Part shown: positions 1 through 64,000 of the stretch, piece after piece | Layout of the letters: each line of letters begins with the position of its first letter | How positions within the stretch are numbered: the stretch's first letter is position 1 | Source of the DNA: a virus | Strand: one strand, 5' to 3' | Virus record (IMG/VR): IMGVR_UViG_3300023179_000013 | Coordinates: 62,001 to 126,000 of that record | Length of the DNA: 64,000 bases | Made by a program: the position numbers and the translations under genes | Notes under the pieces: model-generated | What the model was told of the DNA's origin: nothing | What the model saw: the letters and a program-made list of their open reading frames with translations, nothing else | Databases searched by the model: none

Positions 1-652
1 CGCTTACCATAGCGTAGATGCTGAAGCTGAATTAACTGGTATCTTATCTCAGTACATCTCTATGGAGATTGACCTCGAGTTGTTAGATATGTTAATCCAG
101 AACGCTTTCACAGTTGATTACTGGTCTGCTACTAACAACACTGCTTACAGTGTTTCTGGTACTACTGTTACTACTTCTGCATTAGCTTTCTATAACACCC
201 AAGGTGGTTGGTTCCAAACTTTAGGAACTAAACTCCAGAAAGTTTCTAACAAAATTCACCAGTTAACTTTACGTGGTGGTGCTAACTTCTTAGTTTGCTC
301 TCCAACTGTAGCTACTATCATCGAATCAATCCCAGGATTTGCTTCTGATGGTGATGGTGATAAAATGGAATTCAACTTCGGTATCCAAAAGGTTGGTTCT
401 CTTAACAGTCGTTACAAGGTTTACAAGAACCCATATATGACTGAGAACGTAATCTTAATGGGTTACAAAGGTGCTCAATTCCTTGAGTGTGGTGCTGTAT
501 TTGCTCCATACGTTCCGTTAATCATGACTCCACTTCTTTACGATCCAACAACCTTCACTCCACGTAAAGGTTTGATGACTCGTTACGCTAAGAAGATGAT
601 CCGTCCTGACTACTACGGTAAGATCTATGTTGCTGGTTTAGATACTATCTAA
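1..652 (+). CDS. 23: Major capsid protein, copy A (5' end outside window)
   Basis: Partial gene; reading frame begins at base 2 and the stop is at 650-652. The 216 visible residues match the C-terminal part of the complete capsid gene at 727-2433, with seven substitutions by my count (about 97% identity), so this is a second gp23-type capsid subunit. Gp23 forms the hexameric capsomers of T4-type heads. The DNA of the two copies differs at many synonymous sites, so the protein has been conserved while codons drifted. A strong hairpin terminator follows. The N-terminal half cannot be judged from this window. Family assignment rests on the complete neighbour. Confidence 0.88.
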   Translation, partial: AYHSVDAEAELTGILSQYISMEIDLELLDMLIQNAFTVDYWSATNNTAYSVSGTTVTTSALAFYNTQGGWFQTLGTKLQKVSNKIHQLTLRGGANFLVCSPTVATIIESIPGFASDGDGDKMEFNFGIQKVGSLNSRYKVYKNPYMTENVILMGYKGAQFLECGAVFAPYVPLIMTPLLYDPTTFTPRKGLMTRYAKKMIRPDYYGKIYVAGLDTI

Positions 653-668
653 TCTGGCTTCTAAATAA

Positions 669-698
669 AAACGACCAGGTGTAAAAGCCTGGTCGTTT
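669..698 (+). terminator. Rho-independent terminator after capsid copy A
   Basis: An 11-bp perfect stem (669-679 with 688-698; core ACGACCAGG/CCTGGTCGT) closes an 8-nt loop and ends in a short T-rich tract. It lies 17 nt after the stop of the first capsid gene and separates it from the second, so the two copies are probably not expressed simply as one unregulated transcript. I see no clear promoter between this hairpin and the ATG at 727. Confidence 0.8.
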
Positions 699-726
699 AT
701 TAAAAAACAATTTAAAACATTCTTAA

Positions 727-2433
727 ATGAATATTCAATCTCTGTTAGAGTCATCTAATCAATACAAAGTTATTGCTGATGACGCAAAAAAGCTTACCCA
801 AAAGTGGGTTAAGTCTGGCCTTTTAGAAGGCATTAAGAGTGAGAATGAGCGTAATACGTTATCCATATTATTGGAAAACCAAGCTAAACAATTAGTAACC
901 GAAGCATCTTCCACAGGTAACCAAGCTGGTGGTGCAGGTGCTTACAATGGTGAAAGCTGGAACGGTGTAGCTTTACCATTAGTACGTAGAGTATTTGGTG
1001 AGATTGCTGCTAAAGAATTCGTTAGTGTTCAACCAATGAATTTACCTTCTGGTCTTGTGTTTTATTTGGATTTTAAGTACGGTACTAATGATGTGCATTT
1101 TACCCAAAATGCTTCATTATATGGTGCTAACGCTACCACAAACGTAACTGACATTACATCTGAATCTCTTTATGGTCCTGGACAATTTGGTTATTCTATC
1201 AATAACTTCTCAGCTTCTGTTTCAAATGCACTTACAGGTGCTCTTGCCACATGGGCTGACTTTAACTTAAATGCAGATTATTCTGCTTCTGCAGCAGCTA
1301 ATTTGTATAGAAAGTTATTAGTTCCATTACCAGCAAACTCTGACGTAAATGCAGTTCGTTCATTTTTTATTAGTGGTAGTACAATATCTGGTTCAGGAGC
1401 TAATGCTTGGGAAGCTATTGGAAGTTATACTATATCTAATATCTTACAAGAATTTACTACTGTAGCAAATAATACTGCTTCATTCTTATTACCTTCATCT
1501 TCATTTGTTAAGATTGTAGGAACAGCTCCAACCAGTTCTAATGGTGTTCAAACAGCAGTATTGTACTACACAGTACAACCTTTAGCAACATCACGTGGTG
1601 ATTTTGAAGACGCTAGCAACTCTAACTCCCCAGGTACTAATCCTGGTGGTTATCCTAGTAATTTAAGTCAAACCACAATTTCAATTCCTGAAGTTAATGT
1701 TCAGTTAAAATCTGAAGCTATTGTAGCTAAAACTCGTAAGTTGAAAGCACAATGGACACCTGAATTTGCCCAGGATTTGAATGCTTATCATTCAGTAGAC
1801 GCTGAATCTGAATTAACAGGAATTTTATCTCAATACATTTCTATGGAAATTGATCTTGAGTTATTAGACATGTTAATCCAAAACGCCTTTACTGTTGATT
1901 ATTGGTCTGCTACTAACAACACTGCTTATGGTGTTTCTGGTACTACTGTTACTACTACTAACTTAGCCTTTTACAATACTCAAGGTGGTTGGTTCCAAAC
2001 ACTTGGTACCAAATTACAAAAAGTATCAAATAAAATCCATCAGTTAACCTTACGTGGAGGTGCAAACTTCCTTGTATGTTCTCCAACTGTTGCTACAATC
2101 ATCGAATCCATTCCTGGATTTGCTAGTGATGGCACTGGAGAAAAGATGGAATTTAACTTTGGTATTCAAAAAGTAGGTAGCTTAAATAGCCGCTACAAAG
2201 TTTATAAGAACCCGTATATGACCGAAAACGTAATCCTCATGGGTTACAAAGGCAATCAGTTCTTAGAATGTGGTGCTGTGTTTGCTCCTTATGTACCTTT
2301 AATCATGACTCCATTGTTGTACGATCCAACTACCTTTACTCCACGTAAGGGCTTGATGACTCGCTACGCCAAGAAAATGATCCGTCCTGATTATTATGGT
2401 AAAATTTATGTAGCTGGTTTAGATACTATCTAA
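727..2433 (+). CDS. 23: Major capsid protein, copy B (gp23-like)
   Basis: 568 aa; T4 gp23 is 521. The segment VQPMNLPSGLVFYL (around residue 100) matches the T4 gp23 region VQPMNSPTGQVFAL, and the C-terminus is nearly identical to the partial copy upstream. The N-terminal 59 residues are charged and rich in Leu/Glu/Lys, as expected for the propeptide that the prohead protease removes; LVTE-A at residues 56-60 resembles the T4 cleavage site (LTE-A), so the mature protein may start at Ala60. A large Ser/Thr/Asn-rich insertion (about residues 135-320) separates conserved parts and may form an insertion domain. Terminators stand on both sides. Confidence 0.93.
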   Translation: MNIQSLLESSNQYKVIADDAKKLTQKWVKSGLLEGIKSENERNTLSILLENQAKQLVTEASSTGNQAGGAGAYNGESWNGVALPLVRRVFGEIAAKEFVSVQPMNLPSGLVFYLDFKYGTNDVHFTQNASLYGANATTNVTDITSESLYGPGQFGYSINNFSASVSNALTGALATWADFNLNADYSASAAANLYRKLLVPLPANSDVNAVRSFFISGSTISGSGANAWEAIGSYTISNILQEFTTVANNTASFLLPSSSFVKIVGTAPTSSNGVQTAVLYYTVQPLATSRGDFEDASNSNSPGTNPGGYPSNLSQTTISIPEVNVQLKSEAIVAKTRKLKAQWTPEFAQDLNAYHSVDAESELTGILSQYISMEIDLELLDMLIQNAFTVDYWSATNNTAYGVSGTTVTTTNLAFYNTQGGWFQTLGTKLQKVSNKIHQLTLRGGANFLVCSPTVATIIESIPGFASDGTGEKMEFNFGIQKVGSLNSRYKVYKNPYMTENVILMGYKGNQFLECGAVFAPYVPLIMTPLLYDPTTFTPRKGLMTRYAKKMIRPDYYGKIYVAGLDTI

Positions 2434-2448
2434 TCTAGAACAACATAA

Positions 2449-2466
2449 TTAACCCCGTAAGGTTAA
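2449..2466 (+). other. Hairpin with CCGTAA loop
   Basis: A 6-bp stem TTAACC/GGTTAA encloses the hexaloop CCGTAA, 16 nt after the capsid B stop. It has no T-tract. The terminator 18 nt downstream carries the same loop and shares the 12-nt core ACCCCGTAAGGT. The pair looks like a duplicated RNA hairpin, possibly protecting the capsid mRNA 3' end; that role is inferred. Confidence 0.55.
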
Positions 2467-2472
2467 ACATTT

Positions 2473-2504
2473 AGAACCCGACCCCGTAAGGTCGGGTTCT
2501 TTTG
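2473..2504 (+). terminator. Rho-independent terminator after capsid copy B
   Basis: An 11-bp perfect stem AGAACCCGACC/GGTCGGGTTCT (2473-2483 with 2490-2500) with loop CCGTAA is followed by TTT. It is the strongest hairpin in this region and ends the capsid transcript. A late-type promoter motif begins immediately after it at 2507. Confidence 0.85.
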
Positions 2505-2506
2505 TT

Positions 2507-2516
2507 ATATTTATAT
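2507..2516 (+). promoter_or_regulatory. Late-type promoter motif upstream of phoH-like gene
   Basis: ATATTTATAT followed by CAAA, 13 nt between the motif and the ATG at 2530. It is the same decamer found before many virion genes here, placed directly after a terminator. There is no TTG at the -33 position. Confidence 0.6.
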
Positions 2517-2529
2517 CAAATATAGCTGC

Positions 2530-3198
2530 ATGAGGGAACCAAATCGTGAGCGTAAAACAGAAATTAAGTTAATTAATGCTGTCCAATTAAATGAAGAACA
2601 AAAAGAAGCAAAACGATTAATAATTGAAAACCAGGTAGTAATTATAACAGGTAGAGCAGGTTCAGGTAAATCATTAGTATGCGCACAAGCCGCATTAGAC
2701 TTCCTTAAGAAAAAACAAATTGAGTGTATTTACAATACACGCGCTGCTGTAGAAGTTGGTAAATCATTGGGATTTTTACCTGGTGATATCAATGGTAAAT
2801 TTGATCCATATATGGAGGCACTTATTGAAAACCTTAACAAATGCTGTTCAGATAAAAAAGAGGTAGCCAAACTAATTGAAGAAAATAAAGTCAAAGCACT
2901 ACCAGTTCAATTCATCAGGGGTAAAACTATCGACGATATATTAATAGTAGAAGAAGCACAAAACCTTACTAAAGGTGAAATGTTAGCCATATTGACTCGC
3001 CTCGGTAAAACTGGTAAGATCGTTATTAACGGTGACAATGAACAAACCGATATAAAATCAAATACAGGCGAAATAAACGGCTTAAGTTACGTAATCGAAT
3101 TATCCAAAAAAATAGAAGAAATCAAGTGGATTAAATTAAAAGAAAACCACCGTTCTGATCTAGTGGGTAAGATACTCGAATATGAATATGGAAAGTAA
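2530..3198 (+). CDS. PhoH-like ATPase
   Basis: 222 aa. Walker A GRAGSGKS at residues 41-48 and Walker B-type ILIVEEAQN near residue 140, followed by a conserved Asn-Gly-Asp sensor stretch (VINGDNEQTD). This is the arrangement of the PhoH P-loop family, related to superfamily 1 helicases. PhoH proteins are common in T4-like marine and freshwater phages, where the role is unknown (RNA-associated ATPase or phosphate-linked functions have been proposed). It sits alone between the capsid terminator and the neck genes with its own late-type promoter, so it is probably made late. Confidence 0.85.
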   Translation: MREPNRERKTEIKLINAVQLNEEQKEAKRLIIENQVVIITGRAGSGKSLVCAQAALDFLKKKQIECIYNTRAAVEVGKSLGFLPGDINGKFDPYMEALIENLNKCCSDKKEVAKLIEENKVKALPVQFIRGKTIDDILIVEEAQNLTKGEMLAILTRLGKTGKIVINGDNEQTDIKSNTGEINGLSYVIELSKKIEEIKWIKLKENHRSDLVGKILEYEYGK

Positions 3199-3207
3199 TA
3201 GCCATTA

Positions 3208-3217
3208 ATATTTATAC
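3208..3217 (+). promoter_or_regulatory. Late-type promoter motif upstream of neck operon
   Basis: ATATTTATAC, 21 nt between the motif and the ATG at 3239. One member of the repeated late-type motif set; it would drive the neck operon 3239-8052. Confidence 0.55.
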
Positions 3218-3238
3218 GTGTTAAATACTAGTTAAATA

Positions 3239-5266
3239 ATGGCAATTAATCTAAGAGACCTATACGATCAGTATAATGGTAACCCAAATAAATTAACACC
3301 AGTAAAGGGTAATACACCATTTGAATATTACACAAATGACCCGGAATTTACCACGGATGCATTAGGTGTTGCTCGTTTCGTAGCACAACGTTTAGGTGTT
3401 ACTGGTCCTCAATATAATTTTGCAACTCAAAAATTTAACTCAAGCGCAGCTACATTAAATATTACTGATTTAACAGTATATGCAGCATTTGAAGAAGCCG
3501 TTACTACTTATGGTAATTTAGTTTACCAATACAAAATTAGAGACCAATATATTAATATGGAAGGATCGGATACATTGCCATTCTTTCATAATATTATTTC
3601 ATATGTTAACAGTAATGATGTACAATCTCCTGTAACTTGGTCTGCAGCTAGATTAGCAACATGGGCTGAAGTAGATTACGATCCTGCCTATTCACAATCA
3701 ATAGTAGATGGTGAAATTTGGGCTATATCTTCATCAATAAAAGATTACATTGCTCCTAACTTTGATTTAATTAAATCATTTAACTTAGCTGATAACTATA
3801 GAAGTTATAATGGTGGAACTACATATACAACATACAATTTAAGTTCATTTGTATATAATCAGTTTAATAATGTAGGTGGAGCTACTGTATTTACTCCTTA
3901 TTACAATCCAAACAGTGGATCATATTCATTTGGTACACAAACAGATGGTTATACTTATGGTGTAACAGGTAGTAATGGGGTACAAGTTCAACTTATTTTA
4001 ACTTCATCTACTACTCAAACAGACACAGCAACTAAACTTTATGTTGTAACAGGTAGTACAACAAGCATAACAGCTTATAATATTGGAAATAAAATAGCAG
4101 GAGCTTCTTTAGGTACATTTGGAACAGCTCTTACAGCTAATACAGGTTCAGGTGCTACAGTAGCTTTTACTTCTTCTATATCTAGCTATGATATTACTAA
4201 TTTTAAAATAAATAACTCATCTTTATTTTCTAATGTAACATCAGGTTCAACTGCTTCAAGACCAACAGGAAAATCTCACGTATATTTTTATACTACAACT
4301 AATACAATAGCAGGAGGATCTCAATTCTTTGTTTCTGCTTCTATAACACAACCTATACCAACAGTATACATTCAATCTAACATTAATCCATCATTAAATA
4401 ATAAACTATTAAGTAATAACTTAACAACTATTACTTCTCGTATTGCTGAAGATTATGCTGCTGAAGCTAATGTTGGTGGATATTATGATGTGAAAACAGG
4501 TTCTCTTGATATGGTGGCAGGTCAACAAAATTATAATTTAAATGAATGGGCTGCTGCTTCTGCTTCATTAAGTGAAGGTGATTCAATAGAAATTAGAAGA
4601 ATATTCTATCAGTCCCCACCAGCCATTGTTCGTTATTTTGACCCATATGCTGGTACAGGTACAGGTATCCAATCATTGCTTGAAACATTTGGATTTGGTC
4701 AGTTTTCTCCTGGTATTAATTTCTTATTAATGCCAATTTACTTTGACGTTCAAAAAGTACAAGCAATTGAATTAAACGACCAGATAAGAAAAGCGGATTA
4801 TTCATTTGATTTAAGAAATAATCAATTGAAAATATTCCCTATCCCTAATGAAGATAAAAAATTATATTTTGAGTACATTACTATGAGTGATAAAAACCAA
4901 CTAGTAAGAGATACTAGAAAAAATGTGGTTACTGATATAATGAACGTACCTTATAGAAACCCAATTTATTCTAATATTAATACAGTTGGTAGAACTTGGA
5001 TTTATAAATATACTTTAGCATTGTGCCGTGAAATTGAAGCTCACATTCGTATTCAATATGCAAACTTGAGTATTCAAGGTATTGGACCACTTCAAGGATC
5101 AGAATTAATTACAGATGCTAGAACTGAGAAAGAAAATTTATTAACCGAATTAAAGGAAATGTTAAATGAAGTATCACGTAAAGGTCAATTGGAACGTAAG
5201 CAACAAGAGGCTCAATTTACTCGCGATACATTATCGAATGTTCCTTTAAACATATATATAATGTAA
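3239..5266 (+). CDS. Neck protein, gp13-like (enlarged)
   Basis: 675 aa. It stands first in an operon whose next gene resembles gp14 and a later one gp15, matching the T4 order 13-14-15. The N-terminal 120 residues (RFVAQRLG, then ITDLTVYAAFEEAVTTYG) and the C-terminal 230 residues (DLRNNQLKIFPIP, YKYTLALCREIEAHIRIQYA, then a charged helical tail) look like a connector-type neck protein that joins portal and tail. The middle (about residues 170-390) is Ser/Thr/Gly-rich and looks like an inserted beta domain, which would explain a length about twice that of T4 gp13 (309 aa). The assignment rests mainly on position and weak motif resemblance. Confidence 0.6.
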   Translation: MAINLRDLYDQYNGNPNKLTPVKGNTPFEYYTNDPEFTTDALGVARFVAQRLGVTGPQYNFATQKFNSSAATLNITDLTVYAAFEEAVTTYGNLVYQYKIRDQYINMEGSDTLPFFHNIISYVNSNDVQSPVTWSAARLATWAEVDYDPAYSQSIVDGEIWAISSSIKDYIAPNFDLIKSFNLADNYRSYNGGTTYTTYNLSSFVYNQFNNVGGATVFTPYYNPNSGSYSFGTQTDGYTYGVTGSNGVQVQLILTSSTTQTDTATKLYVVTGSTTSITAYNIGNKIAGASLGTFGTALTANTGSGATVAFTSSISSYDITNFKINNSSLFSNVTSGSTASRPTGKSHVYFYTTTNTIAGGSQFFVSASITQPIPTVYIQSNINPSLNNKLLSNNLTTITSRIAEDYAAEANVGGYYDVKTGSLDMVAGQQNYNLNEWAAASASLSEGDSIEIRRIFYQSPPAIVRYFDPYAGTGTGIQSLLETFGFGQFSPGINFLLMPIYFDVQKVQAIELNDQIRKADYSFDLRNNQLKIFPIPNEDKKLYFEYITMSDKNQLVRDTRKNVVTDIMNVPYRNPIYSNINTVGRTWIYKYTLALCREIEAHIRIQYANLSIQGIGPLQGSELITDARTEKENLLTELKEMLNEVSRKGQLERKQQEAQFTRDTLSNVPLNIYIM

Positions 5267-5267
5267 T

Positions 5268-5849
5268 ATGCCTTGGCCAGCAACAGGAATAGGAGGAGGA
5301 CCAGGAGTTGATGATGGACCTCCAATATTTGACCCCCCAGTATTAATAGATCCTCCACCAGGTGGTGGTGGTGTTGGTGTAGGTGGTGGTGGTGGAGGTA
5401 TTGGAGATGTTATAGGAGGTATGATTAATTATTCCAACATGAGTGTTGGATATTTTAAGATTAATCTTGAAAGTACTGTAACAAACATGTATGGAGAATC
5501 ATTAGAAAAATGGTATTATCCTCCAATGGAACTAAAATGTTTACTTGAAAGAGGTGACTATACTAACCCTGATGATGAATTTGGAGTTGGAATATCTCAA
5601 ACATTAACAGTTAAGATAACAAGAGATAATTTTGAAGCTATTAATATATTACCTGAAGTTGGTGATATAGTAACAGACCAAGAAAGATATTACGAAGTGA
5701 AAGACTTAAATACAAGCATCATTACAATACCAGGAACAACAGCACAAAATGCTGGTTCTGGTGGAACAGCAGGTCAAATTTTATTATATGGCTTAACATG
5801 CTACTTAACAAGAATAACTAAACTTAATATAATACCTTATTATCAATAA
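5268..5849 (+). CDS. Neck protein, gp14-like
   Basis: 193 aa. The first 50 residues are a low-complexity Pro/Gly tract. The remainder has the layout of T4 gp14: an LEKWYYPPMELKCLLERGDYT-type segment like the T4 ECYYVPREYVSPD region, then TLTVKITRDNF, LPEVGDIV and a Tyr-rich strand, comparable to the T4 LSINPNLF and EGDLIYFP segments. Gp14 with gp13 completes the head before tail docking. It starts one base after the gp13-like stop and overlaps the next gene by a single base (TAATG), so the cluster is translationally coupled. The Gly/Pro N-terminus is unusual and may be a flexible linker. Confidence 0.6.
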   Translation: MPWPATGIGGGPGVDDGPPIFDPPVLIDPPPGGGGVGVGGGGGGIGDVIGGMINYSNMSVGYFKINLESTVTNMYGESLEKWYYPPMELKCLLERGDYTNPDDEFGVGISQTLTVKITRDNFEAINILPEVGDIVTDQERYYEVKDLNTSIITIPGTTAQNAGSGGTAGQILLYGLTCYLTRITKLNIIPYYQ

Positions 5850-6184
5850 TGAAATTGTCAAATTTAATACTAGAAGGAACTACTTTATTTTTAGTAGATA
5901 TCTTAATTAAAACTAAGAAAGATGCTAATAAAGTAGAAATTTATAATCAAATTAGAGCATTAACTAATGTTGTAGTTGTTACTGTTGAACAAAATGATTT
6001 TTTAGATAGTAAAGCAACAGATCAATTTGATTATGAAATGCTTCATTTAAAATTTCTAGCAACTGAGGAACCAAGAGTAGCTATTGATGCTATTAAAAAA
6101 GATGCAATGATAACAAGCCGTATTCCTGGTTTATTACAATTTATAGTAAGATATAAAACAATTCAATCAAAAGGTAAATATTAA
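5849..6184 (+). CDS. Small conserved neck-operon protein, function unknown
   Basis: 111 aa. I do not recognise a family. The predicted alternation of strands and helices (FLVDILIKTKKDANKVEIYNQIR, then NVVVVTVEQ, then MLHLKFLAT) could form a ferredoxin-like alpha/beta fold. It begins with MKLSNLILEG, similar to the MIKLSDLLKEA start of the next protein and the MNIQSLLES start of the capsid protein. The start overlaps the gp14-like stop. Position suggests a head, neck or head-completion role; no catalytic motif is visible. Confidence 0.6.
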   Translation: MKLSNLILEGTTLFLVDILIKTKKDANKVEIYNQIRALTNVVVVTVEQNDFLDSKATDQFDYEMLHLKFLATEEPRVAIDAIKKDAMITSRIPGLLQFIVRYKTIQSKGKY

Positions 6185-6188
6185 TACA

Positions 6189-6521
6189 ATGATTAAATTA
6201 TCTGATTTATTAAAAGAAGCTACTTATGTTCAATTACCTGGTGGGGAAAAGCCTGAAGAACTAATTTCTAAAGGATTTACCATGAGTAAACCAGAAGTAG
6301 ATCCTGAAACAGGTAAAATAACTACTTCTGTAAAATATTTACCTAAGTTTAAACAAATGCGCTTTGAACTTATGCAACAAAGAAAACAAATAAGCCCATT
6401 TAAACATTCATCCAACCCAGATATTGCTAAAATAGCAACAGAGGCTAATAAAATGATAGGTAAATTATCTCAATTAATTTTAGCTTTAGATGAAATGATT
6501 GAATTACAACAAAAAGGATAA
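6189..6521 (+). CDS. Small helical neck-operon protein, function unknown
   Basis: 110 aa, not recognised. The C-terminal half (about residues 65-110) is predicted helical and rich in Lys, Gln, Met and Leu; the N-terminus shares the KLSDLL pattern with its upstream neighbour. It lies 4 bp after the previous gene and 2 bp before the gp15-like gene, so it is part of the same transcript. A structural or assembly role is inferred from position only. Confidence 0.6.
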   Translation: MIKLSDLLKEATYVQLPGGEKPEELISKGFTMSKPEVDPETGKITTSVKYLPKFKQMRFELMQQRKQISPFKHSSNPDIAKIATEANKMIGKLSQLILALDEMIELQQKG

Positions 6522-6523
6522 TA

Positions 6524-7840
6524 ATGAGGGAAAGGAAACCAACACCAAAAAATGCTATTGATATAGATAAGGAATTTATAAATCCTTATTTGTCTAATCT
6601 GGGTAAACCAGTAGTGGAAGGTCATCCTTTAGAAAATAATCGTGGTATAAATTATTCATTTAAAAATGATACTGTAAAAGACATTAGTATTGGTTTACAA
6701 GATATTGATGAAGCTATAATGTATTATTTTAATGAAGTTATTAAACCTACAGTTGTTCAAGACGGAAATAGAATGGCTGTAAGAACAATGTATGGTAACC
6801 CTGAACGTTGGAAATCAGTTCAAGCTGATGGGTTTTTAAGGGACGGTAACAACCAAATTATTGTTCCTGTTATAATGATTAAACGTGAAAATATTGAAAA
6901 AGTTAGAACTTTAGGTAATAAAATAGATGGTAATACTATTGCTTTATATCAAGTAGTAGGATCAAAATATAATCCTAGAAACCAATATGATAATTTTGGT
7001 GTATTAAACAATAGAATTCCTTCTGAACAATATTATGTAACTACAGTACCAGATTATCTTACATTAACATATAGTTGTATTATATTTACAAACTTTGTAG
7101 AACAAAATAATAAAATAGTAGAGGCAATTGAATTTGCTTCTGATTCATATTGGGGTGATCCAAATCGTTTTAAATTTAGAACAAGCATTGATTCATTTGC
7201 TACTACAGTTACAATTGAAAATGGAGCTGATAGAGCAGCTAAATCAACATTTAACTTTAAAGTACAAGGATATATAATCCCAGACACAGTAAGTAAAGAC
7301 TTAGCAACAGTACGTAGTAAATTCTATACAAAATCACAAGTGATATTTGATATGGAAGTAATAACTTCTACACAACAATTAGTTAATACAGCTGCTAATA
7401 AAAGTGTTGCTTCTTCTAATGAAGCACAAATAGATCAAGTTACATTTGCTAATGAACCTGAAGCATTAAATTCAGGTGGTGCTTCATCTTTTATTGGAGG
7501 AGGAATAAATGTATTAAGATCAAGTTTTAATATATCTGCAGCAGATGCTGGTGATTTAGATTATCTAAATACCAATATAAGCAAAACAGCAAACACAGTA
7601 ACAGGACCAAATGTAGCCATACTTACAGGTGCTGCTTTACTTCAACCTCCAGTTGGCTCATCATTACCTGCAACATCAAATGATAACTTTACATTTACTG
7701 TTAACGGAATAGATGTACCATCATCTTATATAACAATTGTAGAAGCTGGTGGAAATGTAACATTAATATTTGATACTACTAGTATGGGTTATACATTAAT
7801 TTCAACAGACGAAGTTATAGCTGTTGGTAAATTCCAATAA
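6524..7840 (+). CDS. 15: Tail terminator / sheath stabiliser, gp15-like
   Basis: 438 aa; T4 gp15 is 272. The segment from about residue 180 to 280 has the gp15 signature layout: SCIIFTNFVEQNNKIVEAI, a polar loop with FRTSIDSFATT, then STFNFKVQGYIIP and a following Tyr-Thr-Lys strand, parallel to the T4 segments SIFTRYEDDMFQIVEQI and EWSLTFEVNGWMYP. Gp15 caps the finished tail and binds the neck. About 150 extra C-terminal residues, rich in Ala/Ser/Asn and ending in an Ig-like run, are not present in T4. Third structural gene of the 13-14-15-like block. Confidence 0.75.
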   Translation: MRERKPTPKNAIDIDKEFINPYLSNLGKPVVEGHPLENNRGINYSFKNDTVKDISIGLQDIDEAIMYYFNEVIKPTVVQDGNRMAVRTMYGNPERWKSVQADGFLRDGNNQIIVPVIMIKRENIEKVRTLGNKIDGNTIALYQVVGSKYNPRNQYDNFGVLNNRIPSEQYYVTTVPDYLTLTYSCIIFTNFVEQNNKIVEAIEFASDSYWGDPNRFKFRTSIDSFATTVTIENGADRAAKSTFNFKVQGYIIPDTVSKDLATVRSKFYTKSQVIFDMEVITSTQQLVNTAANKSVASSNEAQIDQVTFANEPEALNSGGASSFIGGGINVLRSSFNISAADAGDLDYLNTNISKTANTVTGPNVAILTGAALLQPPVGSSLPATSNDNFTFTVNGIDVPSSYITIVEAGGNVTLIFDTTSMGYTLISTDEVIAVGKFQ

Positions 7841-7842
7841 AG

Positions 7843-8052
7843 ATGGCGCGAATTAGGTTAGAACAATTAAGGGCAAATCTATACTATGATACAGGATCAA
7901 ATGTGTTGTCTGTATCTGGTTCACTTAATATTACCCAAACATCTCCTTCTTATCCTGCCTTAACCAATTCTGGTTCATTTTACGTAGTAGACTCCCCTAA
8001 TGTAGCAAGTGGTTCATATAATGGAAATGCAATTGACGGAGGAACATACTAA
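7843..8052 (+). CDS. Small virion-block protein, function unknown
   Basis: 69 aa. Ser/Asn/Gly/Tyr-rich with short beta-strand-like pieces (SNVLSVSGSLNITQT) similar in style to the fibre proteins that follow. It lies 2 bp after the gp15-like gene and ends the operon before a late-type promoter. Probably a minor structural or fibre-associated protein. Confidence 0.55.
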   Translation: MARIRLEQLRANLYYDTGSNVLSVSGSLNITQTSPSYPALTNSGSFYVVDSPNVASGSYNGNAIDGGTY

Positions 8053-8055
8053 TTG

Positions 8056-8081
8056 ATATTTATACACGGCTTACATAAGCC
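8056..8081 (+). promoter_or_regulatory. Late-type promoter motif plus leader hairpin of giant fibre
   Basis: ATATTTATAC at 8056-8065 is followed 2 nt later by a perfect hairpin GGCTT-ACAT-AAGCC at 8068-8081, so the fibre mRNA would begin with or near a stem-loop. The leader to the ATG at 8123 is 57 nt, the longest of the motif set. A similar promoter-hairpin pair precedes the tail sheath gene. Confidence 0.5.
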
Positions 8082-8122
8082 AAAGCATCAGAGGTATATA
8101 CCGTTTAAATTGATCCATACAT

Positions 8123-11100
8123 ATGGCTGTTAATATTGAATTGAAACGTAGTGCGGTCCCTGGTAAGGTGCCTACCACTAGTTCCCTAAATTTAGGTGAA
8201 ATTGCCATCAACACTTATGATGGTAAAGTATATTTCAAAAAAGACAATGGAACTGCATCCATTGTAGAATTAGCAGCACTTGCCTCTGGTTCTTTACCTC
8301 CAACATCATCATACTCTATTAGCTCATCGTATGCTGTAACAGCATCATACGCTGTTACTTCAACATCGGCTAGCTATGCATTATCATCAAGCTATTCTTT
8401 TAATGCTACTAGTGCATCTTACTCATTAACAGCTACAAGTGCATCATATGCTACTAGTGCATCATACTCTAACACATCATCATATGCCGCTACAGCTACT
8501 AGTGCATCATATTCATTAACAGCTACAAGTGCATCATATGCGGCTACAGCATCATCAGCAGATGATTTTACTGTTAGAGGTACTTTAACGGCTCAAACAA
8601 TTATAGCTCAGTATATTACATCATCTACTGAATATATAACTGGATCAACAAAATTCGGTTCTCAATTATCAAATACACACCAGTTTACTGGATCAGTATC
8701 AATAACTGGTAGTTTAGCTATAAACGGTGTTGATTATGCATCAACATCTGCATCATTTAATACTAGAATTACAAACAATAGTGCTAGTATTGCTGCATTA
8801 TCTGCTTCATTCAATGGATTTAGTGGATCATTTAATACTGGTTCATTTACAGGATCGTTTAATGGTCAATTTATAGGATCATTTAGTGGTTCATTAAACA
8901 ACTTACAAGGCGCACCAACATACATTCCATTCTTTAGCTCATCTCAAGTATTAGCTAATAGTTCAATGTATCAAGTTGGTACATCTAGTATTGCTATTAA
9001 CCAAACAAACATTACAACAGCCAATCCAGAGGCATTGTATGTTTCTCAAACACATCCAACTTCAATAAATGTAATTAGTGGTAAAGGTAACTTAAACAAC
9101 TACTTACAATTAAATATATTTAACACCAATCAAGGAGCTTCAGCTTCATCAGATATAGTTGCTACAGCCAATAATGGTAATGAAACTACCAACTATATTG
9201 ATATGGGTATCAATAGTGAATTGTACAATCAAAACTTTATTGGTGCTGCAAATGATGCTTACCTATATTCTACAGGTAATGATTTGCATATTGGTAATGC
9301 CACATCAAATAAAGCGCTACAATTCTTTGTAGGAGGAACTGATGTTGATGTATATAATAAGCTTCAACTTAATTCTGATAACAGACATAATATGTCTGGT
9401 TCATTAGATGTGAGTGGAAGTATTAAAGCACAAAGCTTTACAGGCTCATTACTTGGAACAGCATCATATGCTGCTAACGCTAATACCGCTTCTTATGCAT
9501 TGAATGCTTCGAATGCTGTTAGCTCATCATTTGCTAGTACAGCATCTTATGTACTACAAGCAGTATCTGCTTCGTTTGCAACACAAGCAGCAAATGCAAC
9601 AAGTGCTTCATTTGCTACTACTGCTTCATATGTACTTCAAGCAGTATCTGCTTCTTATTGGAGTGGTAGCATATTAAATGCAACTAGTGCTTCATTTGCT
9701 TCTACAGCATCGTTTGTAGCAAATGCTCAAACAGCTTCGTTTGTTCAAAATGCTGTTAGTGCATCGTTTGCTTTAACAGCATCCTATGCTAGCAATGTTC
9801 CTGCAACCGCATCTTATGCTTTACAAGCATTAAGTTCATCTTATGCCTTAACAGCATCATATGCTATGAATGGTGGTAGTGGTACTTCATTCCCTTATAC
9901 AGGTAGTGCTATTATAACCGGAAGTTTAGTTGTAACAGGATCTACTACATCAACAGGTGGATTTACAGGATCATTATTAGGAACATCTTCGTTTGCTAAT
10001 AATGCTACTTCAGCATCATATGCTACTACTGCATCTTATGTTTTAAATGCAGTAAGTAGTTCATTTGCCTCAACAGCATCGTTTGTAGCTAATGCTCAAA
10101 CGGCATCATATGTACTTCAAGCAGTATCTGCTTCATTTGCTACTAGTGCTTCACTAGCTCAAACAGCAAGTTACGTATTAAATGCTGTAAGTTCATCATT
10201 TGCAGCTACTGCCTCTAGAGTTAATCAACTTAACCAAGCAGTAGTAATATCTGGGTCTTTAACAGTAACAGGTTCAACTAACTTTGTAGGAGATACAGGC
10301 ACAACACTATTTTCAGCTAATGCTGATACTTTAACATTTACAGGTTCAATCTATACAAGTGGCTCTATTGTTTCAACTGGTAGTTTAAATATTACTAGTA
10401 TAACTAGCTCCTTACTTGGAACTGCATCTTATGCTACTCAAGCATTAACAGCATCAAATGCTAATACTGCTTCTTATATTTTAAATGCAGTAAGTAGTTC
10501 GTTTGCCTCTACTGCTTCGTTTGTAGCTAATGCACAAACTGCTTCTTATGTTTTACAAGCAGTAAGTTCATCATTTGCAACAAGTGCTTCATATGCATTA
10601 AGCTCATCTCAAGCTCAAAATGCTACAAGTGCTTCATTTGCAATAACATCTGTAACAGCATCATACGCTAATAATCTTACAGTAGCAGGTACTTTAACTG
10701 CTCAAACAATTGTAGCACAATATATAACTTCATCTACAGAATACATTACAGGATCTACTCAATTTGGAAGTATTATAACTAATACTCACCAATTTACCGG
10801 TTCAGTAAGTGTAAGTGGATCTTTAGCTGTAAACGGATCAAATGTAATCTTAACAAATCAGACATCGTCAATGTCTGTTGCTACTGCTTCATTTGTTCAA
10901 AATGCAGTTAGCTCATCTTTTGCATCAACAGCATCGTTTGTAGCTAATGCTCAAACAGCATCATATGTCTTACAAGCAGTATCTGCCTCATTTGCTACAT
11001 CTGCTTCTCAAGCTCAAAATGCTACTACAGCATCTTATATACTAAATGCTGTAAGTTCATCATTTGCTAGCACAGCATCATTTGTTCAAAATGCACAAAC

Positions 11101-14100
11101 AGCATCTTATGTTTTAAATGCTGTATCTGCCTCTTATGCATCAAACGCTGACTTATTAGATGGTAAAGACAGTACTATATTTGCTACTACAGGTTCAAAT
11201 ACCTTTATTGGTAATCAAACAGTAACAGGATCACTTATACAAACTGGAAGTTACTATCATGTTGGTGATAGTATTCATACAGGTAGTGTTTATCATAGTG
11301 GTAGTAAGTTTTTAAATGGAGTATTTTCACAAACAGGATCTTTAAGTATAACTGGTTCTACTACTCAAATAGGAAATAATACTTTAGTAGGTAATACTAT
11401 ATTATCAGGTAGTATTATAATTTCAGGTTCAAATACCACTCCTCCAACTCCTACAGTTAAAGTGTATGGAGATATGGAAACAAATGGTGTAATTAAATTT
11501 TTACCAGTTGTTAAAAGTATAGATACTTCAATATCTGCCTCTTACATTTATGTAAGTGGATCTACAAGTGATTTGTATTTTTCTCAAAATGGTAGTGGTT
11601 ATACTAACAATGTTCGCCTTCGCTGGATAGAAGGTAACTTGTATACTGGTTTATTAGGAGGTGGTGTACTAAGCTCCACTCCTGGATCAACAACATTTAA
11701 TTTATCTTCTGGTTCAGGTATTGTAGTAACTTTAAATGCATCTACTGGATCAGCAGATCCATATCCAACAGTCCAATATCTTAACTGGCCAACTTATACA
11801 AGCCAACCAATTATTAACTCTGGTTCGGCTAAAATTACTTATGTTAGTGTAAAATCAGATGGTACTATCAATCAACAAGTAGTACCAATTGGTTCAACAG
11901 ATATTACTCAATATGATACTCAAATTGAAATAGGTGTTGTATTACACTTATCTGATAGTGTATCTACTGGTGTTTATAATGCACCTCAAGTAGCATATGG
12001 ACAAGCTCAACGTACAGATGATTTTATTAGAGCGTTTGGACCAATAAAAATATCAGGACATACTTTACAACCTAGTGGATCAACATTAGGATTGATTAAA
12101 ACAGCAGGTACATCTTACAATAACGGATCTAATTATGTTGTAAATCCAAATCACCCATCTACAGTATCTGATCCGGCGATTACTACAAGTAAAATTTATC
12201 GCTACTATGTTTCAGGATCAACTCCAATAATTGATACTGGAGTTGCAGCTGCTGGTTACACAGTAATTGATCCTTCAAAATATAATAATAACGGTGTTTT
12301 ATCATCTGTAGCAGGTGGTCAGTATACAATCCAAAGAGTATTCTGGATTCCAAATTCACCAACAAACGCATTCTTAGTTTATTATGGTAATGCTGTTTAT
12401 AATAGTGCTGCAAACGCTCAAGCTGCAATTGATACAGAACCATTTACAGAAGCACCTAATACAGCAGCAAATGCTATTTTAGTAGCTTATATTATTGTGT
12501 TAGGTAACGAAACCAACCTAACAAATGCTACCTTTGTACAAGGTGGATTATTTAGATCAATAGCGGGTATAGGAAACAGCAATACATCTCCTGTATCCAA
12601 CACATTAGCAGGTTTATCAGATGTATCTATCGCTAGTAGAACATCAGGCGACTTATTATACTATAACGGTAGCCAATGGGTTAATAGTAAATCATTAACC
12701 GGCAACTATAGTATTACTGGTTCGTTTGCTACAAACGATGGCATTACAGCAGTAACTGTAACAGCAACATCATTTACAGGTTCATTAAGCGGTAGTGCTA
12801 CAAGTGCTTCATTTGCATCAACAGCATCATATGTTCTACAAGCAGTATCTGCTTCATTTGCCTCTACTGCATCATATGTAGCAAATGCTCAAACATCCTC
12901 TTATGTACTAAATGCTGTTAGTTCATCATACGCAGCAACAGCATCTGTTGCTCCATTATATGTACTAACTAGTGCTACATCATCGATGTTAGCTCCATAT
13001 GTTTTAACATCACAGACATCTTCAATGTCTGTATTAAGTTCATCATTTGCTGCAACATCATCATACGCAAACAACTTTACAGTAGCAGGTATTTTAACTG
13101 CTCAAACAATTGTTGTTCAAACAATAACATCCAGTACAGATTATGTAACTGGTTCTAGTCGCTTCGGAAGCACATTAAGTAATACACACCAGTTTACTGG
13201 CTCAGTAAGCATAACTGGAAGTTTAACTTCACCAAACATAACAGGTAGTTTATTTGGAACGGCTAGTTGGGCTAACAATGCTATAACAGCATCATACGTT
13301 TTAAATGCAGTAAGTAGCTCGTTTGCTTCTACAGCATCGTTTGTAGCAAATGCTCAAACAGCATCATACGTTTTAAATGCAGTAAGTAGCTCGTTTGCTT
13401 CTACAGCATCGTTTGTAGCAAATGCTCAAACAGCATCATATGTTTTACAAGCAATAAGTGCTTCATTTGCTTCTACAGCTTCATATGTTAATCCACTTAA
13501 CCAAACAGTACAGATAACTGGATCAATACAAGTAACAGGATCTAAGAGTACATTTATCAATACAGCTGCTAATGATACTGTAGCTGAATTTGTAGCTGGT
13601 GGTTCTACTGGTATAAGATTTAGTAGTGCAACCGTTGGATCTTCTGCTGCAGTGTTTATTCGTCCACAAGATGGATTAATACAAGGACAAAACTACAGCT
13701 ATTTCACAATAACAGGAGCAAGTGCTAAACTTAAATTAAGTACAGACAATTCAGCCAACCCAATAGAAATGCAGGGTGGCAATGTTCTTTTAAATACAAC
13801 CACAGACGCTGGCTTTAGATTAGATGTAAATGGTACCTCTCGCTTCCAAAACAACATGCTTGTAACAGGTTCTGTTACTGCAACTTCATTCACAGGCTCC
13901 TTAAGTGGCAGTGCTACAAGTGCAACAAGTGCTTCGTATGCAGCAACTGCATCATTTGTAACAACAGCTCAAACAGCATCATATGTCTTAAATGCAGTAA
14001 GCTCTTCATTCGCATCAACTGCATCGTTTGTTCAAAATGCAGTATCTGCTTCGTTTGCAACATCTGCAACTAGTGCTCAAACAGCTTCTTATGTTCTAAA

Positions 14101-15988
14101 TGCAGTAAGTGCTTCATTTGCTAGTACTGCCTCATATGTTAATCCGCTTGTACAAAACGTATTAGTAACAGGCTCTCTTACAGTTACAGGAAGTGCATTA
14201 GCTAGCAATCTATATTCCGGTTATACTTTATATATTTCAAGAACAGACCAAGGAGGAATTCCCAACTCAAATTCAGGCTATATAAGATATGGAACTAATA
14301 ATGATTTTCGATTTTATACTCATACAAACGCATTTGCTCCATTAGTAGTTGCAGATGTTGGAGGAGGTTATGATGGATTCTCTAGAGTATTTTTTCCAAG
14401 TTATGGTAATATAGTTATAGGAACTAGTGCAAATAAACCAAATACAACAATATATGGTAATGTAAGTATAGACTCAAATACATTTCCCGGCTATAAACTT
14501 TATGTTTCTGGATCAGGTACTTCTGGCTCACTTAACATAGATGATACACTATATATTAATTCAAGTAGAAATGTATTAATAGGTACTACTACAGACGCTG
14601 GTTATAAGTTAGATGTAAATGGTACTTCTCGTTTTACAAATAACATGCTCGTAACAGGCTCTGTTACAGCAACTTCATTTACCGGTTCTTTAAGCGGTAG
14701 TGCAACTAGCGCTACTAGTGCATCATTTGCATCTACTGCATCATTTGTAACAACAGCACAAACAGCATCATATGTTTTAAATGCAGTATCTGCTTCATTT
14801 GCAACATCTGCAACTACTGCTCAAACAGCATCATATGTTTTAAATGCTATATCTGCTTCATTCGCATCAACAGCATCTAGTGTTAATACATTAAACCAAA
14901 ATGTAATAATAACAGGTAGCTTAACAGTAGGAGCTACTTCAGTTGGAGCAAATGAAAATACATTAATATTAGGACCAGCTCCAGCAGGTGGCGCAGGTGA
15001 AGGTGGACAGTTATTATTACAAGCTAAAGGAGATAGTGGATATACCTCAGCTTCAATGCTTGATAACTGGCAAAACTATACTAGATTATTAAGAGGTAGT
15101 AATCAAAGTAGTGATGCAGTGGTAACTCAATGGAATATGCATACCAAACAGGTATCATTTCCAGCATATAATAGTGTATCAGCATTTGCAGGAACGGCAG
15201 TAGCTAACTTAGCAGTTGATTCGGGTGGTAATATTCTTACAGTATCAACATCAGGAGGAAGTGTTTTTCCTTATACTGGAGTTGCATCTATAAATGGTGG
15301 ATTAATAGTAACCGGTTCTATAACTGCATCTAGTGCTATTCACGCTCAAGCAAATGGTGCAATGTATTTTAGAGGTGGTGATGATGCTGAGTTATGGGAT
15401 ATAAACGTTGCAAATACAGTTGGTGTTTACGGACAACAAGATCAAACAGTAGGCTCTATCAAATTAGGTAGTGGTGGTGGAACAATTTCAGGTAAAAGTG
15501 GAAATATTGGTATTGGTACTATAAATCCAACCTCAGCTTCATTACAAGTAAATGGTAATGTATTTGCTACTTCATTTACTGGTTCATTACTTGGAACAGC
15601 ATCGTTTGCTACTACATCTACAAGTGCTTCATTTGCAGCAACAGCATCGTTTGCGTCTAGTGGATTTACAGTTGGTATATCTCAATTCCAAACAGCAACA
15701 GTAGCATCATCGATTGCCGGTGCAAATAACTTATTTACTACACCAACAGGTTCCTTCACAGGCGCTAAATACTTATATACCGTAACAAGCGGTTCAAACG
15801 CTAGAATGGGTGAAATATTTGCAGTATGGAGTGGTGGTAGTGTTCAATATACTGATATTTCAACATTAGATATTGGAACTACAACAACTGTTACAGCATC
15901 AGTTTCAATAGTAACAGCACAAGCACAATTGAACTTCCAAACCAATACTAGTGGATGGACAATTAAATCACAAGCAACATTTATTTAA
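8123..15988 (+). CDS. Giant repetitive tail fibre protein
   Basis: 2,621 aa. The N-terminus (about residues 1-50, with GEIAINTYDGKVYFKK) is a motif seen at the start of many phage tail fibres. Most of the rest is low complexity, rich in Ser, Ala, Thr and Asn, built from variants of TASYVLNAVSSSFASTASF, with aromatic residues spaced 9, 6 and 9. Non-repetitive islands interrupt it: three copies of a roughly 45-residue module (starting TAQTIVAQYITSS, ending NTHQFTGSVSITGSL), repeated TTDAGYKLDVNGTSRF segments, and a longer unique region at about residues 1110-1500. Such an extended trimeric fibre would reach host surface glycans; receptor identity is unknown. Confidence 0.85.
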   Translation: MAVNIELKRSAVPGKVPTTSSLNLGEIAINTYDGKVYFKKDNGTASIVELAALASGSLPPTSSYSISSSYAVTASYAVTSTSASYALSSSYSFNATSASYSLTATSASYATSASYSNTSSYAATATSASYSLTATSASYAATASSADDFTVRGTLTAQTIIAQYITSSTEYITGSTKFGSQLSNTHQFTGSVSITGSLAINGVDYASTSASFNTRITNNSASIAALSASFNGFSGSFNTGSFTGSFNGQFIGSFSGSLNNLQGAPTYIPFFSSSQVLANSSMYQVGTSSIAINQTNITTANPEALYVSQTHPTSINVISGKGNLNNYLQLNIFNTNQGASASSDIVATANNGNETTNYIDMGINSELYNQNFIGAANDAYLYSTGNDLHIGNATSNKALQFFVGGTDVDVYNKLQLNSDNRHNMSGSLDVSGSIKAQSFTGSLLGTASYAANANTASYALNASNAVSSSFASTASYVLQAVSASFATQAANATSASFATTASYVLQAVSASYWSGSILNATSASFASTASFVANAQTASFVQNAVSASFALTASYASNVPATASYALQALSSSYALTASYAMNGGSGTSFPYTGSAIITGSLVVTGSTTSTGGFTGSLLGTSSFANNATSASYATTASYVLNAVSSSFASTASFVANAQTASYVLQAVSASFATSASLAQTASYVLNAVSSSFAATASRVNQLNQAVVISGSLTVTGSTNFVGDTGTTLFSANADTLTFTGSIYTSGSIVSTGSLNITSITSSLLGTASYATQALTASNANTASYILNAVSSSFASTASFVANAQTASYVLQAVSSSFATSASYALSSSQAQNATSASFAITSVTASYANNLTVAGTLTAQTIVAQYITSSTEYITGSTQFGSIITNTHQFTGSVSVSGSLAVNGSNVILTNQTSSMSVATASFVQNAVSSSFASTASFVANAQTASYVLQAVSASFATSASQAQNATTASYILNAVSSSFASTASFVQNAQTASYVLNAVSASYASNADLLDGKDSTIFATTGSNTFIGNQTVTGSLIQTGSYYHVGDSIHTGSVYHSGSKFLNGVFSQTGSLSITGSTTQIGNNTLVGNTILSGSIIISGSNTTPPTPTVKVYGDMETNGVIKFLPVVKSIDTSISASYIYVSGSTSDLYFSQNGSGYTNNVRLRWIEGNLYTGLLGGGVLSSTPGSTTFNLSSGSGIVVTLNASTGSADPYPTVQYLNWPTYTSQPIINSGSAKITYVSVKSDGTINQQVVPIGSTDITQYDTQIEIGVVLHLSDSVSTGVYNAPQVAYGQAQRTDDFIRAFGPIKISGHTLQPSGSTLGLIKTAGTSYNNGSNYVVNPNHPSTVSDPAITTSKIYRYYVSGSTPIIDTGVAAAGYTVIDPSKYNNNGVLSSVAGGQYTIQRVFWIPNSPTNAFLVYYGNAVYNSAANAQAAIDTEPFTEAPNTAANAILVAYIIVLGNETNLTNATFVQGGLFRSIAGIGNSNTSPVSNTLAGLSDVSIASRTSGDLLYYNGSQWVNSKSLTGNYSITGSFATNDGITAVTVTATSFTGSLSGSATSASFASTASYVLQAVSASFASTASYVANAQTSSYVLNAVSSSYAATASVAPLYVLTSATSSMLAPYVLTSQTSSMSVLSSSFAATSSYANNFTVAGILTAQTIVVQTITSSTDYVTGSSRFGSTLSNTHQFTGSVSITGSLTSPNITGSLFGTASWANNAITASYVLNAVSSSFASTASFVANAQTASYVLNAVSSSFASTASFVANAQTASYVLQAISASFASTASYVNPLNQTVQITGSIQVTGSKSTFINTAANDTVAEFVAGGSTGIRFSSATVGSSAAVFIRPQDGLIQGQNYSYFTITGASAKLKLSTDNSANPIEMQGGNVLLNTTTDAGFRLDVNGTSRFQNNMLVTGSVTATSFTGSLSGSATSATSASYAATASFVTTAQTASYVLNAVSSSFASTASFVQNAVSASFATSATSAQTASYVLNAVSASFASTASYVNPLVQNVLVTGSLTVTGSALASNLYSGYTLYISRTDQGGIPNSNSGYIRYGTNNDFRFYTHTNAFAPLVVADVGGGYDGFSRVFFPSYGNIVIGTSANKPNTTIYGNVSIDSNTFPGYKLYVSGSGTSGSLNIDDTLYINSSRNVLIGTTTDAGYKLDVNGTSRFTNNMLVTGSVTATSFTGSLSGSATSATSASFASTASFVTTAQTASYVLNAVSASFATSATTAQTASYVLNAISASFASTASSVNTLNQNVIITGSLTVGATSVGANENTLILGPAPAGGAGEGGQLLLQAKGDSGYTSASMLDNWQNYTRLLRGSNQSSDAVVTQWNMHTKQVSFPAYNSVSAFAGTAVANLAVDSGGNILTVSTSGGSVFPYTGVASINGGLIVTGSITASSAIHAQANGAMYFRGGDDAELWDINVANTVGVYGQQDQTVGSIKLGSGGGTISGKSGNIGIGTINPTSASLQVNGNVFATSFTGSLLGTASFATTSTSASFAATASFASSGFTVGISQFQTATVASSIAGANNLFTTPTGSFTGAKYLYTVTSGSNARMGEIFAVWSGGSVQYTDISTLDIGTTTTVTASVSIVTAQAQLNFQTNTSGWTIKSQATFI
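13286..13429 (+). repeat. Perfect 72-bp tandem repeat inside fibre gene
   Basis: Two identical 72-bp units (13286-13357 and 13358-13429), each coding for 24 residues, stand head to tail, and a third, diverged unit begins at 13430. The surrounding repeats are similar in protein but differ at many bases, so this exact copy is recent. In-frame gain or loss of such units would change fibre length without breaking the gene. Confidence 0.9.
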
Positions 15989-16000
15989 AAATAAAATAAC

Positions 16001-16186
16001 ATGATTTACGAAGTACAAATGCAATTCATTCCAGGTAACGATCAAATTTGGGTAGCAAGATTAAATCCAAATGATCCAATTTACCAATATGATAATTTTG
16101 CTGATGCACAAGCAAAAGCAACTGAATTGCAAGATGCTGACCCAACAGGAAGACAGTATCGTGTAACACAATTAGCAGCTGAATAA
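16001..16186 (+). CDS. Small fibre-cluster protein, function unknown
   Basis: 61 aa, not recognised. Contains DNFADAQAKATELQDADPTGRQYRV-like sequence typical of small compact phage proteins that read as a single alpha/beta unit. It lies 12 bp after the giant fibre and 1 bp before the first LamG-type gene, so it may be a fibre chaperone or attachment adaptor. That role is inferred from position alone. Confidence 0.6.
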   Translation: MIYEVQMQFIPGNDQIWVARLNPNDPIYQYDNFADAQAKATELQDADPTGRQYRVTQLAAE

Positions 16187-16187
16187 T

Positions 16188-16844
16188 ATGGCTTTTGCAA
16201 ATGGTGGTTCTATAGTAACAAATGGTTTAGTGTTATCACTAGATGCTGCTGATAGGAATAGCTATGTGTCTGGGTCTACTACGTGGAGTGATTTAACTGG
16301 AAATGGAAATAATGGAACATTAACGAATGGACCAACATTTAATACTGGGAGTGGAGGTGCTATTGTGTTTGATGGAAGTAATGATTATTGTATAACAAAT
16401 TATACAAATAATCCTACCTACTTTACTTTTGAGTGTACTTTAAAAGTTAATGATCCTAGCTCAACAAAAGTATTTGTAGGGAAATACAACGGAGCAGGAG
16501 ATGCATATTGGATGGGAGTCTATACCGGTGGGCAGCAATTTATATTTAGCGTAAATAGTGGAGTTTTAAACAGTGGAGTTACTGTTTCAACTTCTCAAAT
16601 ATATACAGTAAGTTGTATAGTAGGTTCTGTAAATCAAGAAATATATGTAAATGGAGCAATAAAAAATTCTACAGGTACAACTACAACTAGCCCTGGAGGA
16701 GGATTAGTTTTAGCAGCCTTTGGAAGTAATTTAGGATTTTACTCCAATATAAACATATACAATTTTAGATTCTATAATCGCGCTCTTAGCGCAACAGAAA
16801 TTGCCCAAAACTACAACGCAACCAAAACCCGATTCGGACTATAA
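16188..16844 (+). CDS. LamG / concanavalin-like lectin domain protein 1
   Basis: 218 aa, almost wholly one jelly-roll lectin-type domain. Typical features: LSLDAADRNSYVSGSTTWSD at the start, GGAIVFDGSNDY near residue 60, an IYVNGAIK strand, and the terminal pattern FYNRALSATEIAQNYNATK. Such domains bind carbohydrate and are common in phage adhesins. It is the first of three tandem paralogues, and a fourth lies at 52097. No signal peptide, so it is probably a virion protein decorating or tipping fibres. The stop overlaps the start of the next copy (TAATG). Confidence 0.82.
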   Translation: MAFANGGSIVTNGLVLSLDAADRNSYVSGSTTWSDLTGNGNNGTLTNGPTFNTGSGGAIVFDGSNDYCITNYTNNPTYFTFECTLKVNDPSSTKVFVGKYNGAGDAYWMGVYTGGQQFIFSVNSGVLNSGVTVSTSQIYTVSCIVGSVNQEIYVNGAIKNSTGTTTTSPGGGLVLAAFGSNLGFYSNINIYNFRFYNRALSATEIAQNYNATKTRFGL

Positions 16845-17515
16845 TGGGAATATCAGGTGGACCAGATATAATCAACGATTCTAGCTTAGTACTAGCATTA
16901 GATGCTAGTGATAGAAATAGCTATGTTAGTGGATCTACTACTTGGTTTGATGTTAGTGGAAATAATAATAGTGGATCCTTAACTAATGGACCTACATTTA
17001 GTAGTGCTGAAGGCGGAAGTATTGTATTTGATGGAACAAATGATTATGCTACAACAAATTATACTGGTCAGCTTCTTGATTTTACTGCTTGTGTTTGGTT
17101 TAAATCAACATCTCCAACAAAGCCATACGAAAGGCTTGTTGATAAAAGTTATCAGAATGGATTTTGGATTGGTAGAAATTCAAGCAATCCCAATAGTTGG
17201 GGAGGTGGAGTAAGGGAATCAGCTTCTCCTTATGGTAGATATATAACTCTCAATGATAATCAATGGCATTTAATAGTTTCTATTAGAAGTGGCACTACTC
17301 ACACTATATATGGAGATGGAATAACAAATAGTGTTTCGGGAACCGTATCAGGAACAGCATTAGATTCAACAGCATTTTATATAGGAGTTGAAAATCCACT
17401 TTTTAATACATATTTGAGAGGTAATATAGCATCGGTTCAGATTTACAACCGCGCCCTCAGCGCCAGCGAAATCCTCCAAAACTACAACGCCCTAAAATCA
17501 CGTTTTAATTTATAA
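16844..17515 (+). CDS. LamG / concanavalin-like lectin domain protein 2
   Basis: 223 aa; same domain as its neighbours (LALDASDRNSYVSGSTTW, EGGSIVFDGTNDY, IYNRALSASEILQNYNALK). The N-terminal 60 residues are very close to copy 1, while the sugar-facing middle is different, as expected for adhesins that diversify specificity. The last 70 bases are richer in C and G than the surroundings, and a 26-nt block near the 3' end is identical to copy 3, suggesting recombination between copies. Confidence 0.82.
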   Translation: MGISGGPDIINDSSLVLALDASDRNSYVSGSTTWFDVSGNNNSGSLTNGPTFSSAEGGSIVFDGTNDYATTNYTGQLLDFTACVWFKSTSPTKPYERLVDKSYQNGFWIGRNSSNPNSWGGGVRESASPYGRYITLNDNQWHLIVSIRSGTTHTIYGDGITNSVSGTVSGTALDSTAFYIGVENPLFNTYLRGNIASVQIYNRALSASEILQNYNALKSRFNL

Positions 17516-17519
17516 AGTT

Positions 17520-18221
17520 ATGGCAACACAATATGCAAATGGAAGAATAGTAACAGATAGTTTACTAGTAGTACTAGATGCTAGTGATAAATTATCTTAC
17601 CCAGGTTCTGGAGCAACGTGGACAGATGTGTCGGGAAATGGCAGAAATGCCACTATAGCAGGGACTGTAACAACAGGAAATAATTTTGGAGGTTATATAG
17701 AAACACCAGCAAACCAAACATCAACGTGTGTTATACTTCCAGAATCAGCTCCACAAGCTTTAACTAATGGACTCATATTTTCAATAGAGTGGTGGTGTAC
17801 AATGAAAGATACTGGAGGTGGAAGATATCAAATGTCAATGGTAAATTCAGGAGGAGGTAATTTATTTATTATAGGAAAAGATGCAAGTACATTTAGTATA
17901 TATGCTGTATCTTTACTAGCAGGAAATGCACCAACTTATACAGTAAATGTTCCTCAACAATTAGTAGTAACATCAGATGGATCAAATCAGCGTTTTTATA
18001 AAAATGGTGTAATAACCGGAACTTGGGGTGCACCATTATCAGAAATAAAAACTACGTGCGGTTGGATTATAGACCAAGAACAAGATGCTTGTAAAGGAGC
18101 ATTTGATCCTAATCAAAATACTTATGGGTGGTGGCATAGTGTTAAAATGTACAATAAAATGCTATCAGCAGCAGAAGTAGCACAAAACTACAACGCCCTA
18201 AAATCACGCTTCGGCTTATAA
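17520..18221 (+). CDS. LamG / concanavalin-like lectin domain protein 3
   Basis: 233 aa; third tandem paralogue. It keeps the frame of the fold (VVLDASDKLSYPGSGATWTD, an IEWWCTMK strand, a RFYKNGVITG strand, and MYNKMLSAAEVAQNYNALK at the end) but the middle is diverged and contains four Cys residues. Probable glycan-binding adhesin. It shares an identical 26-nt stretch (18183-18208) with copy 2 (17477-17502). Confidence 0.8.
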   Translation: MATQYANGRIVTDSLLVVLDASDKLSYPGSGATWTDVSGNGRNATIAGTVTTGNNFGGYIETPANQTSTCVILPESAPQALTNGLIFSIEWWCTMKDTGGGRYQMSMVNSGGGNLFIIGKDASTFSIYAVSLLAGNAPTYTVNVPQQLVVTSDGSNQRFYKNGVITGTWGAPLSEIKTTCGWIIDQEQDACKGAFDPNQNTYGWWHSVKMYNKMLSAAEVAQNYNALKSRFGL

Positions 18222-18232
18222 ACAACAAAAAT

Positions 18233-18499
18233 ATGGAAACACAATTACAAGACTACGAAAATAGAAAATTCATAATCTTTAATGTATCAGAATTACCAAA
18301 CATTGATTTCACACAAGTGTGTGAAACATCAGCTGACACTGTTCGTAAATCAATAGATGGCACCAAAACATTCGTTAAGTGGGATGGTGATATGCCTCAA
18401 TGTGTAGCAGATTTAACCACTAAGGAAGGTCCATACACCTATGATGAAATTCTTACCATTCTTACTACAGAAGAATGGACGTCACCTATGCTTATTTAA
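18233..18499 (+). CDS. Small fibre-cluster protein, function unknown
   Basis: 88 aa, not recognised. It begins METQLQDYENRKFIIFNVSEL and has a mixed alpha/beta composition with an acidic C-terminus (YTYDEILTILTTEEW). It lies between the lectin genes and a late-type promoter. Similar small proteins often accompany phage adhesins as assembly helpers, but nothing in the sequence proves it. Confidence 0.6.
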   Translation: METQLQDYENRKFIIFNVSELPNIDFTQVCETSADTVRKSIDGTKTFVKWDGDMPQCVADLTTKEGPYTYDEILTILTTEEWTSPMLI

Positions 18500-18508
18500 T
18501 ATTTATAT
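18499..18508 (+). promoter_or_regulatory. Late-type promoter motif
   Basis: ATATTTATAT followed by CAAAT, overlapping the stop codon of the preceding gene by one base and 14 nt before the ATG at 18523. It matches the extended form ATATTTATATCAAA seen at 2507, 22091, 28654 and 63716. Confidence 0.6.
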
Positions 18509-18522
18509 CAAATAAATAACAA

Positions 18523-18810
18523 ATGAAAGCAATCCAACCAGTAAACATTTGGGCAGGTGGCCAAAACGTACAAGCTAACAATTTAGACATGTATATTATC
18601 AATGATAATTTATCATCATCTGCTACATTCTACTATCAGTTATTAAATGTAACAACTGATGGTGAAGGTAATGTAACATCATCTCAACAATTAGCACAAG
18701 GCAATTTAACAATCAGTGGAACTGATTATGAAAATTGGGGTGATGCTGGTAATATTAATGATGCTGCTTATGTATGGGCTGCTGGTCAATTGAATTTAAC
18801 TTTAGTTTAA
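18523..18810 (+). CDS. Small beta-rich fibre-cluster protein, function unknown
   Basis: 95 aa. Predicted all-beta (MYIINDNLSSSATFYYQLLNV, then QLAQGNLTISGTDYENWG), with the style of a small Ig-like or fibre-cap domain. It has its own late-type promoter and precedes the second long fibre. Likely a virion component or fibre accessory. No catalytic motif seen. Confidence 0.6.
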   Translation: MKAIQPVNIWAGGQNVQANNLDMYIINDNLSSSATFYYQLLNVTTDGEGNVTSSQQLAQGNLTISGTDYENWGDAGNINDAAYVWAAGQLNLTLV

Positions 18811-18821
18811 TATAAACCCCC

Positions 18822-18845
18822 GTCTCAGGGACAGTGAACTGAGGC
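18822..18845 (+). other. Leader hairpin of second fibre gene
   Basis: A 7-bp stem (one G-T pair) GTCTCAG/CTGAGGC with a 10-nt loop lies 9 nt before the ATG at 18855. There is no T-tract, so it is more likely a leader structure than a terminator. Its effect on translation or mRNA stability is inferred. Confidence 0.45.
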
Positions 18846-18854
18846 AGTACATAA

Positions 18855-21626
18855 ATGCCAAATGAATTCGTTGCCAGGAATGGCATAATTGCGCTTAATA
18901 ATTCATCAATAACAGGTTCTTTAGGTGTATCCGGTGGTATCACTGGATCTCTACTTGGTACTGCCTCATGGGCATCAAATGCCGTTACATCATCTTATGT
19001 ACTAAATGCAGTAAGTGCTTCATTTGCTAGTACAGCATCATTTGTTAATCCGCTTTTACAAAATGTATTAATAGGAACAACAACAGATGCTGGTTATAAA
19101 TTAGATGTAAATGGTACAACTAGAATACAAGGAGCAATAACATTAAATAATGGACAAGGAAATGCTCTTATACAACAGGTTGGAACTCAGGTTTATTTTC
19201 CTAATGCAAATGGAATTGCCGGTTATGGATTTTCTTCTCCAAGTAATGGAGTACAAACGTTTAAAGATAACTATGTTTTAGGAACAGCATTAACATCATC
19301 TGCAGCAAATGATGGTGTTCAAACAGGATATAGTTTTGATACACTTTATTCCTTAATATCAGGAAATAAAATAGCTAAATTTACTACGACAGGTTCGTTA
19401 AAAGCATATATAGATTATGATGGAAGTATTTGGTCTAGTGGTTCTGGTACTTTTATAAAGGGATTATCAGTAACTGGATCTTTAAATGCTCCTTCAATAA
19501 CTGGTTCACTTCAAGGAACAGCTTCATGGGCAAACAATGTAATAAGTGCTTCATTTGCTACAACAGCATCAAATGCTTTAACAGCATCTTATATATTAAG
19601 TGCTGTATCTGCTTCATTTGCCTCTACAGCATCATCCGTTAATACATTAAACCAAGCTGTAGCAATATCTGGTTCCTTCACAATAGTAACAGGCAGCGGA
19701 GTAGAATTCCAAGTAACAAACACAGGAACTAAGATCGGTAACATAGCAACCGACACTCACACCATCACAGGCTCAATGTACCAATCAGGCTCTACAGTAG
19801 CCCTCTCACTCCGCGGCTCAGGCTCAGGTGTGTTTACAGTTGATGGAACATCAGGTCGTCTCTTCTCAGTAGACGATTCACTTTCAGGTTCACTCTTCAG
19901 TGTAAACACAGCAGCAGGTTTACCTATTATAGAAGCATTCTCTGATAATACTGTTCGTATTGGACAATACGGACAAAGAGTATTATATGTTTCCCAATCT
20001 AGAGTTGGTGTTGGTAAAGAAACAGGATTAAATGGTGTATTGGATGTTAGTGGAAGTGTTACTGTAACAGGTTCACTTAATGTAAGCGGTTCAATTACAG
20101 GTTCGCTTTTAGGAACAGCATCCTTAGCAACAACAGCATCAAATGCTTTAACAGCATCTTATGTGTTGAATGCCGTAAGTGCTTCATTTGCCTCAACTGC
20201 TAGCTTCTGGAGTGGCAGCGTAACAAACGCTACTAGTGCCTCATTTGCAACCACATCATCATACGCTAATAATTTTACAGTAGCAGGTACTATAACAGCA
20301 CAAACGCTTGTAGTACAAGAAATAACATCATCAAGAGACTTTGTAACTGGTTCTACACGCTTCGGAAGTTTATTATCAAACACTCATCAGTTTACTGGTA
20401 GTGTAAGTATGACTGGTAGTTTAACAACAAACGGAAATACTATAGTATCGGGTTCTTTAACAGTAGCAACATCATCTAATCAGGGAGGTGTTCAACTTTA
20501 TAGTAATTCATCAGTGGGAGGAGGAATTAGATTTTCTCATACAAACGGTAGTGTTATAGGTAGAATAGAATTAAATGCTGGTGGTGGAACAACTGGTTTA
20601 GATTTATATGCTTATGATTATTTTAATTTTAAAACACTTAATACAGCTATAAACTTCATAACAACAACCGCAACTAACTGGTACACATATAGTGGAAATA
20701 AATTTAACTTTGTAGGATATACAGGGTTTGGTGGTGAGGTTATAATGAAAAACAACCTAGATGGTACTGAAGTTTTTCATGCATATTTAGCTGATACATA
20801 TAAAGTAGCTTTCCCAACAGGAAGTGTTAGTATAGGTAAACCAGCAGCAACTACTCCAAATGCAACATTAGATGTTAGTGGATCAGTTACCATAACAGGC
20901 TCTCTCACAGTTATCACAGGCAGTGCAATTGAACTCCAAGTTACTAATACTGGTGTTAAAATCGGTAATGCTATTACAGATACTCACACAGTAACAGGTT
21001 CTATTAATATTAGTGGTAGTGTAACTGCAACTAACTTTACAGGTTCCTTATTCGGAACTGCAAGTTGGGCAACAACAGCAACAAGAGTTATAGGTGGTAC
21101 TAAAGATTATGTTGCTGTATGGGATACTGGTGGTGTGTTAACAACAGGATCCGTTTTTAATCCTAGTGCTACTGGTAATGTTGGTATAAACAACTTATCA
21201 CCATCATATAAAGTACATATTAGTGGTAGTACTGCTATATATGGGGGTGGATTAATAGTATCAGGTACCTTAGCAACATCAGGTAGTGGTTCTCAAGGTT
21301 TAGTAGCACCACTTAAATTTACTACACCTACATTAGGATCTAGTTATACTTTAGTGTATACAGACGAAGGAAAAATAGTTGAAATGAATAATAATGCGGA
21401 TGCTCCATTAACATTAACAATCCCATTAAACTCAAGCGTTGGTTTTCCTATTGGTACAGAAATTTCTATTATACAAATAGGTTCGGGTACAACTATAATT
21501 ACAGGAAGTGCTGGCGTAACAATAAATAGTTCAGGGGGATTAAAAACTCTTCAAAATCAATATGATGTTGCCTCTATTGTAAAACGTGGTACTGATAGCT
21601 GGTATTTATTTGGTAACTTAGGTTAA
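18855..21626 (+). CDS. Second repetitive tail fibre protein
   Basis: 923 aa. It shares the repeat vocabulary of the 2,621-aa fibre (TASYVLNAVSASFASTASF, TTTDAGYKLDVNGTTRI) and carries a fourth copy of the TAQT...NTHQFTGSV module at about residue 475. The C-terminal 90 residues (YTDEGKIVEMNN, GFPIGTEISIIQIGSG, SIVKRGTDSWYLFG) form a distal domain recurrent at the ends of phage fibres. Shared modules suggest the two fibres recombine or assemble as parts of one long appendage. Confidence 0.83.
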   Translation: MPNEFVARNGIIALNNSSITGSLGVSGGITGSLLGTASWASNAVTSSYVLNAVSASFASTASFVNPLLQNVLIGTTTDAGYKLDVNGTTRIQGAITLNNGQGNALIQQVGTQVYFPNANGIAGYGFSSPSNGVQTFKDNYVLGTALTSSAANDGVQTGYSFDTLYSLISGNKIAKFTTTGSLKAYIDYDGSIWSSGSGTFIKGLSVTGSLNAPSITGSLQGTASWANNVISASFATTASNALTASYILSAVSASFASTASSVNTLNQAVAISGSFTIVTGSGVEFQVTNTGTKIGNIATDTHTITGSMYQSGSTVALSLRGSGSGVFTVDGTSGRLFSVDDSLSGSLFSVNTAAGLPIIEAFSDNTVRIGQYGQRVLYVSQSRVGVGKETGLNGVLDVSGSVTVTGSLNVSGSITGSLLGTASLATTASNALTASYVLNAVSASFASTASFWSGSVTNATSASFATTSSYANNFTVAGTITAQTLVVQEITSSRDFVTGSTRFGSLLSNTHQFTGSVSMTGSLTTNGNTIVSGSLTVATSSNQGGVQLYSNSSVGGGIRFSHTNGSVIGRIELNAGGGTTGLDLYAYDYFNFKTLNTAINFITTTATNWYTYSGNKFNFVGYTGFGGEVIMKNNLDGTEVFHAYLADTYKVAFPTGSVSIGKPAATTPNATLDVSGSVTITGSLTVITGSAIELQVTNTGVKIGNAITDTHTVTGSINISGSVTATNFTGSLFGTASWATTATRVIGGTKDYVAVWDTGGVLTTGSVFNPSATGNVGINNLSPSYKVHISGSTAIYGGGLIVSGTLATSGSGSQGLVAPLKFTTPTLGSSYTLVYTDEGKIVEMNNNADAPLTLTIPLNSSVGFPIGTEISIIQIGSGTTIITGSAGVTINSSGGLKTLQNQYDVASIVKRGTDSWYLFGNLG

Positions 21627-21635
21627 TAAAATATT

Positions 21636-22061
21636 ATGATTTTAACTAGAATGGGAGTTGTAGCTGCTTCAAAATCATCAGGAAGTGCCCCTCCAGTATA
21701 TTATACTATAGCAATTAGTGGTTCATATGATTTTGATGGAAGACCAAACAATGTTGATCTGTATTGGGATAGTGGAAGTGGATATAACTATGTAGCTACT
21801 GTTACTTCTATTAAGCAAACATGTAACGGTATTGCTACATTAACAGTATTATCTGGTAGTGCTGCTGGACTTATTAAATTTGTAGACCCAGGAAATTGTG
21901 ATGTTGCTATTAAGTATATTTTAAACGACCCAGTATGTGCTAATTATGATAGTGAGGGTTGTGAAATTGATTTAGGTACACCATCAAGTGATACTACTCA
22001 TGCTGTTGTAATAAAATTACAAAACAACGATCCATTTCCTGCAACTTTTATTTGTTGTTAA
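21636..22061 (+). CDS. Fibre-cluster protein, function unknown
   Basis: 141 aa. Residues 25-80 look beta-rich (YYTIAISGSYDFDG, VDLYWDSGSGYNYVATV), and the C-terminal half holds six Cys residues ending in a CC pair. Not recognised. Its place directly after the second fibre suggests a fibre tip, chaperone or baseplate accessory. Disulfides would be unusual for a protein assembled in the cytoplasm; metal binding is an alternative. Confidence 0.6.
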   Translation: MILTRMGVVAASKSSGSAPPVYYTIAISGSYDFDGRPNNVDLYWDSGSGYNYVATVTSIKQTCNGIATLTVLSGSAAGLIKFVDPGNCDVAIKYILNDPVCANYDSEGCEIDLGTPSSDTTHAVVIKLQNNDPFPATFICC

Positions 22062-22090
22062 AAAACTTGGTTGTCTCCTAAATTTGGTAT

Positions 22091-22100
22091 ATATTTATAT
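22091..22100 (+). promoter_or_regulatory. Late-type promoter motif
   Basis: ATATTTATAT followed by CAAATATAAAA; the ATG chosen for the next gene is 13 nt downstream at 22114. An in-frame ATG at 22084 would lie upstream of this motif, which argues for the later start. Confidence 0.6.
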
Positions 22101-22113
22101 CAAATATAAAAAC

Positions 22114-22353
22114 ATGTTAACGATTATCATTTTAGCCGCTCTTAGTGTTATTGTTGGTGTTTGGATCCTCAACAAAAACAGCAAATCCACCACAACAGAA
22201 ACCAAACCAGAAGTTCCAACTGTAGAAGAAGAACCAATTGGTTATGAAACAGGTTCATTTAGTCCAATAGTTGAAACTAAACCAAAAGTTAAAAAAACAA
22301 CCGCTGCTAAACCTAAAGCACCTAAAGCTCCTAAGAAGCCAAAAAATGCTTAA
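22114..22353 (+). CDS. Small membrane-anchored protein with Lys/Pro-rich tail
   Basis: 79 aa. Residues 1-17 (MLTIIILAALSVIVGVW) form one hydrophobic helix; the rest is soluble, first acidic, then a Lys/Ala/Pro-rich tail (KAPKAPKKPK). This start is preferred over the ATG 30 nt upstream because the late-type motif lies between them and because it puts the hydrophobic helix at the N-terminus. A histone-like basic tail on a membrane anchor is distinctive; function unknown. Confidence 0.62.
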   Translation: MLTIIILAALSVIVGVWILNKNSKSTTTETKPEVPTVEEEPIGYETGSFSPIVETKPKVKKTTAAKPKAPKAPKKPKNA

Positions 22354-22579
22354 GATTGTTGAAATAGCTAAAGCATGGATTGCTGCAGCTAACCCAACTC
22401 CTGAACAACAAGCTATAGCTGAATATCGTGCTGCTGTGTGTGATGAATGTCCACATAAAAATCACGTAAATGCTATTAATACTTTTGTTTGTGGAAAATG
22501 TGGTTGCCCATTAAACAAAAAAATATTTAGTCCATTACCTGGCGAACAGGCATGTCCTGATCAACGTTGGAAAAAATAA
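22346..22579 (+). CDS. Small zinc-ribbon-like protein
   Basis: 77 aa starting at an ATG that overlaps the end of the preceding gene by 8 nt. It has paired cysteines CDEC (about residue 33) and CGKCGC (about residue 54) plus a later Cys, consistent with a zinc ribbon or rubredoxin-like knuckle. Longer in-frame reading upstream exists, but it would run within the previous gene. Similar short zinc-binding proteins are frequent in T4-like phages of Bacteroidota; the partner is unknown. Confidence 0.65.
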   Translation: MLKIVEIAKAWIAAANPTPEQQAIAEYRAAVCDECPHKNHVNAINTFVCGKCGCPLNKKIFSPLPGEQACPDQRWKK

Positions 22580-22593
22580 AATAAACAAATAAT

Positions 22594-22866
22594 ATGTCAG
22601 AAGTAAAACAATTAACTCCTGAAGAGTTACAACAAATTAAAGATATGCAACAACAATACAACAAGTTTGTATTTGAACTTGGTAGCGTTGAAGCACAATT
22701 GCAAAATGTTATTGCCACTAAAGAATTAATTGAAACCGAAAAATCTAATGTTTTAGAAGACATTAAAAAATTAGGTGAGCGCGAAAAAGAAATTATTAAT
22801 ACACTTCAAGCAAAATACGGCGCTGGATCAATTAACCCAGAAACGGGCGAAATTACTCCGCTTTAA
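22594..22866 (+). CDS. Small coiled-coil protein, function unknown
   Basis: 90 aa. Residues 8-72 are predicted as a long helical hairpin (LTPEELQQIKDMQQQYNKF, then NVIATKELIETEKSNVLEDI) of prefoldin-like appearance, followed by a short Gly/Pro tail. Not recognised by family. Placed just before the tail sheath gene, so an assembly chaperone or scaffold role is possible, but that is inferred. Confidence 0.62.
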   Translation: MSEVKQLTPEELQQIKDMQQQYNKFVFELGSVEAQLQNVIATKELIETEKSNVLEDIKKLGEREKEIINTLQAKYGAGSINPETGEITPL

Positions 22867-22900
22867 TCGAGAGACTTCTGCGTTTTGTGTGTTTTTGTAA

Positions 22901-22925
22901 ATATTTATCGTTAGGTAATCCCTAA
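22901..22925 (+). promoter_or_regulatory. Late-type promoter motif plus leader hairpin of tail sheath
   Basis: ATATTTATCG (22901-22910) is followed at once by a perfect hairpin TTAGG-TAATC-CCTAA (22911-22925). The leader to the ATG at 22952 is 41 nt. The arrangement parallels that at 8056-8081 and could stabilise the 5' end of a highly abundant mRNA. Confidence 0.5.
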
Positions 22926-22951
22926 TTATAAATTAAACAATTACAAATAAA

Positions 22952-24685
22952 ATGGCAGAAGTAATTCTTTCCCCTGGTGTATTTCAGATTGAGTCTGATC
23001 AAAGTTTATACACCCAAGCCCCACCAGCACTTGGCGCAGCTATTGTAGGACCTACAGTAAAAGGTCGCCCATTCGTACCAACGTACGTTACTACTTATAC
23101 ACAATATTTGTCACTTTTTGGTGATGTGTTTAAAAGTGGTAGCTACTATTACGAATATTTCACGTCACAAGCTGCTCGTGAATATTTCCAAAATGGTGGT
23201 CAATCATTATTAGTAACCAGAATTATTAGTGGTTCAGCTAACATTAGTACTTATGCTCAAGCTAACGTTACTTCTGGTAGTGTAACTCAACTTGTTTTAG
23301 AAACATTAGCTTGGGGTGATCAAATGAATAATACCTCTAGTTTAAGTAAAGGCGCTTTAGCTAGTGGTTCTCAATACAATGTTCGTTGGGAAGTAACTAA
23401 TGTAAACACCGGATCTAATGGTGGTACATTTACACTTATAATTCGTCGTGGTGATGATAATGATGCTCAAAAGAATATTTTAGAAACATGGGCTAACATG
23501 AGTTTAGACCCACAATTACCAAACTATGTTTCTCGTGTAATTGGTGATTTAAAACCAGTAGCTGATTTAACTAATGGATATGTAAATTTTACAGGTAGCT
23601 TTGCAAATGCTTCTCAGTATGTTCGTGTTGCTTCTGTAACTACTCCAAACGTAGACTCTATTGATAATAATGGTAATTTTAAAACCGGCTCTTTTGCTTC
23701 TACATTACCTTCAGTAGGTAGTGGTTCATTTGGTGGTTCATTTGCTGGTGGTGTAGCTGATACTACTTTTGCAAAGCAAATGAATGAAAATATAGGAAAC
23801 GGTTCCTCTCCAAGTAATACAAATAATATTCAAGGTTTTTCACCTGCTGATTACAACAATGCCTTTACTTTATTAGCAAATAAAGATGAATATCGCTATA
23901 ACATTTTAATGGCTCCTGGAATTGGATTAGATTGTTCAGCTGCTTCAACTATGATTTCAACAGTTGAAGGTCGTGGTGATGCAATTGCTATTTTAGGTGC
24001 TGGTGTTTATGGTACTTCAATAACAGCTGCTGTAACAAATGCTTCTGGCCAATCCAGCAACTACGGTGCTGCTTATTATCCTTGGGTTCAAGTATACAGC
24101 TCAGGTTTAGGAAAAGCTGTTTGGGTTCCACCTTCTACAGTAATTGGTGGTGTATTAGCATTCAACGACCAAGTAGGTGCTGAATGGTTTGCCCCAGCAG
24201 GTTTAAATCGTGGTGGTATTCCATCAGTAATTAGAGCTGAGCGTCGTTTACAACAAACAGATCGCGATACATTATATACAGGTAATGTTAACCCATTAGC
24301 TACCTTCCCTGGAACAGGTGTTGTAGTATGGGGTCAGAAAACATTACAACGCAAACCAACATCTCTCGACCGCGTAAACGTTCGTCGTTTGTTGATTGCA
24401 TTGAAAGATTATATTGGTGGTGTTGCTCGCAACTTAGTATTCGAACAAAATACAACCGTTACTCGTAACCGCTTCTTAAGCCAAGTAAACCCATATCTTG
24501 AATCAGTAGTTCAACGTCAAGGTTTATATGCTTATAAAGTAATAATGGATGATACTAATAATACTCCTGATGTAATCGACAGAAATCAGTTAGTAGGTCA
24601 GATTTATATCCAACCAACTAAGACTGCTGAGTTTATTATCTTGAACTTTAACTTAACTCCAACCGGTGCTACATTCCCTGCATAA
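22952..24685 (+). CDS. 18: Tail sheath protein (gp18-like)
   Basis: 577 aa. The N-terminus (SPGVFQIESDQS, then GAAIVGPTVKGRPFVPTYVTTYTQYLSLFG) is the typical start of contractile sheath subunits, and the C-terminal third (WGQKTLQRKPTSLDRVNVRR, then ARNLVFEQN, then QIYIQPTKTAEFIILNF) is the conserved sheath core that meshes around the tube. The middle is a Gly/Ser-rich exposed domain. Length is close to that of T4 gp18 (659 aa). It is followed by the tail tube gene, the normal order. Confidence 0.95.
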   Translation: MAEVILSPGVFQIESDQSLYTQAPPALGAAIVGPTVKGRPFVPTYVTTYTQYLSLFGDVFKSGSYYYEYFTSQAAREYFQNGGQSLLVTRIISGSANISTYAQANVTSGSVTQLVLETLAWGDQMNNTSSLSKGALASGSQYNVRWEVTNVNTGSNGGTFTLIIRRGDDNDAQKNILETWANMSLDPQLPNYVSRVIGDLKPVADLTNGYVNFTGSFANASQYVRVASVTTPNVDSIDNNGNFKTGSFASTLPSVGSGSFGGSFAGGVADTTFAKQMNENIGNGSSPSNTNNIQGFSPADYNNAFTLLANKDEYRYNILMAPGIGLDCSAASTMISTVEGRGDAIAILGAGVYGTSITAAVTNASGQSSNYGAAYYPWVQVYSSGLGKAVWVPPSTVIGGVLAFNDQVGAEWFAPAGLNRGGIPSVIRAERRLQQTDRDTLYTGNVNPLATFPGTGVVVWGQKTLQRKPTSLDRVNVRRLLIALKDYIGGVARNLVFEQNTTVTRNRFLSQVNPYLESVVQRQGLYAYKVIMDDTNNTPDVIDRNQLVGQIYIQPTKTAEFIILNFNLTPTGATFPA

Positions 24686-24701
24686 GGGATTGTAGCTCTT
24701 A

Positions 24702-24711
24702 ATATTTATTA
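24702..24711 (+). promoter_or_regulatory. Late-type promoter motif upstream of tail tube
   Basis: ATATTTATTA, 24 nt between the motif and the ATG at 24736. A weaker member of the motif set, located 16 nt after the sheath stop. Confidence 0.45.
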
Positions 24712-24735
24712 ACAGCAATTAAACAATAATAGAAA

Positions 24736-25221
24736 ATGCCAGTATTAAATCCTAACGAAATCATGTTTACAGCGTTTGAACCTAAAGTTTCAAATCGCTT
24801 TATCATGTATATTGATGGTATTCCAGCTTATTTGATCAAGAAAGCCGCCGCTCCAGGTTTTGAAGCTGGTGAGATTATATTAGACCACATCAACGTTTAC
24901 CGTAAAGTTAAAGGTAAAGTTAAGTGGAACGATATGACTTTAGAATTATACGATCCTGTAACCCCAAGTGGTGCTCAATCTGTAATGGAATGGGCTCGTT
25001 TGGCCCATGAATCAGTAACCGGCCGCGATGGTTATTCTGATTTTTATAAAAAAGACATCACATTAGACATTTTAGGTCCTGTAGGTGATATCGTAGGTGA
25101 GTGGATTATCAAGGGTGCTTATGTTAAAACAGCTACCTTTGGTGAGTATGATTGGTCAAATGAAGCAGCTATCAGTTTATCTGTAACAGTTGCTATGGAT
25201 TATTGCGTATTGAACTTCTAA
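24736..25221 (+). CDS. 19: Tail tube protein (gp19-like)
   Basis: 161 aa, about the T4 gp19 length (163). It has the tube signature: FEPKVSNRFIMYIDGIPAYLIKKAAAPGFE at the start (T4-type tubes share the NRF...IPAFLIK pattern), a WNDMTLELYDPV strand and a C-terminal strand VTVAMDYCVLNF. Forms the rigid inner tube through which DNA passes. It follows the sheath gene and ends in a strong terminator, allowing separate high-level expression. Confidence 0.95.
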   Translation: MPVLNPNEIMFTAFEPKVSNRFIMYIDGIPAYLIKKAAAPGFEAGEIILDHINVYRKVKGKVKWNDMTLELYDPVTPSGAQSVMEWARLAHESVTGRDGYSDFYKKDITLDILGPVGDIVGEWIIKGAYVKTATFGEYDWSNEAAISLSVTVAMDYCVLNF

Positions 25222-25245
25222 TTCCCCTTCATATTTCTCAACTTC

Positions 25246-25276
25246 AGGCGTCTGCTTTGGCAGACGCCTTTCTTTT
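25246..25276 (+). terminator. Rho-independent terminator after tail tube
   Basis: A perfect 10-bp GC-rich stem AGGCGTCTGC/GCAGACGCCT (25246-25255 and 25260-25269) with a TTTG loop, then TTCTTTT. A late-type promoter motif starts 5 nt after the tract, so tube and downstream chaperone/tape genes are separate units. Confidence 0.93.
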
Positions 25277-25280
25277 GCAT

Positions 25281-25290
25281 ATATTTATAT
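25281..25290 (+). promoter_or_regulatory. Late-type promoter motif upstream of gp26-like gene
   Basis: ATATTTATAT, 23 nt between the motif and the ATG at 25314, directly after the tube terminator. Confidence 0.6.
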
Positions 25291-25313
25291 ACACAACAAA
25301 ATAAAATTAGTTT

Positions 25314-26072
25314 ATGGCTGAATTAAAGTTACCAACAGAAAAAGTTTCATTACCTTCTAAAGGTTTACTGTATCCTAAAGAATCACCACTTTCAAAAGGT
25401 GAAATTGAAATGAAGTATATGACGGCTAAGGAAGAAGATATTCTTACCAATAGTAACTTTATTAAAAATGGTACAGTAGTTGATAAATTGCTACAGTCGT
25501 TGATTGTTACTCCTATTAATTACGATGAATTATTGATTGGTGATAAAAATGCAATTTTAGTTGCTGCTCGTATTTTAGGATATGGTGCTGAATATTCATT
25601 TAAATATAATAATGAACGTAGACAAGAAATAGAAGCAACAGTAGATTTATCTACATTAAAAGAAAAAGAATTAGACGCTTCTTTAATTAAAAACGGTGTA
25701 AATGAATTTAGTTTTAGTTTACCTAAATCTGGTAATGTTGTTACATTTAAATTATTGACACACGGTGATGAGAAAAAAATTGAAGCCGAAATTAAAGGTT
25801 TAACTAAAGTAAATCCAAATGGTTCATTTGACGTTACAACTCGTTTAAAACACATGGTTACTTCTGTTAATGGAGATCGTGATCAAAAATCAATTCGCGA
25901 CTTTATTGATAATTTTTTATTAGCTAGTGATGCTAGAGCATTACGTGAATATTATTCTAATGTCCAACCTGATATTGAATTAAAGTTCATTCCTGAAGAT
26001 GAAAACTATACAGGGGAGGGTATAGACATTCCTATTTCTTTAAACTTTTTTTGGCCTGACGCCAGAGTATAG
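25314..26072 (+). CDS. Baseplate / tail assembly protein, gp26-like (T4_baseplate family)
   Basis: 252 aa. Contains KVSLPSKGLLYPKESPLSKGEIEMKYMTAKEEDILT in short form (LPSKGLLYP, then EMKYMTAKEEDIL), the hallmark of the T4 gp26-type baseplate family, with FKLLTHGDEKKIE in the middle and FFWPDARV at the end. It sits between the tail tube and the tape measure, the position used by tail assembly chaperones in other phages. The gene ends just after a run of seven T; a second ORF in the +1 frame continues from there, so this product may be made both alone and as a 336-residue fusion. Confidence 0.75.
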   Translation: MAELKLPTEKVSLPSKGLLYPKESPLSKGEIEMKYMTAKEEDILTNSNFIKNGTVVDKLLQSLIVTPINYDELLIGDKNAILVAARILGYGAEYSFKYNNERRQEIEATVDLSTLKEKELDASLIKNGVNEFSFSLPKSGNVVTFKLLTHGDEKKIEAEIKGLTKVNPNGSFDVTTRLKHMVTSVNGDRDQKSIRDFIDNFLLASDARALREYYSNVQPDIELKFIPEDENYTGEGIDIPISLNFFWPDARV

Positions 26073-26325
26073 ACCTATACTATTCAAACAAATCCATGAA
26101 ATAGTATTTCATGGAAATGGTGGATATGATTGGGATACTGTATATAATATGCCATTATGGTTGCGCCGAACTACGTTTAATCTAATGAAAGAACATTATG
26201 ATAAACAAAATGAAGAGGCAGAAAAGCAACAAAACATGTTAAAAAACAAAACAGGTAGTAAAGATATAGCACGACCAAACATAGCTCCCAAACCAAACTA
26301 TATTGCAAAAGCGCCTAAAAAATAG
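26044..26325 (+). CDS. Frameshift-dependent C-terminal extension of gp26-like protein
   Basis: The frame is open from 26044 (a TAA precedes it) to the TAG at 26323. It has no ATG, GTG or TTG before codon 26149, yet the sequence upstream of that ATG looks like true protein (PEYRPILFKQIHEIVFHGNG, then YDWDTVYNMPLWLRR). It overlaps the end of the gp26-like gene by 29 nt in the +1 frame. The simplest reading is ribosomal slippage on the T7 run at 26046-26052, adding about 90 residues to 246 of the upstream product. The second half is Lys/Gln-rich and ends in IAKAPKK. An assembly indel in the homopolymer is the main alternative: six T would fuse both frames. Confidence 0.72.
   Translation, partial: TFFGLTPEYRPILFKQIHEIVFHGNGGYDWDTVYNMPLWLRRTTFNLMKEHYDKQNEEAEKQQNMLKNKTGSKDIARPNIAPKPNYIAKAPKK
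26046..26052 (+). other. Candidate frameshift slippery site (T7)
   Basis: The run of seven T is read TTT-TTT-TGG in the upstream frame. A tRNA-Phe on 26049-26051 can slip one base forward to 26050-26052 and still pair with TTT, giving the downstream frame (next codon GGC). A -2 slip gives the same frame. The upstream frame stops 18 nt later at 26070. Confidence 0.65.
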
Positions 26326-26333
26326 GCGCTTTC
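26308..26333 (+). terminator. Hairpin terminator at the end of the frameshift ORF
   Basis: A perfect 9-bp stem AAAGCGCCT/AGGCGCTTT (26308-26316 and 26324-26332) overlaps the stop codon at 26323. Its T-tract is short. A late-type promoter motif follows 2 nt later, so this probably marks the boundary between the chaperone unit and the tape measure. Confidence 0.7.
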
Positions 26334-26334
26334 A

Positions 26335-26344
26335 ATATTTATAT
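26335..26344 (+). promoter_or_regulatory. Late-type promoter motif upstream of tape measure
   Basis: ATATTTATAT, 16 nt between the motif and the ATG at 26361; located directly after the hairpin at 26308-26332. Confidence 0.6.
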
Positions 26345-26360
26345 GACGTAATATCTGATT

Positions 26361-28646
26361 ATGCCATCACCTACACCAGAAGAAATACAAAGAGAACAGG
26401 AACGACTGGAACTCATACAAAAGCAAAATGCCGCTGCTAAAGAACTAGCTAGTACATACGAGAAAATGGCTAAGACTGCTGGGGGATTAAATAATGAAGA
26501 AAAAGAAATACTTGATATATCTAAAAAAATATCAAAAGCCGCTTCTGAAACTGAAAAAAGCACTAATAAACGTTTAGATAAAACTTCTAGTGTAAAAGAT
26601 CTAAATAAATCTATACAAGCATTACAATTTTCTCAACTTAAGAATGCTGATATTGCTAATAAATTAGAAAAAGCAAAAATAGATGCTATAAATGAATCTT
26701 TATCTGCTCGTGTAAGAGAAATAGATCTTAATAAAAAATTAGCAGCAGAATTAGATAAACAACAAGAAATTCAAGACCGAATTGAAGAAATAAAAAGAGC
26801 ACAAGGTCCGCTAGATAAAGCAGCATTAGCCCTCGCTAGAGAAGAAGAAAAAAGTAGTAAAGCAGTTTTAGATATCCATGAAAAGAATCTTAAAAAAACG
26901 ATTGAAACAAAAGATCAACAAAGAAATTTAGCTATACAATTAGACGATGCCGCTAAAGCCCATCAAACTATAATAAAGGAACAACAAGAAGAACTTGAAT
27001 TAACTAAAAAAGAAATAGCATTAAGACAACAGAAAAGTATACTTGATGCATTAGAAGAAAAATTTAATGTTAAGAAGATTAAAGACATGATGACTTTAGG
27101 AGGTTTATTTAAAGTCATGCTAGAATCTGCTCTTAAATTCAATGAAATATCAGTACAGATAAGTAAAAATTTAGGTTATGGTGCTAGTGAGGCAAATAGA
27201 GTAACGGATAATTTAGTAAGTGTAGCCCAAAATTCAAGCAACATAAATGTTACTTTAAAAAATGCCGGTGAGGCAATGAATGAATTGAATACTTCTACTG
27301 GATTAGTAGCAGAATATTCAGCAGATACTCTTGAAACCCAAATAATGTTAACTAAACAATTTGGGTTACAAGCAGATGAAGCAGCAGGAATATATAGACT
27401 TTCTGTTTTAAATAATAAATCTGCTTCTGACACTAACAAAGCAATGGTTGGTGCTTTTGTTGCTGCTAGAAATTCATTTAAAGTAGGAGCTAATTTTAAA
27501 CAAGTAATGGCTGAGGCAGCTAAAGTTTCTGGCCAATTAGCCGCAACTTTAGGATACAACCCAGAACGTATTACTAAAGCAGTAGTAGCAATGAAAGCAT
27601 TTGGTACTACGCTTGAACAAACTAAAGCACAGGGTGATGCACTCTTAAATTTTGAATCCTCAATTGAAAATGAACTTAAAGCTGAGTTGTTAACAGGAGA
27701 ACAAATGAACTTAGAAAGAGCTAGAGCAGCTGCTTTAGCTGGTGACCAAGTAGCATTAGCAGAAGAACTTGCTAATCAAGGAATGACACTTGAGAAATTC
27801 TCAAGTATGAATGTACTTGCCCAAAAAGCGTATGCAGAGGCTTTAGGTTTAAATGCAGATCAATTATCTGATCAATTACAAAAGCAAAAACAAGCTGAAG
27901 AAAGTGGAAAAACATTAGCACAAATAACAGAAGAAGAAGCATTAGAAGCACAAAAAAGACAAACAATACAAGAAAAATTTAATGGTGCTATTGAAAAATT
28001 ACAAGATTTCTTTGGTAATTTAGTAGCAGGTCCTCTTGGTAAGTTTTTAGACATATTAAGTACAGCTATGGGGTATATAACTTCAATAGGTGCTGGATTA
28101 GCTGTTTGGTATACTACTTCTAAATTAATAGCCGGTTCTCAAGCCTTGATTGCTTGGTATTCTCAACAAAAATTAATTGCTGATCGATTAGGAGTTGGAG
28201 TAGGTAATGTAGTAATTGCCCAATTAGGTAGAATGTTAGGTATATCAACAGCAAAAGCAGTTGCTGAAACTACAGCGGCAACCGCTTTATCTTTTGGTAC
28301 TTTACTTCCAATCATATTAGGAGCAGGTGCTGCTATATATGGTTTAATATCATCCTTTAAAGGAGATGACATAATGTCTGAGGGTGGCTATGGTAAACGC
28401 ACATTACTTGCACCAGAAGGAGCTATCAAATTAAATGATAAAGACACAGTAGTAGCAGGTACTAATTTAGGTGGAGGTGGTGGCGGTGAAGCTATTTCTC
28501 CTTCAATTGATTTAACACCAATGATCGCTGCTATTAATTCTGTTAAAGCCTCTATTGATAGGTTATATGAAAAAGACACATCAGTTAACATGGATGGTAA
28601 AAAAGTTGGTTCAACACTAACACAAGGTTCATATAAAGTAGCATAA
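26361..28646 (+). CDS. Tail tape measure protein
   Basis: 761 aa. Residues 1-235 are a long, highly charged coiled coil (Glu/Lys/Gln-rich). A central helical region has the TMP-like KQVMAEAAKVSGQLAATLG, then a hydrophobic stretch at about residues 565-670 (LSTAMGYITSIGAGLAVWY, then TLLPIILGAGAAIYGLI) that could insert in the host membrane. The Gly-rich C-terminus contains MSEGGYGKRTLLAPEG, a common ending in myovirus tape measure proteins. It sets tail length and follows the tube and chaperone genes. T4 gp29 is 590 aa, so this tail may be somewhat longer. Confidence 0.8.
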   Translation: MPSPTPEEIQREQERLELIQKQNAAAKELASTYEKMAKTAGGLNNEEKEILDISKKISKAASETEKSTNKRLDKTSSVKDLNKSIQALQFSQLKNADIANKLEKAKIDAINESLSARVREIDLNKKLAAELDKQQEIQDRIEEIKRAQGPLDKAALALAREEEKSSKAVLDIHEKNLKKTIETKDQQRNLAIQLDDAAKAHQTIIKEQQEELELTKKEIALRQQKSILDALEEKFNVKKIKDMMTLGGLFKVMLESALKFNEISVQISKNLGYGASEANRVTDNLVSVAQNSSNINVTLKNAGEAMNELNTSTGLVAEYSADTLETQIMLTKQFGLQADEAAGIYRLSVLNNKSASDTNKAMVGAFVAARNSFKVGANFKQVMAEAAKVSGQLAATLGYNPERITKAVVAMKAFGTTLEQTKAQGDALLNFESSIENELKAELLTGEQMNLERARAAALAGDQVALAEELANQGMTLEKFSSMNVLAQKAYAEALGLNADQLSDQLQKQKQAEESGKTLAQITEEEALEAQKRQTIQEKFNGAIEKLQDFFGNLVAGPLGKFLDILSTAMGYITSIGAGLAVWYTTSKLIAGSQALIAWYSQQKLIADRLGVGVGNVVIAQLGRMLGISTAKAVAETTAATALSFGTLLPIILGAGAAIYGLISSFKGDDIMSEGGYGKRTLLAPEGAIKLNDKDTVVAGTNLGGGGGGEAISPSIDLTPMIAAINSVKASIDRLYEKDTSVNMDGKKVGSTLTQGSYKVA

Positions 28647-28653
28647 CTTTTTA

Positions 28654-28663
28654 ATATTTATAT
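28654..28663 (+). promoter_or_regulatory. Late-type promoter motif upstream of baseplate genes
   Basis: ATATTTATAT followed by CAAA, 23 nt between the motif and the ATG at 28687. It would drive the baseplate operon 28687-35773. Confidence 0.6.
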
Positions 28664-28686
28664 CAAACCACTAAAATAATATAATC

Positions 28687-29028
28687 ATGCCAATTATTGA
28701 TCAATTATCAAACAGCACTTTAAGCTTACAAGGCAATGGATTTAATCCACAACAACAGCAAGCTGGTTGGGGTTATATTGACGCTTCAGCTAATCTAGAT
28801 CCAGATGCTAGTAAATTACAAAACACATATTCTGTTAATTCTATCCCACAAGTTAGATTAAAAGACTTTAACAGAAATGGTAATACTACAGTTAAACCTG
28901 AATCCCAATTAGATGAATTAGATAATAGGGCTCCAAATATGCAACCTATTGGAGTAGTATCTCAAATCTATAAATCTAAACAAGGTCGTCAATATAAGCA
29001 ATTAGGCCCAAGAGACGGACGCTATTAA
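28687..29028 (+). CDS. Small baseplate-operon protein, function unknown
   Basis: 113 aa. Gln/Asn-rich, apparently low in regular structure, ending in the basic tail KQGRQYKQLGPRDGRY. Its start MPIIDQLSNSTLSLQG resembles that of the next protein (MPLIDLQTNLKSLKYG), suggesting a shared N-terminal docking peptide. No family recognised. First gene of a run of closely spaced baseplate genes. Confidence 0.6.
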   Translation: MPIIDQLSNSTLSLQGNGFNPQQQQAGWGYIDASANLDPDASKLQNTYSVNSIPQVRLKDFNRNGNTTVKPESQLDELDNRAPNMQPIGVVSQIYKSKQGRQYKQLGPRDGRY

Positions 29029-29036
29029 TTATATAA

Positions 29037-31298
29037 ATGCCTTTAATAGACTTACAAACAAACTTAAAGTCACTTAAGTATGGTTCTGACCGCCAAGGCG
29101 GAGGCGATAGTGGTCTGCCTTATATAAAAACAGATATTAATACTGTTGATAGACCATTTAATAGATTACGTTTAACTAAATTTGATGATGGATTAGTTAG
29201 AGGTGGATTCATTGGAGCGCTTAATGCCTCTGTAGTAGATACTTTACGTATAGGTAAATTTCTAACTGATTTTCCAAAAGGTCCCTTATTCATAACTAAA
29301 CAAGTTGGTCTACAATTATCAAATCCTAAATTAGAATCTAAAAAAGGTGCAACTAATTTCTTTGCTAAAGAACCAACTCGTATCTATAATTTAGGGATTA
29401 ATACAATAGCTCAAATACCAGTTAATGCTTTTGGTGGCCACTTTAATAGACATGGCATATTACCTGTACAGACAGATGACACCAAATATCTTAGTGTTGT
29501 TCAATTTAATAATGAAAATAACGACAATAGATTATTAAAGTTAACTGATAAATTCAAATTAGGAGACCCAAAAGGAACTGTTAATATAAACAGTGGTGTA
29601 AATAAAGTCAGAAACTTTTTTGGTAATTTAGCTACTACTTTTGGAGTAAATATTCGTGGACTAAAACCAGAACAATTAGTTATAGATGAATATAAAGGAG
29701 GACCTAGCTCTGTTTATGGTATTTTAGGAAGTACTACTATTAATAGAACACTCCAAATTACCAATGACTCAAAGAAAATATCTGATTCTAAAACATGGAG
29801 TTCAAATTATGCTGGCAAAACCAGAAGTGATGAAGGAAATGGAGAATCAGTTAAGATTAAGGAAACAACAGATTATGGTTTATCTAATTTAACGGGTTCT
29901 ATTTTTAGTTCTAAGCCTTTTGAATTATTTAATAAAATACCTAACCCTAATACTTCTTTTTTAACATATGTTGCTAAAACTGCTGATACTGGATCTGAAA
30001 ATAAATCTCGCTTAAAAGCAGAACAAAACATATTTTATTATGGAGCTCTAGGAGTATCTAAACAATACTTTAAATCAGGAAGTGAAGCTAATCAAAATAT
30101 TGGTATTTATCCTAATACCCAAAACATAACTATTCCAAATGGTTTTGATTCAACTAGAGATGCTTTAATTGGTAGTGAAGTAGAAACAAATGTTCCTCCT
30201 ACTACTGAAATCAAATTAGGAAACATCAATAAAAGCTATCAGGCGTATAAAAAAATTATTGATTCTAGACAATTAAGAGGAGCGGGTGATATAGATAAAG
30301 TAGGAGGACAGATAGCTAATGAATTTGGATTATATGACCAAAGATCAGGAGAAAAATATGTAGGAGACGCAAATCCTATAAATGGTATTTTACCTTCCGC
30401 TACTTCATACCCATTATATGAAAATGGATATGGAGAAGTAGTAAGAATAAACATACCGTGGAATAAAGTTGCTCGTGAATTAAGAGTAGGAAGTGGCAGA
30501 CAAGATTTAATTAATTTAACTCCAATGTTTGATGAAAACAAATATTTTGGAGCAGATATATCTCCTCTTGGGGGAAGAATAAGAGATTTAGTACGTTTTA
30601 GAATACAAGCCGTAAATACTGACAGTCCAGATAATGGAACTTGGATGGTATTTAGAGCATATATAACGGATCTATCTGATGATACAAATGCAGAATGGAA
30701 TGATGTAAAATATGCTGGTAGAGGAGATAAATTTTTCATATATAATGGATTTACCCGTAAAATAAGTGTTAGTTTTAAAATAGCAGCATTGTCAGAAGAG
30801 GAAATGAAATATATATATCAAAAACTAAACTTCTTAATGGGCCAAGCAATGCCTGATTATAGCGGAGTATTAATGAGAGGACCACTTGTAAGAATGTCTA
30901 TAGGAAGCTGGATAGATAGCCAATTAGGAATTATCAATTCAGTAGCATTTAAGGTTCCTCAAGATTCACCTTGGGAAATATCAGTAGATGAAACAGAAGG
31001 AGGAGTAGGTCGATTAATATTGCCTCATATAGTAGAAGTAACATTATCCTTTACTCCTATTGGTTCTGAAACTAGAGGTGAAAATCTTATTACTAAAAAA
31101 TCTACTACTACATCTCATATTGCTCAAAATAATACTGGAGCTGATGTATCAACATTACAATATATAACAGCTCAGGATGAAGAAGATGTTACTGATGCTG
31201 GTGATGAATTAATAACAAATGAGGATTTAAGTAATAGACTTACAGCTAGAAGATTACGAGCTAAAAATTTACGTAACGCCAATAACAAGAAAAAGTAA
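29037..31298 (+). CDS. Baseplate-tube junction protein (gp48/gp54-like)
   Basis: 753 aa. The C-terminal third has a tube-like domain: FRAYITDLSDDTNAEWNDV, then GRGDKFFIYNGFTRKISVSF, then LSEEEMKYIYQKLNFL, and a final strand VEVTLSFTPIG. This pattern occurs in the tail-tube initiator/baseplate cap proteins of myoviruses (T4 gp48 and gp54 share the tube fold). The N-terminal 450 residues are unassigned and probably form phage-specific baseplate domains. It lies between the tape measure and a LysM-like baseplate protein. The exact T4 equivalent is uncertain. Confidence 0.65.
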   Translation: MPLIDLQTNLKSLKYGSDRQGGGDSGLPYIKTDINTVDRPFNRLRLTKFDDGLVRGGFIGALNASVVDTLRIGKFLTDFPKGPLFITKQVGLQLSNPKLESKKGATNFFAKEPTRIYNLGINTIAQIPVNAFGGHFNRHGILPVQTDDTKYLSVVQFNNENNDNRLLKLTDKFKLGDPKGTVNINSGVNKVRNFFGNLATTFGVNIRGLKPEQLVIDEYKGGPSSVYGILGSTTINRTLQITNDSKKISDSKTWSSNYAGKTRSDEGNGESVKIKETTDYGLSNLTGSIFSSKPFELFNKIPNPNTSFLTYVAKTADTGSENKSRLKAEQNIFYYGALGVSKQYFKSGSEANQNIGIYPNTQNITIPNGFDSTRDALIGSEVETNVPPTTEIKLGNINKSYQAYKKIIDSRQLRGAGDIDKVGGQIANEFGLYDQRSGEKYVGDANPINGILPSATSYPLYENGYGEVVRINIPWNKVARELRVGSGRQDLINLTPMFDENKYFGADISPLGGRIRDLVRFRIQAVNTDSPDNGTWMVFRAYITDLSDDTNAEWNDVKYAGRGDKFFIYNGFTRKISVSFKIAALSEEEMKYIYQKLNFLMGQAMPDYSGVLMRGPLVRMSIGSWIDSQLGIINSVAFKVPQDSPWEISVDETEGGVGRLILPHIVEVTLSFTPIGSETRGENLITKKSTTTSHIAQNNTGADVSTLQYITAQDEEDVTDAGDELITNEDLSNRLTARRLRAKNLRNANNKKK

Positions 31299-31300
31299 AC

Positions 31301-31609
31301 ATGGCTACTAGATACGATAGTAAAACTACATTAGTTACCCCACAAGGTAAGCCTTACTATAAAAGTAAACAATATCCTAATATTCCTTTATCTGAGGATG
31401 ATGTTTATGTAATAACTAATATAGGAGATAGACTTGATCTTTTAGCTTATTCTTATTATGGTGATGTAGAAATGTGGTGGGTAATATCAGCCGCTAATAA
31501 CAATGTAACTAAAGGTTCTATGTTTCCTATCCCAGGTACTCAATTAAGGATACCAACAAATTTAGGTAATGTTTTAAATCTATTTGATCAATTTAATAAA
31601 GCTAGATAA
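31301..31609 (+). CDS. LysM-like baseplate protein (gp53 / gpX type)
   Basis: 102 aa. The core VYVITNIGDRLDLLAYSYYG followed by EMWWVISAANN is a LysM-like fold used in baseplates; T4 gp53 has the related ELANAIYGNPQLYWVLLMCNDN layout, and P2 gpX proteins are similar. The ending PIPGTQLRIP is typical of gpX-type LysM units. It probably clamps baseplate parts around the hub encoded next door. It starts 2 bp after the junction gene. Confidence 0.72.
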   Translation: MATRYDSKTTLVTPQGKPYYKSKQYPNIPLSEDDVYVITNIGDRLDLLAYSYYGDVEMWWVISAANNNVTKGSMFPIPGTQLRIPTNLGNVLNLFDQFNKAR

Positions 31610-31613
31610 TGTT

Positions 31614-34600
31614 ATGTCAATATTTAAAGATTCATTCAATCTATCCATTCAAGACCAGATTAGTCTTCGTCAAAAGGCGTTAACTAATCGTACCTCTAAA
31701 AATCTTACTTATTACAATTCACGCAATGCTTGGATAAGGTTATCTTCTAGTGTGAATATATATAAAGGAAGTGGTGATATTGAAGATGAAAATAATTATA
31801 CAAACGATTTAGCAAAAAAATATATTCTACAAGGAGGAATATTAAATGAATCTATAAGTGGTGAAGGACAACTGCGTGAAGGAATAGGTGATTTTTCTAA
31901 AGCATATAGTACAAATACTTCTGATGGAAGATTTTATCGTTTAGGTATTCGCCCAATGCCTGGTATTATTGATGTTGACATTAAATCAAAAGGAGCATAT
32001 GGCTCCTTAAGAGAAGCAACAATTAAATTCCAGTGTTGGGATATTAAACAATTAGAAGATTTAGAGTTACTCTATATGCGCCCTGGATATAGTTTATTAT
32101 TAGAATGGGGATGGTCTCCATATCTAGATAATAAAGAGGGATTAAACACCACAGTACAGTACGGCGATATTATAAATAGTAAACCAACAAAAGAATTATT
32201 ATTTAAACAACAATACGCTAAAGCTACAGACGGAAAGTATAAAGAAGATGGAAAAGTTGTTGAAATAAAAGGATATGAAGGTAATTATGATTCAATGTAT
32301 GGTTTTATTAAAAACTACAGTTGGAAAGCTAGACCAGATGGAGGATATGATTGCCAAACTAATATTATATCAATGGGGGAAATTATTGAATCTTTAAAAG
32401 TAAACTACTCTCCTTTTGATAATATAAGTAAAATTACATCAGTAGGATTATTATCTCCCAATTTACAATTACCTGGTGAAGTTGTACCTGATATATCAAA
32501 AATGAACCTATCCAGCTCTTATGCTCAAAATATATTAGCTGGTCTTTTTGAAGAAATGTATAAGGTTACAAGACAAATTGGAAGTGAAACTAGTGATGTT
32601 GGTGAGCATTTTCTTTTGTATGACAAACAATATAAAAATTATTATGATGTTTTTCATAAAACAATTAATATAAGATCATCAGCAGAAGACCAAACTGGAG
32701 GGGAAGACATAGGTAAAAACGATGAACAAATATATGTAACTTTAGAAGGATTAACAAGATTAATTAATAACTATGTTTTATTAAAAGATCAAAAAGCTGA
32801 TTTACCTTTTGCTGGTTTATCCGTATTTGAAGGTGATGCTGCTGATTCTAATGCAATCACTGGAAAAGGGTATTTGTTAGGTTTAGCTCATCCTCTTCAA
32901 TTATCTATAGATCCTACTGTTTGTTTAATAAAAAACAAATTATGGTCAGGAGGAATAAAATTTAATGCCCAACCTAATGTCCCTCCTGATACAGGAAGTG
33001 TTGTATTAAAATATGGAAACGGAAACTACGACCCTTCAACTCCAGATGGAGAAAAATTTTGGACTGATTTAGTAACAAAACTTATAGCAGCTGATGGTTC
33101 AGATGATGAAAAAATAAATAATGATCTTATACAATATGTTCAAAAACATGTTGGAAGAGAACCCAATGCTGCTATTGAAGAACTTAAAGAAATCCAAAGA
33201 AATTTTTTACTTATTCAAAATGGTACTGCTGTAGATAGCAAAAAACAACTATTTAATCCAATAGCAGATAAAAAGGGTCATAAGATATCGGAATATTATA
33301 GTTTTTATGATTTGTTAGATGAAGGACTAAATGAAGAACAAATAAACAAAGCTCTTACTTTTAACAATGGAAATGAAAGTGTAAATTACAGTAATTTACA
33401 AGAGCGTGCTAAGGCTGCTGTACAGGCACAAAAAATAGTCGATGCTGCTACTCAAAATCCAGAAGACATTGCTAATCAACAAATAGCAGAGGTTAAAAAA
33501 GATCTTGATGAAAAACAAGAAAGTCTTGAAAATCTTGCTTTTTTAGATAATTTAAAACGTCCATATTTTATTGATGATGGAGATTATAAAAAAGAATTAG
33601 GCATTATAGGTAACATATATGTTAATTTAGGTATGCTATATAACATGTGTGCTAGTTCTGATTTAGCTGCTCAAGACACAAAGGAAAAGAATGATATTGC
33701 TTTGTATGATTTTATGAAAAATGTTTTGAAAAAAATATCAACAGCTATTGGAGAAGTAAATAATTTTGAATTGTTTATAGACCCTAATACTAATCTTGCC
33801 AAGATTATAGATATCAACTATGTTGATAGAAATAATCCAAACACAGCATATAAAAATGCTTTTGAAATACAAGTTCAAAATACTAATTCTATTGTAAGAT
33901 CATATAATCTTGAATCCCAAATATTCCAGGACCAATCTACTATGATAGCAATTGGTGCCCAAGCTGGGGGAGGAGCATTAGCTGCTGATACTACAACATT
34001 AACCGCATATAATAAAAGAATTATAGATAGAATTATACCTAAAAAAACAGCCCCTTCTTCATCTAATAATAATGCACAAACCAAATTTAAAGAACTTTTT
34101 TCAGCATTAGATATTTTATTTACTTTTATAAATAGATTAAAATGGAATGATGATAAAGACTCTAATTTTGATTTAGATGAGAATAACAAATATAAAAATG
34201 CGTTAAAGGATATTATTAATTATTTTAAAACTATAGGTAAATCCAAAACTAAAAGTAAAGCAATTATTCCTACTAAATTAAGTTTAACAATGGATGGTAT
34301 AGGAGGAATAATAATTGGAAATATATTTAAAATACCAGATGAGGTATTACCTAGAGGGTATAAGGGAGGGGATGTTGGTGCCAGACTAGGGTATATAGTT
34401 ACAGAAATAGGTCATTCTATAAGCAATAATGATTGGACAACAAATCTAACTGCCCAAACTATTATATTAGAAGAAGATAATACTGGAATTAAAATTGACT
34501 ATGAAAATATAACTATTGCTCTACCAGTATATAAAGAAGTTACTTCTCCTGCTGAATCTAGCGGAACTGGAGGGACAGCTGAGACCAAATCTACCACTCC

Positions 34601-35219
34601 AACTCCAAGTGGTGTAGGAAACGGCTGCAAAGCTGTAGCACCAGATGTTTCTTCAATTAAAGATAGTGAATTAGATATTATTAAAGGATCATTTACCACC
34701 AACACAGGAACAGTAAATGAATTAGCAGTAGTAGATGGAAAACCAGTAGGAAAAGATGTAGCTAAAGCTATTATATTAATGAAAAGAGCGGCTGCTAAGG
34801 ATGGAGTTGATTTAAGAGTAAATAGTGGGTTCAGATCACCTTACACTACTATTGGTCCTAATGGTCCAATACAATCAACAAAAGGAACTTCAGTTTCTTC
34901 TACTTCTCAAGATACTTTATATAGTGCTTACCTTAAAAACGGTAAACCATTAACAGCTAAACCTGGAACATCTAATCATGGTAATGCTTTTGCATTTGAT
35001 CTAAATACAGGCTCAGTAACAGGAACTATTAAGTCTCCACTTAATAAAAAAGTATATCAGTGGTTAATAGATAATGCTCACAAGTACGGATTTGTAAGAT
35101 GGGTAGCAAAAGAAGAATGGCATTGGGAATATAGACCAGGCGAATACCAATATAATCAAAGAGTTCCAAGAGATAATAAATTATATGCTGGTATGAAAAC
35201 AGATAGCCCTTGTGGGTAA
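31614..35219 (+). CDS. Baseplate hub protein with C-terminal M15 peptidase
   Basis: 1,201 aa from the ATG at 31614; an earlier in-frame ATG at 31584 lies inside the previous gene and is less likely. The N-terminal third (IKFQCWDIKQLEDLELLYMR, then LLLEWGWSPY) looks like the hub proteins of large myoviruses. The C-terminal 160 residues form a D-Ala-D-Ala carboxypeptidase-type (LAS/M15) domain: SGFRSP, SNHGNAFAFD (His-x6-Asp, about residue 1121) and EEWHWEY (Glu-x-His, about 1167), the zinc and catalytic residues. This tail enzyme would cut peptide cross-links in the cell wall during DNA entry, replacing the lysozyme of T4 gp5. Confidence 0.8.
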   Translation: MSIFKDSFNLSIQDQISLRQKALTNRTSKNLTYYNSRNAWIRLSSSVNIYKGSGDIEDENNYTNDLAKKYILQGGILNESISGEGQLREGIGDFSKAYSTNTSDGRFYRLGIRPMPGIIDVDIKSKGAYGSLREATIKFQCWDIKQLEDLELLYMRPGYSLLLEWGWSPYLDNKEGLNTTVQYGDIINSKPTKELLFKQQYAKATDGKYKEDGKVVEIKGYEGNYDSMYGFIKNYSWKARPDGGYDCQTNIISMGEIIESLKVNYSPFDNISKITSVGLLSPNLQLPGEVVPDISKMNLSSSYAQNILAGLFEEMYKVTRQIGSETSDVGEHFLLYDKQYKNYYDVFHKTINIRSSAEDQTGGEDIGKNDEQIYVTLEGLTRLINNYVLLKDQKADLPFAGLSVFEGDAADSNAITGKGYLLGLAHPLQLSIDPTVCLIKNKLWSGGIKFNAQPNVPPDTGSVVLKYGNGNYDPSTPDGEKFWTDLVTKLIAADGSDDEKINNDLIQYVQKHVGREPNAAIEELKEIQRNFLLIQNGTAVDSKKQLFNPIADKKGHKISEYYSFYDLLDEGLNEEQINKALTFNNGNESVNYSNLQERAKAAVQAQKIVDAATQNPEDIANQQIAEVKKDLDEKQESLENLAFLDNLKRPYFIDDGDYKKELGIIGNIYVNLGMLYNMCASSDLAAQDTKEKNDIALYDFMKNVLKKISTAIGEVNNFELFIDPNTNLAKIIDINYVDRNNPNTAYKNAFEIQVQNTNSIVRSYNLESQIFQDQSTMIAIGAQAGGGALAADTTTLTAYNKRIIDRIIPKKTAPSSSNNNAQTKFKELFSALDILFTFINRLKWNDDKDSNFDLDENNKYKNALKDIINYFKTIGKSKTKSKAIIPTKLSLTMDGIGGIIIGNIFKIPDEVLPRGYKGGDVGARLGYIVTEIGHSISNNDWTTNLTAQTIILEEDNTGIKIDYENITIALPVYKEVTSPAESSGTGGTAETKSTTPTPSGVGNGCKAVAPDVSSIKDSELDIIKGSFTTNTGTVNELAVVDGKPVGKDVAKAIILMKRAAAKDGVDLRVNSGFRSPYTTIGPNGPIQSTKGTSVSSTSQDTLYSAYLKNGKPLTAKPGTSNHGNAFAFDLNTGSVTGTIKSPLNKKVYQWLIDNAHKYGFVRWVAKEEWHWEYRPGEYQYNQRVPRDNKLYAGMKTDSPCG

Positions 35220-35233
35220 TAAAATAAAACATT

Positions 35234-35773
35234 ATGGGATTTAGAGTACCAAAAAATCAAATCATTAAAAGCAAATATACCTCTGGTAAAGAGTATATGT
35301 TTGTTAGTACATATAGAGAATATCAAGGGTATTATTATGAAAGTAGTGGCAAATTATACGCCGGGGAAACATATGATTCAGCAGCGCCTGAATTAATAAG
35401 AATAAATTCAAATAATGTTAATCGTTTATTAACTAATCCTTTTACTTATGTTTATGGAAAAGTAGCTAAGAATAATACAATTAAATTTACCTCTCCAACA
35501 TTAGTCCCTTCAGTTGTTTTTAATCCAAACAACCAAACAACTCCATTTACTAATAGATATTTTACTAATAAAGTAAATGTTTCTCCTATTATTATTAAAG
35601 AAATAAGTAAAAGTACTTATGATAAGATTGTAACCGACCCTATATACAACACTGTAATGATAAAATGGAATAATGAAGGAAATAATGATATTGCTATAGC
35701 GGAAGCAGAAAAGAAAATGCCTGGAATAACTGCCTTTTTAAAAGAAGAAACAGGCGATTCTTTTGAAGGCTAA
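35234..35773 (+). CDS. Baseplate-operon protein, function unknown
   Basis: 179 aa. It begins MGFRVPKNQIIKSKYTSGKEYMF and has a mostly beta pattern with many Tyr and Asn; the C-terminal 40 residues are helical and charged (IAIAEAEKKMPGITAFLKEE). Not recognised. It is the last gene of the virion block; the promoter of the polymerase-like gene overlaps its final codons. A structural role is inferred from position. Confidence 0.6.
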   Translation: MGFRVPKNQIIKSKYTSGKEYMFVSTYREYQGYYYESSGKLYAGETYDSAAPELIRINSNNVNRLLTNPFTYVYGKVAKNNTIKFTSPTLVPSVVFNPNNQTTPFTNRYFTNKVNVSPIIIKEISKSTYDKIVTDPIYNTVMIKWNNEGNNDIAIAEAEKKMPGITAFLKEETGDSFEG

Positions 35774-35792
35774 ATTTTCTAACTTATATTTA
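35763..35792 (+). promoter_or_regulatory. Host-type promoter of family A polymerase gene
   Basis: TTG at 35763-35765, a 19-nt spacer and TATATTTA at 35785-35792, fitting the Bacteroidota consensus TTG-N19-TAnnTTTG. The TTG lies inside the last codons of the preceding ORF. The leader to the ATG at 35812 is 19 nt. Confidence 0.65.
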
Positions 35793-35811
35793 AAGATAAA
35801 GGTTATGAAAT

Positions 35812-37116
35812 ATGTTTTATATAATAGAAAAACAAGATCAATTATCTAAACTAGGCCCGTTTGAAGATTGCTTCGTTAAATTCATCCCACACAACGACAA
35901 TTTCCATCCTAAACTTAGTCCGCTTAGCTTAATATACATTAGATCATTAAATGATCATAAGGGTTATATTTTGTGCTTAGACCACAATGAGTCATTTTCA
36001 TTAGATAAACAATCAGTTATTGATTGGCTTAATACTAACACAAACAAATTATGGGTGTTAGATAAGAAGGAAGCAATGTGTTGGTTTCCCAATGCTGATA
36101 AATTATATGATATTAATTTTATCGAACAACCCAACCTAACAGAAGCACTAAATATACCAGCTATTACGTTTTACTATAGCAAACACACTAATTATCCAAC
36201 TGTAAATCGACTGATTCCTATTAGTAAACACTACGAAGAATGCGAGAACGTGTTTGATGTAGTACTACCTATAATCCAAAAATACCGAGCAAATAACGTT
36301 GCTTATGCGTTTAATAACGGCCCACTTACGCGCGTGTTTCACGAGATTGAATCGCAAGGTATTAAAGTAGATAAGCAATGTTTTATCGATTGCTACGGCA
36401 ATGATTTAAAATACCCTGAATTTAATTTGGCTAAAGGTAAAATATATAGCCAATACAACTTATATACTACTACAGGTCGTCCGTCCAACACCTATAACAG
36501 CATTAATTTTGCTGCACTGAATAAAAACAATGGTGAGCGAATGTGCTATAGACCACAAAATACCAAATTTATTGAATTTGATATTCAGGGATATCACCCA
36601 CGATTAATTGGTGAAATGATTGACTTTAATTTCCCAAGTGATAGAAATTCATATGAATATTTAGGTGAATTATTAGGTGTAAGCCAACAAGAGGCCAAAG
36701 AATTGACATTCAAACAGTTGTATGGTGGTGTGTGGGCTGAATATAAAGACCAACCATTCTTTAGAGATGTAGCAAAATACGTTGATGAATTGTGGGATGA
36801 ATTTCAATACCAGGGGTATGTTAAAACACAAAATCGTTGCTTTAATCGCTCTGAATTACCAGATATGACGCCGGCTAAGTTGCTGAATTACGTCATCCAA
36901 AGCTGTGAGACATCAACAAACGTTATGTTAATTAATGCAATATTGAACATATTAAAAAATAAACAAACCAAATTAGTGTTGTACACTTATGATGCATTTC
37001 TATTTGATTGTGCTAAAGAAGATGGCAACGAATTATTAACCGAAATCCAAAACATTATATACTATCCCGTTAATATTAAACAGGGTAATACATATCATGG
37101 CTTGAAAAAAATCTAA
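35812..37116 (+). CDS. Family A DNA polymerase-like protein
   Basis: 434 aa. It carries reduced PolA palm/finger motifs: TGRPSNTYNSINFAAL (about residue 225), motif A FDIQGYHPRLIG (about 255; T7 DNA polymerase has DASGLELRCLA), motif B KELTFKQLYGG (about 300), and motif C YTYDAFLFD (about 400) in place of the usual VHDE. Both metal-binding Asp positions seem present, but the His and Glu of motif C are not. The N-terminal 150 residues look like a degenerate exonuclease domain without clear Asp/Glu motifs. The phage also has a family B replicase, so this is likely a repair or specialised polymerase, or a non-catalytic relic. Confidence 0.72.
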   Translation: MFYIIEKQDQLSKLGPFEDCFVKFIPHNDNFHPKLSPLSLIYIRSLNDHKGYILCLDHNESFSLDKQSVIDWLNTNTNKLWVLDKKEAMCWFPNADKLYDINFIEQPNLTEALNIPAITFYYSKHTNYPTVNRLIPISKHYEECENVFDVVLPIIQKYRANNVAYAFNNGPLTRVFHEIESQGIKVDKQCFIDCYGNDLKYPEFNLAKGKIYSQYNLYTTTGRPSNTYNSINFAALNKNNGERMCYRPQNTKFIEFDIQGYHPRLIGEMIDFNFPSDRNSYEYLGELLGVSQQEAKELTFKQLYGGVWAEYKDQPFFRDVAKYVDELWDEFQYQGYVKTQNRCFNRSELPDMTPAKLLNYVIQSCETSTNVMLINAILNILKNKQTKLVLYTYDAFLFDCAKEDGNELLTEIQNIIYYPVNIKQGNTYHGLKKI

Positions 37117-37121
37117 TATTT

Positions 37122-37544
37122 ATGGCGGCACAACTAAATGACTTTTTGGACTTGAACAAACTATTCTGCACCTTTACTTCTCCTGCGGACCTAGATGAAA
37201 CTGTAGCAACGATTAATCGCAAGTATGCAGTGTTATTTAACAAAATATTCATCCTTGAATCACCCCAAAGCGATGAATTAATGTGTACTTATAACATTGA
37301 TACAGGAAATATGGCTTCATCTCCAATGTCTAATACAATATTACTCCACCGCAAAAAGGAAAGTAACACATTATACACCATTAATGCACTTAACACATTA
37401 ATTATGTCATTGAATGGTGGTATATTAGATAAAAATTTCATTATTAATTGGCAGGACTATAAAAATAGCATATTATTAACCAATGGTCCGGATTTACGTA
37501 AATTAGATACGTCTATCCACAAGATTATTGATTTTAATAAGTAA
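37122..37544 (+). CDS. Replication-block protein, function unknown
   Basis: 140 aa, 5 bp after the polymerase-like gene and probably co-transcribed with it. No recognised motif; mixed alpha/beta composition (YAVLFNKIFILESPQSDELM, then NTLIMSLNGGILDKNFIINW). Its coupling to the family A polymerase suggests an accessory role, which is inference. Confidence 0.6.
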   Translation: MAAQLNDFLDLNKLFCTFTSPADLDETVATINRKYAVLFNKIFILESPQSDELMCTYNIDTGNMASSPMSNTILLHRKKESNTLYTINALNTLIMSLNGGILDKNFIINWQDYKNSILLTNGPDLRKLDTSIHKIIDFNK

Positions 37545-37547
37545 GTT

Positions 37548-37577
37548 TTGAAACCATAAAGAAGAATCATAGATTCA
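37548..37577 (+). promoter_or_regulatory. Possible host-type promoter of the SSB gene
   Basis: TTG at 37548-37550, a 19-nt spacer and TAGATTCA at 37570-37577, a weaker match to TAnnTTTG than at the other sites. The leader to the ATG at 37623 would be about 40 nt and contain the second of two hairpins. Confidence 0.45.
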
Positions 37578-37601
37578 ATTAATATTGTGTTCATAGAACA
37601 C
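37564..37601 (+). promoter_or_regulatory. Twin ATA-loop hairpins in SSB gene leader
   Basis: Two perfect hairpins stand 10 nt apart: GAATC-ATA-GATTC (37564-37576) and GTGTTC-ATA-GAACAC (37587-37601), the second ending 21 nt before the SSB start codon. T4 gene 32 is controlled by its own protein binding a structured leader, so these may be an autoregulatory operator. Alternatively they are operator DNA for a repressor, since the first overlaps the presumed promoter. Confidence 0.5.
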
Positions 37602-37622
37602 CTCATTTAAAAACAACATAAC

Positions 37623-38447
37623 ATGGACTTAAGTCTCATCAAGCAGAAGTTGTCCGCTTCTCAAAACAAAGGACAAAAACGTGAAAAAGTCGATTACAGT
37701 AAGATCTTCTGGAAACCAAAACCAGGTAAGTATCAGATCCGAATTCTCCCCTCAAAGTTCGACAAATCAAATCCATTCCGCGAAGTTTATTTTCACTATG
37801 GTTTTTCTAAAGGACCAATCTTAGCATTGACTAATTGGAACGAGAAAGACCCTATTGCTGAATTCGCAAAAAATCTCCGCAAATCTGCTGACAAAGAAGA
37901 TTGGCAATTAGCTAAAAAAATTGAACCAAAACTTCGTTACTTCGTTCCAGTATTGGTACGTGGTGAAGAAGCTCAAGGCGCTCGCCTATGGGAATTTGGT
38001 AAATTAATTTATGAGCAATTGTTAGGTATCGCTGCAGACGAAGATTATGGTGATTTCACAGACATCACTGATGGACGTGACTTTACAATCGACGCTGTTG
38101 AAGATGTAGTTGCTGGTAGAAAAGGTATCAAATGTAACATTCGTGTTAAGCCTAAAACATCTCCTATCTCTGAAGATGCAACAGTAGTAACTAAAGCATT
38201 GGAAGAGCAACCAGACATTCTTACTATCAACAAACACTATTCATTTGATGAATTGAAAGATTTATTAGATAAATGGTTAAATCCTGATAGCGAAGAAGAT
38301 ACTGATGCTCCAATCGCATCTAAAGATGAAGAAGAGGAAGATGAATTTCTTGCTGAACTAAACAAGCCAGTAGAACAAACCTATAAGCTTGATACTAGTG
38401 CAACTAAGACATCTAACGCAGACAAATTCGACGATTTATTTAATTAA
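37623..38447 (+). CDS. 32: Single-stranded DNA-binding protein (gp32-like)
   Basis: 274 aa; T4 gp32 is 301. Layout as in gp32: a basic N-terminal segment (QKREKVDY), an OB-type core (KPGKYQIRILPSKFD, then FREVYFHYGFSKGPILALTNW, then RYFVPVLVRGEE), and a strongly acidic tail (SEEDTDAPIASKDEEEEDEF) ending in DKFDDLFN for partner contacts. The zinc-binding Cys/His cluster of T4 gp32 is absent; only one Cys is visible. It coats single strands during replication and recombination and is followed by uvsX. Twin hairpins precede it. Confidence 0.88.
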   Translation: MDLSLIKQKLSASQNKGQKREKVDYSKIFWKPKPGKYQIRILPSKFDKSNPFREVYFHYGFSKGPILALTNWNEKDPIAEFAKNLRKSADKEDWQLAKKIEPKLRYFVPVLVRGEEAQGARLWEFGKLIYEQLLGIAADEDYGDFTDITDGRDFTIDAVEDVVAGRKGIKCNIRVKPKTSPISEDATVVTKALEEQPDILTINKHYSFDELKDLLDKWLNPDSEEDTDAPIASKDEEEEDEFLAELNKPVEQTYKLDTSATKTSNADKFDDLFN

Positions 38448-38460
38448 TTAAAACTGATTT

Positions 38461-39567
38461 ATGGCGAAAGCAAAAAGCTCACTTAGTGAGGTTGTATCTG
38501 CCTCCTTGAAAGGTGGTTTCGATTTGGATAAGTTTAAGAAATCCAAATTCTTAGATCAATCCTCAAAATTTAAAAAACAGCGCTGGTTAACATTCTCACC
38601 AGCACTACGTGATGCGCTTTCAATTCCTGGTATTCCTCTGGGCCACGTGTTCGTGGCTCGAGGAGGATCAGATACAGGTAAAACTACTATGCTGATTGAA
38701 GCAGCAGTTGAAGCTCAAAAGCAAGGTATATTGCCTGTATTTATCATTACTGAAATGAAATGGGACTTCTCACATGCTCAGAAAATGGGATTCCAGTGTG
38801 AAGCAGTTCCTGATGATGCAACTGGAGAAGTAGTAGATTACAAAGGATTCTTCCTCTATGTAGATAGATCCTCTCTAAACACTATTGAAGATGTATCTCA
38901 TTTCATTGCTGATATTTTAAGCGAACAGAAAGATGGTAAATTACCTCATGATCTATTGTTCCTATGGGACTCAGTAGGTTCTATTCCATGCGAAATGAGC
39001 GTTAAACAAGGTAATAATAACCCTATGTGGAACGCAGGCGCTATGGCAACTCAATTTGGTAATTTCATTAACCAACAATTCCCACTATCACGTAAAGAAA
39101 GTTATCCATACACTAATACATTATTCATTATTAACAAAACAGGTGTACAACCAGCATTAACGCCTATGAGTCAACCTCGTATGACTAATAAAGGTGGTAA
39201 CTCAATGTACTGGGATGCTACAATTGTAGCTACATTTGGTAACGTTACTAATAGTGGTACTTCAAAAATTAGTGTACAACATAAGGGTAAGAAAGTAGAA
39301 TTTGCAAAACGTACTAAAATCGCTATCGATAAGATTCATGCTGATTATGGTATTGCTACTGCATCAACTGTACTTGTTACTCCTCACGGATTCATTCCTG
39401 ATACGCCTGAGGCAATTAAAGAGTACAAGAAAACCTATGCTCATGAATGGTTTAATGAAGCCATTGATGTATCTGACCTAGTACAGGTTGAAGATAATAG
39501 CGAATGGGAAGAAAGTAGTAAAATATCACCAACAATCGAAATCGATAACGAAGGAAATGAAGAATAA
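38461..39567 (+). CDS. uvsX: UvsX-type RecA recombinase
   Basis: 368 aa. RecA-fold core with Walker A GGSDTGKTT (residues 68-76), IITEMKWDF after the second strand, Walker B LLFLWDSVGS (about 165), and DNA-binding loop region NKGGNSMYWDATIVATF. Length and sequence style agree with T4 UvsX (391 aa). Catalyses strand invasion for recombination-dependent replication and repair. It lies directly after SSB and overlaps the 5'-3' nuclease start by 11 nt, as a replication-recombination operon. Confidence 0.93.
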   Translation: MAKAKSSLSEVVSASLKGGFDLDKFKKSKFLDQSSKFKKQRWLTFSPALRDALSIPGIPLGHVFVARGGSDTGKTTMLIEAAVEAQKQGILPVFIITEMKWDFSHAQKMGFQCEAVPDDATGEVVDYKGFFLYVDRSSLNTIEDVSHFIADILSEQKDGKLPHDLLFLWDSVGSIPCEMSVKQGNNNPMWNAGAMATQFGNFINQQFPLSRKESYPYTNTLFIINKTGVQPALTPMSQPRMTNKGGNSMYWDATIVATFGNVTNSGTSKISVQHKGKKVEFAKRTKIAIDKIHADYGIATASTVLVTPHGFIPDTPEAIKEYKKTYAHEWFNEAIDVSDLVQVEDNSEWEESSKISPTIEIDNEGNEE

Positions 39568-40582
39568 ATATGCGGACATGTTGTCCAAAGTCAATAATGA
39601 TCAGCGTGGAGTTTCTGACTCCATTCTGATTATTGATGGTTTAAATACCTTTCTTAGATCATTTACTATGATCAACCATATAAATCCAGACGGCCACCAC
39701 ATAGGTGGCCTAACTGGATTTTTAAAATCAGTTGGGTATGCTATCAAAATGATAGAACCAACCAAAGTAATTATAGTATTTGATGGAGCTGGAGGATCTA
39801 ACGCCAAACGAAATTTATATCCTGAATATAAAGCAAACAGAAATAAATCTCGAATGACTAATTACTCTATCTTTAGCTCTAAAGATGAAGAGAACGAGTC
39901 TATCAATAACCAGATGGCAAGATTGATTCAGTACCTTCAATGCCTACCAGTTACAATGATTGTAGTAGATGGAATTGAAGCAGATGATACAATTGGCTAT
40001 TTAGTAGGTAAATTTGAAAAATACCCTTCAACTAAAGAAGTAACAATATTATCAGCCGATAAAGATTTCCTTCAATTAGTAAGTAATAAGGTTCAAGTAT
40101 ATTCTCCAACCAAAAAGAAAATATACAAACCAAAAGACGTATTAGATGAATTTAATGTTAGTAGCTACAATTTCGTTAACTATAAAATATTAATGGGAGA
40201 CAATTCAGATAACCTACCTGGTATTGATGGTTTAGGACCTAAAAAGGTAATTAAAATGTTTCCTGAATTAGCTAGCGACACACCAACAACATTAAATGAA
40301 ATGTTAGAAAAAGCAAACAATAAAATAGGTGAACATGATTTGTATGCTCGTATAGTTGAAAGAAAACATCAATTAGAAATTAATAGTAAACTGATGAATT
40401 TGCAGACTATGCCTATATCACCTGAGAATATAGAAATAATACAACGTAGTTTTAATTTGCCTTATGAATTGAATGCTCATGCATTTATGACTATGTATGT
40501 AGCTGATCGCCTTGGAGAAAGTATACCAAATACTCCTAATTGGCTTAATCAAGTATTTGGTCCTTTAAATTCCTTTAAGTAA
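39557..40582 (+). CDS. rnh: 5'-3' exonuclease / RNase H (FEN family)
   Basis: 341 aa from the ATG at 39557; an earlier in-frame ATG at 39488 lies well inside uvsX and is not needed. FEN-family motifs: LIIDGLNTFLRSF, VIIVFDGAGGSNAKRNLYPEYKANR, VDGIEADDTIGYLV, ILSADKDFLQLV, then the helix-hairpin-helix MGDNSDNLPGIDGLGPKKV. These include the acidic metal ligands. It removes RNA primers and 5' flaps on the lagging strand, the role of T4 RNase H. Confidence 0.92.
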   Translation: MKNKYADMLSKVNNDQRGVSDSILIIDGLNTFLRSFTMINHINPDGHHIGGLTGFLKSVGYAIKMIEPTKVIIVFDGAGGSNAKRNLYPEYKANRNKSRMTNYSIFSSKDEENESINNQMARLIQYLQCLPVTMIVVDGIEADDTIGYLVGKFEKYPSTKEVTILSADKDFLQLVSNKVQVYSPTKKKIYKPKDVLDEFNVSSYNFVNYKILMGDNSDNLPGIDGLGPKKVIKMFPELASDTPTTLNEMLEKANNKIGEHDLYARIVERKHQLEINSKLMNLQTMPISPENIEIIQRSFNLPYELNAHAFMTMYVADRLGESIPNTPNWLNQVFGPLNSFK

Positions 40583-40598
40583 ATTTATAAAATAAGTT

Positions 40599-41981
40599 AT
40601 GACAACATTAAGTAAATTAAATCAATACGGAAACGCGTTTCAAGTTAAAGTACTAGGAGCACTATTAACACAACGTGAGTTCCTTCTCAACATAGCAGAT
40701 TCATTAGACCCAGAATACTTTGAATCCAGTGCTCATAAATGGACAGTAGAATACGTTCAAAAATACTTCCAACAATATCACACTTATCCCACTATTGAAA
40801 CATTATCAATCGAAATTAAAAAAATTGAAAATGAGGTATTACGAATTTCTCTCACTGACTCACTTCGTGAAGCTTATAAAATGGCTGACGTTAGTGATTT
40901 GGAATGGGTTGAAAAAGAATTTAGCGATTTCTGTAAGAACCAGCAAATGAAAAAAGCCATTATGACCTCTGTTGATCTACTCAACATGGGAGATTATGAT
41001 GGTATCAGAGCATTGATTAACGATGCTATGAAAGCAGGTGAAGATAAAAACGTTGGTTTGGATTATGCAGTAGATATTGAAACACGATATCGCGATGATG
41101 ATAGAGGCGCTATTCCATTCCCTTGGAAAACATTCAACGACCTTACACAAGGTGGTTATGGTAAAGGCGATTTAGTACTACTATTCGGTAACCCAGGCGG
41201 TGGTAAATCATGGGGTGTTATGGCTATGGGTGCTTACGCAGCAGCATTAGGATATAATGTTATCCACTACACACTAGAACTATCTGAAGGGTACGTTGGT
41301 AAACGTTATGATGCAATATTTTCAGGTATTGATGTTGATAAACTAAATGAGCATCGTACAGATGTGGAAGAATCAATTGCTAAGGTTAAGGGTAAAATAA
41401 TGATTAAAGAATACGCACCTAAACGCGCGTCTTTAGATACGATAGAGGCCCATCTTCAGCAACTTGAACATCAGAATGAGTTTAAACCCGATTTGATTAT
41501 AATTGATTATTTGGACTTGCTACGCACTAAAGGTAGAAAGGAACGTAAGGATGAAATTGATGACGTTTACACTGATGCTAAAGGTTTAGCAAAACAGCTC
41601 ATGATTCCAATTGTATCACCATCACAAGCAAATAGAACAGGCGCTGATGAAGATATCTTACAAGCTAAAAACGCAGCAGGATCATACGATAAGATCATGA
41701 TTGGAGATATCATTGTATCATTAGCACGTGGACGTAAAGATAAAGTAAACGGAACAGGTAACTGGCACTTCATCAAAAACAGATATGGTGCTGATGGATT
41801 AACATTCAGCTCCAAAATTAATACCGCAAACGGATTTATAGATATATACGATCAACCTCTAGATGATGAAGAATTTGAAACTAAGAAGAACAATAAGAAA
41901 ACAAATGACTTCTCTGATGTAGGAGTAGAAGATAGATTTGTTCTTCGAAGTAAGTTTGCTAAATTTGAAGAGGAACAATAG
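40599..41981 (+). CDS. 41: Replicative DNA helicase (gp41-like, DnaB family)
   Basis: 460 aa; T4 gp41 is 475. Walker A GNPGGGKS at residues 197-204, HYTLELSEGYVGKRYDAI after it, Walker B PDLIIIDYLDLL (about 305), and PIVSPSQANRTG and SLARGRKDK as DnaB motifs 3 and 4. The N-terminal 150 residues are the helical collar domain. Unwinds DNA on the lagging-strand template. No primase (gp61) is visible in this window, so it must be elsewhere or supplied otherwise. Confidence 0.93.
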   Translation: MTTLSKLNQYGNAFQVKVLGALLTQREFLLNIADSLDPEYFESSAHKWTVEYVQKYFQQYHTYPTIETLSIEIKKIENEVLRISLTDSLREAYKMADVSDLEWVEKEFSDFCKNQQMKKAIMTSVDLLNMGDYDGIRALINDAMKAGEDKNVGLDYAVDIETRYRDDDRGAIPFPWKTFNDLTQGGYGKGDLVLLFGNPGGGKSWGVMAMGAYAAALGYNVIHYTLELSEGYVGKRYDAIFSGIDVDKLNEHRTDVEESIAKVKGKIMIKEYAPKRASLDTIEAHLQQLEHQNEFKPDLIIIDYLDLLRTKGRKERKDEIDDVYTDAKGLAKQLMIPIVSPSQANRTGADEDILQAKNAAGSYDKIMIGDIIVSLARGRKDKVNGTGNWHFIKNRYGADGLTFSSKINTANGFIDIYDQPLDDEEFETKKNNKKTNDFSDVGVEDRFVLRSKFAKFEEEQ

Positions 41982-41996
41982 TATATACTATATTTA
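41965..41996 (+). promoter_or_regulatory. Promoter of thioredoxin / ribonucleotide reductase genes
   Basis: TATATTTA at 41989-41996 with a TTG 21 nt upstream (41965-41967), slightly longer than the usual 19-20 nt spacer. The same site also reads ATATTTATAA, so it resembles the late motif and its class is uncertain. The ATG is at 42017. Confidence 0.45.
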
Positions 41997-42016
41997 TAAC
42001 TACACAAATAAAAGAT

Positions 42017-42283
42017 ATGTTAACAGTAAAAAGATACACTGCAACGTGGTGCCAACCATGTAAGCAACTTGCCCCTATATTTGAAGAATTGCAAAGAGAG
42101 ATAACAAATACTCATTTTGAAACAATTGACGTTGACATGGACAGAGAAGCAGCCATAGAAAAAGGAATATCTTCTGTTCCAACAGTTATATTAGAAAAAG
42201 ATGGAACACAAGTATACCGCTTTAGTGGTGTGTTACCTAAATCGGTTATAGCTGGTATCATTAAACAACATCTAAACAACTAA
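42017..42283 (+). CDS. Thioredoxin
   Basis: 88 aa, a compact thioredoxin. Active site WCQPC at residues 11-15 (usual WCGPC), the cis-Pro segment GISSVPTVILEKDG, and the terminal Gly-x-x-x-x helix. It lies 15 bp before the ribonucleotide reductase gene and probably re-reduces its C-terminal cysteines, replacing the role of T4 NrdC. The Gly-to-Gln change in the active site could tune redox potential. Confidence 0.92.
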   Translation: MLTVKRYTATWCQPCKQLAPIFEELQREITNTHFETIDVDMDREAAIEKGISSVPTVILEKDGTQVYRFSGVLPKSVIAGIIKQHLNN

Positions 42284-42298
42284 AAAATAGAACAAAAA

Positions 42299-44712
<2,414 letters not shown>

Positions 44713-44715
44713 TAT

Positions 44716-45396
44716 ATGAAAAAAGGTTATGTTTTACTGGTTATTTTACTCCTAGCATTTACTAGTTGTAAGAAAGTTCTTGGTATTAGAGATGATCCAT
44801 ACCCATTTGAAAATGGTAAACGATCAAAATTAGCTATGCGCTATCCTCAAGACGCTAGAGGTTATTATCTAGTTCCAATTGATACAACAACTAATTCAAA
44901 TCGATTTGACATTTATGTTGAAGCAACTAAACTAATTCCATTCTACTGGTACAATGGAACATCAGTAATGAGTGTTAAATTTGATTGTAATTCATATTGG
45001 GTATTAGGAGCAGGACAAAATGACCTGGTAGTTAACATTCCATTATATAGCCCATTTACTAGCTTATATAGTAGCCCATACTTTAATACTCCACTTCCAG
45101 TAAAAGATACTACTGTAGTATTAAACCAATATAGAAACAGTATTGTGTCTGTTGTGCAGGAGTCAAGCATATATTTAAAAGAATATTTCCCTGGCAGCAT
45201 GTATCAACCAGCAGATGAATATCAGCCTGAAAGTGGGATGATGTGGGGTAAGCGTATTGTAGGTCCTATTCCTAGATATTTTAAGGGAGATACTATAACA
45301 GTATATTCTAAAATCTTTTGGGATGCCGGAAATTATACTTATACTCACCCTCAAGAGACAACTAAAATTGATAGCGTAAAAGTAATCTTTAAATAA
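44716..45396 (+). CDS. Phage-encoded lipoprotein
   Basis: 226 aa. Lipoprotein signal peptide: Lys-Lys start, hydrophobic core, and the lipobox LAFTSC with Cys18 as the lipidated residue. The mature part is beta-rich with aromatic residues and no enzyme motif. It should be carried to the periplasm or outer membrane. Phage lipoproteins made early often block receptors or DNA entry by related phages (Llp and Cor are examples), which is a reasonable but unproven guess here. It overlaps queD by one base. Confidence 0.72.
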   Translation: MKKGYVLLVILLLAFTSCKKVLGIRDDPYPFENGKRSKLAMRYPQDARGYYLVPIDTTTNSNRFDIYVEATKLIPFYWYNGTSVMSVKFDCNSYWVLGAGQNDLVVNIPLYSPFTSLYSSPYFNTPLPVKDTTVVLNQYRNSIVSVVQESSIYLKEYFPGSMYQPADEYQPESGMMWGKRIVGPIPRYFKGDTITVYSKIFWDAGNYTYTHPQETTKIDSVKVIFK

Positions 45397-45992
45397 TGAA
45401 AAAACAATACATCACTAGAAAAGGTTCATTTGACTCTGGTCATAGAGTAATGAATGAACGAATGAAATGCTTTAACATTCATGGACATACTTACCTGTAT
45501 GAGCTTGAATTTGAATTTAATGAAATGGAAGAAATCGGTTATGCAATCGATTTTAAAGAAATTAAACGTGTAGGATGTCAGTGGATTGATGATATTCTAG
45601 ATCACGGTATGATTTTAAATCCACAAGACACTAAATTAATTGAAACTACTAAAGATTATGGTACTAAAATATGGTTAATGTCTTTAAGTGGTGAAGGACA
45701 ATATTGCAATCCATCAGTAGAAAATATTGCTAAAGAGGTATTCCTAGCAATGATGGTATTATTTCAACCATATAAGAATCTTAGAATTCATAAAGTAACT
45801 ATTTATGAAACACCAAATTGCTCCACAATATGTCTTAGAGAATCAATCTCAGATATTGAAGCAAATAACTGGATGAAAGTTAGATTCAATGAAGTAAATC
45901 AATATGCAACAGATAAAGGAGTAATTGAATATGACGACAGAAAAATATCAGATTCATCAACTGAGCAGATTAATTATCTCGAAAACAAATAA
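45396..45992 (+). CDS. queD: 6-carboxytetrahydropterin synthase (QueD)
   Basis: 198 aa, longer than the usual 120-140. Zinc and catalytic residues are in place: SFDSGHRV (His16), MKCFNIHGHTY (Cys25, His29, His31), and the later DHGMILNP and YETPNCSTIC segments. QueD makes 6-carboxytetrahydropterin from dihydroneopterin triphosphate, the second step to 7-deazaguanine. The last 40 residues are an extra tail. It belongs to a set with queC, queE, folE and a transglycosylase within 6 kb. Confidence 0.9.
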   Translation: MKKQYITRKGSFDSGHRVMNERMKCFNIHGHTYLYELEFEFNEMEEIGYAIDFKEIKRVGCQWIDDILDHGMILNPQDTKLIETTKDYGTKIWLMSLSGEGQYCNPSVENIAKEVFLAMMVLFQPYKNLRIHKVTIYETPNCSTICLRESISDIEANNWMKVRFNEVNQYATDKGVIEYDDRKISDSSTEQINYLENK

Positions 45993-46005
45993 TCTAAATT
46001 AATAT

Positions 46006-46791
46006 ATGAAAGTCAGTCACGAACTGCCAATTGAATTATTACATTATAGTTATGCATGGAATGATTATGATTATTGTCTTCCCCATCTAATAGACAAATC
46101 AGATAGATATAGATTATTCTTTCAAAAAGCTCGTTTAAATAAACGTTTTATTATCATGGATAATGGTCTGTTTGAAGGAGTAAAACATACAACAGAGGAT
46201 CTATTTAATAAAATGTTTATTGTTAATCCTAATATCTTTATTGTACCTGATGAATGGAATGATTCAGCTGCTACTATTAGAAATGCTAAGCATTGGATGA
46301 TTAACTATAAAAAAGATTTACCTGATCAAACTAATTTAATGGCAGTATGTCAAGGTAAAACCATAGCTGATTTAATTACTACATATCAAACATTAGTTGA
46401 TTTAGGTTATAAACACATTGCATTTAATCATTCAAGTGAAGCATACTCAAACAAATACCCCGAACATACTCCGGTATATGCTAAGATGTATGGTAGAATT
46501 GAATTGATTAGAGTGTTAATGGAAAGAGATATTATTAGAAAAGACATTTACCATCATTTGCTTGGTGTCTCATTACCTCAAGAGATAATTGCTTATAGTG
46601 GATTTGACTGGATTAAATCAGTAGACACTTCTAATCCAATTATTGTTGGTTATAAAGGAGAACGCTATACAGATAGTGGTATTAATTTCAAACCAACTGA
46701 AAAGATAGAAGATCTCTTTGATAAAGACTTGGAAGACAAGATGGAAGATATTATCTTTAATGTAAACAAATTTAAACAATATGCCAAATAA
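46006..46791 (+). CDS. DpdA-like DNA 7-deazaguanine transglycosylase
   Basis: 261 aa. It resembles the small phage transglycosylases related to tRNA-guanine transglycosylase: FIIMDNGLFEG (Asp52; compare DSGGFQ of TGT), FIVPDEWND (Asp82), GYKHIAFNHSSEA, then HHLLGVSLPQE and KSVDTSNP late in the barrel. DpdA enzymes swap guanine in DNA for a 7-deazaguanine, protecting phage DNA from restriction. The gene lies between queD and queC, which strongly favours DNA modification over tRNA editing. It overlaps the next gene by 11 nt. Confidence 0.75.
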   Translation: MKVSHELPIELLHYSYAWNDYDYCLPHLIDKSDRYRLFFQKARLNKRFIIMDNGLFEGVKHTTEDLFNKMFIVNPNIFIVPDEWNDSAATIRNAKHWMINYKKDLPDQTNLMAVCQGKTIADLITTYQTLVDLGYKHIAFNHSSEAYSNKYPEHTPVYAKMYGRIELIRVLMERDIIRKDIYHHLLGVSLPQEIIAYSGFDWIKSVDTSNPIIVGYKGERYTDSGINFKPTEKIEDLFDKDLEDKMEDIIFNVNKFKQYAK

Positions 46792-47059
46792 AATGTTATC
46801 GTTGTTTGATTATTTAGGCCAACCAGCCGGAAAAGAATTAGGAGCACAAGTTGCTGCCTATGCTAAAATTAGAAAAGCAAGTTATAGTTCACGTTACGTA
46901 ACTAATCCTAAATACAGTGGACCAGTATTGTTGTATACTAAAGAATTTCTTGATGAATGTTTTTTAATTAAAAAAATATTCACAGACAATACAGACTATA
47001 CTGAAATCAACACTCAGTTAGCAGAAGAAGCATTTAATAAAACAGAAAATATATTTTAA
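46781..47059 (+). CDS. Small protein in 7-deazaguanine operon, function unknown
   Basis: 92 aa, not recognised. It begins MPNKMLSLFDYLGQPAGKELG; the middle is basic with several Tyr and Ser (KASYSSRYVTNPKYSG) and the C-terminus acidic. It overlaps the transglycosylase gene by 11 nt and queC by one base, so it is translated together with them. A partner or DNA-targeting subunit for the modification enzyme is possible but not shown. Confidence 0.6.
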   Translation: MPNKMLSLFDYLGQPAGKELGAQVAAYAKIRKASYSSRYVTNPKYSGPVLLYTKEFLDECFLIKKIFTDNTDYTEINTQLAEEAFNKTENIF

Positions 47060-47907
47060 TGAAAAAAGCAGTATTATCCTTAAGTGGAGGAATGGATAGC
47101 TCTACTTTGCTGCTTCATCTACTTGCCCATGGCTATGAAGTAACAGCATTGTCCTTTGATTATGGACAAAAACATCGCGTTGAACTTGAGCGTGCTAAAG
47201 CATTAATAGAATATATTAATGATAGAATGTTCTATAACAAAACAGATAATTATGTAAAACATCAAATTATCAAACTAGATGGATTACAACAATTACTCAA
47301 CTCAGCACTTGTAACAGGTGGTAAAGACGTTCCTGAAGGTCACTACGAGCAAGATAATATGAAAGAAACAGTAGTACCTAACCGCAATAAAATCTTTGCT
47401 TCATTAATTCAAGCAGTAGCATTATCAGTTGCTACTAAAGGTGAAAAACAAGAGTGTGTTATTGCGATGGGTATTCATGCTGGTGACCACGCTATTTATC
47501 CTGATTGTAGACAAGAGTTTCGCGATGCTGATTTTGAAGCATTTAAGATTGGTAATTGGGATTCTGAATTAGTATCACATTATACTCCTTACCTTCATAC
47601 TGACAAGTTAGGCATTTTAAGAGATGGAGAAGTATGTTGTCAAAAATTAGATTTAGATTTTGATGAAGTATATAAACGTACTAATACATCTTACAAACCT
47701 ATTCCTATTATTGGAACATACGATGAAAAAATAGTATGGTACTCTGATTATAAATCAGCAGCATCAGTAGAACGTATTGAATCTTTTATTAAACTAGGTC
47801 GTAAAGATCCTGTAGCTTATGCTGATGAAACTGGTCCTGTAAAATGGGAAGTAGCTAAAGCACACGTAGAAAAAGTATTAGAACAACATAGAACAACAAA
47901 TTTGTAA
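47059..47907 (+). CDS. queC: 7-cyano-7-deazaguanine synthase-like (QueC)
   Basis: 282 aa. PP-loop SGGMDSS (residues 8-14), ALSFDYGQKHRVELERAKA, VVPNRNKIFASLIQAVA and GIHAGDHAIYPDCRQEF are typical of QueC, which turns carboxy-deazaguanine into preQ0 by way of the amide ADG. The C-terminal zinc site is missing: the usual TWSCY and CGxCxxC...R segments read TSYKP and YSDYKSAASVER here, without cysteines. Either the zinc is dispensable or the product differs, for example stopping at the amide. Overlaps the previous gene by one base. Confidence 0.87.
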   Translation: MKKAVLSLSGGMDSSTLLLHLLAHGYEVTALSFDYGQKHRVELERAKALIEYINDRMFYNKTDNYVKHQIIKLDGLQQLLNSALVTGGKDVPEGHYEQDNMKETVVPNRNKIFASLIQAVALSVATKGEKQECVIAMGIHAGDHAIYPDCRQEFRDADFEAFKIGNWDSELVSHYTPYLHTDKLGILRDGEVCCQKLDLDFDEVYKRTNTSYKPIPIIGTYDEKIVWYSDYKSAASVERIESFIKLGRKDPVAYADETGPVKWEVAKAHVEKVLEQHRTTNL

Positions 47908-47926
47908 ACAAATATCCCTTATAGTT

Positions 47927-48169
47927 ATGAGTTATCAGACAAAGGTACGTGCGAATTACCTTAATCGCACAGCAAAATTGAGCTTCTTTAAGAACCGTCA
48001 ACGTAATGGCGATGTAGCTCGTCTTGCAGACGAAACAGGCTACACAGAGCGTATGATTTATTACACCCTCACTGGTGAGCGTCGTGTAAACCAAACCATC
48101 GCTAACGCAATGTATAATCTTACTCGTCGCCGCATGCGCAACGAAGATTATATCGTAGCTACGGCTTAA
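47927..48169 (+). CDS. Small basic putative helix-turn-helix protein
   Basis: 80 aa, Arg-rich (net positive). Residues 27-66 (NGDVARLADETGYTERMIYY, then TLTGERRVNQTIANAMYNL) fit a helix-turn-helix of the XRE/Cro type, which suggests DNA binding and phage gene control. It ends the queD-queC transcript and is followed by a terminator. Base composition is slightly richer in G and C than the neighbours. No direct evidence for its operator. Confidence 0.62.
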   Translation: MSYQTKVRANYLNRTAKLSFFKNRQRNGDVARLADETGYTERMIYYTLTGERRVNQTIANAMYNLTRRRMRNEDYIVATA

Positions 48170-48184
48170 TAAGCCAACAAACTC

Positions 48185-48222
48185 AACATCCCCATTTCCT
48201 AGAGAGTGGGGATGTTTTATTT
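48185..48222 (+). terminator. Rho-independent terminator after the regulator gene
   Basis: A perfect 10-bp stem AACATCCCCA/TGGGGATGTT (48185-48194 with 48207-48216), 12-nt loop, then TTATTTT. It separates the queD-queC group from the epimerase gene. Confidence 0.85.
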
Positions 48223-48236
48223 TAAATTACAAATTT

Positions 48237-49082
48237 ATGAAAATATTAGTAACAGGAGGAGCAGGATTTATTGGAACTAATCTTATTAAAAGATTACTTA
48301 ATAAAGGTCATACTGTTCAATCGTTAGATAATTACGATAGTGGTTTAAGAGAAAATGAAATTGAGGGATGTACTTATTATTTTGGTGATGTTAGATCAAT
48401 TGGAACAATGGATAAAGACATTGATTTAATTTATCATTTAGCTGGTCTAAGTAGAATCCAACCATCATTTCAAAACCCAAATAATACATTTGAAGTTAAT
48501 ACAATCGGAACTCAAGAAGTATGTGATTTTGCAAAACACATTAAAGCAAAATTAATATATGCTGGTTCATCTTCTCGTTGGCACAATCCATATCAATCAC
48601 CTTATGCTTGTTATAAACATCTAGGAGAGGAAATATGTAAAATGTATCGAACTACTTTTAATACTAATATTGAAATTGCTAGATTTTATAACGTTTATGG
48701 TCCTCATGAAATAGTAGATGGAGATTGGGCTGCGGTAACTGGTATTTGGAGACGTCAAGTAAGAGATGGTCAACCACTTACAATAGTAGGTGATGGAGAA
48801 CAACGCCGTGATTTTACTCATGTAGATGATATTGTAGATGGATTATATAAAATAGGAACAAGTAAAGAAAAACATGAAGATGCCTGGGAATTAGGAACAG
48901 GTAAAAATTATTCTATAAATGAAGTAGCAGACATGTTTGTTGAAAAATTTGGATGTAAAAAACAATATATTCCGAATCAAAAAGGCAACTATAGAGAAAC
49001 ATTAAGAGAAAATAATGACGCTATGGAGCGTTTAGGATGGCAACCATCAGATAAATTAAAGCAATATATTCAATCACTATAA
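48237..49082 (+). CDS. NAD-dependent sugar epimerase/dehydratase (SDR family)
   Basis: 281 aa. Rossmann motif TGGAGFIG (residues 6-13), catalytic YACYK (Tyr-x3-Lys, about 127), ARFYNVYGPHE, and a C-terminal RDFTHVDDIVDG segment as in UDP-glucose 4-epimerases and dTDP-sugar dehydratases. Acts on a nucleotide sugar, possibly for glycosylation of virion, DNA or host surface together with the glycosyltransferase at 59457. Slightly shorter than typical members (310-340 aa). No partner enzyme sits next to it. Confidence 0.88.
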   Translation: MKILVTGGAGFIGTNLIKRLLNKGHTVQSLDNYDSGLRENEIEGCTYYFGDVRSIGTMDKDIDLIYHLAGLSRIQPSFQNPNNTFEVNTIGTQEVCDFAKHIKAKLIYAGSSSRWHNPYQSPYACYKHLGEEICKMYRTTFNTNIEIARFYNVYGPHEIVDGDWAAVTGIWRRQVRDGQPLTIVGDGEQRRDFTHVDDIVDGLYKIGTSKEKHEDAWELGTGKNYSINEVADMFVEKFGCKKQYIPNQKGNYRETLRENNDAMERLGWQPSDKLKQYIQSL

Positions 49083-49090
49083 AATAAAAC

Positions 49091-49327
49091 ATGGACAATA
49101 TGAAGTGTTTAAAAAATACAAAAACAGGAAACATCATCAGAGTAGATAATAAACAAGCTAACCAAATGGTTGGCTCTCAATGGTCTTATATAGCGAAATC
49201 AGAATGGAAATTAGCTACACGTGTACCAGTGTCAGAAAAACAAACTGAAGAGGCTGAAAAGAAAGAAGTAACAATCAGTGAAAAAGCTCTTAAGCGTAAT
49301 AAACTTAAAGAAAAACAAAGACAATGA
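49091..49327 (+). CDS. Small basic protein, function unknown
   Basis: 78 aa. An N-terminal beta-like unit (MKCLKNTKTGNIIRVDNKQA, then SQWSYIAKSEW) of a kind often seen in small phage proteins is followed by a charged Lys/Glu helix at the C-terminus (EKALKRNKLKEKQRQ). It overlaps the next 41-aa ORF (CAATGA). Not recognised. Confidence 0.58.
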   Translation: MDNMKCLKNTKTGNIIRVDNKQANQMVGSQWSYIAKSEWKLATRVPVSEKQTEEAEKKEVTISEKALKRNKLKEKQRQ

Positions 49328-49449
49328 TACATGAGATAACCCACATATTAGGACTATGTGGTGAAAAACATCTTAATGCTATGGTTATAATGTTTGATTG
49401 GCAAAATCTTAGTCCTATATTTAATTATATAAAAACATTATTCAAATGA
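49324..49449 (+). CDS. 41-residue ORF coupled to queE
   Basis: A short ORF missed by length filters: it starts at the ATGA overlap with the preceding gene and ends at an ATGA overlap with queE (49446). The product MIHEITHILGLCGEKHLNAM... is partly hydrophobic with one Cys. Its double coupling argues that it is translated. A host-type promoter lies inside it (49394-49423), so an alternative view is that the segment is mainly a promoter carrier. Confidence 0.5.
   Translation: MIHEITHILGLCGEKHLNAMVIMFDWQNLSPIFNYIKTLFK
49394..49423 (+). promoter_or_regulatory. Host-type promoter of queE
   Basis: TTG at 49394-49396, 19-nt spacer, TATATTTA at 49416-49423; the queE ATG is 22 nt downstream. The site is inside the 41-residue ORF. 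Confidence 0.6.
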
Positions 49450-50339
49450 GTAAAATAGATCCAAATAAACTACTAATCAGTAGTGATTTCTATTCCATCC
49501 AAGGTGAAGGAATAAGCAGTGGAGTACCATCATATTTCGTTAGATTAGGTATCTGTAACCTAACTTGCGGTATGAGCCGTAAGTTTGCCAATCAATTAGA
49601 GAAAGATAAGAATCTAGAAGACGGTGAAATATTCGTAGGTGATTTACATGCTGAAGGTAAAGCAACTTGGACTTGTGATAGTACATCTCAATGGTTATGG
49701 AGAGGTGAAGATAAAGAATTCCAATATTTAATTGATAGATGGAAGGAACAAGGTATCTATGAAGATATTAAGAATAGTACTATCCATATCATTTGGACTG
49801 GTGGTGAACCTACAATTAAAGGGCATCAAGAAGCAATTGTTAACTTTCATAAGTATTGGAATGATATAGTATACTATGAAACATTGAATAAATTAAAAAA
49901 TACAACTGTATTAGATGAAGATGTATACGATCACATGGATTTAAATCCATTTAATGAAATAGAAACTAATGGTACAGTTGTAATTGAAGATAATTTGTTT
50001 GAATTAATTGATCAAATTAACTGCTCACCCAAGTTAGCAAACTCAGGTATGACTAAGAAGCAACGCTTCAACGAAGAAGCTCTTAAACGCATCATGGAAC
50101 ATCCGAATTATCAATTTAAATTTGTAATATCCAATGAAGAAGACGTACAAGAAATTTTTAGCGAATTTGTGTTACCACTTAGCATACCTCTTAAGAATGT
50201 AGTCTGCATGCCAGGATTAGATGACGTAGCTAACTTTGAAGAGCGTACTCAGTTTTGTTTGGAGATGGCTAAGAAGTATAAGTTCCGTGGATTGACTCGT
50301 TTGCATATTGCAGCTTGGAATAAAACGTTGAATGTATAA
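49446..50339 (+). CDS. queE: 7-carboxy-7-deazaguanine synthase (QueE), variant
   Basis: 297 aa, longer than common QueE (210-250). It begins with the QueE pattern FYSIQGEGISSGVPSYFVRL. The radical-SAM cysteines are C37 and C41, but the third (C77, in TWTCDS) comes 35 residues later instead of two, because of a charged insertion. IIWTGGEPT (about 115-123) is the SAM-binding GGEP motif, and ETNG and SPK motifs follow. QueE contracts the pterin ring to the deazapurine. It probably still binds the 4Fe-4S cluster. Overlaps the next gene by one base. Confidence 0.86.
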   Translation: MSKIDPNKLLISSDFYSIQGEGISSGVPSYFVRLGICNLTCGMSRKFANQLEKDKNLEDGEIFVGDLHAEGKATWTCDSTSQWLWRGEDKEFQYLIDRWKEQGIYEDIKNSTIHIIWTGGEPTIKGHQEAIVNFHKYWNDIVYYETLNKLKNTTVLDEDVYDHMDLNPFNEIETNGTVVIEDNLFELIDQINCSPKLANSGMTKKQRFNEEALKRIMEHPNYQFKFVISNEEDVQEIFSEFVLPLSIPLKNVVCMPGLDDVANFEERTQFCLEMAKKYKFRGLTRLHIAAWNKTLNV

Positions 50340-50545
50340 TGAAAGAGCTAGATCTTCATGGTTTAAAACACTATGATGTTAAGGACACAGTTGAGAACTT
50401 TATTCTAATGAATAGTACCCCATTCCGTATTATAACAGGCAGATCAGACAAAATGAGAGAACTAGTAGAAACAACATTGAAAAAACATCGTTTTGAATTT
50501 TATACTCCTGCTCACAACCCAGGAGAAATAATTGTAATAGATTAA
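50339..50545 (+). CDS. Stand-alone Smr-like domain protein
   Basis: 68 aa. It reads as a minimal Smr (small MutS-related) domain: LDLHGLKHYDVKDTVENFI at the start, FRIITGRSDKM, then a helix and the final strand PGEIIVID. The Smr domain has nuclease or nucleic-acid-binding roles in MutS2 and related proteins. The usual GxGxHS-like loop is altered to GRSDKM. Overlaps the queE stop by one base. Function in the phage is not evident. Confidence 0.7.
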   Translation: MKELDLHGLKHYDVKDTVENFILMNSTPFRIITGRSDKMRELVETTLKKHRFEFYTPAHNPGEIIVID

Positions 50546-50547
50546 TT

Positions 50548-50721
50548 ATGCTAGACGCAACTGAACAACGTATTGCTAATTTGCTTAGAAGCAACGGAGC
50601 AACTGACACACAAATTGAAATGTACTTAGATGATATTTTCTCCTTTAGTGATCCCAAGCTATATGAGAATTCTGATGATGAAGATATCTTAAGTGACTTT
50701 GAAGATTGGTTGGGAGAATAA
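50548..50721 (+). CDS. Small acidic protein, function unknown
   Basis: 57 aa, starting at the ATG at 50548, 2 bp after the Smr-like gene. Strongly acidic in its second half (FSDPKLYENSDDEDILSDF), ending in DWLGE. The host-type promoter for folE begins within its last codons. Such acidic minis can be DNA mimics or partners of host proteins; nothing here proves it. Confidence 0.55.
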   Translation: MLDATEQRIANLLRSNGATDTQIEMYLDDIFSFSDPKLYENSDDEDILSDFEDWLGE

Positions 50722-50740
50722 ATTTAAAATCATATATTTA
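50710..50740 (+). promoter_or_regulatory. Host-type promoter of folE
   Basis: TTG at 50710-50712, 20-nt spacer, TATATTTA at 50733-50740; the folE ATG is at 50753. Confidence 0.65.
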
Positions 50741-50752
50741 ATAAAAATAAAG

Positions 50753-51388
50753 ATGGAACTATTAAAGAAATCAAACGGCAATTTAGCTCGTACACCAGAG
50801 CAGGTAGAACAGATGATTGAAAAAGCATCTGAAGCATATGCTCAATTCCTTACAGCAGTAGGATTTGATTATAAAGCAGATAGACAAACAGTAGATACTC
50901 CTCGTCGTGTAGCTAAAGCATGGCTTAAGGATCTTATTGTAGGTAGTATTACTGATGAACCTAACATTACAGTATTCCCTAATGATGATGGGTACAAAGG
51001 ATTAGTAATCCAATCAGGTATTCCTATTGTTAGTATGTGTGCTCACCACAACTTAGCATTTACAGGGTATGCTACCTTAGCATATGTTCCAGGTGAACAA
51101 GTAATTGGATTAAGTAAGTTGAATCGTATTGTAGAATGGTTCTCACGTCGTCCACAGATGCAAGAATCGCTTACACAGCAAATCCACGATTACTTAGCTA
51201 CCAAAATGGATTGTCCGTCTGTAGCAGTTAGTATTGCTTGTAAACACACATGCTGCTCACATCGTGGTATTAAACATCCATCTGTAATGACTACAAATAA
51301 ATTTAGTGGTGTGTTTATGGAAAAGGATAATTTGATCCGTGAAGAATTCCTTCACGCAATTGAAGTTAACGGAACTAAAATGAAATAA
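50753..51388 (+). CDS. folE: GTP cyclohydrolase I
   Basis: 211 aa from the ATG at 50753; an in-frame ATG at 50693 lies upstream of the promoter's -7 box and inside the preceding gene. Zinc site: MCAHHN (Cys96) and KHTCCSHRG (His165, Cys167 region); DTPRRVAKAW and GLSKLNRIVEWFSRRPQMQE are the FolE core. Converts GTP to dihydroneopterin triphosphate, the first step for 7-deazaguanine, feeding QueD, QueE and QueC. Having its own copy spares host folate. Confidence 0.93.
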   Translation: MELLKKSNGNLARTPEQVEQMIEKASEAYAQFLTAVGFDYKADRQTVDTPRRVAKAWLKDLIVGSITDEPNITVFPNDDGYKGLVIQSGIPIVSMCAHHNLAFTGYATLAYVPGEQVIGLSKLNRIVEWFSRRPQMQESLTQQIHDYLATKMDCPSVAVSIACKHTCCSHRGIKHPSVMTTNKFSGVFMEKDNLIREEFLHAIEVNGTKMK

Positions 51389-51389
51389 T

Positions 51390-51551
51390 ATGCAACCTAA
51401 AGAATCAAAATCAAATTGGCATTTCTGGATTAGTTTTGTTAAATCTTGTATTAGAATATTTGCGGGCTGTGCTATTATAGGTCAAAGCCTAGTAGCAGCA
51501 GGTGTTAGCTTAATTCTAGCTGAGTTTTTAGGTATTATTGAAGAATTATAA
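51390..51551 (+). CDS. Small membrane protein
   Basis: 53 aa (ATG at 51390, overlapping the folE region by none, 1 nt after its stop). One long hydrophobic segment IRIFAGCAIIGQSLVAAGVS extended by LILAEFLGII; the N-terminal 15 residues are polar with aromatic Trp/His/Phe. Single-pass inner-membrane protein; function unknown. Missed by length-limited ORF searches. Confidence 0.55.
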   Translation: MQPKESKSNWHFWISFVKSCIRIFAGCAIIGQSLVAAGVSLILAEFLGIIEEL

Positions 51552-51560
51552 AATAAAAAT

Positions 51561-52079
51561 ATGTTAAACGCACAACAAATATTAGACGAAGGATTATTGC
51601 GCCTTGAACGCGCTCAAGGTAAACCAGCTCAAGTTGGTTATGATCTTACCTTAAAGCAAGTTAATGCAGTAGGCAATAAAAGAGATATGGCTAGTCATCG
51701 TATTGGTAAAGTATTAAAAGATAAAACACAACTTACTAACTATGAACCATATGGCTTGATTAATTTAGATGGAGTAACAGGTTGGTTATTATATGAAGGT
51801 GTATATGACATCACATTCAATGAAGGATGTAAAATCCCAGATAATCGTGTAGCATTTATTAAACAACGCTCATCCCTGTACCGCAACGGTGCAATTATTA
51901 ACAGCCCGGTATTTGATCCAGGGTTTGAAACTGAATTTATGGGCACATTAATGTATGTTCATTGTCCAATATTCATTGAGGAAAATGCCAGAGTAGCCCA
52001 AATCTACTTCCACGAATGTACACCAGCTGAAAAGTATGATGGTCAGTGGCAAAATGATAAGCAACGAGCTTCATTATAA
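51561..52079 (+). CDS. dCTP deaminase / dUTPase-like trimeric nucleotide hydrolase
   Basis: 172 aa. Residues 90-150 carry the shared dUTPase/dCTP deaminase motifs: AFIKQRSSLYRNG, SPVFDPGFETEFMG, and ARVAQIYFHEC. It removes or converts unwanted pyrimidine nucleotides (dUTP to dUMP, or dCTP to dUTP), keeping uracil out of DNA and feeding dTMP synthesis. Which of the two reactions cannot be decided by eye. It is in the nucleotide-metabolism segment next to folE. Confidence 0.78.
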   Translation: MLNAQQILDEGLLRLERAQGKPAQVGYDLTLKQVNAVGNKRDMASHRIGKVLKDKTQLTNYEPYGLINLDGVTGWLLYEGVYDITFNEGCKIPDNRVAFIKQRSSLYRNGAIINSPVFDPGFETEFMGTLMYVHCPIFIEENARVAQIYFHECTPAEKYDGQWQNDKQRASL

Positions 52080-52084
52080 GAAGC

Positions 52085-52094
52085 ATATTTATAT
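52085..52094 (+). promoter_or_regulatory. Late-type promoter motif upstream of solitary LamG gene
   Basis: ATATTTATAT, only 2 nt between the motif and the ATG at 52097. It is one of two clear late-type motifs in the replication half of the window and precedes a virion-type gene. Confidence 0.55.
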
Positions 52095-52096
52095 GC

Positions 52097-52831
52097 ATGC
52101 CATTAACATTATCAAATACAAGCGGAGCAGGTAATTTTACATTAGTTAATAATAGCAATAGTGGTAGACTTAGTATGTCTATCACTAATGCTATAGTTAC
52201 TAACGGACTTACTTTACAATTAGATGCTAATAACTCTACATCATATCCTGGCTCAGGAACTACATGGTATGATTTAGCAGGCACACAACAAAACATTACA
52301 CTTGTTGGTACACCAACATATACGGCCGCAGCGCCATCATATTTTACTTTTAATGGCTCAACACAAAGAGGTTCAGGAACAGGTGCTGTATTATCATCAA
52401 CAAGCTATACTAAATGTGTATGGTTCTATTTAAACTCATATGTTGATAATAATATAGTAAGCAGTGATGTAGGTGGACATTATATGTTTTTCCAAGGAGG
52501 AAATAAAATGTATAATGGTCATTCTAACTGGACTGGATTTCCAAGTAACTATCCATCAACAGCTACATTTAGTTTAAATACATGGTACAATGCAGCACTT
52601 ACATTTAATACAACTGATGGAATGAAACTTTATATTAATGGTGCATTAGATAGTTCTTATACTACAATTAAAACAGCATTTACAGGAGATGGCTCAACAA
52701 ATATAGCAGCTTATGGAGCAGGTAATTTATTAAATGGTAGAATAGCTAAAGTTTACTGCTATAATGTATCTCTAACAGCCGCTGAAGTTTTACAAAACTA
52801 TAATGCTGATAAAGCAAAATTTGGATTGTAA
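52097..52831 (+). CDS. LamG / concanavalin-like lectin domain protein 4 (isolated)
   Basis: 244 aa; fourth paralogue of the lectin genes at 16188-18221. From residue 27 (MSITNAIVTNGLTLQLDANN) it aligns with them, through a WYNAALTFNTTDGMKLYING strand to VSLTAAEVLQNYNADKAKFGL (shown in pieces only). The first 26 residues are a unique extension; the start at 52175 is the alternative and would match the paralogues better and give a leader of 80 nt. It is separated by 34 kb from the fibre cluster, among replication genes, but has a late-type promoter, so it is likely expressed with the virion genes. Confidence 0.78.
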   Translation: MPLTLSNTSGAGNFTLVNNSNSGRLSMSITNAIVTNGLTLQLDANNSTSYPGSGTTWYDLAGTQQNITLVGTPTYTAAAPSYFTFNGSTQRGSGTGAVLSSTSYTKCVWFYLNSYVDNNIVSSDVGGHYMFFQGGNKMYNGHSNWTGFPSNYPSTATFSLNTWYNAALTFNTTDGMKLYINGALDSSYTTIKTAFTGDGSTNIAAYGAGNLLNGRIAKVYCYNVSLTAAEVLQNYNADKAKFGL

Positions 52832-52832
52832 T

Positions 52833-52863
52833 TTGACTTCGTCAAAATAAATTCGTATATTTA
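52833..52863 (+). promoter_or_regulatory. Host-type promoter of DNA polymerase gene, near-leaderless
   Basis: TTG at 52833-52835, 20-nt spacer, TATATTTA at 52856-52863. The ATG at 52870 is only 6 nt after the -7 box, so transcription should start at or next to the start codon. Confidence 0.65.
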
Positions 52864-52869
52864 AGGGTT

Positions 52870-55443
52870 ATGTATCAAGCAATTTACTACGATAGATCTA
52901 CTTACACTTATCATCTGCGTGATGATGAAAAAGGATGGCTTGACTTCAAGTACACTCCTGAATTATATCAGATTACACCTAATGGTCCTTTAAAGACATT
53001 AGATGATAAACGTGCTACTCCAACTGAAAAATATAATTGGAAAGATACCTCATTATACGAGCAAGACGTTGATAGATGTACTCGTGTACTGATTGATCTC
53101 TATAAGGACAGTGACGATACTGCCAAATATCAAAACATAGTATACTTCGATATTGAGTGTGAAATTGGTGGAACTCTAACTACTGAGTACATTAAAACAG
53201 CTCCTATGAAGATGACCTCAGTAGCTGTATACGATAATACAACTCAAAAGTATTACTGTTTAATCCTAGATGAAAAGAAACAGCTGAGCTATATAAATGA
53301 AAATAATAGGGAAATTAGACCATTCGATACTGAAGCTGAAATGCTAGCTGATTTCCTTAATCTATGGGAAGAGTTAGATCCAACTATCATCACAGGATGG
53401 AATAGTGGATTCTTCGATGTGCCTTACATGTACTATAGAATGTGTAATGTATTAGGCAAAGAACAAGCTGCTCGTCTATCACCACTTCGCAAACTAAACT
53501 TTACTGAATGGGATACTGCTCAACCAATTGAGCTAGCAGGTATTAATCATCTTGATTATATGTTGCTATTTAAAAAGTTCATTGTAAAGCAAGAACCATC
53601 CTATAAATTAGATGATATAGGAGAAAAATACGTTAAATTAAATAAGATAGAGTACGAGGGATCACTTGATAGATTATTTCAAACTGATATAAATAAATTC
53701 ATTCAATATAACTTACGAGACGTAGAAATTATACTTGAGTTAGAAAAGAAACTCAAATTCATTGATTTAACAGTTGCTATCTGTCATCTATGTCACGTAC
53801 CATATGAACAGATCTATTTATCAACTGTATTAAATGATGGAGCTATATTGACATATCTTAAACGTCAAGACATAGTATCACCAAATAAACCAACTACAAT
53901 CAACCCATCACTTAAAGAAGCTACTGGTGATGAATATGCTGGTGGGTACTTAAAAGAACCTACTCCTGGATTATATCAATGGGTTATTGACTTGGACTTT
54001 ACATCTCTATACCCTTCAATCATCCGTTCACTCAATATTGGTATTGAAACGTTAGTTGGTAGAATAGTTAATAGTGGTAAATACGATAACCAATGGACAT
54101 ATGCTGAACTAAAGCAAATGGATCCTGATGATGTAGCAGTTATTGAAAAATTAAATACTAATTTCACTACCTCCAGAACACAAGTATCAGTAGGTAAGTT
54201 AGTTCAAATGATTGAAAACAATAATTGGATTACCTCAGCATCAGGTGCAATATTCAGAACAGATAAATCATCAGTAGTATGTGATGTATTAACTGACTGG
54301 TTCAATAAGCGCGTTGAATATAAAAATAAAATGAAACAAGCTTATAAATCAGGTGATGCGGCTATGGGTGAATTTTACAACCGCAGACAACACGCTTATA
54401 AGATTAAACTAAACGACGTTTATGGCTGCTACGCAATCAACGGCTGGCGCTATACAGATGGACATAAGATCATTTCGTCTGCTATTACGCTTACTGGTCA
54501 ACGAGTTACTCAAGAATCAATTAAGTTTGTAAATAAATGGATGAATGATAAGCTAGGTACTGAAGATAAAGATTACGTTGTAACATCAGATACCGATTCA
54601 TTATTCATTCAAGTTAAGGATCTATTAACTGCTGATACAAATGATAAAGCAGCTGTAATTAAAAACATATTAGAGATTGCTACTGAAGTTCAAAAAGCAG
54701 CAAATGCATTTATTGGACAATTCGCTATTGAAGCATTTAATCTAAATGAGCGTGAGCATTACTTCGAATTAAAGCAAGAGGTAATTATTGAAAGGGGTTA
54801 TTTTGCTGGTAAACGTCGCTACGCAATGTTGATTGTAAATAAGGAAGGTGTTGACACTGAAGAGATGATTATGATGGGATTAGATCTAATGAAATCTAAT
54901 ATGCCTCCACTATATAAGAAATTCGGTCAAAATTTACTAACCGAAATCATGCGCGGTAAACCTAAAGCTGAAATCGATAAACAAATTATTGATTTTAAAG
55001 TATCGCTAGATCAATTACCTTGGGAAGACATTGCTAAACCAACTGGCGTTAAACAAATTAATTCATATATTGCTAAACGACCATCACCAGGTGAAATATT
55101 TAGTGAATTTAAATTAAAAGCCCCAATTAATACAAAATCAGCAGTATATTATAATGATTTACTTAAATTTAAAAAATTAGACAAGAAATATTCAAGATTC
55201 GTAGAAGGCGATAAGATGAAATATGTATCGTTGAAACCAAATCCCTATAACATAGATACACTTGGCTTTAGAGGTAATGGTGAAGATCCTGAATTTATAC
55301 TTGACTTTATAAACAAATATGTTGATAGAGAAGAAGCATTCAATTCAGTACTACTAAACAAACTAACAGGTGTATTTAATGACTTAGGATGGGATTTCCC
55401 AGTTTTAAACTCAAAAATTAACAAATTCTTTAAATTTATGTAG
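52870..55443 (+). CDS. 43: DNA polymerase, family B (gp43-like)
   Basis: 857 aa; T4 gp43 is 898. Exonuclease motif I YFDIECEIGG (about residue 92), motif II IITGWNSGFFDVPY (about 175), then palm motif A DLDFTSLYPSIIRS (about 372), motif B NRRQHAYKIKLNDVYGCYA in short form (KLNDVYG, about 515), and motif C SDTDSLFI (about 572). The tail ends in KINKFFKFM, comparable to the clamp-binding C-terminus of T4 gp43. The replicative polymerase, working with clamp gp45 and loader gp44/gp62 encoded nearby. Confidence 0.96.
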   Translation: MYQAIYYDRSTYTYHLRDDEKGWLDFKYTPELYQITPNGPLKTLDDKRATPTEKYNWKDTSLYEQDVDRCTRVLIDLYKDSDDTAKYQNIVYFDIECEIGGTLTTEYIKTAPMKMTSVAVYDNTTQKYYCLILDEKKQLSYINENNREIRPFDTEAEMLADFLNLWEELDPTIITGWNSGFFDVPYMYYRMCNVLGKEQAARLSPLRKLNFTEWDTAQPIELAGINHLDYMLLFKKFIVKQEPSYKLDDIGEKYVKLNKIEYEGSLDRLFQTDINKFIQYNLRDVEIILELEKKLKFIDLTVAICHLCHVPYEQIYLSTVLNDGAILTYLKRQDIVSPNKPTTINPSLKEATGDEYAGGYLKEPTPGLYQWVIDLDFTSLYPSIIRSLNIGIETLVGRIVNSGKYDNQWTYAELKQMDPDDVAVIEKLNTNFTTSRTQVSVGKLVQMIENNNWITSASGAIFRTDKSSVVCDVLTDWFNKRVEYKNKMKQAYKSGDAAMGEFYNRRQHAYKIKLNDVYGCYAINGWRYTDGHKIISSAITLTGQRVTQESIKFVNKWMNDKLGTEDKDYVVTSDTDSLFIQVKDLLTADTNDKAAVIKNILEIATEVQKAANAFIGQFAIEAFNLNEREHYFELKQEVIIERGYFAGKRRYAMLIVNKEGVDTEEMIMMGLDLMKSNMPPLYKKFGQNLLTEIMRGKPKAEIDKQIIDFKVSLDQLPWEDIAKPTGVKQINSYIAKRPSPGEIFSEFKLKAPINTKSAVYYNDLLKFKKLDKKYSRFVEGDKMKYVSLKPNPYNIDTLGFRGNGEDPEFILDFINKYVDREEAFNSVLLNKLTGVFNDLGWDFPVLNSKINKFFKFM

Positions 55444-55445
55444 CA

Positions 55446-55682
55446 ATGATACGCCTAAACCAAAGTCACCATCAAATTAGAATAGACACAACAATTAAAA
55501 TAATTGAAAAAGATGGTACTGAGGTTACAGCGCCTGTAGTAGTACTGATAGGACTAAATAAAATTGAAGAAAAAGATCAATATAATTTTTATAAAATAGC
55601 TAATAAGTTATTTAATAAAGATTTTACATTAGACAGACGATCAAAACCACAACCTACTAAACCCTGGTATAAATTTTGGTAA
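55446..55682 (+). CDS. Small protein downstream of polymerase, function unknown
   Basis: 78 aa, starting 2 bp after the polymerase stop. Beta-rich N-terminus (IRIDTTIKIIEKDGTEVTAP) and a basic, Trp-ending C-terminus (TKPWYKFW). Not recognised. It is transcribed with the polymerase; the promoter of the next gene begins in its final codons. Confidence 0.58.
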   Translation: MIRLNQSHHQIRIDTTIKIIEKDGTEVTAPVVVLIGLNKIEEKDQYNFYKIANKLFNKDFTLDRRSKPQPTKPWYKFW

Positions 55683-55706
55683 GTCAAAATAAAGGTTATA
55701 TATTCA
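55676..55706 (+). promoter_or_regulatory. Possible host-type promoter upstream of clamp operon
   Basis: TTG at 55676-55678, 20-nt spacer, TATATTCA at 55699-55706, with the ATG of the membrane protein gene only 4 nt downstream at 55711. A weaker -7 than other sites; again near-leaderless. Confidence 0.45.
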
Positions 55707-55710
55707 TTCA

Positions 55711-56049
55711 ATGCATTTATTAAAAGGTTTCATATTCGGATTATTAGCTCAAATTATTACATTTCTTCAATTACAAGGTCAACTTAAAATTGATTGGATA
55801 AAAAATAATATGTGGTTTGGTATATTAATGGGATTACCAATATCCTTTCTATTCATGATGTCTGTTAAGAATTTCGTAGAAGCATTTGATGGACAAATAT
55901 GGCCATCACGACTAATTGGATTTGGAATAGGTGTAGTGACATTCACTGTTATGTCTCATTATATGTTTAGAGAACCACTAACACCTAAAACACTTATTTG
56001 TTTGGGCTTAGGAACCTTAATAGTTTTAATTCAAATACTCTGGAAATGA
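55711..56049 (+). CDS. Small multi-pass membrane protein
   Basis: 112 aa with four hydrophobic segments: GFIFGLLAQIITFLQLQG, WFGILMGLPISFLFMMSV, LIGFGIGVVTFTVMSHYMF and LICLGLGTLIVLIQILW. No family recognised. It overlaps the clamp gene in an ATGA, so translation is coupled. Possibly a superinfection or membrane-attachment factor; only the membrane topology is supported. Confidence 0.65.
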   Translation: MHLLKGFIFGLLAQIITFLQLQGQLKIDWIKNNMWFGILMGLPISFLFMMSVKNFVEAFDGQIWPSRLIGFGIGVVTFTVMSHYMFREPLTPKTLICLGLGTLIVLIQILWK

Positions 56050-56771
56050 AAAAATTATATTTAGAAGACGTTATTGAAAAATATTACCTGAATGGTTTAG
56101 TTGAACGTGTTAAAATCGATGTAGTCGATAAAACACTAACAACTAAATTTATCTCTAATCAAAAAAATCTAGTAGGAACACTATGTGCTCCTAACATTGA
56201 AATTGATGATTGTGAGTTTGGAGTATATGACACTACTCAATTATTAAAATTGATTGGCATTACTGACCACTTCCTAACATTAGAGGTTGAAAAACAAGGT
56301 AAAATAGCATCAAAGTTACTCATTGCTGACAATGAATATAATCTAGAATATGCACTAGCAGATACAATGCTAACACCATCAGTACCCAGTATTGATGAAC
56401 CAGTATACCAATTAGTAGCTGATCTCAGCATGGATTTCGTTATTAAATTCCTCAAAGCAGGTAAAGCACTAGGTACCGAAGTGTTTGCTATTGAACAATC
56501 AACTGATGTTGATAATAATCCAGCAATTAAATTCACATTAGGTGGCACAGAAGGACACACAAATAAAATCAACTTCACAATCCAAGCAGCAGTATCCAGT
56601 GTACCAGGTTCAATTATCAAATTCCCTATTGCTGAATTTAGTGCAATATTAGCCGCAAATAAAGAATTTGAAAAAGGTACATTGAGTGTAAATGAAGACG
56701 GATTATTGAAAATTGAATTCAACAACAAAGAAGGTGTAAATTCTTGCTACTTGCTTGTCGGGAAGGAATAA
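56046..56771 (+). CDS. 45: DNA polymerase sliding clamp (gp45-like)
   Basis: 241 aa from the ATG at 56046, which overlaps the previous stop; an in-frame ATG at 55998 lies within the membrane gene. T4 gp45 is 228. Clamp-like pattern: FGVYDTTQLLKLIGI (domain-linking strand and helix), ITDHFLTLEVEKQGK and the final GLLKIEFNNKEGVNSCYLLV strands. A trimeric ring that holds polymerase on DNA and, in T4, links replication to late transcription. Other replisome parts are encoded on both sides. Confidence 0.85.
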   Translation: MKKLYLEDVIEKYYLNGLVERVKIDVVDKTLTTKFISNQKNLVGTLCAPNIEIDDCEFGVYDTTQLLKLIGITDHFLTLEVEKQGKIASKLLIADNEYNLEYALADTMLTPSVPSIDEPVYQLVADLSMDFVIKFLKAGKALGTEVFAIEQSTDVDNNPAIKFTLGGTEGHTNKINFTIQAAVSSVPGSIIKFPIAEFSAILAANKEFEKGTLSVNEDGLLKIEFNNKEGVNSCYLLVGKE

Positions 56772-56786
56772 TTTCACATACGTATA

Positions 56787-56815
56787 TACGACATAACAAA
56801 AGGTACGACAGGCCT
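56787..56815 (+). promoter_or_regulatory. TACGACA repeats in hsp20 leader
   Basis: TACGACA occurs twice in direct orientation 17 nt apart (56787-56793 and 56804-56810). The second belongs to the 13-mer GTACGACAGGCCT (56803-56815), whose exact reverse complement lies at 57291-57303, after the hsp20 gene. A 10-bp palindrome CGTATATACG (56781-56790) overlaps the first. No clear TTG/TATATTTA promoter is seen here, so this may be control DNA for the chaperone genes. The other 96 nt of the gap hold an A-rich leader with a GGGGGGC run at 56845-56851. Confidence 0.45.
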
Positions 56816-56867
56816 CAGTTATGTATTAAATAACCGCTCACCTTAGGGGGGCATAAAATAAAATAAA

Positions 56868-57275
56868 ATGACACAAATTCAACGTTGGGCAATGGACCCA
56901 TTCGACATCGTTTGGAAAAATTTCTTCGATGCAAATTCACAATTCAACACAATTGACAACAAAATCAACTACCCAGTTGACATCTACGAAACAGAAGATG
57001 GTTTACGATTCGAGCTTGCCGTAGTTGGCCTCGATAAAGAAGATCTAGACATTCACACAGACGGAGATACGCTACGTGTATCACACGAAAGACAACAAGA
57101 ACAAGAACGCTCTTACATCCAAAGAGGAATTGCTAAACGCTCGTTTGATTTGGCTTGGAAAGTTGCTTTAAAATTTGATTTAAACAAACTTGAAGCTAAA
57201 TTAGATAAGGGTCTGCTTATTATTGATATCCCTTATGCGGATGAAAAAGCACCTAAAAAGGTAAAGATTAAATAA
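56868..57275 (+). CDS. Small heat shock protein (Hsp20 / alpha-crystallin)
   Basis: 135 aa. Alpha-crystallin domain from about residue 40: YPVDIYETEDGLRFELAVVGLDKEDLDI, then GDTLRVSHERQQE, a RGIAKRSFDLAW strand and AKLDKGLLIIDIP before a basic tail. Holds unfolding proteins in an ATP-free manner. It stands first in a phage chaperone cluster with groES and groEL. The 5' leader is long (96 nt) and contains repeated TACGACA elements. Confidence 0.92.
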   Translation: MTQIQRWAMDPFDIVWKNFFDANSQFNTIDNKINYPVDIYETEDGLRFELAVVGLDKEDLDIHTDGDTLRVSHERQQEQERSYIQRGIAKRSFDLAWKVALKFDLNKLEAKLDKGLLIIDIPYADEKAPKKVKIK

Positions 57276-57278
57276 GTT

Positions 57279-57308
57279 TTGAAATTAAGAAGGCCTGTCG
57301 TACATTTT
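57279..57308 (+). promoter_or_regulatory. Host-type promoter of groES-groEL
   Basis: TTG at 57279-57281, 19-nt spacer, TACATTTT at 57301-57308 (TAnnTTTG type). The spacer contains the inverted 13-mer AGGCCTGTCGTAC (57291-57303), which matches the hsp20 leader, so a protein bound there would block this promoter. Confidence 0.55.
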
Positions 57309-57331
57309 ATTTAATTGAAAAAATACTGAAA

Positions 57332-57622
57332 ATGAAAATAAAACCATTACACAATCACGTTGTGATCAAACAACAAGATGAAACTGAAACAATGTATGGA
57401 AACATCATTGTACCTGATGCAGGTAAAGAAAAACCACTAATGGGTGAAGTAATTGCTACTGGACCTGGATTGGTTAACTTTCATGGAAATTTAATTCCAA
57501 ATGAGGTACCTGTAGGTGCTGTAGTAGTGTTTCCTGCGTTTGGTGGGCAGCGTATTACAGTTAAGGGCGATGAATATATCGTAATGAAGGAACAAGATTT
57601 ATTAGCAATAATTGAAGAATAA
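57332..57622 (+). CDS. groES: Co-chaperonin GroES
   Basis: 96 aa, the usual length. Signature: MKIKPLHNHVVIKQQDETE at the start, a mobile loop (residues about 17-32, ETMYGNIIVPD) that contacts GroEL through IIV, GEVIATGPG, and a final DEYIVMKEQDLLAII. Unlike T4 gp31 it is a plain GroES. It ends in TAATG with the next small gene. With GroEL encoded 200 bp downstream, the phage carries its own full chaperonin. Confidence 0.93.
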   Translation: MKIKPLHNHVVIKQQDETETMYGNIIVPDAGKEKPLMGEVIATGPGLVNFHGNLIPNEVPVGAVVVFPAFGGQRITVKGDEYIVMKEQDLLAIIEE

Positions 57623-57834
57623 TGGCGTTAGTATCTGTAGAATATCATCTTGAAACATGGGAGGAATTTGTTGAATTTTGGAAATCAGACAAAATAGTAT
57701 TCCGTGAAAAAAATATATTTGAGGATGAAAAAGGAAAGAAATGGTACAGATTATATAACGAACCTACATTAAAATATCTTAGAGAAAAAATGTTAAGAGA
57801 CATTGAATATTTAAACAATAAAGTAAATGAGTAA
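57622..57834 (+). CDS. Small protein between groES and groEL, function unknown
   Basis: 70 aa, overlapping groES by one base and groEL by 8 nt. Charged and aromatic (ETWEEFVEFWKSDKIVFREK, then KWYRLYNEPTLKYLREKM), with a helical C-terminus. No family recognised. The tight overlap on both sides shows that it is made with the chaperonin; it could be a dedicated adaptor or simply an inserted gene. Confidence 0.6.
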   Translation: MALVSVEYHLETWEEFVEFWKSDKIVFREKNIFEDEKGKKWYRLYNEPTLKYLREKMLRDIEYLNNKVNE

Positions 57835-59455
57835 AATAATTAAATTTGATAGAGAAGCTAAAGAAAAGCTTCAAGCCGGTATTGACAAGGTCAATAATGC
57901 CGTTTCTGTTACAATGGGTCCTTATGGCCGTAACGTATTAATTGAAAAAGAACACGGGCAAGTAGCATCAACTAAAGATGGTGTTACTGTTGCTAAAACA
58001 ATTGTGTTAGAAGATCCAATTGAAAACATGGCTGCTACTGTTATTAAGCAAGCAGCTCAAAAAACAGTAGATGCTGCTGGTGATGGTACTACAACATCAA
58101 CAGTATTAGCTCACGCTATTGCCTCTCAAGCATTGCTAGCAACGTCTTATGCTTCAACAAATGCCACTCAAATAAAGCGTGGTATTGAAGAGGCTGTTAA
58201 GCAAGTAGTAGCTGAGTTGAAAGAAATGTCTACACCTATTACTGATGAAAAGCAAATTAAACAAATTGCTACTCTATCAGCTAACGGAGATGAGGAGATT
58301 GGTAACTTGGTAGCTACCGCTATTGAAAAAGTGGGCAGGGATGGAGTTGTTACTGTTGAAGAGTCTCGTACAGGCGAAACATCACTTGAGATTGTGGAAG
58401 GTATGCAATTCGATCGTGGTTACAAATCCCCTTACATGGTGACAGACAATAATACAATGACAGCAGTATTAGATGAACCATTGTTATTGATTGTAGATAG
58501 CCGAATTACCCAAGTAAAAGATTTACTTCCAATCCTCGAATCAGTATCTCAGCAGAATAAATCACTCTTTATTGTAGCTGAAGATATCGATGGTGAAGCA
58601 CTTGCTACATTGATTGTAAATAAAATGAGAGGTGCTCTTAAAGTAGCTGCTGTTAAAGCACCTGACTTTGGAGATCGCCGAACATTGATTTTAGAAGATA
58701 TCGCTACATTAACAGGTGGTACTGTAGTATCATCTCAAAAAGGTATGCGTTTGGATAAATTCAATAAAGATTGGTTTGGACAAGCTCGTACTATTACTGT
58801 AGGTAAAGAAACAACTACTATTGTTGATGGTAGAGGTGATGCTGATAAGATTGAAGCTCGTATTGTAGAATTAAAAACACAAATTGATGCTTCAACATCA
58901 CCATATGAAATTGAGCGTTTGCAAGATCGCTTAGCTAAGATGGTTGGTGGTGTAGCTATCATTAACGTAGGTGGTGGTACTGAAATCGAAATGAAAGAAA
59001 AGAAAGATCGCCTTGATGATGCTTTACAAGCAACTAAAGCAGCACTTGATGAAGGTATTTTACCTGGTGCTGGTGTTGCTCTATTTAAAGCCAAAGACAT
59101 TATTACAGGTATAGATAATACAGATTTTGGTAAAGGACGTAAAATAGTATTCCAGGCGTGCTCCTCACCATTCACTCAAATCTTAACTAATGCTGGTGAA
59201 GATGCTAATGAATGGAGTGGTAAATGGAGTAAATTCTTCAAAACTGAAAACACTGTTCCTGATATTACTAACAACACCATAGTAAATGCATTTGATTCAG
59301 GTATTATAGACCCAACCAAAGTAGTACGCTCAGCACTTGAAAATGCCGCTGCCGCTGCAGTAACATTACTTATGACTGAGTGTGTTATCCATGAAAAAGT
59401 AGATAAGGATAAAAAACCTGCCGCTAATGATTTCGGAATGGATTTAGGAATGTAA
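57827..59455 (+). CDS. groEL: Chaperonin GroEL
   Basis: 542 aa, full length. ATP site with TMGPYGRNVLIE (about 29-40), DGVTVAKTI, and GDGTTTSTVLA (85-95); the equatorial DALQATKAALDEGILPGAG carries the catalytic Asp. Apical part is complete (YMVTDNNTMTAVLDEPLLLI). The C-terminus ends DFGMDLGM, without a long Gly-Gly-Met tail. Most T4-type phages borrow host GroEL to fold gp23; this one supplies its own, plausibly for the large, duplicated capsid protein. Confidence 0.96.
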   Translation: MSKIIKFDREAKEKLQAGIDKVNNAVSVTMGPYGRNVLIEKEHGQVASTKDGVTVAKTIVLEDPIENMAATVIKQAAQKTVDAAGDGTTTSTVLAHAIASQALLATSYASTNATQIKRGIEEAVKQVVAELKEMSTPITDEKQIKQIATLSANGDEEIGNLVATAIEKVGRDGVVTVEESRTGETSLEIVEGMQFDRGYKSPYMVTDNNTMTAVLDEPLLLIVDSRITQVKDLLPILESVSQQNKSLFIVAEDIDGEALATLIVNKMRGALKVAAVKAPDFGDRRTLILEDIATLTGGTVVSSQKGMRLDKFNKDWFGQARTITVGKETTTIVDGRGDADKIEARIVELKTQIDASTSPYEIERLQDRLAKMVGGVAIINVGGGTEIEMKEKKDRLDDALQATKAALDEGILPGAGVALFKAKDIITGIDNTDFGKGRKIVFQACSSPFTQILTNAGEDANEWSGKWSKFFKTENTVPDITNNTIVNAFDSGIIDPTKVVRSALENAAAAAVTLLMTECVIHEKVDKDKKPAANDFGMDLGM

Positions 59456-59456
59456 T

Positions 59457-60068
59457 ATGGATGTACATTATATTTGGATAGGGGGGAGTGAAATACCTAA
59501 TAACTATTTAGTCAACTATCAAAAATGTGTTCAGTTAAATCCTTATTTTAATTTTAAAATATGGAGAAATGAAGAATGCTTACAATTAGTTGAAGAATAT
59601 GGTTTAATAGAAATTTTCACTCCCTTATCTTTTATATGTAAATATAATTTAATAAAATATCTTATATTACATAAATTCGGAGGAATATACACTGATTTTG
59701 ATATACTATGGAAACAACCATTTTCTTTAATAATTAAAGATTATGAATTCCACAACACAGATATTATATTAACTACTGTTCCCCCTATGAATTATTTAGA
59801 TGATCCGTTTATAATAAGTAAATCTAATATTTTTGGAGGATGTATATCATATTGCAAAAATAAAGACAAAAGTAAATGGCAGTATGATGGAGATTTATAT
59901 ATAAAAACAGGAAAACTAGAAATACATAAAGCAGAACCATTTGGGCCATTTAGCTTATCAGAATGGATTGATTTATATAAAATAAATTTTAAATGTTTTC
60001 CACAAAAATCATTTCTAGATAATAACGGATTATATGGTGACCATCAACAAGTAAATACTTGGAAATAA
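59457..60068 (+). CDS. Glycosyltransferase with DXD motif (Gly_transf_sug type)
   Basis: 203 aa. Starts MDVHYIWIGGSEIPNNYL, continues with WRNEECLQLV and CKYNLIKYLILHKFGGIYTD, then FDILW; GGIYTDFD contains the DXD metal/sugar-nucleotide site of the OCH1/TcdB-like family. Transfers sugar to an unknown acceptor (virion protein, DNA base or host surface). Starts 1 bp after groEL. Its DNA is more AT-rich than groEL, and it shares no pathway with its neighbours, which hints at acquisition. Confidence 0.8.
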   Translation: MDVHYIWIGGSEIPNNYLVNYQKCVQLNPYFNFKIWRNEECLQLVEEYGLIEIFTPLSFICKYNLIKYLILHKFGGIYTDFDILWKQPFSLIIKDYEFHNTDIILTTVPPMNYLDDPFIISKSNIFGGCISYCKNKDKSKWQYDGDLYIKTGKLEIHKAEPFGPFSLSEWIDLYKINFKCFPQKSFLDNNGLYGDHQQVNTWK

Positions 60069-60069
60069 T

Positions 60070-60099
60070 TTGAAAGGCATAATAAAAGTCATATATTTA
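60070..60099 (+). promoter_or_regulatory. Host-type promoter of clamp loader gene, leaderless
   Basis: TTG at 60070-60072, 19-nt spacer, TATATTTA at 60092-60099; the ATG is at 60104, only 4 nt after the -7 box. The expected transcription start falls on the start codon. Confidence 0.7.
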
Positions 60100-60103
60100 A
60101 GTT

Positions 60104-61024
60104 ATGAAAAAACATACACTCTGGATTGAAAAATATCGTAGCCAAACGCTAGAACAGTACATCGGAAATGATGCTGTTAAAGATCGCATCTCCAATTGTA
60201 TTGATAAAAACGATATTCCCCATTTTATCTTTAGCGGTACAGCAGGTACTGGTAAAACAACATTAGCTAAACTAATAGTTAATAACATTAAATGTGATTA
60301 CCTCTATCTTAACGCTAGTGATGAGAATGGTATTGACATGATTAGGGAAAAGGTAAAGGGATTCGCTTCATCAGCTACATTTAATCCAATTAAAGTAGTA
60401 ATATTGGACGAGGCTGATTTCTTGACTCAACCAGCACAAGCTGCACTTCGTAATATTATCGAAGAATATTCAATTAATACACGCTTTATCTTAACATGTA
60501 ATTATATTGAGCGTTTAATTGAACCGCTTACATCACGTTGTGAAATTCATATCTTAAAACCACCATCAATGCCTGATGTTGCAAGACATATTTGCACAAA
60601 TATTCTTGATGTTGAAGGTGTAGAATATGATTTGAAAAACGTAGCAATGTTAGTTAAAGAATATTATCCTGATATTCGCTCAGTAATCAAAAATCTACAA
60701 GCAGGAGTTAAAGATAATAAATATCAATGGATTGCTCTTAGCACTGATTGGCTATCTAAAGTAGTAGAAGTATTAAAATCTAGAGATAAAAAAGCATGGT
60801 ACACTATCAGACAAATTGTAGCTGATGCCCAAATAGATGATTTTCAAATAGCATATCGCTATATGTTTGATAATCTAGAAAAATATAGTCATGGACATGA
60901 TGCTGAAATATCAGTAGTATTGGATGATCATATCTGGAGAGCAGGTGTAGTACCTGATAAAGAAATTAATTTTGCAGCTGCAATAGCTAAAATATTAGAA
61001 CTAAATAAAAAACAAGTATTATGA
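60104..61024 (+). CDS. 44: Clamp loader ATPase subunit (gp44-like)
   Basis: 306 aa; T4 gp44 is 319. AAA+ motifs: Walker A GTAGTGKTT (residues 45-53), Walker B VVILDEADFLT (about 104), sensor I FILTCNYI, arginine finger TSRCE (about 147), and YYPDIRSVIKNLQ in the lid. Opens the gp45 ring and loads it on primed DNA with the small subunit encoded at 61529. It overlaps the next gene by an ATGA. Confidence 0.94.
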   Translation: MKKHTLWIEKYRSQTLEQYIGNDAVKDRISNCIDKNDIPHFIFSGTAGTGKTTLAKLIVNNIKCDYLYLNASDENGIDMIREKVKGFASSATFNPIKVVILDEADFLTQPAQAALRNIIEEYSINTRFILTCNYIERLIEPLTSRCEIHILKPPSMPDVARHICTNILDVEGVEYDLKNVAMLVKEYYPDIRSVIKNLQAGVKDNKYQWIALSTDWLSKVVEVLKSRDKKAWYTIRQIVADAQIDDFQIAYRYMFDNLEKYSHGHDAEISVVLDDHIWRAGVVPDKEINFAAAIAKILELNKKQVL

Positions 61025-61257
61025 GTCAAGAACAAATGAACTTAAATATCAGTTTAGATAAAACAACTGAATTAGTATGTGATGAATGTGGTAATCCTGC
61101 TTTTCAAGAGGTAGTATTGCTTCGTAAAGCATCTCGCTTCATTACAGGAACAGCACAAGATGCTATGATTCCAATTCCAGTATTTGCTTGTAGCAAATGT
61201 GGACACGTAAATGAAGAATTTCTTCCAATGCAACTTAGAAAACAAACAGAACAATAA
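61021..61257 (+). CDS. Small zinc-ribbon protein
   Basis: 78 aa with two Cys pairs: CDECGN (about residue 21) and CSKCGH (about 58), which form a four-Cys zinc ribbon. Between them is a beta-like part with VVLLRKASRFITG. It is translationally coupled to gp44 and to the coiled-coil gene after it. Its presence within the clamp loader operon suggests a replisome or transcription accessory, but the partner is unknown. Confidence 0.68.
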   Translation: MSQEQMNLNISLDKTTELVCDECGNPAFQEVVLLRKASRFITGTAQDAMIPIPVFACSKCGHVNEEFLPMQLRKQTEQ

Positions 61258-61529
61258 TGTTCAATTTATTTAAAAAATTATTTAAAATGTCAACTAAACA
61301 AGAACTAGAACAGCAACTTGCTGGTGCTATTGATGTAGCTCAACGTTTAAATGAAGAAATTAAAACATTAAGAACAGCTAATGAAACACTAGCAATTGAA
61401 AATGAATCATTAAAAAATGATTTCAATGCAGCTGCTGATAGAGTGAGATATTTAGATGGTCAAGTAAGAATGCTAGAAGCACAGCGCCAAGCTAAAAACC
61501 AATATTCAGATAACGATAGAAACTATTAA
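61257..61529 (+). CDS. Small coiled-coil protein
   Basis: 90 aa. The first 10 residues are basic and hydrophobic (FNLFKKLFK, possible membrane-binding amphipathic helix); residues 14-85 form one long coiled coil (LEQQLAGAIDVAQRLNEEIK, then LAIENESLKNDF). A second possible start, ATG at 61287, would omit the amphipathic helix. Overlaps its neighbours by one base on both sides. No family recognised. Confidence 0.6.
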   Translation: MFNLFKKLFKMSTKQELEQQLAGAIDVAQRLNEEIKTLRTANETLAIENESLKNDFNAAADRVRYLDGQVRMLEAQRQAKNQYSDNDRNY

Positions 61530-61912
61530 TGCCTAATATCTTCGACCATATTAAAAATATTACCACGTCTAAGGGTCCATATCTAGGTGACGAGGGATGG
61601 AACAATTGGATGATCAATCGTTACCTAAGTATGGATCCCGACTATTGTGAAGTAGTTAATATAGTACAGAAGAATACTTGGCAAATGAAAGGAGAGTACT
61701 TATATAACCTATATAAGGACCTGATTCCCCAACAGTATAAGTTTCTAAAGTATATTAAAGCATCTAAAAAATCAAACTATGAAAAGGATGATATTAATGC
61801 TGTTAAACAATACTTTGAAATATCCGAAAAACAAGCCAAGGAATATATTGATATGCTCCCTGAAGAAGAATTGGAAACAATAAAACAACAAATAAATGGC
61901 GTTTGCAGTTAA
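61529..61912 (+). CDS. 62: Clamp loader small subunit (gp62-like)
   Basis: 127 aa; T4 gp62 is 187. Matches the short gp62 form seen in divergent T4-like phages: an N-terminal FDHIKNITTSKG segment, WMINRYLSMDPDYCEVVNIV, YLYNLYKDLIPQQYKFLKYIK, then a helical tail. It serves as the fifth, non-ATPase arm of the clamp loader with four gp44 subunits. Being two genes after gp44 supports this. Overlaps the next gene by 17 nt. Confidence 0.72.
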   Translation: MPNIFDHIKNITTSKGPYLGDEGWNNWMINRYLSMDPDYCEVVNIVQKNTWQMKGEYLYNLYKDLIPQQYKFLKYIKASKKSNYEKDDINAVKQYFEISEKQAKEYIDMLPEEELETIKQQINGVCS

Positions 61913-62153
61913 ATTTATATTGGTAATGTTAGCTATGATTGTAGCTGATATTTGCTGGACTATGTATTTTATTGAAGTAGATAAACGTAGACCAGTCCCG
62001 GCAGGTATATGGGGTTCTGCTATTATGATATTTGGAGCATTCACCACAGTTCATTATGTTGATGATCATAGATTATTAGTAGCTGCTATATTAGGTTCTT
62101 TTATAGGCACAGCAGGAACAGTATATTATAAAAATAAAAAAGAACAAAAATGA
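61896..62153 (+). CDS. Small multi-pass membrane protein
   Basis: 85 aa with three hydrophobic segments (FAVKFILVMLAMIVADICW, then GIWGSAIMIFGAFTTVHYV, then LLVAAILGSFIGTAGTVYY) and a Lys-rich C-terminus that should face the cytoplasm. Not recognised by family. Starts within the gp62-like gene and overlaps the following gene (ATGA). Confidence 0.62.
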   Translation: MAFAVKFILVMLAMIVADICWTMYFIEVDKRRPVPAGIWGSAIMIFGAFTTVHYVDDHRLLVAAILGSFIGTAGTVYYKNKKEQK

Positions 62154-62503
62154 CAATAAATAGCTACGAAGACTACCAACGTTTTATGCGTGATACTGAA
62201 CTGCATTGTATTGATAATAAAATGAAAAAATCAGAAGACTATTTCGTTAAGGATGAAATTACTAAATCTGTAATATTAGATTTATCATCCCGTGCTGCAC
62301 GTGGTGTTAAAAAATATAATACAACATTAGGTGAAAACAATCACCAAAATATGCTTCAACATGCTTATGAAGAAGCACTTGATTTAGCTCAGTACCTCAA
62401 AAAAGAAATTACTACACTTAATACCATCCAAGATATGGTTAAAAAGTATCCTAATGATGCTGATTTAGGCGAACAGATAAGACTAATATATGACCAAAAG
62501 TAA
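62150..62503 (+). CDS. MazG-like / all-alpha NTP pyrophosphatase-type protein
   Basis: 117 aa. The segment SSRAARGVKKYNTTLG followed by LQHAYEEALDLAQYLKKEI has the EExxD pattern of the all-alpha NTP pyrophosphatase (MazG-type) superfamily and is common in small phage proteins. It could hydrolyse unwanted nucleotides, but the full set of catalytic acidic residues is not certain. Overlaps the nuclease gene by 14 nt. Confidence 0.55.
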   Translation: MTINSYEDYQRFMRDTELHCIDNKMKKSEDYFVKDEITKSVILDLSSRAARGVKKYNTTLGENNHQNMLQHAYEEALDLAQYLKKEITTLNTIQDMVKKYPNDADLGEQIRLIYDQK

Positions 62504-63422
62504 ATTAACTGAAGTTGAACTGAAAGTTAAGAACTTTACCCCACCAGAAATCAATCACGCATTTCAGCGTACTGTATCTTACTCTCAATTTTCAATGTAC
62601 TCAACATGTCCACATCAGTGGTATTTAAGCTACGTTGAAAATAAACAACCATATCAAGCTAGCATCCACACTGTGTTTGGAACTTCATTCCATGAAACAC
62701 TCCAAGAATATATTAATACAATGTATAATGTGAGTGGAGTAGCCGCTGATAAAATGGATCTAGAAGCTTTATTCACTGAACGCTTTAGGGAAGTATACAG
62801 AAGAGAATATGAAAAAACAGGAGAGCATTTTAGCAATCCATTTGAAATGAGAGCATTTTTTGAAGATGGAATAGCAATTCTGAGTTGGATTAAAGCAAGA
62901 CGAAATAAATTATTTACAATACGTAAAGTAAAACTACTAGGTATAGAGTTACCTCTGCTAGTAGGAGTAAGTAAAAACATATTCCTAAAAGGATTTATTG
63001 ATTTTATCTTATACGACACCGAACTAAATAAAGTTTACATTTATGACATCAAAACCTCGACGCGTGGATGGGGCGAAAGAGAAAAGAAGGACGATACTAA
63101 ACTCTCTCAAATCCTCCTTTATAAAGAGTACTTTGCAAAACAATTCGGACTCGACGTTGATCGAATCGAAGTTGAATACTTTATTGTCAAACGAAAAATT
63201 TGGGAAGAGTCTGAATACCCAATTCCCAGGGTTCAATCCTTCAAGCCCGCTAGTGGAAAATCCAAAAGACGACAAGCAGTAGATAATTTTAATGCTTTTG
63301 TACAAGATTGCTTTGATGAAAGTGGTAAACCTAAAATTAAGTCGTACATTAAAAATGTAGGTGAAAGCAGCTGCAAATGGTGTCCCTATGCAGATAAACC
63401 AGAACTTTGTAATAAACAGTGA
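62490..63422 (+). CDS. PD-(D/E)XK nuclease (RecB/Cas4-like)
   Basis: 310 aa. Motifs: SYSQFSMYSTCPHQWYLSYV at the start (Cys and Gln-Trp-Tyr of the RecB clade), FGTSFHETLQEY (about 62), FLKGFIDFILYD (metal Asp), YIYDIKTS (the D-x-K core), then SQILLYKEY; the C-terminus has CKWCPYADKPELC. The one N-terminal plus three C-terminal Cys fit an iron-sulfur cluster as in Cas4 and AddB. Probably trims DNA ends for recombination or degrades host DNA. Overlaps the next gene by a GTGA. Confidence 0.88.
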   Translation: MTKSKLTEVELKVKNFTPPEINHAFQRTVSYSQFSMYSTCPHQWYLSYVENKQPYQASIHTVFGTSFHETLQEYINTMYNVSGVAADKMDLEALFTERFREVYRREYEKTGEHFSNPFEMRAFFEDGIAILSWIKARRNKLFTIRKVKLLGIELPLLVGVSKNIFLKGFIDFILYDTELNKVYIYDIKTSTRGWGEREKKDDTKLSQILLYKEYFAKQFGLDVDRIEVEYFIVKRKIWEESEYPIPRVQSFKPASGKSKRRQAVDNFNAFVQDCFDESGKPKIKSYIKNVGESSCKWCPYADKPELCNKQ

Positions 63423-63694
63423 GAACAGCAATATACGTTTTAAAAAGAAATAATGAAATAGTTTATTTGGGTAAAAGTACAAACCCATATGAACGTTGGA
63501 AATTCCATCGCCGTAGCCGTAAATTTGGTAAAGAATTAGTAATGGAAATAGTAGATGAATTTAATGATATGGAGCTAGAATGGATATTAAAATTACAAGC
63601 AAATGGTACATTGCTGGAAAATAAAACACTAAACACCAATTCTAATAATGATTGGAAAATTGGTGATTCTTATTCAAAACTTAAAACAAAATAA
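63419..63694 (+). CDS. GIY-YIG-like small protein
   Basis: 91 aa from a GTG start overlapping the nuclease stop (GTGA). AIYVLKRNNEIVYLGKS and NPYERWKFHRRSRKFG reproduce the opening of a GIY-YIG domain in a degenerate form (IYV...VYLGKS), followed by ELEWILKLQANGTLLENKT with the metal-binding Glu-like position and final Asn. A homing-type or repair nuclease domain reduced to its core; activity is uncertain. Confidence 0.68.
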   Translation: MRTAIYVLKRNNEIVYLGKSTNPYERWKFHRRSRKFGKELVMEIVDEFNDMELEWILKLQANGTLLENKTLNTNSNNDWKIGDSYSKLKTK

Positions 63695-63715
63695 CGCGTT
63701 TTCGTATCTTCGTAT

Positions 63716-63725
63716 ATATTTATAT
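63716..63725 (+). promoter_or_regulatory. Late-type promoter motif upstream of small DNA-binding gene
   Basis: ATATTTATAT followed by CAAAATATAATATATGG; 13 nt between the motif and the ATG at 63739. It is the extended form seen at virion genes, here at the end of the replication block. Confidence 0.55.
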
Positions 63726-63738
63726 CAAAATATAATAT

Positions 63739-63936
63739 ATGGCAAAATCAAATATGCAATTAACAAGCGTAAAGATTCCTGAAGACTTATTTGAACAATT
63801 CAAAATTGCATGTGTAAAGTACAAATTCAGCGTACAAAAATTAACAGAACGTTGTATGTTTATGTATTTAACAGATGAAGAATTTAGAAAACAAGTTCAC
63901 AATCAATTAGACACTAATTTTACAGGAAGCATTTAA
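63739..63936 (+). CDS. Small ribbon-helix-helix-like protein
   Basis: 65 aa. Strand QLTSVKIPEDL followed by helices FEQFKIACVKYKF and SVQKLTERCMFMYLT gives the Arc/CopG ribbon-helix-helix plan, a dimeric DNA-binding fold used for phage gene repression. It has its own late-type promoter. Possible regulator of the genes downstream, which are outside the window. Confidence 0.65.
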   Translation: MAKSNMQLTSVKIPEDLFEQFKIACVKYKFSVQKLTERCMFMYLTDEEFRKQVHNQLDTNFTGSI

Positions 63937-63945
63937 AAAACAATT

Positions 63946-64000
63946 ATGAAAGAAGGTTATATTGAACAATCAAAACGTAAGAAAATCTTACTGTTATGTG
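63946..64000 (+). CDS. Start of an unidentified gene (cut by window end)
   Basis: Eighteen residues are visible (MKEGYIEQSKRKKILLLC), starting 9 nt after the preceding stop. The run KKILLLC could be the first beta-strand of a nucleotide-binding or glycosyltransferase-like fold, but the piece is too short for a call. Confidence 0.5.
   Translation, partial: MKEGYIEQSKRKKILLLC

What the first reader, a model, noticed from the sequence alone, without database searches (positions are those of the whole stretch)
25980..26325. Probable programmed frameshift joining a gp26-like protein to a start-codon-less ORF in the tail-chaperone position
Seen: the gp26-like ORF (25314-26072) ends 18 nt after a T7 run; a second ORF in the +1 frame is open from 26044 to 26325, has no ATG/GTG/TTG before 26149, yet its early part reads as ordinary protein. 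Slippage TTT to TTT by +1 (or -2) on 26046-26052 would yield a 336-residue fusion. Known: in many phages the gene pair between tail tube and tape measure (lambda G/GT type) is expressed by frameshift as tail assembly chaperones. T4 has separate genes 26 and 51 and no such shift that I know of. Inference: this T4-like lineage uses a frameshift here, which would link the gp26 family to the tail chaperones.
Basis: partly seen in the sequence, partly recalled or inferred. Interest (0 to 1): 0.85.

Follow-up and report, generated by a model that had tools for sequence, protein, structure and literature searches.

The report
+1 frameshift in T4-type tail chaperone
In a large family of environmental T4-like phages, ribosomes appear to be programmed to skip one base at a run of U's so that one gene yields a short and a long tail-assembly chaperone; T4 itself does the same job with two separate genes, and here a covarying RNA hairpin just upstream probably helps the skip.

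Summary
ORF1 (25314-26072) and start-less ORF2 (26044-26325, +1 frame) meet at T7, 26046-26052. In 265 related loci with ORF1's stop visible, ORF2's best frame is +1 in 262; the other three carry ORF2 downstream with its own ATG. The start-free stretch of ORF2 is under protein selection in the +1 frame (pN/pS 0.18, against 1.7 and 1.2 in the other frames). Variants such as TTT CTA TGG and TTC TTT CGT exclude -2 shifting or homopolymer slippage as the general mechanism; every variant keeps a UUU followed by U or C, where tRNA-Phe can re-pair one base forward. The record has one copy of each part and no in-frame long copy. ORF1 belongs to the family of T4 gp26 and gp51, already identified as tail assembly chaperones; the +1 product is homologous end to end to -1 frameshift products of cyanophages and jumbo phages, and through them to gp51. 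New here: a 6-bp RNA hairpin with invariant loop WGGGGAGG, 20 nt upstream of the shift site, supported by compensatory changes; and opposite shift directions at the same Phe-Phe codons within one family. The hairpin's role is inferred. Nothing was tested at the bench.

The parts
25314..26072 (+). TAC-N: short tail assembly chaperone, 252 aa, T4 gp26/gp51 family
   Evidence: PF12322 E 1.1e-5 (25.7 bits, cut-off 24.5); phrog_150 baseplate hub 7e-12; AF2 model pLDDT 91.7, best BFVD matches are T4-type baseplate hub proteins such as SP-15
26046..26052 (+). slippery U7 (AAC UUU UUU UGG); +1 slip at one of the two UUU codons
   Evidence: TTT TTT TGG in 198 of 262 +1 loci; the other variants keep an in-frame UUU followed by U or C; only + strand T7 of the window
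26053..26059 (+). invariant GGCCTGA just 3' of the run (GGC CTG codons of frame +1)
   Evidence: GGC 63/63 and CTG 63/63 although CTG is 1.9% of Leu codons here; invariant columns in A1
26047..26325 (+). TAC-C: start-less extension domain, +1 frame, 92 aa
   Evidence: pN/pS 0.175 in the start-free part, against 1.74 and 1.25 in the other frames; homologous to TAC-C of -1 phages, hhalign 95%, E 4e-8
25314..26325 (+). TAC-NC: predicted 336-aa +1 fusion
   Evidence: translation with the +1 step; full-length profile match to -1 fusions, 99.5%, E 8.7e-23
26006..26025 (+). RNA hairpin CUAUAC-AGGGGAGG-GUAUAG, base 20 nt upstream of the run
   Evidence: 59 distinct sequences: 99.2% of cells paired, 3 pairs with double changes, covariation 0.305 against 0.202 shuffled (0/500); slid versions fail; MFE -5.0 kcal/mol, z -4
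26015..26019 (+). SD-like GGAGG inside the hairpin loop
   Evidence: SD-like 5-mers at -33..-27 exceed synonymous resampling in three clades; GGG GAG 63/63 although GGG is 3.1% of Gly codons
24736..25221 (+). tail tube protein (gp19-like), upstream neighbour
   Evidence: phrog_4542 E 2.8e-21
26361..28646 (+). putative tape measure protein, downstream neighbour
   Evidence: BLASTP 2e-26 to immuto protein annotated tail tape measure

Best explanation
The locus encodes a tail assembly chaperone in two forms. Most ribosomes stop at 26070 and make TAC-N (252 aa). A fraction, with tRNA-Phe on UUU in the P site, slip one base forward near the UGG codon, re-pair on UUU (or UUC in relatives) and continue into ORF2 to make TAC-NC (336 aa). 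By analogy with lambda G/GT, the N part would coat the tape measure protein (26361-28646) and the C part would recruit the tail tube protein (24736-25221). The hairpin with the GGAGG loop 20 nt upstream can refold at the mRNA exit while the slip codon is in the P site and probably stimulates the forward shift. Shown: register, conservation, coding selection, hairpin covariation, homology, gene order, single copy. Inferred: actual frameshifting, its rate, the hairpin's role, chaperone function.
For: Same +1 register in 262 of 265 loci. Coding selection before any start codon. Rare codons GGG and CTG invariant. One copy of each part in the 169-kb record and no in-frame long form. Full-length homology to -1 frameshift fusions. 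N domain in the family that holds T4 gp26 and gp51. Position between tail tube and tape measure. Covarying hairpin; a pattern for the hairpin that did not include the shift site found 79 of 79 sites with TTTTTTTGG or TTTCTTTGG at the fixed distance.
Against: No protein or reporter data. The direct profile match of ORF2 to T4 gp51 is weak (phrog_634 E 0.03; hhalign 2.5%); the link runs through the -1 phages. The PDB match of TAC-N to HK97 chaperone 2ob9 is not significant (E 1.3, prob 0.44). The SD-like element lies about 26 nt upstream, not 3 nt as in prfB. L262 and L267 appear to express ORF2 from its own ATG.
Confidence: 0.88

Rival explanations
1. -2 ribosomal slippage on U7 reaches the same frame and adds one Phe (337 aa).
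For: Possible by re-pairing UUU on UUU in the T7 loci themselves.
Against: Relatives in the same register have TTT CTA TGG, TTC TTT CGT, TTT CTA TTC or CTG TTT CGC, where a -2 move gives poor pairing but a +1 move of tRNA-Phe from UUU to UUC or UUU is perfect.
Confidence: 0.05
2. Transcriptional slippage on T7 yields a mixed mRNA pool, some molecules with one U fewer.
For: T7 in an AT-rich gene; known for T runs elsewhere (own knowledge).
Against: About a quarter of the loci have other sites, many with longest T runs of only 3 or 4 (TTTCTTTGG, TTTCTATGG, TTCTTTTGG), yet the same register; nucleotides around the run are conserved as well.
Confidence: 0.04
3. ORF2 is a separate gene translated from ATG 26149 or by re-initiation, without frameshift.
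For: L262 and L267, and perhaps L088, have ORF2 with an ATG 2-8 nt after the ORF1 stop.
Against: 26074-26148 evolves as coding sequence in frame +1 (pN/pS 0.175) with no stop in 63 sequences and no usable start in the window; conserved FFGLTPEYR lies upstream of ATG 26149.
Confidence: 0.03
4. The hairpin is real but serves something else (RNA processing, a translational operator, or an anti-SD contact with no effect on frame). This rivals only the hairpin's role, not the frameshift.
For: GGAG in a loop resembles sites of T4 RegB or translational repressors (own knowledge). Clades B and C keep an SD-like run at this place but show no conserved stem.
Against: Coupling to the shift site at fixed spacing in 79 of 79. 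A RegB search of the record found nothing, but its control also found nothing, so it is not informative.
Confidence: 0.4

Closest known systems
Lambda gpG/gpGT and other tail assembly chaperone pairs
   Same: Gene position between tail tube and tape measure; [quoted passage not shown]
   Different: Lambda shifts -1; here +1 on UUU-Y, with a hairpin upstream; sequence similarity to lambda G was not tested
T4 gp26 and gp51 (Straboviridae; Vladimirov et al. 2022)
   Same: Same N-terminal family (PF12322); gp51 corresponds to the long form
   Different: T4 encodes short and long forms as two divergently transcribed genes; here one locus and a frameshift
-1 frameshift homologues in cyanophages (P-SSM2, S-CAM9, S-SKS1) and jumbo phages (121Q, Munch, PA5oct and others)
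   Same: Full-length homologue (hhalign 99.5%), shift at the same Phe-Phe codons
   Different: Opposite direction: -1 on T TTT TTY
E. coli prfB +1 frameshift
   Same: Forward slip with a purine-rich SD-like element upstream; the immuto-clade site TTT CTT TGG contains CUU-U
   Different: No stop codon in the A site; SD-like element about 26 nt away, in a hairpin loop, instead of 3 nt
+1 frameshifts in other phages: Listeria PSA/A118/A500 tail gene (CCC UGA), HSTV-2 tail chaperone (PMC5009743)
   Same: +1 shifts in phage structural or chaperone genes
   Different: Different genes or sites; a proline slip in Listeria phages
T4 gene 60 bypassing
   Same: Forward movement; a 5' stem-loop re-forming behind the ribosome has been proposed there (own knowledge)
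   Different: 50-nt bypass, not a one-base shift

Membership tests
Phage tail assembly chaperone (TAC-N/TAC-NC) | Located between tail tube and tape measure genes | tested here: met
   tube 24736-25221, TAC, tape measure 26361-28646
[quoted passage not shown]
   262 of 265 loci
Phage tail assembly chaperone (TAC-N/TAC-NC) | Chaperone fold (HK97 gp13 type) | tested here: inconclusive
   2ob9 has the highest probability of the PDB list shown (0.44) but E 1.3
Phage tail assembly chaperone (TAC-N/TAC-NC) | Binds tape measure and tube proteins; absent from the mature virion | not testable with these tools
   needs biochemistry
T4 gp26/gp51 family | PF12322 over its cut-off | tested here: met
   25.7 bits against 24.5; T4 gp26 and gp51 both match. 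The longer fusion P0003 scores 23.9, just below the cut-off
T4 gp26/gp51 family | Separate in-frame long gene (T4 arrangement) | tested here: not met
   one N-part and one C-part locus in the record; the record may be incomplete
Programmed +1 ribosomal frameshift | P-site tRNA can re-pair one base 3' | tested here: met
   UUU followed by U or C in every +1 variant
Programmed +1 ribosomal frameshift | Slow A-site codon | not testable with these tools
   UGG in most loci; decoding rate not known
Programmed +1 ribosomal frameshift | SD 3 nt upstream as in prfB | tested here: not met
   SD-like run at -33..-27
Programmed +1 ribosomal frameshift | Fusion protein observed | not testable with these tools
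   no proteomics
-1 frameshift on X XXY YYZ | Downstream ORF in the -1 frame | tested here: not met
   ORF2 is +1; the -1 frame meets TGA (26057-26059) within a few codons in the window

The most novel reading that the evidence does not exclude
A covarying hairpin that shows an SD-like GGAGG in its loop and folds just outside the ribosome's mRNA exit is a new kind of 5' stimulator of +1 frameshifting; and one orthologous gene has changed the direction of its programmed frameshift (+1 versus -1) at the same two Phe codons, with the T4 gene pair 26/51 as the duplicated form that did away with it.
Probability: 0.45. Interest if true: 0.8.

Novelty: new variant of a known kind. Interest (0 to 1): 0.62.

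Why it matters
A 2016 review (PMC5009743) names T4 as the exception to tail-chaperone frameshifting. These data indicate that T4's own protein family uses frameshifting in many phages, in both directions, and suggest that T4's two genes replaced a frameshift. It gives a compact, testable +1 site with a covarying upstream hairpin, a class of stimulator with few examples, and would correct annotation of a C-terminal domain listed only as hypothetical proteins in the GenBank records of +1 phages looked at.

Tried and rejected
Downstream hairpin CCATGAAAT-AGT-ATTTCATGG (26094-26114): strong in the window but fully paired in only 33 of 53 relatives, and no consensus fold downstream. Long-range pairing of the upstream arm with the stop-codon region, the RNAalifold optimum: not above shuffles (114/500). 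Conserved structure in clades B and C: none found. Direct profile match to T4 gp26/gp51 single sequences: nothing. RegB search: uninformative, its control found nothing. Rfam: no relevant family. NCBIfam: nothing. tRNA genes: none in the window. Foldseek of TAC-C: weak only. The 2022 Virology paper is not held.

Full report
What is there. ORF1 (25314-26072, 252 aa) reads ...TTA AAC TTT TTT TGG CCT GAC GCC AGA GTA TAG; T7 is 26046-26052. ORF2 is open in the +1 frame from 26044 to 26325 and has no ATG/GTG/TTG before 26149. The window lies in an IMG/VR virus record of 168,946 bases. T7 is avoided: 18 on both strands against 71 in shuffles, and this is the only one on the + strand, where nearly all long ORFs lie.

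Identity. ORF1 passes the Pfam T4_baseplate cut-off (PF12322, 25.7 bits) and hits phrog_150. T4 gp26 and gp51 both belong to PF12322, and gp51 has an extra C-terminal part shared with phrog_634. ORF2 alone touches phrog_634 only weakly (E 0.03). Upstream is the tail tube gene; downstream is a protein similar to the annotated tape measure of Flavobacterium phage immuto, so this is the tail assembly chaperone position. AlphaFold gives a confident ORF1 model (pLDDT 91.7) whose viral neighbours are T4-type baseplate hub proteins; HK97 chaperone 2ob9 is the likeliest PDB match but not significant.

Frameshift. Five scans plus named phages gave 265 loci with the ORF1 stop visible. ORF2's best frame is +1 in 262. 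Shift sites: TTT TTT TGG 198, TTT CTT TGG 35, TTC TTT TGG 14, TTT CTA TGG 4, CTT TTT TGG 3, TTT TTT TAC 2, and single cases TTT CTA TTC, TTC TTT CGT, TTT TTT AGT, TTT CTT TAC, TTT TTT CAC, TTT TTT CGT; Streptomyces phage BRock has CTG TTT CGC. Rhodothermus phage RM378, counted among the loci, has TCC TTT TTT TGG. Each holds a UUU codon followed by U or C, on which tRNA-Phe can re-pair one base forward; neither a -2 shift nor homopolymer slippage fits all of them. The frame-0 stop follows within 5-8 codons of the site. In 63 thinned relatives, 26074-26148, which no start codon precedes in the window, has pN/pS 0.175 in frame +1 against 1.74 and 1.25 in the other frames. The record has one copy of each part, so no in-frame long gene was seen; the record may be incomplete.

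Nucleotide signals. Besides the run, GGC CTG just after it and GGG GAG at -33..-28 are invariant in 63/63 although GGG is 3.1% of Gly codons and CTG 1.9% of Leu codons in the window. The lowest synonymous diversity of ORF1 lies at -39..-21. There the RNA forms CUAUAC-AGGGGAGG-GUAUAG (26006-26025). The window and 80 close loci all pair at the five core positions. In 59 distinct sequences 99.2% of cells pair, three pairs show double changes (UA/CG, UA/CG, AU/GC), the covariation score is 0.305 against 0.202 in shuffles (0/500), and sliding destroys it. Related sequences can beat such shuffles without any structure, but separate double changes at three pairs and the slides argue for a real helix. 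A scan for the hairpin that did not name the shift site gave 79 sites, all with TTTTTTTGG or TTTCTTTGG at the same distance; these are all the same gene, so this shows coupling, not independent origin. SD-like purine runs at this place exceed synonymous resampling in clades A, B and C (60/60 against 37; 44/60 against 27; 37/47 against 23), though B and C show no conserved stem.

Relatives and evolution. In cyanophages P-SSM2, S-CAM9, S-SKS1 and in jumbo phages 121Q, Munch, RAS14, Atu_ph07, XaC1, BF, Vibrio 2.275 and PA5oct, the equivalent extension lies in the -1 frame at T TTT TTY. The joined +1 profile matches the joined -1 profile nearly end to end (99.5%, E 8.7e-23), TAC-C alone matches TAC-C (95%, E 4e-8), and the -1 fusions match Straboviridae gp51 (97.2%, E 3.5e-11). 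These hhalign values are for single comparisons. In a tree of 63 N-domains, gp26 and gp51 of Straboviridae are each one group, together next to the cyanophages; -1 phages fall in two places, and the two own-start loci L262 and L267 nest inside the +1 group. The root is unknown and long branches make the deep order uncertain, so I claim at least two changes of mode, not a polarity.

Mechanism. Most likely tRNA-Phe in the P site slips forward on UUU while the next codon, usually UGG, is awaited. With the slip codon in the P site the hairpin base is about 20 nt upstream, just outside the ribosome (own knowledge of the footprint), where refolding or a contact of its GGAGG loop with 16S rRNA could favour forward movement. 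This last step is inference. No single one of the two adjacent codons explains all sites: TTT CTA TGG needs the first, TTC TTT TGG the second.

Prior knowledge. Tail-chaperone frameshifting is classical; the 2016 review says it is conserved except in T4 and notes a probable +1 case in HSTV-2 and +1 shifts in Listeria phages (PMC5009743). Vladimirov et al. 2022 identified the T4 chaperones; citing papers say that some T4-like phages carry separate short and long genes (PMC10885494) and that poly-T -1 signals occur in T4-like TAC-N genes (PMC12846349). I could not read the original. The gp26-chaperone link is therefore known; the +1 mode in this family, its hairpin and the direction change I did not find described, within a limited open-access search.

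Noticed in passing
L083 4339-4449; L084 4237-4473; L279 2321-2440; L274 2246-2428: GenBank records of immuto, Mel-JY01, SP-15 and BRock annotate the extension as short hypothetical proteins with arbitrary starts and no frameshift.
   Followed up: yes
L262 3232-3549; L267 3223-3510: Two loci nested in the +1 clade have ORF2 with its own ATG 5-8 nt after the ORF1 stop: an apparent loss of the frameshift.
   Followed up: partly
L283-L286, L275-L278, L280-L282: The same gene in cyanophages and jumbo phages uses a -1 site T TTT TTY at the same Phe-Phe codons.
   Followed up: partly
L088 4269-4423: 595-kb megaphage record LR756511: ORF2 could be a -1 extension or start at an ATG 2 nt after the ORF1 stop; not resolved.
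   Followed up: no
window 1-64000, + strand: T7 runs are strongly avoided on the coding strand (1 against 17 A7); the frameshift site is the only one.
   Followed up: partly
26094-26114: Strong local hairpin CCATGAAAT-AGT-ATTTCATGG in ORF2, not supported across relatives.
   Followed up: yes
18855-21626: 923-aa protein with many GSLxGTASWA / SASFASTASF type repeats, probably a tail fibre or adhesin-like protein.
   Followed up: no
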